DNA from: Daphnia pulex | Lineage: Eukaryota > Arthropoda > Branchiopoda > Diplostraca > Daphniidae | Direction of reading: 5' to 3' | Length of the DNA stretch: 64,000 nt | Assembly: GCF_021134715.1 (NCBI RefSeq) | Contig: NC_060028.1 | Coordinates: forward strand, 580,501 to 644,500 | In this document: positions 1-64,000 of the stretch, one piece after another | Position numbering within the stretch: the first letter of the stretch is position 1 | Layout: each line of letters begins with the position of its first letter | Program-made: the position numbers and the translations under genes | Notes under the pieces: model-generated | What the model was told of the DNA's origin: nothing | What the model saw: the letters and a program-made list of their open reading frames with translations, nothing else | Database searches by the model: none

Positions 1-210
1 TTCCTATCGGTTGAAATCGATCACGTGCTGGTTTGATACAATAGGAGCCACTGGTTTTTCCAGATTTATCGACGATCGAATATCTGAAAAATAGAATCCG
101 AGAGTGAAAGTTTCGATACCAAACTCTTGTCGTTTAGTACACGTCAAGTTAGACACGTTTGATGGCGAATACGTGATCAAAATGATATTGCACAGCTCAT
201 GTTTAATTGG

Positions 211-217
211 TATAAAA
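211..217 (+). promoter_or_regulatory. TATA box of the GT31-like gene
   Basis: TATAAAA lies about 90 bases before the ATG at 307. A start of transcription near 240-250 would leave a short 5' leader. The rest of 1-306 holds no coding signal. Bases 10-62 are a diverged copy of a segment also present near 2395-2440 and 2655-2712. Confidence 0.5.
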
Positions 218-306
218 CAATGCAGATGTATTCGATTTTGATTAGTAGCTAATCAGCAACGCAACCTGGTTCATCTCTGAAAAAGGTAACCTCTGTACAA
301 GAGAAA

Positions 307-1692
307 ATGGCATCATTTCATTTAATTACGTTAATTATCGTTGTAATGGCTTATTCGTCGTCTGCATTGATCGACATCAATAAATGTATTTCGTATCGTT
401 ACTTGCCCTGTATCGACGGTAAGAGTCAAGATCCTACCCCCATATCCAAGGATGAAACTATCATCAAATACAACAAGACCACGTGCATTGTCTACCAATT
501 CCTCCCGTGTCAAAACGGTTCGGAGAGTTTGTCCCTGATGTACAACAACGGCAGCAGCAAAGACCCATCGACCAGTTGCCAGGACCAAACGGCCCTGGCC
601 AGCACCGTTTGCCAGACCAAAAGTTTCTGCGAACTCGAATTGAAGAAAATGTCCGATTACATGGTGTCCGTTTTGAACAACAGGACCATCGATGAAGAAG
701 CGGAAAAATCCAAGCCCTTATTCAAGGATCGAATGCAAGACTACATTCGTTATTCGGTACAAAATTACTATTATTATTATTTAATTAATTAATTAATTAT
801 TATTATTATTATTTAAGGTGGTCCGTTTGGGTCTACGCGAATTGGTCAACGTGCAACCACTCATACCAGATTTCGGCGCCGTTTACAACGACATTCTATC
901 GTTCACGTATCCCATCATCAATGTCCGGGCGTGTAAAAAAAACGGGGCGGCAACGTCCAATCTGCCCAGTTTATTCGTGGCCGTGACCGGAGTGGCGACC
1001 GACGACAACCAGAAAAGACGCGACGAAATTCGAACCATTTTCAACAAGGAAATCCCAGACCTGAAGAAAAATCTCTTCAGTTCAATCAATTTCGCATTCT
1101 TCCTGGGCCAACCGGTAGATGTTGCCAACCAAAATCTCGTCGACCAGGAGAGCGCCAAGAACAAAGATGTCATCCAGGTGGACATGATCGACAATGGCAA
1201 GAACGACTCGATGAAAATGGCCGCCATCTTTAATTGGGTTCGGCAATTTTGCGGTAATGTCAGTGTCGTTTTCAAGATGGACGAGAATTTCCAAATATCC
1301 ACGTTGAAGAAACTCGGTTCGGCGTTGACGGATAAACTTATTCCCGACATTTTTGTCTACGGCGTCAAGGGAGACATTCGCCCACAACGAGAAGGTAATA
1401 TTTAAATTTCAACTTTATTTTAACAAAAATTTTATTTGACCTGACGATTTTATTAATAGTGGGAAAAAGGATGATTACAATGGAGGAATTTCCCTGGACA
1501 ACTTTCCCTGCGTATTTCAACGGATCGGCTTATTTCATCACCGGCAATATGATCGAACCTTTAATGGCGGCCTTCCAGACTGTCCCCATGCTTCCATTGG
1601 AAGACGTTTATTTGGGCATTTGCATCATCAAATCCGGCATGAAGAGATCCACTATTTGCGGAAAGGACTTTGACTCCAGTTCATGTTTTTAA
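307..1692 (+). CDS. Beta-1,3-glycosyltransferase-like protein (GT31 family), 3 exons
   Basis: Exons are 307-756, 818-1394 and 1460-1692, giving 419 aa with consistent phases. The N-terminus is a signal-peptide-like hydrophobic stretch (residues 3-20). Residues 185-400 follow the beta-1,3-galactosyltransferase pattern: LFVAVTGV, then FFLGQ, an acidic D-I-x-D stretch with a conserved Lys, a W...C pair, a K-x-D motif and EDVYLG near residue 391. Family members transfer galactose or GlcNAc in the Golgi from UDP-sugars. Here the family DxD metal site reads MDEN near residue 304, so the second Asp is missing, and the N-terminus looks like a cleaved signal rather than a long type II anchor. It could therefore be an inactive or secreted derivative. 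Family assignment is good; activity and sugar are unknown. Confidence 0.75.
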
Positions 1693-1726
1693 AAGTTGCA
1701 AATTTTCACAAATTTTACATCCTTCC

Positions 1727-1826
1727 CCTGACGACACTGGCATTTCTAATGGATTGTGATTGATTATTTAAGCTAAAAAATGTTGTAAAATAATTAAAAT
1801 CCATTGGAAATGCCAGTTTCGTCAGG
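1727..1826. repeat. Short foldback element, about 29-bp inverted arms
   Basis: The left arm starts CCTGACGACACTGGCATTTC at 1727. The right arm ends at 1826 and is its reverse complement with two or three mismatches, with about 40 bases between. It looks like a tiny non-autonomous inverted-repeat element. No clear target duplication is visible. Confidence 0.7.
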
Positions 1827-1836
1827 TTGGATAATG

Positions 1837-1981
1837 TTGGATATCATATATTTCTTAATCTACTGATGGACTAAAACTACATGTAGTTTTAAACTAAAAT
1901 TTTATGTAACTAAAAAGTAAAATTTAACTAAAACTACATGTAGTTTAGTCCATCAGTAGATTTATAAAATATGATATATCC
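1837..1981. repeat. Second foldback element, about 50-bp inverted arms
   Basis: The arms 1837-1890 and 1930-1981 are reverse complements and share CTACTGATGGACTAAA and ACTACATGTAGTTT. They enclose about 40 AT-rich bases. The element directly abuts the first foldback element in the 3' flank of the GT31-like gene. Confidence 0.7.
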
Positions 1982-2595
1982 GACATTAATTTCTTTTTCT
2001 ATTCTTTTATTTCTTATTACATTCCTTTTTATTGTAGTCTATTAGTAGATTTAGAAATACATTTAGATTTAGTGCATGCATACCAATGTGATATTCATTT
2101 CTCTCGATTCAATTATTGTGACTCGAATATCAAATCGGCCATTTTGAAAAATGTGAAGGACATTGGGTTGGGAGGAAGGGTCAGCAAAAAAGGGGGCGTG
2201 TTATTATCAGGTTGACGAACTAGAATGGCCTTGGATTTTTGTCGTCTGCTCTTACGGAAGGAATGAATAATCAATTCGCAAGGTCAGTCCAATTTGCATT
2301 AAATTAATTGTATTTCTTACTGAATGATTTGTATTAACTTGATACGACATTAATTGGACGTGGCAATTCCATACAAATACCATAAAATGGCCGTCAGCGA
2401 TCGATCACGTTTCCAAACAAGAGCCACTGGTTTGTCACTTTCTCAATTGGAAACGACAATTATTCGACATGTCATCGCAGTTTCTTTTTTTTTTAAATAA
2501 TAGCACCTTAAAAGTTGATTGATTGAATAAAAAACGGTATATAGGAAAAATACGACCGGAAATATAATGCCATATGCCCCAAAGGAACCAAATAA

Positions 2596-2835
2596 AAAGA
2601 TTTGACGGATGGCCAAGTTTTGTACTACAGCGATGCCAATCTGCTGCTGCCGAGGTTGAAATCGATCACACTCCCAACACAAAAGGAAACAAAAGAGTTT
2701 GCCACTGGTTTTTCCGTGTTGTCACTCGTGGACACAAATGCCACACTGGTCAACCCAATCCCCCCCAACCAGACGTCCCGCTGTGTTTGGTTCATCCGCG
2801 AGCTGGATATACAAATAAAACGCCTCGGGTGAACC
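2596..2835 (+). other. Unrecognised coding-like open frame
   Basis: An open frame of about 79 codons follows an in-frame stop at 2593. It has balanced, protein-like composition (for example LLLPRLKSITLPT and SRCVWFIRELDI) and no ATG at its start. I do not recognise the family. Part of it (around 2655-2712) recurs in degraded form at 10-62 and 2395-2440, so it may be an exon or relic of a duplicated gene. No convincing splice acceptor decides this. Confidence 0.3.
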
Positions 2836-2839
2836 ACAG

Positions 2840-4348
2840 CAATCAGTTGGCAGACATCTAAATACCCGACCAAACAAACAACTATATCCATTCCATATCC
2901 AATTCATTCCGCAGATATCAACACCATCCGGACAAACAAATTCCGCGTGATCTTGCGATAAATTCGGATGCTGAGCAGAGATGGAAATCATCCGCTCATC
3001 CAGCAAACAAATAAAAATTCTACACCAAAACCGCATCCGATCAAAACAAATAAAATCCGGTGAACTGTATAAAGGTCCTGTCGTGTTGTTGTTGTTGTTG
3101 TCTCAGGCCGCCAAAAAAGAACTTTCTCATCCAGCACAACTTCCGGTGCGGATGTTGTCACGTGCTCTATGTCTCTCTTTATTTTACCTTTAAGGTAAGA
3201 AACAATGAAAATGCATCTCCTACTTGGCACTCCCTTTTCTTTTCGGTCGGGAGATTTTTTGGCGGCGTCCATTTTGGTTTTTCCTTCACGATGTGAGAGA
3301 GACCCGCGTTCGTGATTCCAGCAGAGGAGAGGAGGGGGTATACCTGGTGATGATGACGGACGATGATGATGGCCATCACGATATGCAACGGACCCACATT
3401 TATTATTATATAGCCGACGCGCAGACCGACACCCACACACACGCCGAACGGTCCCGACACTTTTCCTTATCTTTAACCCAAATAAATGGCGCCCAACTTG
3501 ATGAGATTATTTCAATCAGAAAACAACCAAACGAATTAATTTCCCATAAAGTTTGAGCGCCAAAAAAATAACATTTTACCGTTACACTCACTTGATGATT
3601 AAAGATGGGCAACACGCAAAGAACATTAACCAAAGTTTTAAAAATGGCTGATATGATTATTATTATTTTCTGTCGGGTGTTTTATGTAGCGCATCGGTTG
3701 GTAGAAGAAGAAGAGAAAAACCATTTGACATTTTCGCGTGTGAGAGAATGAGGAAAAGGCATCACAGTCGGCTGATCATCCAGGCCAATCTCTGTTATTA
3801 TTCGTCTGCTATAGCTGATGCTTTACGTGTAAACGTTAAATAACAATTCCAAACATTTTCTATCTGAAATATCTTGTGTGTGAGTGGCTCCACCCTTGCA
3901 AACGGAAATCCTCCACATTTGTGTCGTCAGGCTCCGTCGAGTTCATTTTTTTAAAATCTCCTATCTTCTTATTTTCGTCTTAAAAGATGAAAATGTCTCC
4001 AGTGTGGAACAATTTTTCCGAGATCTTGAGCTCAGCAAGCTCCGCCCACCATTTTCTAACCGCTCCCCCTACCACCACCTTGTCAGCTGTGCCTGTGCGG
4101 GTACCAGCAGCTTTTCAGTGTCTGCCTGTCGGTTGCCCCAGAAGGACGTGTCTGTGCGTGTCCGTTTTTTTAAAAAAAACTTTGTTACTATTTTTTAATT
4201 CAGTGAACATTTACCAACAACCAAATGTTTAAATCATGAAACGTCCCACGGATTACACGAGAAAATTTTTGTGAATTTTTTATTCAACATTTTCCGAGAA
4301 ATAAAAAATTTTAACTTTTACAAAGAAAATTCGATTTTTCTGGAGAAA
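2840..4348. other. Spacer upstream of the CLCA gene
   Basis: This stretch holds low-complexity runs (T-rich, CACACA, GATGAT) and short open frames with biased composition. No gene is supported. It probably contains the promoter and 5' UTR of the CLCA gene, but I see no clear core promoter. Confidence 0.4.
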
Positions 4349-7300
4349 ATGGTGGTCGTGAAATTATTTGTGATTGTTTTAGTGTTGTTGTTCCGGTTGT
4401 CTGTCGTCGATTCGGATGCTTCTTCTTCGTCAGTGATTCAGCGATTAATTGTCCGGCTAGAAGATCCGTCATCTCATCCGTCATCCGACAATTGCACATT
4501 ATTCAAACAAATTGAGGTCAGATTTTTTAAAAATTTTGATGAGATATTCGCCGGAATTTCCGGTGTGTTTTGGTTCAAACAATAAGAGAAAAAGAAAAAA
4601 AAAATGTTTCGGGTTATTTTATTTTTTTTAAAAAGCCAAGCGCTTTATATGGGCGAGCGCGCTAATGAGGCGATTTGCATATTCATGTTCTCTCTAACAG
4701 CCATATCCCCCATCCCACATCTCTAAATACTTCTTTCTCTGGCCCATCCACGAGCGCACAAATCGTTTAACTCTGGAGAAAAGAAGAGATAAATTGTCTT
4801 TCCTTCTTACCAGTCCCGGTGCAAGTTATTCCTCCTCCCGACTTGGTTAAGTCTATTCCTTCCCGTCTTATCTAATATTCACTGAGACAATGGGCCTTGT
4901 GTTGAATCAGAAAAATGCTAATTTCTATTCGTTAAGATTCGACGATATTCTCATATCGTAGACGGGAAATGCGGGAATTTTGAAAAAAAAAAACTTATTT
5001 TTATTCCCTACCGGTTGGATGGGATGTGTGTAATCATCGGGGATGTTGTTCCATCACCAGTTGCAAGAGGAGGGGGAAATATATTTTGATATCGAAAGAT
5101 GATGGATGGATAGGAGAACGCTATGCTCGTATTTAGCTCGAGGGAATTGACTAGATGACGACGTTATAAAGGTTAAATCGATTTTTTCGTTTATTTTTAT
5201 CTCGCGGTCCCGCCGAAACATTTTTAAAAAATTTTTTGATTTGTCACGACACGCGGCAGAGGACACGCGCCATTTTGTTTTGTTTTTCCCGCACGCACAA
5301 TTCTCCTTCCATCATCTGAGATGAATATGAAAATGTTGAATTTCATATTTTTATTCCGGCTTAGATTTTTGTGTCTTTGGGGGCCATTTTTTAAATATTA
5401 TGCTAATGAGGAAATGGGCATCCAAACACGCGGATGAATCATCCGTCATATCCGGATGATATTCATCTCGGGAATCGAACCCTACCTCTTTTCTGTCGAA
5501 TTTTCCGGGGAGGGAGAAGAAGAAATAATCAAAATTTTCAAAAAATTAAATGGCGGTAAAATTTAAAAATAACCAAAATTCAAATAAATATTTTCACACA
5601 AAAGAAAGAAGCCCCAGAAAAGAAAAACAAAAGAACAATAAGAACTCGGTAATTTAAAAAAAGGTAAATGGGAGGAGACTAACGGAAGGAGGAAAGTCAA
5701 AGATATACAACATCTCTCTCTCTCACCGAGGTTGTTGTTGTTGCATTTAATCATCGGTAATTTCAGGGGGGGCATATACAGCAGCTGGGCCAACTTTAGC
5801 CATCCATGTATGTGTGTAAACAGCCAAAATCATAGAGCACAAACAGAACCAACGGTAAATATTTTTTCGGGATAAAAATTTTACAAACATTTCGGGATTT
5901 TTGTTTTGTTCCCATCCGGCAACTAAATATATAAAAGTTGGATAAGATTCTCATCACAACAATAAAGTGTGTGTGGGGGGGGGAAGTTCACCACCTTCAA
6001 TTTTCTTGACGCCGGGGGGTTTTGATAAAAAAGATTTTTGTGTCAGAAAACTATTGAATTAAATTTGTTGTACAACTTTTTTGATCACATATTATATTCA
6101 GCCGGAAGGGAATTTTCTATCCCCAAAAAAGAAGAAGAAGAATCTTTCTTATTAGACGTTTGTATATTCATTGGATATTTTCTTTCTTATACCTAAAAGT
6201 AAAAGAAGAAAAAGTCTGTTGTTGTTCAATTGCGGAATGTTGTTGAAGGGAGAGGAGAGAGAAAAATGGAAATAACTCGACGTCATAAACGGATGGATGG
6301 ATGGAAACATCCAGGCTCGAAAAAAATTTCCATTTTTCCTATTTTCTTCTTCTTTTTTAGACATTTTGATTTTTTAGTTTTTTATTCTGTACGGGGTGTA
6401 ACCACACACAAGTGACGATATCTTTTTATTTGATTTCAAATTCAATTAAATTTATTTTTTCTTCTTTTTTTTAAATATTTTTTTCTTGTGAATTTACGAC
6501 GCGAAGAGTTTCGCCCCCGCTGGAGACTCCTCCTCTTTTTATCTTTTTTCTTTCCACCCACGCCGGTCCATAGGATAAAATAAAAATATCTAAAAAATAT
6601 AAATCTTTTCAGCATGTCTTTTGTTCAACTTGTTGGCGAAGAAGCCGGGCGATATCCATCACCAAGGGAAATATTATTCAACGCTCAACAGAGGAGAGTT
6701 TTGTTATTGTGTGAGCTAGCCCCCCCCCTTTAGGGGTTCTTCTGCCATGACCTAAAGGGGATCACAAATAAATTCCCATCCAAAAAATAAGAAAAGAAAA
6801 AAAAAGTTATTGCAGACGAAAAGGAAAAAGAGAAAATCTCCGGCGCCTTTTCAGACGGACTATGCAAATCAGTTCCCCCCTCCCCATTTCCCGCGTGAAA
6901 TAAAAAAAAAAAAAGAGAAAATTCGGTAATATCGACCTTTCACTTTACAACCAAAATAAGAAAAAACGAAATAAAATAAAATAAAATTTGAACTAAAATT
7001 TTTTTCCAATAATTGATGTTATTAAAAAATATAAGGTGTCGTCACTTGTCGGGTCTAAAAAATGTGTACAGTTTCTTTTGTTTGCCTTTTGGCGTGTGTG
7101 TGTCTCTCACGGTCGGTTGACTGCTGTTATTGTCATCTTTTGAAAAAATCATTTTATCACGAAAGATAATTATCGTGCGTGTTTTGTTTTTTCTCCTGAA
7201 CTCTTTTTATTGCATTTCGCGACTACAGAGACAAGAAAAAATAATATTCAAATTTTTTACAATTTCCGGTTTGAAGTCGAAAAATTCCTCACGCCCGTGG

Positions 7301-10300
7301 CGCCACCGCCATATAGTTCTCCTCCTCCTCCTCTTTGACATTTACACACTGAGAAAAATAAAGATGAGGGCAAAGTGTTTATCTCTTTTTTCTTTCTTTC
7401 TTTTCTTACATTTACAAAGTTGAAGAAGAAAAAAAGATGATGATGATGGGGGTAAACACTAAACAACAAGTCAGCAAACCCATCCTTTTCTCTTGTGTGT
7501 CTAAATCACGATCCGCTCAGTCCCTTGTTTCTTCGTGCGGCCGTGAACCGTACGGAACTCTGTACGACCTTCCATCTCTCGCGTGAAAAATATCGAAAGA
7601 AAGTTTTTTCTAGTCGAGTCGAAAAAATTTGAAAATTTGAAAATTTGAAAATTTCGGCGTGATATCAGTTGAATAGACGCTGGCGAGGGGAAATGGTCGG
7701 GAAGGAAAAAAAAGTCCCGTTGATTGAACAATCAAGGGCCGTTTTGTGTAGATGCCGTTTGACGTTGGAGCGTTGATGCTGGCCAGCACAGATGGGAGAT
7801 GTGCGGCCCAAAGTCCAAACAGTAAAAACGTAACAAGTCAAAAGAGTTAAGAAGAGGCCGCGCGCTCGGGATCGTCGGCCGTGTAAACATGTCATCACGG
7901 CGGCCCAACAACAGACCTGTTCCCCATCTGTCGTCTATACACACAAAATCTTGTCTAGTATTTTTTCAATTCAATTCCATTTGAGTGAAATGAGAAAATA
8001 ATAAAAGAGATTGAATTTCGTGATTCGCTCTGATGATTCCGGACGTGGTCGACGTTCAAATTCAACATCAAAAGAAAACATACACACGAGATATGTTCTA
8101 TTCTATAGAAATGGTGTGGGTTTTTATTCTAAAGATGTTTAGGTTTCATCTTTCGCTATAGTCTAACCGGTTTTTCCTACTTTTTTCACCTGAGATATTA
8201 GCGTGAATTTACATATAACCAAATGTGGGAGATTAGAGTTAGGTCCATTTTCGGTTTTGGGGAGTTTCGTGACTTTGGGAAATATCCGACCGACGTTTTT
8301 AGCGATAGTCATCAAGAAATAGAAAGAATGAATCGGTTAATTAGAGCCGCAAATGATTTTTCGAGTCTCTCGTTACGGGCCGTCCGTCTTATATAACAAT
8401 AATCGATCGCAGCGAATCCGGCCGTAAAATAAAATCAGAGAAGAAAATATAACCTTCCATCGTGAATAAGAAACGAACGGGGGGGAATTTGTTGTTATGG
8501 ATACGGCACGAGATATCGTGTGGAACGGCCGCAGCAAACGTTAAACAAACACGAGAGAGAGTTAACTTTCTTTATATATTGTTAGAAAGACCCCGCGTGT
8601 ATGTGTGTGCACAGCTCCAATTTCTACAACATTGTTGCCCAGCTCTCTCTCTCCCTGCGTGAGTTCTTTTCATATAGTTTATATTCCCGATCTATAAATC
8701 CACCGAGTTTGGGGGGAATATTATTATTATTAGATGGCGTCAGTCAATCTCGGCAGATAGACACACACACCCAACCCACCACCACCACCGCACCGGTGGG
8801 TGGTCCCGCCGTCAGATTTCAAAATAAACCGCAAAAGAACACGACACATTTTTTTTATTAACTTTATATCTCTGGAAATCGAAAAGATTTTTGTTTCATT
8901 TGATTCTATTACGTAAAAAGAATTGAATTGACTTCGTGTCGATGGGAGGGGCGTGAAAAAAATTTAAAAAAAAACCAACACGAAAATGATTTTAAAATAA
9001 AAAGTTTCCAATAATAATAATAATAGAAAAACGTGAATGAATGTGTAATGCAACACCCGGTAGCACCGAAACAAAAATCACGCTAGAGAGAAAATGACGT
9101 GTCATTTTCTTTTGTGTCAACTCCTTGGGAAAAATTTTGTACAACAATTTTTCTTCACTCCCGCGTTCGACGTTGAGAAAAGACAACAACTTAACACACT
9201 ACTCCACACCTTCGACATGTAGATTTTGTCACGCCCATTTCCGTCCGTTTTATTCTTTTCATGAAGAAATACTCCGCCCAAGGCAATCGTTAATGACGCG
9301 CCAATTGTGATCCGATTTGAAATTTTTTGGCGGCAACTTCAAATGACGAAATTCCGTCCAAATAAAAAGTTGTGTGTGTGGCCATTGTCGGGCTCTTCGG
9401 CGTGACAATTTCGTGACTGTGGATTTTTATTATAATAGAAAAGAAAAAAAATGTTTGTTGTTGAGATTGTTGTCGAATAGAAAAAGAGGAGAACGATCTG
9501 TTGCCATTGATAAAATAATACAAGAACGTGACAACAACAAACTCATCTTTTAAAAAAATAAGAAGAATAGTAAATCCTCTCTTTTGTTCGTCTGCTTTTA
9601 TTTTCACTCCCAAAACCGTGAGAGACCCTGTGTGATGCTGGCGCTCGATAAACATTCCAAACTGTCAAAAGTTATTGGACTCTGCCCGTGTTTTTCTTTC
9701 TTTCTCTATAGACCATATGTGTCCGTCTGTTTTTTGAAAAACAGATGGCCGTCTACCACCGGGAGGGTATTACCCTCCTCAAAACTCTTTTATTTTTCCC
9801 AGGTGGACTATTATTACGTCGGGAAAATAAAAACTTGAAAAATGTTCAAATCGATTATTCTTCCCAACTTTGTTTTGCGTGTTAATTCGATCTGATTATT
9901 TTTACCGAGTTAAATGACTGAATCGTGTCGAATGGCCATCAACTTTTGTACAAAAGAAATTTCTGACTCTTTTAAACTCTTCTTCTTTTCAAAGTTGCTC
10001 ATCCTGCCGGAGAGTGTATAGCTCTATTATCCGGTCATTATATAATATCTTATATGTGCCAGGAGCACAGCAGCAGCAGCAGGTCAGCCTATATAGTAGG
10101 TAAAGGGCGATGTGTATATCATCGACCATATAATGATAATTACACACATCTTTTTCTTTTCTTTTATCTTCCTGAGGCCGGCAGCAACAGCAGCAGGGCT
10201 CCCCCCCCCCCCCCCGGCCCCTTCTGGTCTTTACAGCTGGTCTGCCATCTTCAATTAAATTCAAACTTTTTCTTTTTTAAAAAAATAAACATTATATTCA

Positions 10301-13300
10301 CTTGTTGACGCCGAAGTAAAACATTTTCTATTCGTCATATTTTTCTACCAACTGAATTCGACACAAAAGAATAAAAGGAAACTTTTATATGCTGTTATGT
10401 GTATAACGGTTTTTAGACTTTTTACCGTCTTTTGTCGATATCGTCTAAGAATTATACCTGCGGTCAATCCGTTTTTCTTCTATTGAATTTCGGTGTTTCT
10501 TTTTATCGGCTGGCCAAAAGAGGAGGCGGCCCGGAAGTGTACAGCTCTTCTTTTGTGTAACTTGTTCATATAATCTGAGCCATTTTTATTTATTGATGTT
10601 GAATAACAGAACGTGCTGACGGCGACGTCTGAGCAGCTGCACAATGTGACGAGGGGCCGGTTGCAGTGGGACAAGGTGACGATTTTGGTGTCCAAGTCGC
10701 TGGCCCAGGATTGCTTCCGGCTCACCAGGCACCAGCAGAGGCTGCAGGTCATCAAGAATAAAAGGATGAACGCCCAGATGGACGCCGCTCAAACGGCCGA
10801 CGTTCTCATCCACTCGAAATCTCATCCGCTCATCGCCGATCTGCCCCATGCCAAACAATTTGGCGGATGCGGACAGCAAGGGCTCGGCGTCCACCTCAGC
10901 CGCCAATTCATCCGCACCTTTAACCCAGAAAATTCTTTCATTTCCGGTAAAATTTAAAAAATTTAATAATAAAAAAATTCAAAATTTAATTCAAAATTTT
11001 AATTTAAAATTTAAAATGAATGATTTTATGTAAAGATCATTTTAATTAATTTTTTCGGTAAAAATTTAAATTAAAAAAAAAAAATAATTTCTCAAAATAC
11101 AAATTTGAAATTTAAAATTTAAAATTTAAATTTAAAAAATGTTAATAACAGGCCGCCAAGTGTTGCGAGAGTGGGTGAAACATCGTTACGGCGTGTTTGA
11201 CGAAACCGGTTTCGAATCGGACCGCCAGTATCCGCTGTGGACATCGGAATACGGTTCGCATCCGCCCAACTTTTCTTCTTCTTCCACCACTTCGTCGGCA
11301 TCGGCATCTTCGTCTCAGTTACAGGAGAATTCTTGCACGACGTTTGGCAACAACAATAGCAGCACCACCACCACCAGGTATATAATACTATTATTTTATG
11401 ACCTTTCTTTAGCTATATACGTGTCTCGAACCCGCTCAAGAAGATTTATAGACACCTTTAGACCGCGCCGAGTACCTTTAGCCAGGAGTACCTGGTGATG
11501 GCGCGCTAAAGGGAAATAGAAGACCGAAGACCCCCATTACTTAAAGACATTAGAATTTCCCCCCTCCTCCTCCAACCCAATCCAGGGGGAAACACTATGT
11601 GTGTGTGTGTGTGTCTTGACTTGGTCGTAAAAAATTAAAGAACCCCCTCCAGGGTGTAGGAATGTACCGGATTTTCTTTTTTACTTTTGACTTGAAAACA
11701 ACCTTATGGGACCGTGTGTGTAATTCTCTCAGGGCTGTTTTTCTCACGCGCGCCCAGGCGGAGAAGTTTCAAAACCGATAGAGAACCCCGCCGAACGCCA
11801 GGTGGTCACACACACACAAAGTCACATGGAAGGAAAAAATTACCATCGTCGGCGAAAAAAAAAAAAATTTTTATATAAACGAAGAAATAATATCGGGACC
11901 GACCCCCCCTCGGGGCGAAATATAAATTAAATAAAAGGTCAAAGTGTAGACAGGAAGAAAACGATACGTTTTTATTTTTAGTTTTTTTCCCGACTGTTTA
12001 GTAACACTTTTTTCCAATATGGCGTCTGATAATTTTCCCATGGATTTTTTGGACTAAACAAAAACCGGTAGCTAAGAAAAAAGAATTTTTAAAAATGTTT
12101 ATTAAAATGAAAATTTCTTTTTAAAAAATCTTCCTCTCCCAATAAAAAAACAAATCGAAAATTTAAAAGGAATTTGGTAAAAGTGTTTTCTAGTGATTTG
12201 TCTCGCCCCTCGAAAATGCCTTTTTGATACCCAAGTCGCCGTCTAGTCGCCTCTCCTCCTCCACGTTTGATGTTGTGTGACAGTTGACATCGGCCCAAGA
12301 GATTCTAAACCCCCCACTGGCCATTTTTATACCTGAAATTCGTTCCAGTCTTTTCTAACCTTTTCTTGTGTGTGTCTATACTCCCAGACCGTGACAATTT
12401 TCTCTTCTCATGGGCAACACACACTCTACGATTCTTCTGGGCCTATTATATTATTCACATGTTTTCATCTTTTATATCATCTACGATTCTTCTTTTATTC
12501 CATTCTCATGTTTTTCTTTTATTCGCTCACAGTTCATCCAACGAAACAGGAGAGTCTGTTTGGCCAACACTGGGAATAGAAGAAGAAGGAGAAGATGGAC
12601 AATCACAGCGGAACGGGACTGGCCTTTTAGACACGGCGTCGTCCAATTCGACTCGACAGTCGATCGAATCGAAGATGGTGAAAGCGTCGCCGACAACTTC
12701 GATCATGGCGTCTCTCGACGTAAGTTGTTGTTGCTGTTGTTGCTGAGATGACTTGGTCATTTTCACACGAATGAGACTGGCGTGTCGATGGCGTCGCCTA
12801 AAACATTCGTGACGCACTTTCTAAAAAAAGATAACTTGTGTCTGCTGCTGCAATATGAAGATGTTTCATGTTGGTCGGCCATTTTTCTCTGAAAATCACG
12901 AGCTTTCGTTTAAGTTGCCAGTTCAATTGTTCAATTTTTGTTCAAGAAAGAAAAAGGTGAAAGTTGTGGAACGTCAATCTCTGATCAGAGACGGGCATTC
13001 CGGGCCGACTCTCTCTCGGTTGGTGGTTGGGTTGAGGTGTCGCGCCCATGAAACAACAATTTTTTTCCACAAATCTTGTCCATAAAATCTCTTACTTACT
13101 AACTCCCTGACTATGTTTTTCTTCTTTATCTTTTAGGCGGATGATTGGTGCGATGGATCGAACCATATCCGCTGGATGCCCACCAAGCAGAACGTGCTGT
13201 GCGAGGAGCAAAGTCTCTGGCAGGTTATGGAGACCCACCCAGACTTCAGACGGGTACCTCTTCCGGCGACCACTACGACGGAATCTTCATCGACGGATGT

Positions 13301-16300
13301 GCTGGAAGAAGAAGAGAAATCTTCTCCTGTCAACTGGATGCCTTCCACTAAAGCGACGCCTTTTTTCCCGCCGGAATTTGAATACGTTTTGCCGTCAAAC
13401 GGCCACCGTTACGTCTTGGTTCTCGATCGAACTCTCTCGGTAAGTTGTTGCCGGGGCGGAACTGATGAATAGCCGGATGTTTGATGGATGGATCTCTTTT
13501 TGTCTATTCTGACAGGGTCGACGATGGAGTTTGATCCGTCGTGCGCTGTACCGTTGGATTCACGCCCTGCCATCGACCGACGACCGTGAAACTCACCTGA
13601 GCGTCATCGCTTCATCTCCATCCGTCGGCGGAAGCGTCGATTCATCCGCCAGCAACAAGAAGAATCTGGTCGTCCTTGGATGGACCAAGGTGACGGCGGA
13701 TAATCGTGACGGCCTGGTCGGCCGCATCCCGCGACGATCTCATCTCTCATCATCATCTCAACAACAACAACAGCAACAACAGCAACAACATCATCTCGTG
13801 TCGGCCATCCAGCTGGCTCATCAGGTACACAAACTTTTTTTGACGACGACGACGCCCGTTGGTGTGTGACATAATCTCCAACGTGTCGCCCAGCTGAGCT
13901 GAGAACTTCATCTCTTCACGTCCCATTAAAAATTGTTAAATTATTACCATCATCATCTCGGCCTTTTTCTTTTGGTTGTTGCTGCAAGAGCCCGAGGGCA
14001 TTTCTACCTGGGCTTATTTCTCTTAGATTTCGGTGCGTTACGTGGACGGATGAGGTTTTGTTTGGAAGGAGGTGGGAGGGAGGATGGGAATCATCATTTT
14101 CTTGAGCAGCTTCTCCGCCTCATCATCATCATCTTCTTTTCTTCTTGCCTTTTTGATGGATCGACTGATGTGTGCAGCGTCTGTCTGTCTGATGACCTGG
14201 GCGCACTGAACACAACCAAAATCTTGTGCGCCCATATTTTTTCCGATAAGCCACGCGGATGGATGGACCAACTCTCGGCGAGTGGAAGAGAAGAAAACAA
14301 GTCTGGAACAACAACCAAAAGAATTTATGAATAAATCAACCAGGCTTGAACAATTTTTACAAGGAAAAAGGTTTTTTTTTATTCTTTTTGTTGTTGACCC
14401 AACAGAGCCGAAGAATCGTGAGTGGATTCTTTAGTAGAAAAACCCATCACGATAGGTTCTTCTTCTTCCGTTGTGTGTTGGGATAGTGAAAGTATCGAAC
14501 GGTATAGACTCCCCCCGTCGGTCGTGAGAGAAGTTTGCTTTTGTGACATTCAAACCGCCATTTTGTTATTTTTTCTTCGTGACTTTCACTGGGAATTTTA
14601 TTTTGAAATTTTTTTATTTTTCCGCAGATGTTGGCGGATGAAAAGGAAGCGACTTGTTGCGGGGGCCAGCTGATCCTCTTGACTGGCACTCGAGTCGAAA
14701 TGGACCTGATGATGGACGAGGACCGATCGCAGGACGTGACGGTCCACACGATCGCCTTCCCCAGCCGGCGGACGACGTTGATCGATTTGGGCAGCCGAGT
14801 CGTTAACGGACTCCAATTAGCCGTCGATGATGATGACGACGAAGAAGAAATCGATCAAGATGAACCCAAAGGACATGGGGGTCTCTCCCAATCGCTGACA
14901 CAGGCCCGTCTGGCCGCCGCTTTCCTACAAATTCTTCGCTACGACCAGGCAGATACGCCGACCCAGGTATGTAAAAAAACCCACCAATTTGTTGTTTGAT
15001 TCCGATTTATAGACACGAAAAACACATTTGACAATGGACTTGAGCGACCGCCAGTGCCATTAAGATTGAGTCTACCGACAGACATGACAACTATCCGATG
15101 ATTGGATAAGAGATAAGAGACACTTTTTTTTAAAAAGCCCGGATGCACTTTTTTGAGTGATGAATCGATAAGGTCGTATACCTTCAAAGTGCTGCACTTA
15201 AAAAAGGTTTTTTCAAATCGATCGGCTTTTGTTTTCAGAGTCAATCACGTTCTACATAGACAGAGAGAGTGGTGGGGGATTTATCCAAGGACGACCAGAG
15301 TGTAAAATCATTAGCTACATATATACAGCCTGGGCCACCACTAGATTCCCAGCTATATACCCTTGAGTCTCTATAAGATTTTCTATCCCCCCACCATTTT
15401 GGGAAAAAATAAAAGATGGGGCCTTGGCTTGGATGGGGGCGCGCTAGAACTTTACCAGTCACCAGCCACCACATATTGGGGTTTTTTTTTATTTTTTTCC
15501 CATCATTATGTATCACGAGGCATAAGGGATGGAGAAAAAAAAAGGGCGGGTGGCTCCCGCACTTGTTCCCACGCTGTCCCGCGGTTTAGCGCAAACACCC
15601 AAAAGATTTTTTTTGTAACTTTTTGGTTGGTTAAAATTTACGAAGAAGAAGACCTTCCCAGGGTCCCTGATGACGAATGTCGAAATATAAAATAAAACAC
15701 ACGTGTACGTGTGTAATGTATGGCGCAATTTGGTGTTTTTTGACTGGGTGATTCAATTGTGTGTGAAAATCTTCAAGGTTGGAATTTTAAACAAAACTTT
15801 TAAAATTTCTGATTTTAATTATTTTAACTTTTTTTTTAAAGGTTTACGAAGAAACGGTGACGTCGAGTAGCCAAGTCCAGGCTGTCCAGGGAACTTTCAC
15901 GCTGGACGCTCCCCTGGGCTCCAACGTCCGCGTGGTGGCCCACTGCGCCGACGAGGCCGACCTGGACACGGTCGAAGTTGTCAGCCCCAACGGACGCGTC
16001 TACGATCTCCCGCTCGTCTCTGACGGGATGCTCCACATCCGCATTCCGCAAACCGACGAGGTACGTTCATTCGATCAAAAACGATTAGCCCAGGCAGGAA
16101 GGTTCATCGGCCGCCGTTGAACCTGAAATGAAAAATGTTCCTTTTTGATTTGTTGCCAAAATGATGAATAATCGATCAGGATTTATTCTACTATAGGGGA
16201 TACTGTGACCTTAATTGGCGATAAATCTATGCCGAGGTTGAATGTAATCGCTTATCTACATAGTGGGTCGTCGTATAATATCTTGGTCGACTAAACAGCC

Positions 16301-19174
16301 AGGAAATTTGTTTCTTTTTTCTTTTTTCTTTTCTTACCTGTAAAATCCAATTAGCCCATCCCAAATTTGGAATCTATATGCGCAGAAAGAGTCGAGTCTA
16401 GCTATTCTTTCACGGCAATCGAATGATTATGAAGTTCTCTCTCTCCCCCTTTTTTTTTAAGGAGGGCCCTACCCATTAGTCATGCGCATTTTCACCATTT
16501 TGGCCGGGGTTCACCAAAATGATCATCAATCGAGCATTAGTGCTGAGCTCTTATCCCTTTTTTTCTTTTTCTTTTTTTTGGGTTGATGTACACATACATA
16601 TAAAACGCGCTAATCATCCGTCATTTGAGCCCGGGCAACCTTTTAAGCTCTTTTAATGATATACCAGTCCACAAGTTAATTGCCCAGGGCCCTGCCCAGG
16701 TTTATTTCTTTTTTTGGGGGTTTATTACATAATAATCGACGTCTTATGTCTTTTTTGTTTTCCTGTGTGTGTGTGTGTGAATCAATTTGATTTATTTATT
16801 TATTTTGGCGCTTGGAATTTATTCAAAAGTTTGGCGAGTGGAGTTACCGGTTGAAATTTGCCCAGCCGGTGACGTCATCATCCAAGCCCCACCAAGTGGC
16901 GGCTACTGTTGAAGTGACGGCCCAGCCGGCGACGACGACGCCGACGCAAATTCACGATGAGGCCATCACGGTCCAGGCCTGGACCAACGTTGGCCGCCAA
17001 CCCGTCAACGCCTCGCAGACGCCCATTTTGCTGTACGCCGAAGTCAAGCGAGGACTCAGTCCCGTCCTAGACGCCAAAGTCACGGCCCTCGTCTACCCGC
17101 CCAGGGGCCAGGACAACAATGGAACCACCACCAGCCATCATCCACCAGCTGGACCCTTTGTTGTCCAGCTCTTTGACAAGGGAACTGGAGGTAGTAACAA
17201 CCCCACGCCATCTAGCGCTCGAAGCGGGAAATTAAAAATTTCTTTTATCTTTTTAAAAAATTTCTAGATCCGGATATTACCAGGGCGGATGGAATTTACT
17301 CGGCCTACTTTACACGGGCCGTCGGTGAACCTGGACACTACGCCGTGACCATTCAAGTGACGGACAACTCGAGAAGGGCTTCCATTCCCGTTAGGAAACT
17401 TAATCCGCTCCAGGAAACGACGTCTTCCGCCGGAGTAGCAGCTTGTTGCGGAAGTTCCATGCCCTACGAGCAAACCATTCCGGTACAACCCTTCCGGCGG
17501 ATCATCAGCGGCCCCAGCTTCGTCACGGTCGACGGCCCCAGTGAGGATGACGATGTTTATCCGCCCGGAAGGATTTCGGATTTGCGAGTGGAGCGCATCG
17601 TCAACGCCACCAACGAAGTCGAACTCGGATGGACGGCCCCCGGAACGGATTACGATTCCGGATCGGCCGCTTTCTACCAGATCCGCTGCTACACGGATCG
17701 CTCGGCCCTCAACGATTCCAGTTCGGCCATTTTGGTCCACTCTTCTTTGACTCCGCAACCGCTTCCAGCCGGAACGTGGCAAAAGGCCATGGTGGCCGTT
17801 CCGTGGCCCAATCAAATCTTTTACTACGCCATCGTAGCCGTGGATTTCGCCGGATTGAGAGGCAAAGTGTCCAACATTGTTCCGGTTTACATCGAGGAAC
17901 CTCCTCCGCCGCCGACGACCACCACGACCAATCCGACGCCGATCCTTACGGCTGGCGAGCACGACAGCAACAACATGACCCGCCCGGAAGCGGCTTCTCA
18001 GGCTCTGACGGAGCAGCAACTCTACGCCATCGCCGGCGGAGTGGCTGGATTCATTCTGCTCCTGGTCATTTTGTCCATCGCCGCTTGCCTATCCAGGCGG
18101 AAGCGGAGCGACGATCGCCGCCAGGAGAAGCCCAGCAAACCTTCGTCTTCCACGTTGAAGATCCAGGTGGAGCCGCTCAAGATCAGCCCGACGGATGCCC
18201 AGACTCTGCACAGTCACCACAAGGAGCAGGAAGCTGCGGCTGCCGCCATGAAATCCAGCGAGGAATCCCGCCCAGTCTACAAGATTTACGTCAACAACGC
18301 CTACATCCAGGAGGAGGACGGCGAGCTGAAAATCGTCACTCCGGACGGCCGGATCATCCAGCGGGGCTCCCCTTGGTTCTCCTCGGCCAACACTCTGCCC
18401 CGCGGGCGGAGTTTGACCAACCTGGAAGGGCTGGAAGCCGGAACAAGCGCCACGGATCTGAACCACTGGTCGCTGCCGCGGGCCAAAACGTCTCCGCACC
18501 GGCACAAGGTCCTGACCAACGGATCCATCATGCCCAACAGCGGCAGCCAGAGCGTCATCAACATCAACAATCCATCGTCGTCGGCCAATTCCGGCGTGGG
18601 CGGTGGCGGCGGCGGCGGATGCGGCGGAGGGGTGGCCATCGCCGACGGGACTTCCATCTCGTCGAAACCTTCCGTCTCGTCGGACGACACGGGCATCGAA
18701 GTCTCTGACCACCAAACGGATTCCAGGGACAGCGCCGACTTGCAGATGATCCTGCCTCCGCCCGGATTCGGTCCCATCCAGAACCACAACGGATACCTTC
18801 CCATGTACTCGAACCAACATCTTCTTCCGCCGCTGCCTCCGTCGCCCGGCATGTCGTCCCAGCATCCGGACGGCCGGGTCATGAGAGTTCCGAGCTTCCT
18901 GGACAACAACAATTCCGGCGATCACCACCACCACCATCACGACATGAGCGGCGGATCGTTGGGCTGGCTGGGCGAATTCCACGATTCCAATTTCTGCAGC
19001 CAACCGTCTAGCCGCCGGCCTTTGATGATCGGAGGATCTTCTTACGGCGGCGCCGGAAGTGGAAGCGAAGACCGGACGCCTCAAATCAGTCCGCCTCCGC
19101 CATCGACTCCGACGTCTCAATCTTCCGTCGTCCACCAGCCCAGGAGGAAGACGAGACACATTTCGTTCGTTTAA
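4349..19174 (+). CDS. CLCA: CLCA-family (calcium-activated chloride channel regulator) transmembrane protein, 10 exons
   Basis: Exons: 4349-4516, 10610-10946, 11152-11377, 12533-12719, 13137-13439, 13516-13824, 14628-14966, 15842-16060, 16830-17190 and 17268-19174; all phases agree, giving 1451 aa. Residues 1-22 are a signal peptide. The CLCA N-domain follows, with VLCEEQSLWQV near residue 325. A von Willebrand A domain begins at LVLDRTLS (about 400; a DxTxS form of the MIDAS motif). Then come beta-rich regions, a fibronectin-III-like domain (about 920-1040), one membrane span (about 1067-1090) and a cytoplasmic tail of about 360 residues rich in Gly, His, Ser and Pro. CLCA proteins are secreted or surface proteins that modulate chloride channels and normally self-cleave with HExxH. 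Here that site reads REWVKH (174-179), so protease activity should be lost. A poly-Gln run lies in the VWA region (13759-13791). Confidence 0.9.
4517..10609 (+). other. CLCA intron 1 (6.1 kb)
   Basis: The intron runs from GTCAGA to TAACAG with phase 0 on both sides. It contains many simple repeats: GATG runs near 6290, a CAG run at 10067-10083, a C homopolymer at 10201-10215, and numerous T-rich and GT tracts. I found no convincing nested gene; the open frames here follow the simple-sequence tracts. Confidence 0.6.
10067..10215. repeat. CAG triplet run and poly-C tract
   Basis: Short (CAG)n repeats occur at 10067-10083 and again near 10181-10197, followed by about 15 consecutive C at 10201-10215. 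All lie near the end of CLCA intron 1, outside coding sequence. Confidence 0.7.
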
Positions 19175-19328
19175 GTTGTCAAAAAATCAAATCATTTTAA
19201 AATTAAATAAGTTTTTTATTTTAAAAATTTTTTTCGCGTGACTGGATGATGAAAGGATGTAGGAAATGTGTACATAGGATGCATCAATTGTGATATACGT
19301 ATATGACATAATCTGTGACTTTTGATAA

Positions 19329-19334
19329 AATAAA
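19329..19334 (+). terminator. Poly(A) signal of the CLCA gene
   Basis: AATAAA lies 155 bases after the CLCA stop codon and is the first canonical signal downstream. Confidence 0.6.
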
Positions 19335-19541
19335 TTTCTACCTTTGAACAAATGATTTCAACTTGAATTTCTTTTCCTTTTTTTAATTGGGGGGTAAAAG
19401 TTAATTATGGTAGTCGATGGTCAATTGAACCCTGAAAGAGGTCAATGTCCTAGGTGGTCGAGTATTCCGGCGAAACGTACGGAATTATTTCTAAGCATTG
19501 ATTTTGTGAGAACGTGTTTCATACGTCTGGAATCGGTCGAG

Positions 19542-19550
19542 TATAAAAGA
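19542..19550 (+). promoter_or_regulatory. TATA box of the PAN-like gene
   Basis: TATAAAAGA lies about 30 bases before a likely transcription start near 19572. A 5' UTR exon then seems to end at 19633 (GTGAGT donor) and join at 19709, just before the ATG. Confidence 0.65.
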
Positions 19551-19712
19551 GGTGACAATTGAATACATTTGCATTGCAGCATCCATCTCTTTGCTGGATA
19601 CACTTCCACCTGCTTCCGCACTCTACAAGAAATGTGAGTAGTTGAATTATTCTTGGTGTTTCGGTTGCAAATTTAATTGAATTGACTGGTATTTGGAATT
19701 TTGATCAGGATC

Positions 19713-20066
19713 ATGTCAACTCGTCCGTCCGTTTTATTCCTCCTGTTGGTTGTCATGTCATCGGCCGTGACTGCTCGCGTGTGGAATTCGGCCGGATTCG
19801 TTCGCTGGGCGCCGAAATGCAATTTCGTCGGCTACGACATTGGGCGAGTGCAAGTGCCGGCGATCGAATGCGGGAAAGAATGTCTCAACAATCGGCTGTG
19901 CACTCACTTCACCAACACGTTGCACACTTGCTACCTGAAGAGAAACGTCAACGGATGGACGGAATGGAGCTCGTCCAACACGGATTGCGGATTCGTTCTC
20001 GGCCGCAGCCTCCAATCCACCAGCATCGTCAGGGAAATGATTGGTGAAAGGGTCGCAGCTGTTTAA
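19713..20066 (+). CDS. Small secreted Apple/PAN-like protein
   Basis: This 117-aa protein starts at the ATG at 19713, just after a splice acceptor at 19708, with a 5' UTR exon at about 19572-19633. Residues 1-21 form a signal peptide. The mature part has six cysteines in a PAN/Apple-like spacing: KCNFVGYDIG, then ECGKECLNNRLCTHF, then TCYLK, then DCGF. PAN/Apple modules bind protein or carbohydrate. This single-module secreted form resembles families common in crustaceans (family knowledge). The upstream TATA box and downstream poly(A) signal (20140) suggest an active compact gene. The ligand is unknown. Confidence 0.8.
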   Translation: MSTRPSVLFLLLVVMSSAVTARVWNSAGFVRWAPKCNFVGYDIGRVQVPAIECGKECLNNRLCTHFTNTLHTCYLKRNVNGWTEWSSSNTDCGFVLGRSLQSTSIVREMIGERVAAV

Positions 20067-20139
20067 TCATGTGAAAACTTGATTATCCTCTCACCTTTAT
20101 GTAATAGGATATAGCACATGTTTATTTAATTTGACAAAT

Positions 20140-20145
20140 AATAAA
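20140..20145 (+). terminator. Poly(A) signal of the PAN-like gene
   Basis: AATAAA lies 74 bases after the stop codon. Confidence 0.6.
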
Positions 20146-20330
20146 AATCTATTTCTGATGAACAGAGACTACGTTTGAAATATCAAAATGTCAATCACTC
20201 CGCACCTTATTATTTATTTGCGGATTTACCTTTTATTTTTTTTATTTTTTTTTTAAATATTGATGTGCCTTTAATCATGGTCCATTTCTTTAATTAATTC
20301 GTGATTTTTTAAAAACATAAAAGAAAAAAG

Positions 20331-20759
20331 AATAGACCTCTTGCACAAAGCGGATAGCAGGATTCTTGTAGTCCGACAATGCTGCAATCCGCCATATTGA
20401 GAAAACCACACCCTTTTTTAACATTGTCTCTTATGGAAGTATTTTTCAAAGTGTTTTTTCTCTTAACTGGATAACAACTTCGACCAAAGAAAAATATTAA
20501 AAAATACTACATCATTCAGGTAATCCGTAGCGTGTAAGTTTTCCACTATTGAAGTAGTGGAAGTCGTATTAATTAAATGTTTTGTACTGGGCATATGGGC
20601 ATTGTTTACATATGTAGGACCCAAAGATGTACAGTTTACTTATAATTTTTAACATTTTCAAACTGAAACACTTGGTAATTCATTTTTCCAAACTATTTAG
20701 ATTGTCATGAGTGACGAGGTATTGGTGGAAAATGCTGTAATCCAATTATTCGACCTCTC
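20331..20759 (+). repeat. Left terminal inverted repeat
   Basis: Reverse complement of 21472-21900 with only scattered single-base differences, such as ATGAGTGACG against ATGTGTGACG. The inner edge is where the two copies stop matching, just after GACCTCTC. Confidence 0.85.
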
Positions 20760-20876
20760 CAACTGCCAACCGAGGCAAAAGAACGCTATCTTTCGAAGTT
20801 GGTAATTTAAAACGTAATTTATACTTTGTGTAAAATTTTCCCCTATCTTATGTGATGTATTTTTATGTTTTACAGA

Positions 20877-21309
20877 CAAGCATCTTATGCCAGAATGATC
20901 AATCAAATTTCCCAATGTGAATTTGCTGCCACAAAATCCTTGAGGTACTGTGAAATGAACACTGCAGAGCGTTAACACCATGATGACCTTTACAACCACA
21001 TTGAAGAAGGAATTTTGTCAGCTCAAAAAGACATTGAAGCAATCAAGAAGGAGTTGCATGAAGCAAGACAGATTCGTAGGAATAAAATGGAATATGATGC
21101 TTTGGCTGCCATTATTCAAACACAGCCTGATCGAAAGAGCAACCAAGAGAAATTATCTCTATTGTGACAGGTACTGGAAGCCTCAGAATGTAAATGTCAG
21201 AAATTGGAAGCTAAATTAAAACAAAGATGCAAACAATTTCACTTACTCATTTCAACGGGCAACTATCCAAGGATTACAGCAACTCCTCAACGATGATGAA
21301 GCATCATAA
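20877..21309 (+). pseudogene. THOC7: THOC7-like pseudogene inside the TIR element
   Basis: The translation shows the THO-complex subunit 7 signature: a segment with ISQCEFAATKSL, then KELHEARQIRRNKMEYDALA, QTQPDR, and a C-terminal KQFHLLIST followed by a LQQLLNDDE-type end. THOC7 belongs to the THO/TREX mRNA-export complex. The copy has an in-frame TAA at 20973, an in-frame TGA at 21165 and a frame change between about 21250 and 21265, so it cannot make THOC7. An intron-like segment 20802-20875 (GTAATT to TTACAG) still precedes it, so capture was from DNA rather than spliced RNA. The N-terminal part is missing or unrecognisable. Confidence 0.85.
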
Positions 21310-21471
21310 TTGTTTATTTTGTATGCATCCATATTCTCTATTTTTGAATAACAATGCTAACAAATACAAATCATTTTAAACAAAAAAAAATCTATGTATG
21401 AATAAACTATCCAAACGATACGTATACGACAATGAAGAATGCTTTAAAAAACACAAAACACAGTTCTTCTT

Positions 21472-21900
21472 GAGGGGTCGAATAATTAGATTACAGCATT
21501 TTCCACCAATACCTCGTCACACATGACAATCTAAATAGTTTGGAAAAATGAATTACCAAGTGTTTCAGTTTGAAAATGTTAAAAATTATAAGTAAACTGT
21601 ACATCTTTGGGTCCTACATATGTAAACAATGCCCATATGCCCAGTACAAAACATTTAATTAATACGACTTCCACTACTTCAATAGTGGAAAACTTACACG
21701 CTACGGATTACCTGAATGATGTAGTATTTTTTAATATTTTTCTTTGGTCGAAGTTGTTATCCAGTTAAGAGAAAAAACACTTTGAAAAATACTTCCATAA
21801 GAGACAATGTTAAAAAAGGGTGTGGTTTTCTCAATATGGCGGATTGCAGCATTGTCGGACTACAAGAATCCTGCTATCCGCTTTGTGCAAGAGGTCTATT
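21472..21900 (-). repeat. Right terminal inverted repeat
   Basis: Mirror copy of 20331-20759. It contains no gene. The element ends at GAGGTCTATT (21900). Confidence 0.85.
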
Positions 21901-22571
21901 GCTGATTTTTTGTTTTTTTAAACTGCGTATTTGGTATGACTACTAGATGGCAACCATGTAGTGTATTCATGTATAGCTACTAGATGGCGCTGTCCCTAGC
22001 AAAGCAGACGACGATTCGGAAGGAAAAGTAAAAATTATAATGGTGAAGAACACAACAGAATTGGTCAAGTAGTGCTGTAATCCTTTTAACTGTAAAATGT
22101 AAGTATGAAAAAAGGTGAATCTGTAATCTATCGTTGTGAACGTTTTTTGATAATTTCTGATGTTGAATTGACTGGCAATTGCTTACTTCTAGTGACTAAA
22201 AGCAACACGAGAAGAGGAATGGAATCGGTTTGAAACAACGTGAGTGTCTACGCCATCGATCCAATGGAATTAGGAGGAGTCTGCTCTACCCACGTTTTAA
22301 TGGCGGAGGAAGGAGGGGACTTACTACATCACCAAGTAAATCGACGACGCTGTTCGGCTGTAGTTTCTGCTTTCCTGTAAGGTAAGTCGCATTTATTTTT
22401 GGTTTCTTTTAGTCTGAATGGGGCCACAATGGCAACATTTCCTTTTTGGAAATAACAGACGGGGTTATTCAAAATCCTTTTTGCGTAACATGCTGAGTTC
22501 TCTGTCAATACTCAGCAGATTAATTTCAAATTATTTTGTTTTAAATGCATCAAATATCGAGGAACAACAAA
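21901..22571. other. Spacer without supported gene
   Basis: The short motif TACTAGATGGC occurs twice (about 21940-21985). A donor-like CTGTAAGGTAAGTC at 22374-22387 could close an unlinked 5' exon, but no downstream exon is visible. The open frame beginning at 22418 is antisense to the receptor fossil below. Confidence 0.4.
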
Positions 22572-22690
22572 ACGAGTCTGAGCTGTTTCTTCGTAAATTC
22601 TCCTATTTGGTCGTAGGACAGGAATTCCGTTTTAATCAGAATATTCGGGTCGATTTCACCCGGATTCAGGATTTTTTCAACTTGGTTTTC
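22572..22690 (-). pseudogene. Fossil juxtamembrane exon of a receptor tyrosine kinase
   Basis: Read on the minus strand, this matches the juxtamembrane exon of the two intact receptors downstream (…IDPN…TEFL-YD…LRL). Here it is degraded: after the expected acceptor the frame meets a stop, and the donor GGTTTG has become GTTTTG. No kinase exons follow it. Confidence 0.7.
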
Positions 22691-22739
22691 CGCTTTTGTC
22701 TTTAAAATATTGTGGTGGTCAATTGCACAATTTTCTAGT

Positions 22740-24720
22740 TTAAATTGATTGATTTCTTACTTTGTCAAAGTAAAGTTTGATTCCAACTCCCACTCCGACT
22801 GCAAGTAATCCGATGAAAGTTACCGACAGAATCATGGCATTTGTTTCTTCTTCAACGAAAGTGACAGTGACGTTGAAGTTTCTGTTTCTGGCCTCTCCTC
22901 TGCCGTTTTTCCATTGGCATTTGTAGATTCCAGCTTCCTTTGATTTTCCTTTTAGTGGCAGAGTTGACCAGGTTTCTGTCTCGTCAACTGTGCCAGAGAA
23001 TTGGTTGCCGTCCTAGATGTTAGACCACTTGAATTAATAATTTGAAGATGCCAAAGCCAATTTTTAAAAAATCACCTTGAGCCAATGAATAGGAACATGT
23101 TGCGATAATCGGTTGCAGGACAAAATTTGGGTGATTCCTTTTTCTAGTGTGATTGAATTAGACACTGGGTCGTTGTCGATTTCTATGAAATGAAAACAGT
23201 ATTGTTTAATGCCAGGCAGTTGTAAAGAAACTCGTGTTGAATACCTTTAATGGCGAAGGAGATTTCTTTTATGGTCGAATTTTCAGTATCGTACCCGCAT
23301 TTCAATGTTGTGTAGGGGCTTTTTAGGGTGACGTTAGTAAGGTACAGTTGGCTCTTGTAGAAAATTAAATCTTTCCATTCTCTTTCCGTTTTTATTTGAA
23401 CATCTGCATCGATTGATTCAATTTGTATGCTAAGTAGAATGCAACGTAAAGTCCAACTTGTGTCAAAATAATTTCAAACCTGTTTTAATTGTCACTTGGT
23501 GATGATGGCCGTTGTCGTAATAGAACCACGAAGGTGGAACATTGTGAAAATACGCGGAAGTTGTGCAAATCAATGTGACGTTTGATCCTTCCACTGGATC
23601 GTCAGGTGCTCCCTCTACTTCCATTCCTAATTTTGTAAACGTTAATTATTAGAAAAAGTTCTTGAGGGATAACATCACAATTGTATTGCCTTCTACAATC
23701 AAAGAAAATTGCATTACTGAAGAATAATTGAGTTCATCCGGTGGGATGATCCAGCTCAGAAATTCGTCTGTAGTTTTTTCGTGTTTAATGTCGACTCGTT
23801 TACCGTTAACGAAGCGCAAGTAACTAACGACATAATAAATGGACGAGTCAGAAACGGTTGCATTCTTTATCGTCAGTCCATTTCTGGGATGGAATGACCA
23901 TCTCGAATTTTCAGTTGGAGATGAGGAATCAAATATCTTTGAAGGAAAACAATTGTGCAATTGTTTTTTTTTTTTTTTTTTTTTAATATTTTTATAATCC
24001 AAATCCAGTCTTTTCTCTTATGTAACTTTTGTTAAATACCTTGCGGAATGCCTTTTGTGGTTCGACGCCTATTTCTCTCGTTTGCTGGTGGAGATGGTGA
24101 TGGTGACGTTGGGATGGGTTGTAATGAAATGGATAAAAATCGAATTTCTTGTTGTGGCGGTTAAATTGAAACGCGGGAAAATGTAATTTTGGTTTCTCAT
24201 CAATGAAAGATTTTCGGTACCTTAATGCGAATCGAAAGTGTTAACGTTATGTCTGAATGTTAATAGTTTCTTTGAAAATATTATCCGACTAGAAACGTAA
24301 ACGTATCGATCTTGTTCCCAGTTTCCGCTGCAATTGTAAAAGCCCGTGTCGTCGTTAGTGGTGTTGGTCAAAGTCATTGTCGAGATGAGGTGCGTTTCAT
24401 TCCTAAAAGTAATTTTTTCGAGTCGTCCGTGTCGAAATATCTTAAAAAGTTATAGGTGGAAAAACATTAAGTTATCTTCGTTGCAAATTATTGGATTATT
24501 GTCTTGTTAATTTTACCGCAGGAAGAGAGGTTTGGAATTTGGGAAGGGTCCATCTCAGCTCGATTAAATTATCCGACAATTCTTTGATGCAAGTGAGTGA
24601 TAGGGTTGAGCCTTGTTCAATCACTTGTTCGTCTTTTTCTACTTTGGGGAATATTTCGAGTTTATCAGTTTGAATTATCTGATTTGTCAAAATGGAAAAC
24701 AGCAGTCCCAGTAACGCCAT
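22740..24720 (-). pseudogene. Kinase-less, partly decayed PDGF/VEGF-receptor-like gene (Ig domains plus membrane span)
   Basis: Eight exon homologues of the intact receptors can be traced: signal peptide and Ig1 start (24720-24517), Ig1 end (24440-24290), a damaged Ig2 exon around 24060-24200, Ig2 end (to 23690, GC donor), Ig3, Ig4 and the membrane span ending FDK at 22761. Ig1, Ig3, Ig4 and the span are open, and splice sites are kept. In the Ig2 exon, two extra bases relative to the paralogues shift the frame between THPNVTITI and QQTREIGVE. The catalytic half is gone, and reading past the span reaches a stop at 22740-22742. If Ig2 is skipped it could still make a membrane decoy without kinase, but decay is the simpler reading. 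A poly-A/T run of about 20 bases sits in its Ig2 intron (23964-23983). Confidence 0.75.
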
Positions 24721-25309
24721 TCTCTTTGAAACATTTTCACAAGTTGGAGTTTTGCGCACAAATCATTTGAACATTTGGCTCATTTGTATGGTATCACTCG
24801 TCTGATTACCAGCTGTGCACTAGAAATTTCTTCTCGCTTTTGCTACGTCTCTTGCCATTTCTTCACTTCCTGTTGTTTCAACTTTAAATAAATTCTCGCA
24901 GCGTTTCTTGATTAAGTTGGTTTATCATCAAATTGTATCCATGGCGACTAGCAGAGAACGGATGGCTGTGGTTTGATATCCCGCTTAAAGATTCGGTATC
25001 AGTAGAGAAATACATTTTTCTTTGGTTTGACATTGTAGAAAAGAAAAGCCAAAATGTTCCGTGCAATCAAGCAGTTTTACGGTAGCAAAGCAGGTTGTAT
25101 GTTGTATTTCATTGGGATTAGGGATTGCACAGGTTAATTCGCATTATTTTATTTGTTTACACGTGAAAAGTCGAATACACCAACATTGGTATTAATCGAC
25201 TCTGTCAAAAATTAGAATCACCAACGATGCAAAGGTTGTCTATTTGTCTAACACTCTCCACCCCCCGCTCTTGATTGTGAATACCTTGACTCAACAACTT
25301 AACGTTGGT

Positions 25310-25553
25310 TCAACCATTTTCCCCACATGGACCCGTTGAATTGCAATAATCGAGACTGGAATTTAATTTCATATTTTTCTCGATCTCCTCGGTCAGTTGA
25401 AGGAATGTCGGCCTCTGTTTCGGATCTTTTTGCCAATAGGTTTTCAATCGTCCATTTTATTTCAAAGGATTTCGTGGATACCTTTTCGATGCAACTGAGT
25501 TTTAGGGTTGAGCCTTGTTTAATCATTCATTCGTCGTTCTCTGCTTTGGGTAA
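25310..25553 (-). pseudogene. Receptor relic: first exon fused to last kinase exon
   Basis: On the minus strand, 25553-25435 matches receptor exon 1 (GSTLKLSCIEK…IKWTI) with an in-frame TGA before it. At about 25434 it passes without an intron, in another frame, into KDPKQRPTFLQLTEEIEKN…SSLDY, which is the very end of the kinase domain in the intact genes. Everything between (Ig1 end to kinase C-lobe) has been deleted. It lies upstream of the kinase-less copy in the same orientation, so an ancient tandem pair has collapsed here. Confidence 0.75.
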
Positions 25554-25559
25554 TATTTG

Positions 25560-26019
25560 AAAAATGTGATGATTATCAGTCGAAATCACAAACCGTTTTA
25601 TTTCTATTTCTTACTTAGCGTTTTTTTTCGATTTCCGTCGTTTCTTTCTCAGACCGTGTTAAAATACCAAAAGCGTCCAAATGATTCATGAATTTACCTC
25701 GATGTTTTATCAAATGTGATTTTATATTGCCAAATCGACAAAATACAACACACTACACTACACAAAATACACTACACTACACGGTGGCTGGTGTAGAAGC
25801 ATACCCTATACAGGTAGTTACACATACGCTCACTAGGTGGCGCCACGGTATTTCAAAGTTGCCAGGGGTCGGGTTTGTAAGCGCCCAACATACCATTTAC
25901 ATCGTTGATCAAATTGAAAACAGTTGCGTTTGTGTCTGTAACAAAAAATTTGTATAAAATACGTGAAACATTCGCCCTTTCACTTAAGTACCGGATTTTG
26001 TTAAATAATCTAATTCTTT
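25560..26019. other. Spacer
   Basis: It contains a short ACACTACACTACACAAAATAC-type tandem repeat (about 25747-25782). No gene is seen. Confidence 0.5.
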
Positions 26020-27556
26020 TTATTTAGCCACATTTTTTAAAAGGTTACCGTTTAGCTGCTTTTCCGATTTTTGGATACGTTCCAAAGCGTCTGATAAACG
26101 ATTTTGTGTTTCTGTGGAAAATTGAAACCGTTTTTAATCAATTATGGCAATTAATCGAATCTTACACAGAAATATTCATAGAAATACCTTTTAATTCGTC
26201 TTTCAACTCTTGCCATTCATCCGTGGCTGTCAGCTCAGAGTTTTCTATGAAATGGATGGGAGTTGACAGGACGGCGGTCAAGTAGCGGACGCTCACTTTG
26301 CGATCCTGGAAGGATTGCGTGTCCCGCAGTTTTGCTAAATTGACTCTGCTGAGGGCCAGCGGTTTGGGAACAAATTTTTCCCCGTCCCATTCGCCGTGAT
26401 TTTTACTTTCCTGGAAAAGTTTGTTGATGTCTTCCTTTGTTGTCGAACCGTGGCGGGAAAGTTCATTTTTGAATTTTGTTTCGAACGAGCCAATGCCCAC
26501 GACACTAGCCTCTGCGCCAAAATCAAATGTGTTGGTATTTTGAAACGTGTCAATCAACTTTTTCTGGTCTTCCTTGTCCAATTTCTTGTAAATGTCGTTC
26601 ATCGTCTTGGTGGTCTTGTCCGGTCGGTAGTTGTCGTCGTTCCAAAAAACCGAGTCCCACATTTTGTCGCTTTGCTCTTTGATGGTCGTCCTGGACGAGA
26701 CGAGAAAATTCTTCAACATGTTGTAGATTTGCGACTCTGAATTTTGGGAAACGACGTCCGAGTCGTCAAACGTGTCGACCAACACGTTGGTCATCGATTC
26801 CGTTAGCAGTTTCTTCTCATCACTGGCCGTTAGCAGAGCTTCTTTGGTGTTTTCGTTGAATTTCTGCAACATTTGCGCCATCATTTGTCCGGAGACGATG
26901 TTGTCGATGCGGATGACCGTCTGTTTGGTTTGCGACGTCTGCGAAGACAAACTGAAAAGGAGTTTAAAGTCGTTGAATTGCTCAGGTTTGGTCCGCATGG
27001 CGGCTGCCAGTTGGTTGCAATCTCGTTGGTGGAAACAGGAAAGTGTCAACTGGAGCGACTTGTCCAGTTGATACGGGAGCCAATTTGATTTCAGTGAGAA
27101 GCTGGTGGACGGTGACGTGCTGGCCAGGATCACTTTATCGAATGGGATGACTTGAACCTGATTGGATTTGATCGGCTGACTGAGAAATTCGGTCAAGTAT
27201 TTGACGACTTCGCTCTCGACTTTTGGGTTCCACATTTCAACGCGGAAATGGACCTCGGGCTGTTTTGTGACGTTGTTGTAGTAATTTGTGGCGCTTTGGT
27301 GGTCCAGCAGGGCGATGGGCGCATAAAAATATTTTTTGGCACTTGATTTTGTCGTTGTTGCCTTGTTATTGTTTGCGTGTTCGTAAATGTTGACTCTGAA
27401 ACTTCCGTGGGGCATAGAACAGAGTTCGCTGGGTGAAATTTGGAGTTTGGCCCATGAAGATGTCGACTCGTCTGATTGGCAGAAAACTCCAACACAAAGT
27501 AGAAGTAACGCAATGAGGGATTTTATCATCCATTTCGGCGACAAAGAATGTTTCAT
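26020..27556 (-). CDS. Uncharacterised secreted protein with coiled-coil C-terminus, 2 coding exons
   Basis: Exon 1 is 27556-26188 and exon 2 is 26111-26020, joined by an intron (GTATTT…CACAG) in phase; total 486 aa. The start MKHSLSPKWMIKS precedes a strong signal peptide ending near FCQSD. An acceptor TTTTCAG just upstream suggests a 5' UTR exon. The body is soluble and mixed alpha/beta. The spliced C-terminus (ELKETQNRLSDALERIQKSE) has heptad spacing typical of a coiled coil, which the unspliced reading (stop 26 bases into the intron) would lose. I do not recognise a named domain. Confidence 0.75.
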
Positions 27557-27599
27557 TTTTTGATACGTGAATCTCCTGCTCTGAAAATATATTCCCATA

Positions 27600-30241
27600 G
27601 AGAAAGAAATGTATCAAATTAATTGTTATAATCTGATTAAATCCTTTCGTTCAAAGATAAATGTATACTGGAAAATGACTTAGGCTACTTGGCAATTTTT
27701 TCGTCAGGATTTAAGTAGCGAAGGTTCTTGGTCGGGTTCTACAGTTAACCAACTAATGCAGCTAGCGTCAAGTAGCTATCAGCCTTTAAATACTTCTGTA
27801 AACGGAAACAACCTGGATGGCAACAGAGACAAGTGCTGATAATAATAGCCGAGTTGAAATGGTCAAAGTCTCGTTGCCGGATCAAAATACTGCGCTACTG
27901 TTTACTTAATAGAATGATTTTATTCGATGTCATGAGTTTTATCACACGCAAAATGTACTGTACACCTTAGTTGAGTGATCAACAATTTTCTCGACTGAAA
28001 GGTTAATCTCCTTTTGACGCTTTTCTGACAGGCCGATAACTTAGTCCCTTCATGTTTTAAGACTTTGATAATCGTGTAAAGGTTCTCGAAAAGAACCCTA
28101 CACTCAATAATAACGAACGTAAAAATGCTGGAGGCGATTTCCCCAAAAATGTAAATGGTGCATTGGTGTTAAAAAAGGAGTGAGTACATACCAAATATAG
28201 GAAGAGAAAAGTGAAGAACACTGGATTGATATTGGCTATTCTCAACTGACAGTTCTAACTAACTCAGGTCTGGTCTCGGAATAGCAATGCCAATACTAAC
28301 TTCAAAACATCAGCTTTTATGCCCAAACATTTCTATTGCCACGTAGTTGACGTCTAACTACGCAGTTCTAGAAATGATTAGGTTACATTTAATGACACGT
28401 GTACGGAAATGCAATTATAATAAAGTCACGCACTATGAACTCATGGATCCTCCATACGAGTCCCACAAGACGCCAAACGTTCAATCAGCACGTTTGGAAC
28501 ACCTGCAGAGCTCAGATATACGAACAACATGACATCATTAATCAATATAAATAATCTGGTGCAACATGATCCGTTACAATAGAATGGCACTTTCGCCCAG
28601 TTTCAACGCACAGGCCGGGGCAATTTTAAGTTTCATCCAATATTCCATTTTTAGATCTTTATTGCATTTCTAATCTTGTCCGTTTCTATTTACTACTTGA
28701 TTAGCGTCGGTTTCGAGCCGTGTCCATGGCAATGCAGTCGAGTGATTCTGTACGTCGCAATCCCGCCTATGGTGTAGGCAACCGGAAGCGCCATTCTTGC
28801 GGCCAACAATCAACGGGATGGTCAACAACATCATTTTTAGTTGTTCTGCCTGTCACAAAACGGGCACGGAGTTTCTAATTGATAGTCGTCTTTCACTCGT
28901 GACGGTATTTATTCGCAGACATACAGTACGATTTCTGTGATGTTTTCCCATACTTATTTTCATGCCATAACGCAGTAGGCCTAGTCGCTTCCCCTTAGTT
29001 TTTAATGAGCTACTTTTTGCCAATCATTTCATTAACTCTATTAATTGGCCCATTGCTTACTTTTTAGTGACATTTTGATTGAAAGCGCCAATCCAACGTG
29101 ACGTTCTGACGTATACAACGCGACCGAGAGAATTGCCACCTAGTTGACTGGCTTCCGTTTGTTCTTGAATGGGTTCAACCGCGGTCCACCATCCAAACCT
29201 TCACGTGGGCTGGCGGCCACTTGATGTCGGTAAGTTCGTCCCCTCTCCTGCATTGTCCGAGAAGTTCCAGGTAAATTGCAGCATGAGCTTATTTCGGTGG
29301 CAAAACAAATTCGTTGTTGGAGGGAATAGCTCCCACGTGACTCACGCTGGAGAACATTGGGACACAAGTGGGACTAAACATACTCTTGAATTTTGTTTGT
29401 GGTTATGGCGGCTTCCGATTGGGATTGTGATCACAGGATAAACAAACGATGTAGATCAACATTTAGAAGCCGCTTGAGTCTACTGTGTATTTTTAAAAAT
29501 TGGCGGTAGTCGCGGCAGAATTCCTTTGAAATCTTGCTTCCCGAATGTGGAGACAGATAGCACAGAAGCCATTTATCTGGAAAAATTTAAAAATTTTACA
29601 TTGCAGTATTATTATTTTAAAAATAAAATGACAACATTTCAAACCAACTTTTTGAAACTTAAAATTTCATCAAGTTTTGTTCCTGCCGCTAGAGGCCCTC
29701 ACTTCAATCAAAATACGATGGATTTTCGGGTTTTGTTGAAACTAGGTGGAAACCGTCTTTAGACGTACTGTTTGAGTGCGCTCATGCTTTGTTAAATAAT
29801 TATTTTTGTAATGTTACAGAATGAAACAATCCAGCTGTCTCGGATAGAGCACAAGGGATGTTCAATTCTCCCAACTCTTCGCTTATATGAGGCCGGATCG
29901 ACAGTTGTAGGCCTAAACGTGAGTTTTACCAACACCCAGGTGAGAAACAAATTAAATCATGTAAAGCATTTGGTTATTAAAACGGTAAATTGATCTCAAG
30001 GTTGTTGATTTAGATTCTTTTTTTCTGCAATGAGTTGCACTTCTCACTGGTTAACTGTTTTGTCAATTACTGTGATTACTTCCTAGGTGTGTTGTTTTGA
30101 GTTCAAAGGCGAGATATGCAGAGATCTTTAATCCAGATGCTATATCAGTAATGATGACCTTCACATTAAAGTCATGGAAAATGAACCGTCAATGCTTTAC
30201 AGCAGGTAAACATTTAAATGGATTTATTCTGTGGTATGCTG
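27600..30241. other. Long spacer with possible spliced non-coding transcript
   Basis: No protein gene is supported. On the plus strand a series of exon-like blocks with good splice signals appears: a GTAAGT donor at 29229, block 29819-29940 (CAG before, GTGAGA after) and block 30086-30206 (CTAG before, GTAAAC after). Block 29819-29940 is an open 40-codon stretch but matches nothing I know. If real, this RNA would run toward the homeobox gene. Confidence 0.3.
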
Positions 30242-31068
30242 TTATGTTGATGTTAACATAACGTGGGAGGAATAGTCTTGGTGCTGTTGTGGCTGCTGTT
30301 CCGGGTGAGATCCATCTGCAGTAGTAGAGTAATTGCAGTTGAACTGAGGAGGACTAAGAATCTCCTTTTGAAAATTGGCAGCGACCCATTCGGATTGAGG
30401 GGGCGATTCTGTTGGTGATTGTGGAGATGTAGACTCAGACGTCGAGTAGTTGATTGACTCCAGGCATGGGACGACTGTAGGATCGAAAAAGAATCCAGTA
30501 GGAATCGGAAGCACTTGAGGTGAGACGGAAGAATCTGAAAATTGGTAAAAGTCACATTAGTAAATCAATCTCATAATTATTTTTAATCCAATAGAAACTT
30601 ATACCTTGTCGACGTTGACGAAAAACGTAAGGCGATGATCGACGATGTTGGCGATTTGTTTCACGAGTTGATGTCGCGGCTCGTGATGATCCAAGTTGAC
30701 GGTCACGTCGACGGCGATTCTGAAACCACCACTGATGAAAATAAGAAGATGAATTAATTTCATGTAATTAGTCATAATATTTCATGCTTCATTAGTTAAT
30801 GTTCATGCTTTACCATAATTGATTTCTCAGAGACGCCAATCAACTGGGCGATGCGGCGACGACCTTCTCGATTGGGAAACGAATCCCTGGCGAACTCTGC
30901 GTCCAGTAATTCCAACTGGACCTCGTCGTAAAAGTGACGCTGACGACCTGATCGGGAAGATTTTGCAGCGGAATCAACTGGATAACAATCTGAAGGTAAA
31001 AAATTCACATTGAAAACTTTTAAAAAAGGATAATGAATAGTCGAGGGGAAATTACCGTAACTAGCCAT
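30242..31068 (-). CDS. Divergent homeobox transcription factor, 4 exons
   Basis: Exons: 31068-31056, 30989-30814, 30731-30605 and 30534-30242; phases fit and give 202 aa. The homeodomain spans residues 18-77, with Leu16, Phe20, Trp48, Phe49, Gln50, Asn51 and Arg53 all present (helix 3 reads WWFQNRRRRDRQ). Homeodomain position 47, normally Ile or Val, is Trp, created exactly at the exon 2/3 junction. After it come a basic stretch (RRSSPYVFRQRR) and a Ser/Pro/Gln-rich tail, likely a transactivation region. Class cannot be settled; Gln50 suits Antp-like or PRD-like DNA preference. A nuclear regulator is expected; its targets are unknown. Confidence 0.8.
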
Positions 31069-32040
31069 AGTTAAAAGTCCCAGGAAACACTCAAGTACGT
31101 AGAAAACGTTAATTAGAAAACTAGCAAACAGACACAAACAACAGAAATCTGACCTGTGAGGAAGTAGTGAGATGTGAAGTAGACAGAATCCAATGGCGGA
31201 ATGCGGAATTCCAACTTTTTGGGTTTATATTTACGAAGAAAATATTTTTCGACGATGTGACTTTCTTTTCCATTGGCCGAAAAAATAGAAAATCCTGGCA
31301 AACACTTCCTGCCGCCCCATCCGCGCGTGCCAGGATTATCTTTCTCTTTTAAACTGCGGCGGCGGAGGATTAGGGAATTATGACTAGGCTTAGATTATGT
31401 AATGGTTGAGCATAGAGCGGGAGAGTGTTTGACCAGATGATCCTTTTCCCAATCTCAATAATCCACGATGGATTATCTCGTCGGAATCCCTCCGTCATAC
31501 AGCTCCCTTGTAAATGGATTTCACTTCCATTGGCATCATTTTGATGTTTTATTTTTTTTTTCTTACCCTGTCAAGTCAGTTACTTCCGATTACATCATGG
31601 AATTTTAATTTGGAGATCTTTACCCCTTTTTCAGTCATCTACAAATATTATAAATATTTGTTGTTTGGCTGGTTTCATGTCATGTGTGAAGTTGCATAAC
31701 TTTATTCCGCATTTCTTTCGCACTCCACTGACGATGAAATTTTTCCGTTGTCCAACGTGTTACGATACGCATGTTTCAATTGAATCAAAAAATTTACCGT
31801 TACAGTTAAACGAATTCGCCCTAAAGTAATTTCTGTAATATAGACCTCACCATTGCCTTTGAATTTCCAGGAACAACAGGATTGTAAAAAATAACTTGAA
31901 ATTATAAAAGAAGAAATAACAGTTTTATTTCTCGTTTGTTTTAAAGTAATTTTGTCGTTGACTCAAGCCCAACTCGTGTCAAAGTTCTTGGTATGTGAGC
32001 GTTATGTACATCCGGTTGAAATTTAATAATGTGCATTTAT
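31069..32040. other. Spacer upstream of the homeobox gene
   Basis: No gene is seen. It probably holds the 5' UTR and promoter of the homeobox gene (minus strand); a core promoter is not evident. Confidence 0.4.
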
Positions 32041-32553
32041 TTACAGGACTCCGGCGGCTTTGAGGTCTGCGAGCATCTTGACGACGTGCTCAGGCATGGG
32101 TGGAGGAGTGGGGAGGTGGTCGCCGGTGGCCTGGAATCCGTTTTCATCGGCCACCCAATTGACGGTGAGGACGACGCCGTCGGGAGTCGTGAACGAGTAG
32201 GAGCCCTTGGACACGGTCCCGATATCCTCCGGTTTGGGTCCAACTTGTTTCTGGCTGCCACTTTCAGACACTTTGGTCCCATCGGCAGACTCGAAACTGT
32301 TTGAAATTAACGGAAAATTAAAAATAGGAAATATGACAACAGGATGAAAGTGAAGTTACTCGAATGAGTAGCTGCCGTCTGCGTTCATTTCGCTGTTGGA
32401 TGACACAATTTCGATGGGCTTCTTATCTCCTTGAGGTGCGGCGAGGGCCACGGCCAAGAAAGCGACAGCGACGATCTGGCAGTGCATTAAGTCAAATTAA
32501 AAGGTTAACTTGATATTTAATCAAATAAGAGTTAACTTACTTACCAATTTCAT
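32041..32553 (-). CDS. RR-type chitin-binding cuticle protein, 3 exons
   Basis: Exons: 32553-32545 (MKL only), 32475-32360 and 32296-32041; 126 aa. The signal peptide MKLIVAVAFLAVALAA is split after codon 3, the usual arrangement in arthropod cuticle genes. The mature chain carries a Rebers-Riddiford domain: YSFDFESADGTKVSESGSQ through GSYSFTTPDG, WVADENGFQATGDHLP, then a short tail. It is secreted by epidermis into chitinous cuticle. A TATA box lies at 32632-32638. The promoter and first exon recur in inverted orientation at 40223-40490. Confidence 0.9.
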
Positions 32554-32631
32554 TTTGGCTGGTTTAGGTTGTTTAGCTGCTCTTCTGAAGACAGTTGAAG
32601 GAATTGTGTGAAGATTTCCATGTTGGCCAAC

Positions 32632-32638
32632 TTTTATA
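32632..32638 (-). promoter_or_regulatory. TATA box of the first cuticle gene
   Basis: TATAAAA on the minus strand, 79 bases before the start codon and conserved in the duplicated copy at 40347. Confidence 0.7.
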
Positions 32639-32966
32639 CCTCGTAGTTGCGGCTGAGTGAAAGTGATAGGCCAAGACCTTCCGCAGGAAACATTCCCTTC
32701 TTCTTCGGGGATAGACGTCGGGTAAATATGTAAATGAGCGAAAGGGATGATGCAACAGACAACATTTGCTGGAATATTTTTAAAATCAAAACGCGAATTT
32801 TTCAAGACCGGAAAATAAAATTATTAAATGAATTAAATTTTGAATTAAAAAACTAAATGAACGCGCACTCACCTTAGGAAAGCAGTATTTATTTTGAAAA
32901 ATGCCCGTTTTGATTTAAAAAAGTACTATTCAGTAAATTGGCAACACCACAAAAAGCCAAAACAAA

Positions 32967-33137
32967 ATGGCTACCACTCTGTCTACCTGGCAGTATCTTC
33001 GGTGCCGTGAGCCCTTGAAGTCGTCAAGGTTTCTCTTACATGAAAATCTTGATTTGCAAACTTATGTTAAAGAATGCAGTTTAATAAAAGCTACCAGCAA
33101 CCAAATTCAGACAAGGATTTCAAGACGCCTTACCTAA
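32967..33137 (+). other. Possible small open frame or first exon, unrecognised
   Basis: An ATG in a fair context opens 56 codons beginning MATTLSTWQYLRCREPLK. Composition is protein-like but no family is recognised. A block at 33650-33762 could be a further exon of the same unit, but junctions are not clear. Confidence 0.2.
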
Positions 33138-33139
33138 AG

Positions 33140-34241
33140 AAAGTGTGTCGCTTCTTCTGGTTAGTGAGTTCACTCCATTTTTCTTTTAATTATGCAGACA
33201 AATGATGTAACATTTCAAGTGTGAATAACCTTTGTCTTTTTTTTCATTTAGGGTTTTTTCAATAAGGATGGAGTCGGTATAATTGGCTAATTAAGGACTA
33301 ATTTGGGTGATTTGATTTATTTCAGAAAATTTATAGTGATTTTATACCAGTTTTTTTTTTTTTTCCTTTTTAAGAAATGGTGTTTTGGGGCAATGCTGTT
33401 CCTTTTTGACATAGCACAGAATTGACAAACTTCATCCAGTTTTGACATCTTCGATGCAGATGCCCTGATGGCCACCTTAAATGATGGAATTTCCAAATCT
33501 CTGACATTGTTTGAAAACTTCATAGGCTGATTGCTTCACGGTAATTACCATTGGCTCCTTCATAAAATGTTCATGTTTACTTCATTGACAACTTTTTTTT
33601 TTGCCTGCCCCTGTACCTAAACTGACTTTGCAGAGATTTGGATGGATGTGATTTGTGGTGTTAAATCTTTGCCTGAGCCTGAAGATACGACACCATACTG
33701 CATGCTGATTGTATTTGATGCTGTGCAAGCCCTAATGGTTGAAGGAAGGCAACCTCATTGATGTATGTATTTGTAGGTTGTTGATTTTTGTTCTATCGAT
33801 GTGCAAAGTAACTGTCCAATCCTTTTTTGTTGAAATTTTTCTTCTCTTTATTTTATTGAAGGGTTTGGCAACTGCTTAATCTGAAAGGGGCTCTTGTATT
33901 TCTTCAAGTCAGAGAATTTATTGTAAGCCGGTAAGTTGAATGTTCATCTTGAAATGGTTGAAGAGATCGAGTGGAGTCTACTCTTAAACAACAAGGGGAT
34001 TCAACATCATCGAGTTACAGATTGAAGTTTTACAGCAGTAACTCGAGTTGAACAACAGTAATATATAATTTGTGCTATGATATACATTCTGTATGAGTGA
34101 GAAATGAAATATACAAATTATAAGTGATATGAGAATTGTGTATATTGTCCCACCTCCACCCACAATTCCTCCACAGTTTTGCAAAACAACATACATGGAT
34201 ACATACACTGATACACATATACAAACATACATACACTTAAG
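33140..34241. other. Spacer without supported gene
   Basis: AT-rich, with T homopolymers and a TACATACA-type microsatellite at 34185-34235. Confidence 0.5.
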
Positions 34242-34245
34242 TTAA

Positions 34246-34451
34246 CCCGTTGGCTGCCACGCCATACAACCCGTAGGTTGTTCTCTACTCACTACGAGCC
34301 ATGTCTGAAGGATCCATGACCAATGGGGGGAGGGGGACTTGCCATTGCTGACAAGTCCGGGCTGACACGGTGATAGGAGAACATGGAATGCATGCCTCTA
34401 GAATAGATCACCGTATCGACAAGGGGGAACAAAGGCGTGGCAGCCAACGGG
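34246..34451. mobile_element. piggyBac-like MITE with 18-bp perfect TIRs
   Basis: The ends are CCCGTTGGCTGCCACGCC (34246-34263) and its exact reverse complement (34434-34451). The left flank is TTAA, the piggyBac target; the right flank is TAAA, one base off. CCC-starting TIRs and a TTAA site are piggyBac hallmarks. No transposase is present (206 bp). Confidence 0.7.
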
Positions 34452-34695
34452 TAAACTAACAAACAAACACATATTACCAACAACAAATGATGATCCGCGA
34501 TGACATTTTGGAGATACCGGCGATGTTTTGGTGTCCGTCTTCTCAACGTCTGTATTTCCTGGATGAAGACAAAATAATTCTCATTAAGTTACAGGACACA
34601 TAAAGGTACATTTATCTGTTTTTTTTGCTCAAAACTTAAAAAGCGCAATTTTAATTGCTTAAAATTTAACTAGCAATACTGAGAACGGTACACAG

Positions 34696-35084
34696 AACAA
34701 AGCTCACTAGCTAGTTTTTTGAAAATTTTCCGGAAGTAAACCGGAAGTAAGCGATAGCTCCTCAACTGTTGAGCTGTCGTCAAAATAAACCAGATATTCG
34801 TGATCCCCATGAAATTTGGGGTCGATCTGATATGATTTAAACGAAATCCAAAATTTGGCCAAAATCGAGAATTTTCCTGAACTATAGTTCAGGAAAATTT
34901 TCGAAACCGGAAGTACGAAATCGTACAAAAAAATACATGAACTTTACCACAAATTTTACGAGGATCACGAATATGTGGTTCTTTTGTACGTAGAATGAAT
35001 ATTTACTAAACTACTGACTGAAATGAGAAAACCGGAAGTAGAAAAAAAAGGCAATTTTCGAAAATCTAACAAGTGAGCTTTGTT
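34696..35084. mobile_element. Short TIR element, about 31-bp ends
   Basis: Both ends start AACAAAGCTCACT inward and stay similar for about 31 bases. The interior repeats CCGGAAGTA four times and contains a perfect 28-bp palindrome at 34871-34898 centred on CTATAG. It is non-autonomous. I see no target duplication. Confidence 0.65.
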
Positions 35085-35252
35085 GGGGGAATAGTTATCG
35101 TGAGTTATCACTAAAAAATTACCAAAAAATACTACCGATAAATGTTTAAGGAGATGTGCAAAGTAACTGAAACTGACTTGCTTTGACAGCTGAAAATTAT
35201 CGAAAAGCCATCTAGCGGTAGAAAAGGAAACATTTAAAAAAGACTCCGTTTG

Positions 35253-35305
35253 CTACTCAAGTGAAGAAGAGCCCGACCCGACTACTCAAGTGAAGAAGAG
35301 CCCGA
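35253..35305. repeat. 24-bp direct tandem repeat
   Basis: CTACTCAAGTGAAGAAGAGC plus CCGA occurs at 35253 and again at 35282, a 29-base period. Confidence 0.8.
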
Positions 35306-38129
35306 TTTAGGAATTATTACATAGACTGAGTTTACATTAAGTAGATAATACTTAATTGAAATTTAAAGAAAATAAGTCAATTGTCGGGTACCTGGGCATA
35401 ATCCAGTGGTGAATGACTACAGGTGTGTCATAGTGGACGGAAGAGATCACTGAAGTGGTCCAGTAACTCGTCAGTGAAGTAAGGATAAATTGTGTAGCAG
35501 CATAAGGACGTAAGCCAGATGAGCGTGTGTCTCGAAGATAAGGATAGAGTAGAACGTTGGTGGTGGAAGTCACTCTTCTCATAGATGGGGATCTTGCGAG
35601 CTCTGTAAAAAAAAATGTATCACATTAATGAAAATATAAAAATGAATAAAACATATCAATCTTTACCTTTTCTAAGAAGCACACTGAAATGTTCGTGATG
35701 AAAAAACAGTAAAAATGGCATTCACAGCAACCAACAGCATTACTCCTCGTGTTGAGATAAATTTCTGATGGTAAAGAAAGTGTCATGAACATTTTTTGCA
35801 GCAGTATGGTGGCAGGTGATATGGATGCTTTACCAATATCATTTGAGTGATGAATATAGTAAGACATAATTTGATTTTCATCCAGCAGATCTGGTATGTT
35901 TACAAACACATGGCAGGTATGTTATTCTTTCCACACTCTTCATGTCACTGAAACTCTAAGAAGCAATGTGAAAAAGAACTCTATGTTACTTACAAATTTA
36001 CACGGATTTACCTATGAAAATTAAAACTCTACCTATTCCTCGGCTGAGTTGCCTTCTAAACAGAAGTAGAAACAGCCATAAAAAAAGACAAGCTGCTGCA
36101 GGTTAAACCACCAAAATTGCAAGATTCCAAAAGGATCCTGTGGTTCATGAGCGAGAGTACCTACGTTACATGAAAATTTGAATTATGATGGTCTTAAATG
36201 CTTCACTGTTCTGGTATGGTAGCAGTAAAGATAAAATTACCTATCTTGGAACATTTGTATTCCACTATGTGTGGGCTTCAAACATGGGTTTTAGGCTTTT
36301 GATATCCTGAGGATCATGCTGAACAGTGACTGAGCGCTAAACCAACTTGTTGGAATGACAGCATACATCTAGACTTGCAGAAATAAATTGGTATAATATA
36401 CAAAATAAGGAAACTAGGGCAAACTAAACCTACATAAGATGCGAAGTCCAGCTTGATATTTGAAATCACAGAAAAATAAGTATAAAATAGCAACACTTTG
36501 TTTCGACCATCCATTTCACGGTGCAGAAACAACAAGGGCGACAGTGACGCCATCTGGTAATGAATTTTGAATCTGATGTTGGTTGCACAGACAGTCAGAC
36601 AGAGATATGACATTACACGTTTCACGTCCAACAAGTCGTAACTTTCATAGGTTTCTTCGAAGCAAATTAAAAAGTTAAACAACGCAGATCGAATGAGTCA
36701 ACTGTTTGTAAGTAATAGATAACACAACCTTTAGCTAATGATTTTTACAGCATCCTTGACTAAATGTTTTTAGATAATGTCAGCTGAAGTTGTTGTGTGA
36801 CCTGGCCAACTGGGGCCAATAAATAAAGCAGCCAATAATGCAAGCCATGTCTTCTGAAGCTAAATAATTTCTGTTGCAAGGTAGTTACCTTTACCAACAT
36901 GGTTTTAAATTACTGTGATATTTAAGGTTTCTAACATTTCAGGTTAACTTTTCCCTGTCAAGTTGTAAATCTTCAAGATATTGGTGCCTTCGCCAGATCC
37001 AATTCTTTACTGCAATCTATTTTAAGGACACCAGCAAGAAAATGCTGCTACTCAAGATTTAACGGTGACCACCACTTAGTTCTAATTTAAGACAATGTAA
37101 GATTGATAGATTTGAGGTATTTCTTTCTGTCACTACAATATGGTTTTAAAATTATTAATTATACTCTCCTTTCAGGTTAATCCCTCACCGCCGTTATAGT
37201 TGTTTGGAGACTGACGAGAGATTGCTGGAACTGAAGATTGATAATTTGTGTAGACTTAGATAAATTACAAGTGTATATCTGGGCTCCCTTCTTTTCTGTG
37301 GCCCCGTTTCCCTAACTAACCACTAACCAACGCCCGCCGGTGGTCACTCACCCGCTGTGATAACCAGGAGGATGAGGAGGGCTCTGGTCGAACGGGGACT
37401 TGGAAGGCGCATGATCCGAAGGGACTTTTGAGGGTCATGAGTCTTAACTAAGAAGTCTACTAAGACTAATCGCTCTCTAGTAAAACTGGCCTCGCACTCT
37501 TCTCTCTTCTTCACTGGCCAGGTAATCTCCCTGGTCGCAGTCAATTAAGTCGGTGTCTCCCCGTCTTCATTGACTGCAATTACAAGTCAGCAAAACATAG
37601 CAATTTACAATTTGGTACACACGGTGATCACCGTGTTTGACACTTGGAACTGTTCACTTCAACTCCTGCATTAAAAATTATGCAATTCATGAGTTTCGGT
37701 GCCGGTGATATACTATGTGGTGATAGTATGTTATATGGATATTAGTTTTTAGTATTTTAAAAAATATCAGTGATGTAATTATTCTAATCTTTCATAATTT
37801 TACTGCAAAATTTATATGATTAATTTAAATCGACATTTTTGATGTATAAGATATACATGGGTTTTGGTCTGTGATTTATGCAAAATTTAAGATTAGTTTC
37901 TCAAATTGATTTAAAGCTTATCGATAAATTTCCTCACAATGTTCTACAACTTTCTACGTACTCAAAAATGCTTCATATGAGCTTATTTGAAGTCAGCACG
38001 TGACAACCTTTTCCGATTCCAAGCAACACTTAGAAAATATTGCGAAAAAATTGCAAAATGACAGATCACACAAATTGAGAAAATAAACAAAAATAGAAAA
38101 CAATCATCGACGCTTGTTTGTTTGTTCCA
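35306..38129. other. Gene-poor stretch
   Basis: Minus-strand open frames at 35352-35909 and 36314-36682 have hydrophobic or low-information translations, and I could not join them into a convincing gene. Scattered poly-A signals and AT-rich DNA make up the rest. A GC-richer block at 37320-37560 is unexplained. Confidence 0.4.
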
Positions 38130-39030
38130 GTACTCCTTAAACCAGGTGACTTGTAGGAAACACCATCAGCACATTGGACTGCAACACCATAAGTCCATAA
38201 GCAATTTTATGCATAGCTCAGGCATCAACCAACAGTTGAAAACCTCTGAAAATTAGATATTAAGCAATAACAAGTTGTAGTAAATGTGCAAGAAGGACAG
38301 TAGTTATTCACAACTTACCCAGTTAGCAAGACAAAATGTTCGTCTGCATTAGCAGCAACAGCAAACAACTTCAACTTAGCCTGGCTGAGTAACCCTATAA
38401 AAAAATTAAATACATTGTCAGGCATACGAGTTTGTCAAAGAAAACCAGCAGGGGAAATTCAGTTACTGTTGGCAAGATTGAGTAAAACTAATGTGAAATT
38501 ATAATTTGATTAAATCATGATCAGTTAAGTGATTTAATATCAGAAACAAAAAATTAAATAAGTTTTAGAGACTAAAAAAATAAAAAAAGTATCCAAACTT
38601 AAACTTACTGAAAAAAAAATGTTATTAAAGAATTAAAGTTTGCGAGGATTTATGGTAGCAAGTGCCTTCAATTACTAGATAAATGTGACCATGTGCTGAT
38701 GGCTGAACTTGATTTCTTGAAACAGTTTCGCCAATTGAACTCTTTTGTTCAAGAAATCCTTAAACCAGGTAACAGGCAGGAAACAGCATCAGCACATTGG
38801 ATTGCAACACCATAAGCAAATGATGTCATATCCAAAAGATGGAAAATCTATGAAAAAAATGAGAAAGACAAAGAACCTGTTGAAATGTGCTAGAAAGATA
38901 GCAGTTGTTGCCTACTTGTGCAGTTAGCTGGTAGCAAGGTGGCACGTCAAAATGTTCTGCATTGAACGGGAACAGCAAACAGCTTCAACTTAACCTGGCT
39001 GACAGTGACATAACCTATGAAAGAAATTAA
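38130..39030. repeat. Direct duplication of about 270 bp (38130-38405 and 38747-39030)
   Basis: The copies share CCTTAAACCAGGT, CATCAGCACATTGGA, TGCAACACCATAAG, CAAAATGTTC and CTTCAACTTA in the same order. They diverge by substitutions and small indels. Neither copy codes for protein in a way I can see. Confidence 0.65.
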
Positions 39031-39360
39031 GAAAAATGAAAATCATTTCAACACAATTAGTCGTAGTGTACGGATATACGTAGACTGTATCTCACGTAGA
39101 CTGTATCTCACTAGTTTGCTCAAGTTCAACGTCACGTCACGTACAACTGTGGGCTGATCAGCTGATGGCGGCTTCATCACGCTCGACGTTCGGCCTACGA
39201 CGCCTGGCGGCTCCTTTATTTATCGCCATCTGGTGACAAGAGGTTTTTTAAGACCCGACATTTACATGTAAGCATTAAGCAACATGTAGATTGTAGACTC
39301 CACATTGTTGTCTTCAATTTTCTTTCTGCAACATTTGTGGCAGCTTTTATTTCTGCAATT

Positions 39361-39409
39361 AAAAAAAAAAAAAAAAAAAAAAACAAAAAAAAAAACAAAA
39401 AAAAAAAAC
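39361..39409. repeat. A-rich tract
   Basis: A run of about 22 A is followed by A-rich DNA with single C interruptions. It could be the tail of an old retroposon, but no body is identifiable upstream. Confidence 0.5.
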
Positions 39410-40222
39410 ATATTGATTCGGTCCCAACTTTTCTTTAGCTATTTGGAAATTTAAACGTACCCATACGTTAAGCGCTACTGTGTGAATTGAGCGAGCGGGA
39501 AATAATATCTGCATGGAGTGCGTGTCACGGAAATTTACGATAACATTGTCACAGATTTTTTGGTTGAAGAATAAGTTTCTTATTCAGTGGTTTCGCTCAT
39601 TTGGTTTAAAGAGGATGCAGTTGATGGCAAAAGAGGAAAAAATAGCTCTAGGTCACTTTTGTTATTGTTGATTGGGATGTTTAAATACCTCCACCTCTGA
39701 AGCATTTGAATAGTCACTTGCTGCCTGGGCATCTCATTACTGAACCTGCAAATTAGCAACCAGAAGAAGAAGAAGAATTAGGACAACACGTAATTAATTG
39801 CACGTTCTTTTTCGGTGGATAGACACGCCGTACTTGCCAGATTAAATGTCGTTCAATTCGCCATGGATGAGACGACTCACCTGGAAGAGAAATTGACTTA
39901 ATGGTTTAATATTTCATTGAAATGTATATGCAATCATTTATTATGTATACTATTATGGTGGATATATTTAGCCAGGTATTTGAAATTCATAATCGGCAAA
40001 CCGGAGTCCCGTTGATGGTCTCTGTCGAATCTCGCAAAATGACCGCATCTGGGCCATAGTCTCCAGATTTGCTGTTCCTAAATTGACGCCGGAAAACTAG
40101 AGATGAGAAAACAATGTCAACACCATGTGAAGACAGCCTTGTCGTGTAACACGAGAAAACAACGAATCAATTCGATAATTAAATTGTCGTTTTAAAAAAG
40201 ATGTAAATTCCAGTCGCTGCTG
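39410..40222. other. Spacer without supported gene
   Basis: AT-rich, with a short GAAGAA run near 39762. Nothing else is seen. Confidence 0.5.
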
Positions 40223-40490
40223 TCTATTGCATCACCCCTTTCGCTCATTTACATATTTACCAAATGTCCATCCCCAAAGAAGAAGAGAATGTTGTTACCT
40301 GTGGAAGGTCTTTGCCGATCACTTTCACTCAGCCGCAACTGCCAGGTATAAAAGGTGGCCAACATCGCAATCTTCTTCACACAATTCCTTCAACTGTCTT
40401 CAGAAGAGCAGCTAAACAACCTAAACCAGCAAAAATGAAATTGGTAAGTTAGTCAACTCTTAATTGATTAAATATCAAGTTAACCTTTTT
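40223..40490 (+). pseudogene. Orphan cuticle promoter plus first exon
   Basis: This is an inverted copy of 32757-32490. It includes the TATA box (40347-40353), the 5' UTR, the MKL start exon (40435-40443) and the GTAAGT donor. Similarity ends soon after the donor (near TTAACCTTTT), so exons 2 and 3 were not copied, and no cuticle exon follows on the plus strand. It is either a dead fragment or a promoter able to drive another transcript. Confidence 0.8.
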
Positions 40491-40598
40491 CCTTCGCATC
40501 AAGTTTTTCTCTTGTCATATACCAAATATTTTCATGCATGTTGCTAAACCACATACATCCGTTTTCCGCTAGTCGCCAGGAATACATTTTGATGATAA

Positions 40599-40628
40599 AC
40601 AAGTCCGCCAAGGTGTGGCGGACTTGTG
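40599..40628. repeat. Hairpin, 11-bp stem
   Basis: ACAAGTCCGCC and GGCGGACTTGT are perfect inverse copies separated by about 7-8 bases. Confidence 0.6.
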
Positions 40629-41419
40629 GGCTGGAAATCACGTGGGTAGATTCAAATTGTCCCCTGCTTCTAATGGAACACTAAACTTCAAATCATTCAC
40701 GTGTTCCATCTAACCTCCCCTTCTTGTGTGCTGCTAGCTAAAGTTATTTTCAGATCACATTTTCAAATCAATTAAACCGAGATGCATCACAAGGCATTCA
40801 AGAGTCAAAAACAAGTTAACACCAAGCCAAAGCCAAAGCAAATTACGTATTCAACGTAATTAGTTGAACAAATAGAAAAATTTAAGACCTCAGTCCTCAG
40901 CAGACAGCACACGATCACGATGGGAAAAGAGCAGTAGAAACTAGAAGGTATTACTAAACAGTCGCCCCGCCGCCGTTGCTATGGGCGCTCGTTGTTGCTT
41001 TTAGGCGGGAAAACCAAATTTTTAGTAAACAGCAACCCATTCTGTGAACGATTTTCAAGAAAAACAAATCTTTTGAGAAAAATTTTAAGATTGAAACTTT
41101 GAAAGAGGGAAATTACAATTGAGCGGTGACCTTGGCACTTATAAATTAATCCAGTTTTCAGTATGGAATGTGTGTTTATTCTTATTTGTTCTGATTAATT
41201 CGTATTTCTTTTTTATTTTAAATGGGAAATGGGAATGCCATTCCCATATCCGATGGTCATCGCTTAACAGCAGAAGTTTTTGTATTGGTTCTGGCAATGC
41301 CAAAAGGAAATAGTTTTATGAACTATTCCTGGCAGAACCACATAGAAATTACAAATATTTTTAAAGGAAAGTACTTTATTAATTTAATCAAATTTTGTCA
41401 TGGTACAGCTCTAGATAAT
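40629..41419. other. Spacer without supported gene
   Basis: AT-rich DNA between the orphan promoter and the 3' end of the second cuticle gene. The plus-strand open frame starting at 41222 is antisense to that gene's last exon. Confidence 0.5.
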
Positions 41420-42087
41420 TTAATAAGTATTGTAAGTGTTGTAGCTGCCTGCTCCAGTGCGGCGGTAAGGGAGGGCAGGGGCAACTGGGAGTTCGTATTC
41501 GTGAACGGGAGCAACTGGGAGCTCGTAGACATGGACGGGAGCGACGGGCAAGTGGTCGCCCTTTGGCCGGAATCCGTTTTCATCGGCGGTCCAGGTCAGA
41601 GTGAATTTCTCGCCTTCGGGGGAGACCCAGTAAGAGGATCCAGCGTTGGTGTTGCCATAAACGTCGTCGTAAGTGGCTTTGCCATAAGAATCGTAGGCGA
41701 CGCCTTGCATCTTCTTCTGCACCTGCGATTCTTCACGGGTCGTGTAGTCGGATCCAGAGTAGCTGCAAAATTAACAAAAAAACAATTTTATTATTATTTT
41801 TCTTAATGTAAATTCAAAGAGAAAAAGGACTTACCCCCATTTGCTGCTTCCGTCGAGATTGCGGACGTCGTGTTGGCTGGTGATGGCAATTCCGCCATAT
41901 TTGCTGTCTTTGTTGTAGCCGGAGGAAGCGTAGCTGGGAGACGTCATGTAACTGGAATCTCTTTCATAGCCGGAAGGAGCGGCAACAGCAACGGCCAGGA
42001 GAGCAGCGACGATAAACTGAATAAAAATGAAGTTTAACTTTTATTTAAAAAATAATTCAACTTTGGTGGATTAGTTACCAGCTTCAT
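41420..42087 (-). CDS. RR-type cuticle protein with repeated Pro/Val tail, 3 exons
   Basis: Exons: 42087-42079 (MKL), 42016-41835 and 41762-41420; 177 aa. The signal peptide MKLFIVAALLAVAVAA is split after codon 3. A Tyr/Ser-rich segment (SYMTSPSYASSGYNKDSKYG) precedes a Rebers-Riddiford-like domain with SSYWVSPEGEKFTLTWTADE and GFRPKGDHLP. The tail repeats YELPVAPVH-type units two to three times. It is a structural chitin-binding protein of cuticle and only a distant paralogue of the gene at 32 kb. TATA box at 42143-42150. Confidence 0.9.
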
Positions 42088-42142
42088 GTTGCTTCGATTG
42101 TTTGTTCCTAAGAATGGTGCTTTGGATGGACAATCGCTGGAC

Positions 42143-42150
42143 TTTTTATA
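42143..42150 (-). promoter_or_regulatory. TATA box of the second cuticle gene
   Basis: TATAAAAA on the minus strand, about 56 bases before the start codon. Confidence 0.7.
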
Positions 42151-43571
42151 CTCGCCGGTACACCCATGAAATAGTCAACTATCTAATAATCGCTCAGGCA
42201 GTGAAAGTCCGTCACTTTAAGATTTGACCCGATTTTTGTTTTGGTCTTTTTGGTCACACCCGTCACACCTTGTGGTCTGCTGCTGTTGGGTAACACCGTA
42301 ACAGCAAAGGCTGGCCGCGCCCTTTTGCGAATCCAATGCTATATATTCTAATTGCAAAATTTAAAAGTTAATTTCTTTATACTGTGACAGCTTGTAATGA
42401 GGTACAGAAGGTAAAGGAAGTGCAAATACGGAATGTCAATAGTAAACCCCTGATAACTTAGCAATTTTCGGAAAGAATTGTATAATTTAAATTTCATTAG
42501 GAATGGCCCATTAAAGCTATGCTGCCCTTGAATAGCACTTTGGCATTACTGTAATCTAAGAATAATTAACAATGATAAATGAAAGAGAAATTCTAATTGA
42601 CACCAAGCAATCAAAATACGTACAAAATTCAAATAGAAACAAATTGCTAAGCTTCATGCTCAACCATGAAGCGAAATTCCATACATGATACAACACAACA
42701 GATTGGTTAAATTTTAATAATTTGCATATCAACAACCGGTATTTTGCGTTCAACGCGAATACAAATGTGCACGCACTTTCAAAATCGAAGCCACGGTTTT
42801 TTTTTTTTTGTTAAGTGCTTGCTGCGTAATGTTCATAAACTAAGACTGGGTAAAAAAAGATTGATAAAGGGGTTCAATCGGGTTAAATTAAATAAATGAA
42901 TATTTTTTGTTGTACTAAGGCCATTTGATGTCATTCAGCGCAGGACGTACTTAAAACCAGCAGCAGGGAATTCCCCGGAACTGAAAGTTTGGTACTGATT
43001 CGAATTGTCAAAAGAATAAACAGGTTAAACATTCCCAATCAAGCTGCTTAACACAAATGTGGAACTGCTACACAACTTGTTACGCTGGCCATTTATGTCT
43101 TCATTCGTCATTAACGCTTTACCGAGATACCTTCGCTACAAGAAATCTTTTGTAATAATTAGAAATGAAGAATATAGAGAATATTTTTCTTCTGAGGATA
43201 ATCGTTTGCAGTCGATTTTCTCTTTAACATTCCTTTATGAGGGACTCTTCTCTTTTACCTAATTGAATCAATCGATTTATGATAATAGATCGCTACTACA
43301 ATCGACACCATGTTGCAATTAACTTTTGCTGCTTGATCAACACAAGCTCAGTTTTAATTGCGGCACTGAAGCACTGATTTCAAAATAATCCTTATCAATT
43401 GACGCGCAGCATATGTGTGTCAATCGAATTGGTCACGTGAAGGGGAATTTTTAATTTCTTTTCGTATCTCATCAATTGAGAAAAAAAAGTACCGGAGGCC
43501 AGTTAAGATACCAATTATGGCGTAAAGTTATCTCCCGAAACAAGACAAACTTTCATTCACCTATATTGCCC
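42151..43571. other. Spacer without supported gene
   Basis: AT-rich. The open frame at 43059-43262 has no recognisable similarity and no splice context. Confidence 0.5.
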
Positions 43572-43579
43572 TATAAATA
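43572..43579 (+). promoter_or_regulatory. TATA box of C1q gene A
   Basis: TATAAATA, 60 bases before the ATG. Confidence 0.65.
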
Positions 43580-43631
43580 GGAAATCACTGCCAATGCCAA
43601 AACACCACACATTTGGTAATTAATCACGACA

Positions 43632-45400
43632 ATGGCCAAGTCATCACTGCACGTCAAGACACTCGTCTTCTTCAGCGCTTTCCTATTGAGCGTGACAACA
43701 GGCCAACATCCAGACCACTTGCTGTCTACGAAAGGCGACACCAATCTCCGTTTAGACTACGTAAACAAAAACTTTTTCTTTTGGTTGTTGTCTAATTATT
43801 TCATTGTTGTCTGGCCTGATAGGAAACTTTAAAAACTGAATTCAATGACCAGTTTAACCGCCTGAGAGAGGAAGTCCTGCAGCTAAAAACCAAACTCCAC
43901 CAAAAGGAAATGCAGGAAATGTTACCGGTATTAAAGTCGGGCTCGAAAGGTGTAATGCCGAGATCTTGTCACGAGGTCCGTATGGCCGACCCTTCATTGC
44001 CCACTGACGTTTACTGGATCGATCCCGACGGACAAGATGTTGGAGACGATCCCATCCAGGTGAACTGCGACATGTCCACAGGTATAATAACTCTATTTAA
44101 AAAAGATTTGAATAAATAAAAGTTTGGATTAATACAATTGTATCCTATTGTTATCCGACAGGAATGACAATAATTGGACACGACGCAGAAGCAGCGATTA
44201 ACGTTAGCCATTGCACGGAACCCGGATGCTATACCAGACCAATCGTGTACGAAGCATCACTCAGACAAATTGCAGCTCTGGCACAAATTTCTGTAGATTG
44301 CCGGCAGTCAATTAAGGTTCATTAAATCAAAATAAAATTTTCCCCCGATTCTACATGATTGAATTTACCCGCAATTAAATTTTCAGTACGAGTGTTACTC
44401 GGCCCCACTCCAGTACGATGGAATCCAATATTCCTGGTGGAACGACCGCAACGGTGTAGAGCAATATTTCTGGCACGGTAACGATAACTCCACTCACACG
44501 TGCCTGTGCGGAATCGGCAAAACGTGTGTCGATCCTAGTAAAAACTGCAACTGTGACGCCAACGTACCCGTCAATCTAGTCGACGAAGGTATGTTGACAA
44601 ACCCAACATTTTATCGAACATCTTTTAGAAGAATATTTTTTAAAAATTACAACTAATCAGGTGAAATAACTGCGAAGGGAAGTTTGCCCATCACACGTTT
44701 GAATTTCGGACGAACGACCCCTGCAGCGTCAAGCGGTATTCACACTTTGGGGAAATTGAAATGCAAAGGCCAAAAGTTGGTCGAAGGAATGCCAACGTCT
44801 TGCGTCGAACTGTGGCAGATCGGACATGTCCTCAGCGGCTTATACTTGATCAAGGGCGTGTCTCAAGTGGAAACGGTTTATTGCGACTTTAGCAAAATGT
44901 CAACGGAAGCAGGTTTGCTCACACTTTGAGTTGATTGAAGTAAATTAGTAAAATGATCGCAATTTTTTTACGCAGGATACGAAACTTGGATTGGCTACGC
45001 TGATGTCAAATCATCTCCTGTTTATTTCTATGTACAGAAAAACGCGAATTACGCAACTGCCAACACCGCCATTCCATTCGAGTTGACCAGAACTAATGTG
45101 GGAAATGCCATGAACGCTTCAACAGGAGTTTTTACCACACCAAGACCGGGAAAATATTTTTTCACTTTTTCAGGAATTAATTATGGAAGTTATGCAGCTG
45201 TTGAGCTTCAGTTGAATGGTGTTCAGATAGGAGCTGGATACAGCAATGAGATGCATAATACTTTTTCACACCATGTTACTTTGCAACTTTCCAAAGGCGA
45301 CCAGATTAGATTGGTCTTGATAAGTGGAACAGTTTACGACGACATTAGATCTTATACTAGCTTTGTAGGTTTGTTAGTAGAGGAAGATGTCTTCGAATAA
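43632..45400 (+). CDS. Secreted fibrinogen-like/C1q-domain protein A, 6 exons
   Basis: Exons: 43632-43760, 43823-44081, 44162-44316, 44387-44588, 44661-44912 and 44976-45400; 473 aa with all phases matching. Order: signal peptide (1-24), a heptad-rich coiled coil (about 44-75, LREEVLQLKTKLHQKE), a Cys-rich fibrinogen-like domain as in neurexin-IV and fibrillar collagens (PRSCHEVR, VYWIDPDG, YSWWNDRNG, CLCGIGKTC, FGRT), a second short fibrinogen N-type unit (SCVELWQ, GLYLIKG, VYCDF), and a C-terminal C1q domain (VGNAMN, GVFTTPRPGKYFFTF, LSKGDQIRL, FVGLLVEED). C1q domains trimerise and bind diverse ligands, so a soluble recognition protein is likely. Gene B at 56.9 kb is a shortened relative. 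Confidence 0.85.
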
Positions 45401-45499
45401 TAATGGCCGAGTTTTGACATTTTTGCGTAGTAATTTTTTAGATGATTAATATGACCTAAAATTTTCATTTCAATTATACAGTTCATGCAATTGACGAAT

Positions 45500-45505
45500 A
45501 ATAAA
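45500..45505 (+). terminator. Poly(A) signal of C1q gene A
   Basis: AATAAA, 100 bases after the stop codon. Confidence 0.6.
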
Positions 45506-46216
45506 ATGAATTACAACATTTCCCCGTGTTTTCTGTTAATTACTTTACTTCCATATAGTCTTAAAACTTTTTTGCACGGCCATTTCTGATCAACAGAATG
45601 TCAGAATGTTAAAAAATGTAAAGAAAAAACAAAAAAACAAAACAAAAAGGACTTCAACGCTTAAAAAACAACATTTTCTTGCTGTTGTAGGCGTAATTCA
45701 CTTCTTGGTAGACGCAATATTTCATTTCAAAAAAATCCTTCTACGGAGCGAAATACGAGTTGTCATGTGAGGATAAAAAACGTCAACCGAGAAATAAAAG
45801 AAGGAAATCGCACGCAACGCAAATCTCATCCCTGTCTGTCTGTCTGTAGTCTGTTACAAATTTAGTAGATACTGATAGCTTTTTACTCTAGCTTACCCTC
45901 AAGATGATGGACTGTTGTGACAGCAATAAAATTGGTCACATAACCAATTGAATATAAACATTGCTTTGACTTGGAATCATTTAACCAAATTGTCGCTTAT
46001 CTTTTTTAGCCGAAACGAATTTCCGCCTTCTGATATTGTATCAAATCTGTTGTGTGGGATGTCAAACCACACAGACATCCTTTTCTCGCATAGGGACGCG
46101 ATGCATTAAAATGAACGACGTGGAAAAGATTGATCTCAGTCAAGTCTGAGTCTTGTTGGTCTGAAATCCATTGAACGGACGACATTTTCGGATGCCGTTC
46201 GTTTTCGGACGTTGCA
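45506..46216. other. Spacer between C1q gene A and receptor 1
   Basis: Bases about 45755-45835 match about 56312-56395, upstream of C1q gene B (shared GGTAAAAAAC/GGATAAAAAAC, AAATCGCA and CAACGCAAATCTCA). Bases about 46027-46080 resemble the minus strand near 25010-24955, upstream of the kinase-less receptor copy (GGGAT-TCAAACCACA). Both are likely duplicated regulatory DNA. Confidence 0.5.
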
Positions 46217-50030
<3,814 letters not shown>

Positions 50031-50288
50031 GAATTCCCAGAATACAGAGAAAAAGAACGTTTAACCAAGATATCATTTGGAAAAAATGAACTTGTGTCTA
50101 TTTCATCCAATCGTTTTTCCCAATGCATCGTTAAATTAATGTAACGTTATTGGCCAAAACAAATTAGAAGGAAACGGGAGGAAATGTGGTTTCTTTTAAT
50201 TTCCTAATAATAGCCTATAGGCTATATAAGGGAAATTTGAAGAGGTTCAAATTATAAGACTCTATTTCACGCTAAATAATAAGATTTC

Positions 50289-50294
50289 AATAAA
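50289..50294 (+). terminator. Poly(A) signal of receptor 1
   Basis: AATAAA, about 260 bases after the stop codon and the first clear canonical signal. Confidence 0.45.
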
Positions 50295-50778
50295 GCTCAA
50301 TCCAACATTCCAACCTAAACAAGCAATAAGATTTCAATCCAAAAATTTAAAAAATAAAGTGGGACTTAATTTAGATGTGAAAAAGACTAAGTTATGATTC
50401 CCATGAAATTGTTTTCAAATTTTCGGTTATCCTAATCAAATATCCCTTTTCTGATAATAAATCCTTTGCAAGGTTGCCAACCACAAACATCCGCACTCAG
50501 CTATTGTCACCAGAAATAAAAAGGAAGCAGCGAGATTGTTTATCAGTTAAAAGTCAAAACCGCCGGCAAAAAATAGCGAAATGAAAAAAAAAAATAAAGA
50601 GCGAGTATAATTTGTGTAAAGCAGAAAATGTTAGTGCGTAGCAGACAAGCGCGTATACAACAAGTTGGGCAAATTATTCTTTGCGCATTGAAAATTCGAA
50701 TTAAAAAAATATATTTAGTCGAGTGTCGAACTTTTTCATTTTACGTTTGTGTAGCATGGATGCATTTTCAAGCTGAAA
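50295..50778. other. Spacer between the tandem receptors
   Basis: AT-rich, about 480 bases. It must hold the promoter of receptor 2 if that gene is transcribed separately. No clear TATA box is seen. Confidence 0.4.
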
Positions 50779-54640
<3,862 letters not shown>

Positions 54641-54726
54641 ACGGGAAAAGAAACTGAAATAGTCAAATATTAAAGGTATTCAATCCCGTTTGAAATGTTT
54701 AAGAATTGTTACGTTATTGAACGACG

Positions 54727-54732
54727 AATAAA
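54727..54732 (+). terminator. Poly(A) signal of receptor 2
   Basis: AATAAA, 87 bases after the stop codon. Confidence 0.6.
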
Positions 54733-56928
54733 GTCACAAACTGCGTAGAAAATCTATTTCCAGCAACGAGATAAAAATATTTTGAAAATTCGTTTCTTCC
54801 TTATACTTTTGACTCGTTACTAAAGTAATATCCAAGTAAACCTTTGAAATCCACCCTCCCACACCCTCCGAATTTCCCTTATCGCTTAAGCTTCATTTTA
54901 ATCACAAAAACTGTCGAAAAATTGGAATAAAATATTAGCCTGATACATGGAAGTATACTATGCTTGCAATTTTAAATCGTGTGCTGACGAAGCGATCGTT
55001 TCTCGGTCAAGAATTGCTCGAAGGATTTCCTCGTTCTACACGGAATCGTTCCCACAAAAAAACGAAGGGGATGGATCGCCACAAAAATAGTCAATACGCC
55101 TGCCATTCGACTCCCAACTATCGCCGAAGATTCAAACAGGCAGGTATCAAAATACAAGATTAAAACAGAGTATTTTTTAAACCTGGACATTGAATAGTGA
55201 TCAGAAATCTAACTTTATATAATAATCAAAGAGGCTTGAGATTTCACTCTGTAGACCACACACCCAACCCCAATATTTACACATTAATAAGTTGAATCCT
55301 ATCTCAGTAACCAGACGACTTCAAACTATCACATGTCTCATTCCATCGCAATACTTGAAATATTTTAACTTTTTTCCTACCTGTTGTGCTCCAACGTGTT
55401 GGCATCTGTTGTCAGAAGGGGGGGGGGGGGGGGGAAATCGGTTTGGGATTTCATCCGTCCCAGTCACCAAGATCTGGTGAACTGAACTGGTGAATCCTGT
55501 TAACAAAAAGTAGAAAGCAAGGCTCCATCAATAGTTATCTTTATTACATTTTTAGTTAGGTTACAAAATATCAATATGAAACTTATTAAATACTTTCCGT
55601 TTCATTGATCGCAGAGATAAGTTTGCCTATATTTTATGGCACTGAAATTGAAAGATCACAAACGTACAATAAGTAATCCTTACAACAGATAAAACTTGGA
55701 TGTACTTTATTTTACCGGTTGGACAGTTGAGAAGACGTACGATGTACTCCTCCCTGCTTTGCTCTTCAACTGGTTTCAAATAATCTAGTCCATTTCAACA
55801 GGAAAGCAGGTGATTACCGTCTACCGACAAGAGAGTCAACACGAAATAAATCAAAGTAATTGAAACACTAAAATTATACTCACGGAAGATGACAGGAATA
55901 TAAAGTCCGACACAATTCAATCAGCAGAACTCGACCACACTCCATCTCCATGGCGACTGACAAACATTTGTTAAGAAAGGGAGGACTGGTAAGCAAATGG
56001 TCAGCCATCATGGATTTTTTTGCGCCCATTCCCTTCTTTGTTCTTTTAGAAAAATTTCGTATTAACAAAATTGCTAAGTGATTGGCGAATGGGGTTTTCG
56101 GCTTGCAAAAACGAGAAAAAAAGATGAGAAAAATGTCTTAAATATTTAAAATTACTGATAAATATTAATTAATCGTGGATCGTCTAAGATTTTCGTGGAT
56201 AAACTTTTACCGTTTTGCGGTGCAATGTAATCGACTGTCGTGTTGCTTCCATTGGATACGGCGACAATTGGGTGACAGGGCCCTCTTGTGGTTAAAATCG
56301 TCGCTGGCGAAATGGGAGTTGTTCATATGAGGGTAAAAAACAGTCATCCAAGAAATAAAATGTAGAAAATCGCATACAACGCAAATCTCAAATTAGGTCA
56401 ATGAAATCGTACCAGTCACGAGCATATGAGACTAATCCGTGACGTACAATTTAGCGTCCACCTAGTATAATCCATGTAAAGCTGCAATAACATAATCAAG
56501 GTTTTATTTGAACGAATATTCTAGCTGGACAAACACAGGCTCACGCTCATGTTCAAACTAACTGTGTGTAACTATTTTCGAACTCGTGTACCACCCAGCT
56601 GTTGCAGCGCTTCATTGTCAAATGCGCAGTCCGACCAGAAACTAAACAAAGCATATTTGATCACGCTTTCGAACATGGGAACACACAATTTCCCAGTTTA
56701 CATTCGTCACCCCCAATTAAGTGCGTGTAGAATACGTTATAGCTGTAGAACGGTGATTAATCATCAACGAGTTGTGTTTTTTCAAGTGCGAAGCACCTGC
56801 CAAAAGAACTCACAACCAACCTCTAACACAACTGTTTAATCGACACTGCTTATAGTTATAACGAGCCCTATTTAAATGGGTGTGTAGTTCGATACAACTA
56901 CCACTCGTTTGACATCGGCACGATAAGA
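54733..56928. other. Spacer between receptor 2 and C1q gene B
   Basis: No gene is supported. A poly-G tract of about 17 bases lies at 55418-55434. Bases about 55928-55960 (AACTCGACCACACTCCATCT) recur near 58727-58750. Bases 56312-56395 recur next to C1q gene A. Open frames here lack family signals. A TATTTAAAT at about 56870 may serve gene B. Confidence 0.45.
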
Positions 56929-57916
56929 ATGATTCGTATGTCCATTCGCCTAAGTTTCGTCTTAGTTTTGATCAGTTGGTCAACTGACCAAGTGGCCGCT
57001 GAACAAAATTTAGAGGAGCAACTGGAACAACTCAGGAACAACTACGTGAGTAATAGAAGAAAAAATTAATTTTATCAAAAATACAACTACATAAATTGAC
57101 AAAATTAATATCTACGTAAAGAATTATTTTGATTCGCAATCTCACTCATTCCCAGCTTGATTTAAATTTGCAGATAAATAAACAACAAGATTTGGAAAAA
57201 CAAGTTCATCAATTGAAAGCTCAAAGTCTCAGACAAGTTGGATCCACCCTACCGAGATCCTGTTGGGATCTCAAGACTATGGGCCAAAGTGTCAACGGGA
57301 TTTATTTAGTCCAAGGGGCGAAATCAATTGAAACTGTTTTCTGCGATTTCAAAAAACACCCCAGCGACGCAGGTTTTAAAAATTACTTTCTTATCGTCCA
57401 AAATCGTCAACAAATATAATTATAACAATTCAATAGATAATTTTTTTTTTTTTAATTTCAGATTACCAAAACTGGATTGGCTTTGTTGATGTCAAAACTT
57501 TCCCCGTCTACTTCTACGCCCAAAGAACTTCCACCTACGCCAATGTCGAAACAATCGTTCCTTTCGAGCAGATGAGGCTCAACGTGGGAAATGCCATGAA
57601 TCCTACGACGGGGATATTCACGGCTCCTAGAACGGGGAAATATTTTTTCGCTTATTTGGGGCTTTCCGAAGGTTCTCCTGTTCGAATCGATTTTCTGTTC
57701 AGGAACGGGAGATCGTCCGACTGGGGCAAAATCGGACAGGCCTACGGTGCAAACAACTACGTGACTTTTGCGCTCGAATCCACTCTTGAGTTGAGCAAAG
57801 GCGACCAAATATGTTTGTATTTAAAACTAGGAAAAATCCACGAATGGATCGGTCCAGGTTTTGGTCCCTATTCCAGTTTCGTTGGCATGTTAATGGAAGA
57901 AGATATTTTTGCTTAG
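56929..57916 (+). CDS. Secreted fibrinogen-like/C1q-domain protein B, 3 exons
   Basis: Exons: 56929-57045, 57174-57372 and 57462-57916; 256 aa. A signal peptide (about 1-24) is followed by a coiled coil (EEQLEQLRNNYINKQQDLEK onward), a short fibrinogen N-type unit (PRSCWDLK, GIYLVQG, VFCDF) and a C1q domain (VGNAMN, GIFTAPRTGKYFFAY, LSKGDQICL, FVGMLMEEDIF). It lacks the large Cys-rich fibrinogen/neurexin-like domain of gene A; otherwise domain order and intron phases at the shared junctions agree. It should form secreted trimers with ligand-binding heads. Confidence 0.85.
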
Positions 57917-58041
57917 TGGGGGGATACACACCTAACAGCATTGGCCACCAATTCCTGCTTTTAATTCATAATTATTTTTAGCGGCAAGTATATTCATTGC
58001 GAATACACATTGTTGGAAACGGAACTGGTTCTTTGATAAAT

Positions 58042-58047
58042 AATAAA
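58042..58047 (+). terminator. Poly(A) signal of C1q gene B
   Basis: AATAAA, 125 bases after the stop codon. Confidence 0.6.
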
Positions 58048-58094
58048 TGCGTTCATGTTTCAATAGTAATAGAATAATAAAAATGAAAAATATT

Positions 58095-58522
58095 TTACGT
58101 CACTTTAAAACTAAACTCAGCTTTTTGCCAAGGTGTCATTACTGAAAACCCCTCACTACATTTAGCAATCATAGCAAGTCCTGTTAACACTGCGCCATGT
58201 GTCCACGGACACAACAGTCGACGTCGACCCACTGGATTGAAATCATCATGTGCCCAAATTTCCTTAATTCCTTTACAACGAATCATTATACAGCTGTTGG
58301 CCCTCAACTGTCAAGAAATATTGAAAATTCTAAAAATGAAATAAAATCACACTTACTCGCTTCTTGTCTCCGTTTAAAATCTTGACGATTGGCTCGAACG
58401 GCGGACCGTCCATCCGCACTGGGAAAGTTCGGAAGATGACTTGCCACCGGCCCTCATTTCACTGGATCACAGATAAGGCAGGAGGGGAATCTTCCCTTGG
58501 CTTCCATTGGACTGTCATCCAA
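58095..58522 (-). pseudogene. Two exon-like remnants of an unrecognised gene
   Basis: Minus-strand blocks 58522-58357 and 58307-58095 join in phase through plausible splice sites (TATAG before, AGTAAG after; GACAG before). They read like conserved protein: FRTFPVRMDGPPFEPIVKIL, then EIWAHDDFNPVGRR and CPWTHGAVLTGLAMIAK. An in-frame TGA at 58461-58459 interrupts the first block. A further coding-like block upstream (58944-58768) may belong to it. I do not recognise the family. Confidence 0.4.
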
Positions 58523-58529
58523 CTATAAA

Positions 58530-59590
58530 ATTATTAAAACAAAAACAAATTTAGTTCTTACTTGCCAATTATTAAAAATATTTCACAACGCTGAAACTGA
58601 CATCTCAATCAATGAAAAAGGAACACCTTCTACTTTTAGAAAATTCAACTGAAATATAACTAATGCCATCATTCGATAGGCCACTAATGACTAATGAAGT
58701 CATTAATCACAATTCACAGTAAACAAAACTCGACCACAATCCATCTTCATTGCTACTGAAGGAACCGTTAGAAGTTGATCAACATCATGGCCCTGATCAA
58801 CATAATCCCTTTTATTGTTCTGAAGTTTTTCTGCATTTGAGGAAACGTACAGCCGGCACATGCAGCGAGATACGACATTTTGGGAAAATTTACAGCAGTT
58901 TCAGGCCACATGATCCGACGGAATTGACTGGTATAATTTGTTACCTGAAAATTCACTACGAAAACATATACATTTATTGGCCTATTACATTTACTGACCA
59001 TTTTTAAGACGAAAAATGTCAGGTACTGTAAAAGAGTACGTACCTGAATACCTCGCACTTTGCAGTTGCAACTTGCAAGCAGAGTGCAGACGAAGTTAAG
59101 TTAACTGCCATAACAAGCGGTGTTGCCCTATTATCAAAGACTGTAGAGTTTATTTAGACAATTAGACTAGTTCTGGTTTACATGAACGTGTGAATAAACA
59201 CACAAATTTGTTTCCACTTTCTTAAATTGAACACAAAAATGTAAAAACCATCTTGAAACTGTTTTCCTTTCAACAATTTTAAAAGTTTAAACGCCAAAGT
59301 ATTACAGAATGATATTGCGAACTAACATTGAGATTGCATTTTTTACGCCACATTATAGCTATATTCGTACATCAAACTTGAGGTCCGCTCCAGGTACTCC
59401 TTTTCAATCAGTGTCGCAATGCACGTTTTTATCAAGCTAATAGAAGGAGCGAATCGGGTTTAGATCTGGCTCAACACCTCCTGAATTAAGTCGATGTGGC
59501 GAAGAATCTTCCTAGATTTAATTAATTAAAATTTAAAAAAAATGTAAAAACGCTGGCAAGTAGTTCTGAAGACTTACAAGGTTGTTTAAT
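58530..59590. other. Spacer
   Basis: Apart from the ambiguous minus-strand block 58944-58768, nothing gene-like is seen. Part of 58727-58750 duplicates 55928-55960. Confidence 0.4.
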
Positions 59591-59592
59591 AA

Positions 59593-59844
59593 TTAGGGTT
59601 CATAATTAGGGCGATGGGTGGCGACTGCAGCACAGGCCTCATCTAGAGCACTGCTAAATAGCTGATCATTACTGAAAACAGTATCGGTGATCTCTTTGCA
59701 CTCGGAGTGGAACCTAAGCATGCCCGCCTCTACAAACTGGGCAGACATGTTGTCTCCTGACAGGTTAGCCACTGTTCGCAATCCTTCTTGTTTGATGTGT
59801 TCCTTGAAGTGCGAGACTAGAACAGTCAAACTTCCCGGAATCGA
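59593..59844 (-). pseudogene. CUL2: Truncated cullin-2 (CUL2) exon
   Basis: After an acceptor (GTTTAG) the minus strand is open for 83 codons that follow the CUL2 third cullin repeat: HIKQEGLRTVANLSGDNM, AQFVEA, then TVFSNDQLFSSALDEAC. CUL2 scaffolds CRL2 ubiquitin ligases. The frame stops shortly after THRPNYEP, so the C-terminal half of that region and the RING-binding domain are absent. No start codon or other cullin exon is visible nearby. It is a gene fragment, transposed or left by duplication, lying head-to-head with the FEM1-like gene. Confidence 0.75.
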
Positions 59845-59849
59845 CTAAA

Positions 59850-60388
59850 CAAATTTTCGAAAAAATTAAAATGTATGCTACAAGGCATTAAGATTAGCTC
59901 TCACCTTCAATAGCTATCGCTTATCGAGCAATTTCGAAATGCATTTGATTTGATTTGATACGGTAGGTGCTAGTGGCCATGGCGTTTCGAAATACAAAAT
60001 TCCAGTTTTCACAATGTCGTAATAGTTGCACAGTTCACCCCCAAGCGGCCATATTACACACTATAACGATCGGCGCGAATTGACTAGAGACTAGACGAAT
60101 GTTGAATCGAAATGATAATCAAATAAAATGGTATAACTTTGCCTTGAATAAAACAACTGATTAACATTCGAATAATTCAAACGCAATCATTACAAAAAAA
60201 ATCAAGTTAATTGGTTGACACAATTTCGAGATACAGTTGGAATTGTAGGAGAATGTCGACTTGCAAACAAAGATTTGCCCTTCTTTTCACATAAAAGGGA
60301 TCGCCACTGCATATGATGCCATCGTACACCACCTGTATGCTTCTACGCCTTCTAGATAAAATTACTGAGATTCAAATCTGCAAGAAAA
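59850..60388. other. Spacer between the CUL2 fragment and the FEM1-like gene
   Basis: No gene or clear core promoter is seen; a TTGATTTGATTTGAT repeat lies at about 59946-59960. Confidence 0.5.
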
Positions 60389-62071
60389 ATGGAATCTCGT
60401 GCGAATGATGATATGGTGCCGAGAATGATGACTTATGCGGACTGCGAGGCATTTTTTGGATCGGTAACCAGAGGCTCCAGGGAGGATTTGATTCGAACTC
60501 TCAACATCCACGGAAAGGCAGTGACTACCGAATTGTCAAAATCGTACAACGAACACGGGCAGACCCCTCTACTGGTGGCCATCCAGCAAGGAAATTTGGA
60601 CATGGTCAAATTCTTGGTCGACAAACTGGACGTTCCCATCGGGAAAATTGGACGATTCGTGTGCAGTGGCGTCGAACACCTGGACGTTCCAGCGCTGTAC
60701 GCGGCTATCGTTTGCGGAGAATTAGACATTTCCACCTATCTTCTTTCCATTGAAGTGCGAGCCGGTCAGCAAACCACCCAAATGATCATCGAGTCCATCG
60801 TCTCCAGTCCCAACGGCCGACAGGAGAAGATCAACATTCTGGAACTGATGGGCGCAGTCAATTTTTACTTTTACGAAACGCATCCAGCCCCGCAAAACGG
60901 CCTCATGTACTGGAGGGCAGCCCTGCATCTTCGCCAATCGACGGTCCATGGTGAAGCGGACGTAATGCCAAACGAGTTTGCAGTCACGTTAGAACAACTG
61001 GAGCAGCTGTCTAGACTCGAGCTCTTCACCCAAGCAGTTTTGGTCAGCCAGCGAGTCCTGGACAAGGTCCATCCTGGTCCTCATATCTTCAATCTCGCCT
61101 TCTTGTGCCATTGGGCATCTATTTGTTCCTTCCGCCAAGGCCAGAGCGGCCGCGCCATACACATGTTGATGTACGTCCTACAGCAATCACAAGCACTTGA
61201 ACACTGGAAGGGATTCAAGACGAGTCAAATCATCAACTGGGCCCTCGACATTATTGAGACGAGCATCATCAATCTACAAGAAAGGCCGGGACAAGAGGAG
61301 TTTTCGTTTGCCAGTTTCATGGCAATGTTCAATTTCACTAGTCACTACATGTCCTATCTGCAAGGGAATCGCCAACTACGCAATATTGACCGGAGCACTC
61401 TGCTCGGTCTGGCAAGTGTCTTAGTGCAATTGATTTTTTGGTCCAGTGAGCTGATGCCGCAATGGAGTGATGAGGATCGCACAAAGTTCAAGCGAAGTTT
61501 TCATGAATTCTTACTGAAAGATCAGAGATGGGGAAACGCCAATCACAATTTTTTACAAACACTTTGCCATCTGAAGAGTATTGATCATACGTTCGCTGCA
61601 ATTCACCAACAAATGGACAGCGAGAGCGACGAATGTCTGTCACGCGGCGATAAAGAAATCGGAGATGACATGTCTGAGGACGAAACTGACGTAGTGAAGT
61701 TTGAACTAATCAGAGATTATCGTGAAGAAGACAATGAGGTTAGTGAACCGGACGAACAATGGACGCTGTCCATCATCCAGATGATCCTTAGACTCGGAGC
61801 CGATCCTAACGCAGCTGACCTCAACGGAGCGACTCCCCTCCACTTACTGGCCATGAATCGTGGCAATCTCGCTCAGTCTAATCTGCTGATAGAATACGGC
61901 GCCGAAATATACCAATCGGACGTGAGCGGCTCGACACCCTTGATGCTGTTTCAGGAATGGCAAAACCAACTTGCCAGTCAGGGCAATCCTGATCCAAACC
62001 TCCAATTCCTCATCGGCTGCGCTTTACCACCGCCTCTGAGCTGCTTGGCTACTCGAGACCTACAGCACTAA
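60389..62071 (+). CDS. fem-1: FEM1-like ankyrin protein, intronless and C-terminally frame-broken
   Basis: A single 560-codon frame. N-terminal ankyrin units (NEHGQTPLLVAIQQGNLDMV; ALYAAIVCGELDISTYLL) are followed by the FEM1-specific region (ILELMGAVNFYF, YWRAALHLR, LFTQAVLVSQRVL, HP) and two C-terminal ankyrin repeats (LRLGADPNAADLNGATPLHL; GAEIYQSDVSGSTPLML). FEM1 proteins are CUL2 substrate receptors reading C-terminal degrons. Compared with typical members (roughly 600-670 aa, about seven N-terminal ankyrins), several N-terminal repeats are missing. Near the end it reads LSCLATRDLQH and stops, while a shifted frame from about 62060 to 62144 continues like the family end (VPPTLQAILHQH). 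The lack of introns suggests a retrocopy. The damaged tail is where the VHL/CUL2 box normally ends, so CUL2 binding is doubtful. Confidence 0.8.
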   Translation: MESRANDDMVPRMMTYADCEAFFGSVTRGSREDLIRTLNIHGKAVTTELSKSYNEHGQTPLLVAIQQGNLDMVKFLVDKLDVPIGKIGRFVCSGVEHLDVPALYAAIVCGELDISTYLLSIEVRAGQQTTQMIIESIVSSPNGRQEKINILELMGAVNFYFYETHPAPQNGLMYWRAALHLRQSTVHGEADVMPNEFAVTLEQLEQLSRLELFTQAVLVSQRVLDKVHPGPHIFNLAFLCHWASICSFRQGQSGRAIHMLMYVLQQSQALEHWKGFKTSQIINWALDIIETSIINLQERPGQEEFSFASFMAMFNFTSHYMSYLQGNRQLRNIDRSTLLGLASVLVQLIFWSSELMPQWSDEDRTKFKRSFHEFLLKDQRWGNANHNFLQTLCHLKSIDHTFAAIHQQMDSESDECLSRGDKEIGDDMSEDETDVVKFELIRDYREEDNEVSEPDEQWTLSIIQMILRLGADPNAADLNGATPLHLLAMNRGNLAQSNLLIEYGAEIYQSDVSGSTPLMLFQEWQNQLASQGNPDPNLQFLIGCALPPPLSCLATRDLQH

Positions 62072-62227
62072 AGTGGCATTCCATTCGACGATGATGCAGA
62101 CGACGGTTCCGCCCACTCTACAAGCCATTCTTCATCAACATTAATCAGAACATTCCATATGGAAATTAAAATTTCAGTGTTTAGTTTTACTTTTGATTGA
62201 TTTGACACTGTTCTGTCAGTTGCTTTC

Positions 62228-62233
62228 AATAAA
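62228..62233 (+). terminator. Poly(A) signal of the FEM1-like gene
   Basis: AATAAA, 157 bases after the stop codon. Confidence 0.55.
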
Positions 62234-63384
62234 TTTCATTTAAAAAAAATACATTGTTTCGCTTATTCATTAGTTTGATTGTTTACCAAGTACCTCACCT
62301 AAACGGTGAAAGTCAGAAAAATTTGAGAAATTTACAGCTAATATAGATACCCATTGCCGATTTGGAGTTCTATTTATTTAAATGTCTTTTGATTAGATGC
62401 GCACTGCTGGAAGTGACAGAAAAATGAACCGGCTGCAGCGGGAGATTTGTTCACTTGATTGCTGTTTGTTCGACGAATTAGTCTAAAACAGTAGGCCTAT
62501 ACCATCCTATTTTTCGAGCGCTATAACAAATCAGTTTTTTGTTTTGAACTGGCTTCCATCCATCGATATAAAATAAAACATTTTGGCGGAGGCATTCGTT
62601 TATCAAAACAATGTGCTACTCAGTATAAATGTTCTGGGTTTGATGTTTTTTGACATCGGTTTGACGGATTGTGGAAAAACACTTAATGATCTTGGAGCCG
62701 GCCTATTCCTTCCAACGGCGATCTTCCGGCCCTGTCTGGTGGACTAGCTACGACTGAAGGTAGGCTATGACGGTGAAGATGTATAACGTCGGCTGGGTCT
62801 TTCTAAATGGCGGAAGCGGAAAAATGGAGGAATTTAAAACTGGCGGAAATTTTTTTTGGGTTTCGCATTTTTCGGTAGCCCCGGTAGGTTATTTCGCTGG
62901 ATCGTGTTTCCAGTTTCCACGTCATCCGGCGGAAGAAAAAAAAAACTGTTCGAGCAAAGGGAATTAACACCCGAAATGCGAAATCGACATAACATCAACA
63001 CTTTGCTTTACTTTAAATAAATTTAAACACAAAAGCGCAAAATAATTTTTTAAAGACCGGTAATTTTAAAATTTAAATTTTTTTAAAACAAGATAGCAAA
63101 ATTAAGTGAAAATCAAACCAAATCATGTTACCGTTCATGCTATATAATTGCCAATTTGCCATCAGCCATAATGCAATCTGCTGCTGATATCTGCTAGTCC
63201 GCATAATTGCAACATTTGTTTCACGCACATTATAACAGTCATCGGCAATTTATTTTTAAATCAATGTTTCAAATTTATTTGAGAATTCAATTCCGTTACG
63301 ATTTAATTCTTAGTGCCTTAAAAAATATTCTCATTGTCAATTTAAGTAATAGTTTTTCAATTAAAACGTAGAAAAATGAATATC
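62234..63384. other. Spacer without supported gene
   Basis: AT-rich. The open frame at 62767-62967 has no recognisable features. Confidence 0.5.
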
Positions 63385-63389
63385 ATAAT

Positions 63390-63789
63390 TGATAACGGTG
63401 GTTTGATGGTCAGCAACACAGGCTGCCATACCAGGGGACTAAGGTTCGAATCTCGGACCAGGCACACATCGAATTTGTTAGCCATAAGCTACCGTAACCT
63501 AGTAACACAAGTGATTGATTCTATTGTTGAGCGCAATAGAGGGCATGCCTAACGGTGAGGCCATGGGACGATACCTGCTAGTACTGCTAGCACTCCGATG
63601 TTCCATGGCTGAAGCATATTATTTCAATATTATATATTAGTAGTACGCTAAAGATTTAGTTGGTTGATCAGCAAAGCTCCTTGGGTCGATCTTTGGGCTC
63701 GTCTAGGTTTCTAAGACCGCGTCCATCGGGCCAACGGATCTAATCGTTAGGACTTCACGTTCTTCGTGGTTGAAGTTTTTTTTTTTTTT
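63390..63789 (+). mobile_element. tRNA-derived SINE-like repeat
   Basis: A pol III A-box-like TGGTCAGCAAC (63407) and a B box GGTTCGAATCT (63443-63453) are spaced as in tRNA genes, but the sequence does not fold as a full tRNA. A non-coding body follows, with GCCATGGGAC and GTTCCATGGC as a stem (63561-63610), ending in about 14 T at 63776-63789, a good pol III terminator. No target duplication is evident. Confidence 0.5.
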
Positions 63790-64000
63790 AATATAATGTT
63801 ACAAATAATTATAAAACAATTAACAATCATTGATCATCAATGATACAACCGTAAAACGTAGTTCAACTCGGTTGAACTACTCAGCAAAGCGCTTCAACGC
63901 GCAAATCGCTTTTTATTTAGACTAATTCCGTCGACTATAGGCAATCACGGTTGTGCATTGGGTAAGAATAGAAACGCTTCGACAAATAAAACCTAACCAA

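Follow-up and report, generated by a model that had tools for sequence, protein, structure and literature searches.

To our knowledge, gene capture by transposons with terminal inverted repeats (TIRs) is known chiefly from plants. The Pack-TYPE transposons (Pack-MULE, Pack-CACTA, Pack-PIF, Pack-hAT and Pack-Mariner) are plant elements in the accessible part of PMC8903248, where the capture of host DNA is modelled as template switching in gap repair or as the joint mobilisation of neighbouring ends. For ISL2EU, the accessible part of PMC4482050 reports 5′-AT-3′ target-site duplications (TSDs) and TIRs that usually start with GG and have observed lengths of 6-259 bp, which set no absolute bar; the same text gives a TSD of TWA for PIF/Harbinger and of ANT for Pangu, and for Spy an AAATTT target without TSD (the absence of a TSD also appears in the accessible part of PMC11304231). 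Among the open literature covered, mainly titles and abstract openings, no animal ISL2EU family with captured host genes was found. The locus described here lies in a window (the whole stretch of DNA that was analysed) of 64,000 nucleotides from Daphnia pulex, where positions 20332-21899 form one complete non-autonomous DNA transposon with AT on both sides. It is very probably a cut-and-paste element with long TIRs and an AT TSD, likely moved by an ISL2EU-type transposase, which took up the 3′ part of a functional THOC7 gene and was amplified with it as a passenger.

The window element consists of two inverted arms and an interior of 712 bp, mostly THOC7 (Table 1). Its exact limits lie one base further in on each side than in the first-pass annotation (20331-21900). 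The first-pass annotation, made from the letters of the sequence, had described near-identical 429-bp inverted arms, and BLAST indeed aligns them in inverted orientation with 99.3% identity over 429 nt; the multiple alignment gives 99.1%, and a repeat search on the window 97% over 451 nt with the flanks counted in. At their inner ends, the arms do not consist of THOC7 sequence but lead into a short exon-like stretch from another gene, which reads MCDEVLVENAIIQLFDLSNYSDSLPTEAKERYLSKL in four other complete copies, with 97-100% identity. The THOC7 homology starts within an intron, at about 20810. The identity of the cargo, as first annotated, stands on a Pfam match to THOC7 (PF05615) of 75.1 bits against a cut-off of 28.7; the two in-frame stops, codons 33 and 97 when numbered on the parental exon, and the frame shift, due to a 7-bp insertion, were confirmed by codon analysis, and the intron-like stretch has a homologous intron before the same exon of the host gene (borders read by eye). 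The alignment of the cargo to the intact THOC7 locus and the searches for family members, empty sites and TSD length, all of which the annotation had proposed, were run with the outcomes given below.

Table 1. Features of the transposon in the window (positions count from the first letter of the window)
Feature	Position	Strand	Basis or remark
Left AT target-site duplication	20332..20333	.	AT also beyond the opposite end of the element
Left arm (TIR), outer terminus ATAGACCTCTTGCAC	20332..20759	+	Repeat search, BLAST, terminus pattern search
Exon-like stretch (ATG ... AAGTTG/GTAATT), inner arm and just past it	20707..20801	+	Weak protein match, context
Last THOC7 intron, 3′ part with acceptor	20810..20875	+	Alignment to L035
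Broken last THOC7 exon	20876..21308	+	PF05615, codon analysis
Stops in THOC7 exon	20973-20975, 21165-21167	+	Positions read by eye
7-bp insertion in THOC7 exon	near 21255-21261	+	Position read by eye
THOC7 3′ UTR and flank	21309..21470	+	Host-gene homology stops at TTCTTCT
Right arm (TIR), left arm inverted	21472..21899	-	Repeat search, BLAST, alignment
Right AT target-site duplication	21898..21899	.	As for the left AT

The host THOC7 gene (L035, around C7:12054343-12055115, minus strand) is apparently intact: its last exon is open across 141 codons, and matches PF05615 and the 7apk chain annotated as THO complex subunit 7 homolog (E 4.6e-30). The gene aligns to the cargo from its last intron across the exon into the 3′ flank, with 88.9% identity over 628 nt in BLAST and 65 of 630 columns differing in MAFFT. 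A THOC7 profile search of the genome gave 10 matches, and the interior of the window element, used as a genome query, also gave 10, corresponding to nine elements and one gene. Intron sequence alignable to the host gene is contained in the THOC7 pieces, as well as in the VPS36 pieces of a second group of copies, in whose SNU13 piece a stretch resembling an intron was recognised by eye; the captures were therefore taken from DNA and not from mRNA. It was noticed after the fact that the 3′ flank of the host THOC7 holds ATAGACCTCT, the first ten bases of the TIR with its AT (L035:3312-3321, minus; C7:12054311-12054320), 9 bp past the end of the cargo homology, which could possibly be a scar of the capture, or chance.

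The genome (133,188,837 bases in 13 contigs) was searched with the 25-nt terminus, allowing up to 2 mismatches, and with the reversed pattern as control. The terminus occurs at 40 places (19 forward and 21 reverse), versus 0 for the control, and the left arm as query yielded at least 46 matches, among the best 40 of 44 candidates. These 40 termini make up nine convergent pairs, that is, complete elements of 1.57-1.76 kb, and 22 single ends; a further convergent couple on C7, 13 kb apart (L051/L052), was left out of the count because the L052 end is itself rearranged, and an extra end with a 3-bp insertion (L028) lies outside the pattern count. The nine complete copies differ in their flanks (25 bp compared), their family has arms of 264-430 bp, and they carry two types of cargo. 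Subfamily A, with THOC7, comprises five of the nine (the window copy, L027, L029, L031 and L032) and four partial copies (L028, L030, L033 and L034), and the THOC7 stretch is the same in all nine of these members, running from the tail of the last intron through the last exon into the 3′ flank, except that L028 lacks the beginning of its intron part. The other four complete elements (L042, L044, L046 and L047), with the partial L037, form subfamily B, whose interior of about 1.1 kb (L042) has only short ORFs and joins a broken two-exon SNU13 piece (best PDB match hSnu13, E 1.7e-14; PF01248 match) to the final exon of VPS36 with its flank (PF04157 match). The VPS36 locus is L059, with 84% identity over query positions 566-1052. 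A SNU13 gene was not found in the genome by DNA, peptide or PF01248 in a heuristic search, the closest of six PF01248 loci to the SNU13-like peptide being L073 (31.7% over 41 aa), which probably reflects a limit of the search.

To look for empty sites, the 110 bp to the left and the 110 bp to the right of every complete copy were joined and searched against the genome. Such sites were seen for one of the nine elements, L031, whose repeat filled the best 40 of 226 candidates; none of those 40 was an empty site of the window copy. For L031, 44 of 45 listed matches span the junction of the joined flanks, most with 82-96% identity and four with 70-75%, so that this copy is inserted into a copy of an older repeat and its empty sites are paralogous. 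The five aligned empty sites all read TTTCA-AT-CAG, with AT once, and the filled site TTTCA-AT-AGACC...GGTCT-AT-CAG; thus, the target duplication is AT, of 2 bp, and these sites, together with the flank comparison of the nine copies, rule out TA or a longer duplication. The copies and the empty sites bear out the reading of the first-pass annotation, a TIR transposon that captured host DNA including an intron and later spread.

The first-pass annotation had also seen young arms around an old cargo, a contrast that does not hold between copies. Compared with the four other complete THOC7 copies, the left arms of the window element differ by 5.5-6.0%, its right arms by 5.7-6.0% and its interior by 5.4-5.9% (p = 0.82-1), and since these differences match, arms and cargo are equally old. 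What is young is the mutual likeness of the two window arms (0.9% different): they are 99.1% identical to each other versus 93.6-94.5% to the arms of the other four copies, as expected of gene conversion between arms, and pair at 100/99 in an arm tree of 30 rows, which does not include the short arms (L049-L058), L033 or the left arm of L034. Against all eight other arms they share a distinct state in 24 alignment columns, one indel accounting for about eight of these; at five single-base sites that tell left from right arms in the other four copies, they agree at four, two in the left state and two in the right, and both lack a 10-bp insertion typical of right arms. However, the arms of L029, L031 and L032 are 96.0-96.4% identical between left and right (about 4% different) and 99.5% or more between left arms, so that the homogenisation is episodic.

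Exchange is also seen in subfamily B, where L042/L044 and L046/L047 differ by 6.5-8.4% in the arms versus 1.3-1.7% in the interior (p = 2e-11 to 4e-8). The change affects the right arm and, on the left, no more than about the outer 300 bp; exchange has replaced the two ends around a retained cargo. Four left-arm changes common to L046 and L047 (positions 264-300) fall past the 264 bp of the right arm, and the donor was therefore another element and not only the partner arm. Of 25 sites that distinguish L042 from L046, the other arms mostly side with L042 at 15 and with L046 at 10, so that either pair may be the changed one. The annotation's alternative that the arms evolve under exchange is thus sustained by the arm alignment, the tree and the comparison of arms with interiors, and both ends swapped with the cargo left in place are good evidence for exchange of long TIRs between family members.

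On the other side of the balance, a simple cut-and-paste history does not explain the 22 of 40 termini that stand alone. The single ends examined (e.g. L036, L038, L039, L041, L043, L045, L048-L051, L057 and L058) have an intact outer end, and their arms break off at different inner points, 82-400 bp in those listed. A retrotransposon-like truncation was considered and rejected, a convincing duplication being absent at the 16 loci examined. With the joined flanks of 12 single ends, no match across a join was found among the best 40 of 235 candidates; one flank is clearly repeated elsewhere for five of the 12 (L039, L043, L048, L051 and L057) and weakly for L038, none of these repeats crossing the join, and the continuation of the repeat, fetched for L043, L048, L051 and L057, had no match within its own locus. 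Single ends may result from deletion, from one-ended transposition or from more cargo. The stretch C7:2250549-2321231 (L040, L054-L056 and an end at C7:2284112) holds a THOC7-type element that is truncated but retains a remnant of the 3′ flank of THOC7; its copies were multiplied by larger segmental duplications, since flanks are shared in the loci compared. A tandem repeat with units of about 172 bp (L030, about 3185-5001, and L052, 2875-3630) adjoins two broken members of the family. At one single-arm-end locus, L039:3172-4614 (minus) is a 481-aa open frame with an RVT_1 domain.

Regarding the enzyme that moves the family, no autonomous member with the family ends was found in the assembly by the terminus searches. 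A 15-nt end with one mismatch occurs at 41 places, one beyond the 25-nt search (control, 3), again with no transposase-coding member found, and Pfam, applied to 10 long ORFs from single-end loci out of many more, hit RVT_1, kinesin and ankyrin in three, left seven blank and gave no DDE transposase. The exon-like stretch of the arm reads open in four complete copies, which are 97-100% identical to the query. Beyond the family, a search up to E = 1 matched it to a single sequence, present three times on C8 (E 0.12, 48% over 33 aa). In the copy examined (L060), this sequence belongs to a resident ISL2EU-like element, in which it forms an N-terminal ORF upstream of the YqaJ one. That element holds a DDE_Tnp_4 ORF of 38.1 bits, above the cut-off, and, on the opposite strand, a YqaJ-like ORF of 20.2 bits, below the cut-off of 22, which is located downstream of the match. 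The reverse search with the L060 ORF recovered its own four copies and then only the present transposon family, with weak scores (E 0.29-0.35). The resident element or remnant (L060/L066, C8:2037000-2043900) has similar copies near C8:2086050, C8:2100618 and C8:1368543; its ends were not found, and it is possibly a relative of the mobilising element. The AT duplication and these reciprocal weak matches on an ISL2EU-like element suggest a transposase of the ISL2EU type, which we consider probable. Other candidates fit less well: the target features of Spy, PIF-Harbinger and Pangu do not agree with a 2-bp AT duplication. Tc1/mariner elements duplicate TA, and the L031 empty site is CAATCAG and not CAATATCAG. 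The family departs from reported ISL2EU elements in that its TIRs start with AGACC and not GG, its arms reach beyond the reported range, and no ISL2EU coding sequence (DDE/HTH/THAP transposase or YqaJ ORF) is present in the copies seen.

The history of the cargo can be read from its last THOC7 exon. Among the nine copies, 49 nonsynonymous and 15 synonymous changes are variable, for a neutral expectation of 3.2 to 1, and the cargo copies decay neutrally. The changes common to all nine with respect to the host THOC7 are 3 nonsynonymous and 15 synonymous (Fisher p = 6e-6 against the varying changes), or 1 and 12-13 without codons 31-36, where an indel lies; the counts become 6 and 16 when fixation is relaxed to eight of the nine copies, 6 and 16 without L030 (p = 2e-4) and 6 and 17 in the five complete copies only (p = 5.5e-4). 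Decay of the cargo therefore does not account for its 10% distance from the host gene, as the exon changes common to all copies are mostly silent, and the cargo was not long a pseudogene before amplification, as decay in the genome for half that distance would leave about 24 fixed nonsynonymous changes. Shared silent and private neutral changes thus set capture against amplification in the history of the cargo: either amplification would have come promptly after capture, or the donor would have been a functional THOC7 already diverged.

In the first case, to which we would give an even chance, the capture took place in the ancestry of this very genome and the element was amplified at once, so that the shared differences would have arisen on the host branch and would hence be silent. 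The 1 to 3 fixed nonsynonymous changes versus 12 to 15 synonymous ones agree with it, as do the non-coding changes, which on the host branch (19 of 225) are of similar order to those of the copy lineages (8-24 of 225); the counts for L028 and L033 are inflated by a poorly aligned intron part and 3′ part, respectively. The silent sites speak against it, with 16 of 84 changed on the host branch versus 1-7 of 84 in the copy lineages (p ≤ 0.012 for eight of the nine copies and 0.093 for L030), and so do silent and non-coding sites pooled (p < 0.05 for five of the nine), in per-copy tests that are not independent, the copies being related.

The silent-site excess on the host branch favours instead a donor that was a functional THOC7 of a diverged lineage or a lost paralogue, the element having reached this genome afterwards by hybridisation or horizontal transfer, which we regard as a tentative alternative. 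It is favoured by the pattern of purifying selection in the shared differences (Fisher p = 6e-6), followed by neutral decay, and by a silent divergence in excess of the copies' own age. In the same direction point the VPS36 exon, with 4 of 168 fixed changes (one nonsynonymous) versus 45 of 300 in the adjoining non-coding sequence (p = 6e-6, a figure inflated by some badly aligned non-coding columns), and the lack of an autonomous partner in the assembly searched. However, the VPS36 count of nonsynonymous and synonymous changes is by itself not significant (p = 0.051), the fixed changes are few and come from a comparison within one genome, and the non-coding sites of the THOC7 piece show no clear excess, which weakens any strong claim of a foreign donor. 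That an ISL2EU-type family would have captured functional THOC7 and VPS36 exons in a diverged lineage and brought them here is doubtful; if true, a transposon would have carried host gene pieces over a species border, with neutral decay afterwards.

A regulation of the parental THOC7 by the cargo transcript or by hairpin RNA of the arms would be in keeping with the splice acceptor kept in the cargo and with arms that could pair in read-through RNA, features of the sequence only, but it is very improbable: such a hairpin would consist of arm sequence, silencing of THOC7 does not follow from an anatomy that leaves the THOC7 part in its loop, and the exon varies among copies like neutral DNA. Most likely, the cargo does nothing. 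Finally, an ordinary inverted duplication around a THOC7 pseudogene, without a transposon, would account for arms 99% alike around a broken gene and can practically be discarded, as there are nine complete copies with the same ends and different flanks, a second cargo within the same arm type and, for L031, a precise AT insertion with respect to its paralogous empty sites, in place of the lone copy without empty site that the first-pass annotation had named as its counter-case.

The preferred reading is that of a non-autonomous TIR transposon carrying a passenger. At the DNA level, the THOC7 intron, last exon and 3′ flank would have been placed between the ends of the element, through template switching in gap repair or through two neighbouring ends mobilised jointly. 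An ISL2EU-type transposase would have moved the element in trans, the cargo being amplified with it as a passenger load. The arms would serve as transposase ends and, as long inverted copies, would occasionally be equalised by gene conversion, both within a copy and with other members of the family. The ends, the copies, the captured segment and its multiplication as a unit are direct observations, like the AT insertion (in one copy), the neutral decay of the cargo and the homogenisation and exchange of arms.

Galileo foldback elements have arms of variable length and a target duplication longer than 2 bp, and Helitrons are not known to have terminal inverted repeats or a target duplication. 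The present family has long inverted arms like the foldback element Tetris of Drosophila virilis, as presented in the accessible part of PMC4079207, but differs from Galileo in its 2-bp AT duplication, and it holds captured host genes. As in the Helitron gene capture of the accessible part of PMC4778049, host gene pieces were taken up in an animal, whereas both ends here are inverted repeats with target duplication. With ISL2EU, of the PHIS superfamily, as described in the accessible part of PMC4482050, the family shares the AT duplication and an exon that weakly resembles the ORF on the YqaJ side, and the resident element has DDE_Tnp_4 and YqaJ-like ORFs as in ISL2EU; it departs from that description in its AGACC terminus, in arms longer than 6-259 bp and in coding capacity, which was not seen in the copies. 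In its overall organisation, the element is Pack-TYPE-like: it is non-autonomous, its TIRs are intact and a target site is duplicated (L031), its interior derives from host genes with donor-like loci elsewhere in the genome (THOC7, L035, and VPS36, L059), the host gene pieces were amplified as a unit (five complete copies with THOC7 and four with SNU13 and VPS36, at different sites), and one element can combine more than one locus (SNU13 and VPS36). Unlike the plant Pack-TYPE elements, the family has arms of several hundred bp (264-430) and few copies, its host is an animal, and its transposase, probably ISL2EU, lies outside the classes named in the accessible part of PMC8903248. Three captured genes in one arm type, with the THOC7 gene and the VPS36 locus still in the same genome, are what this family adds to those described systems.
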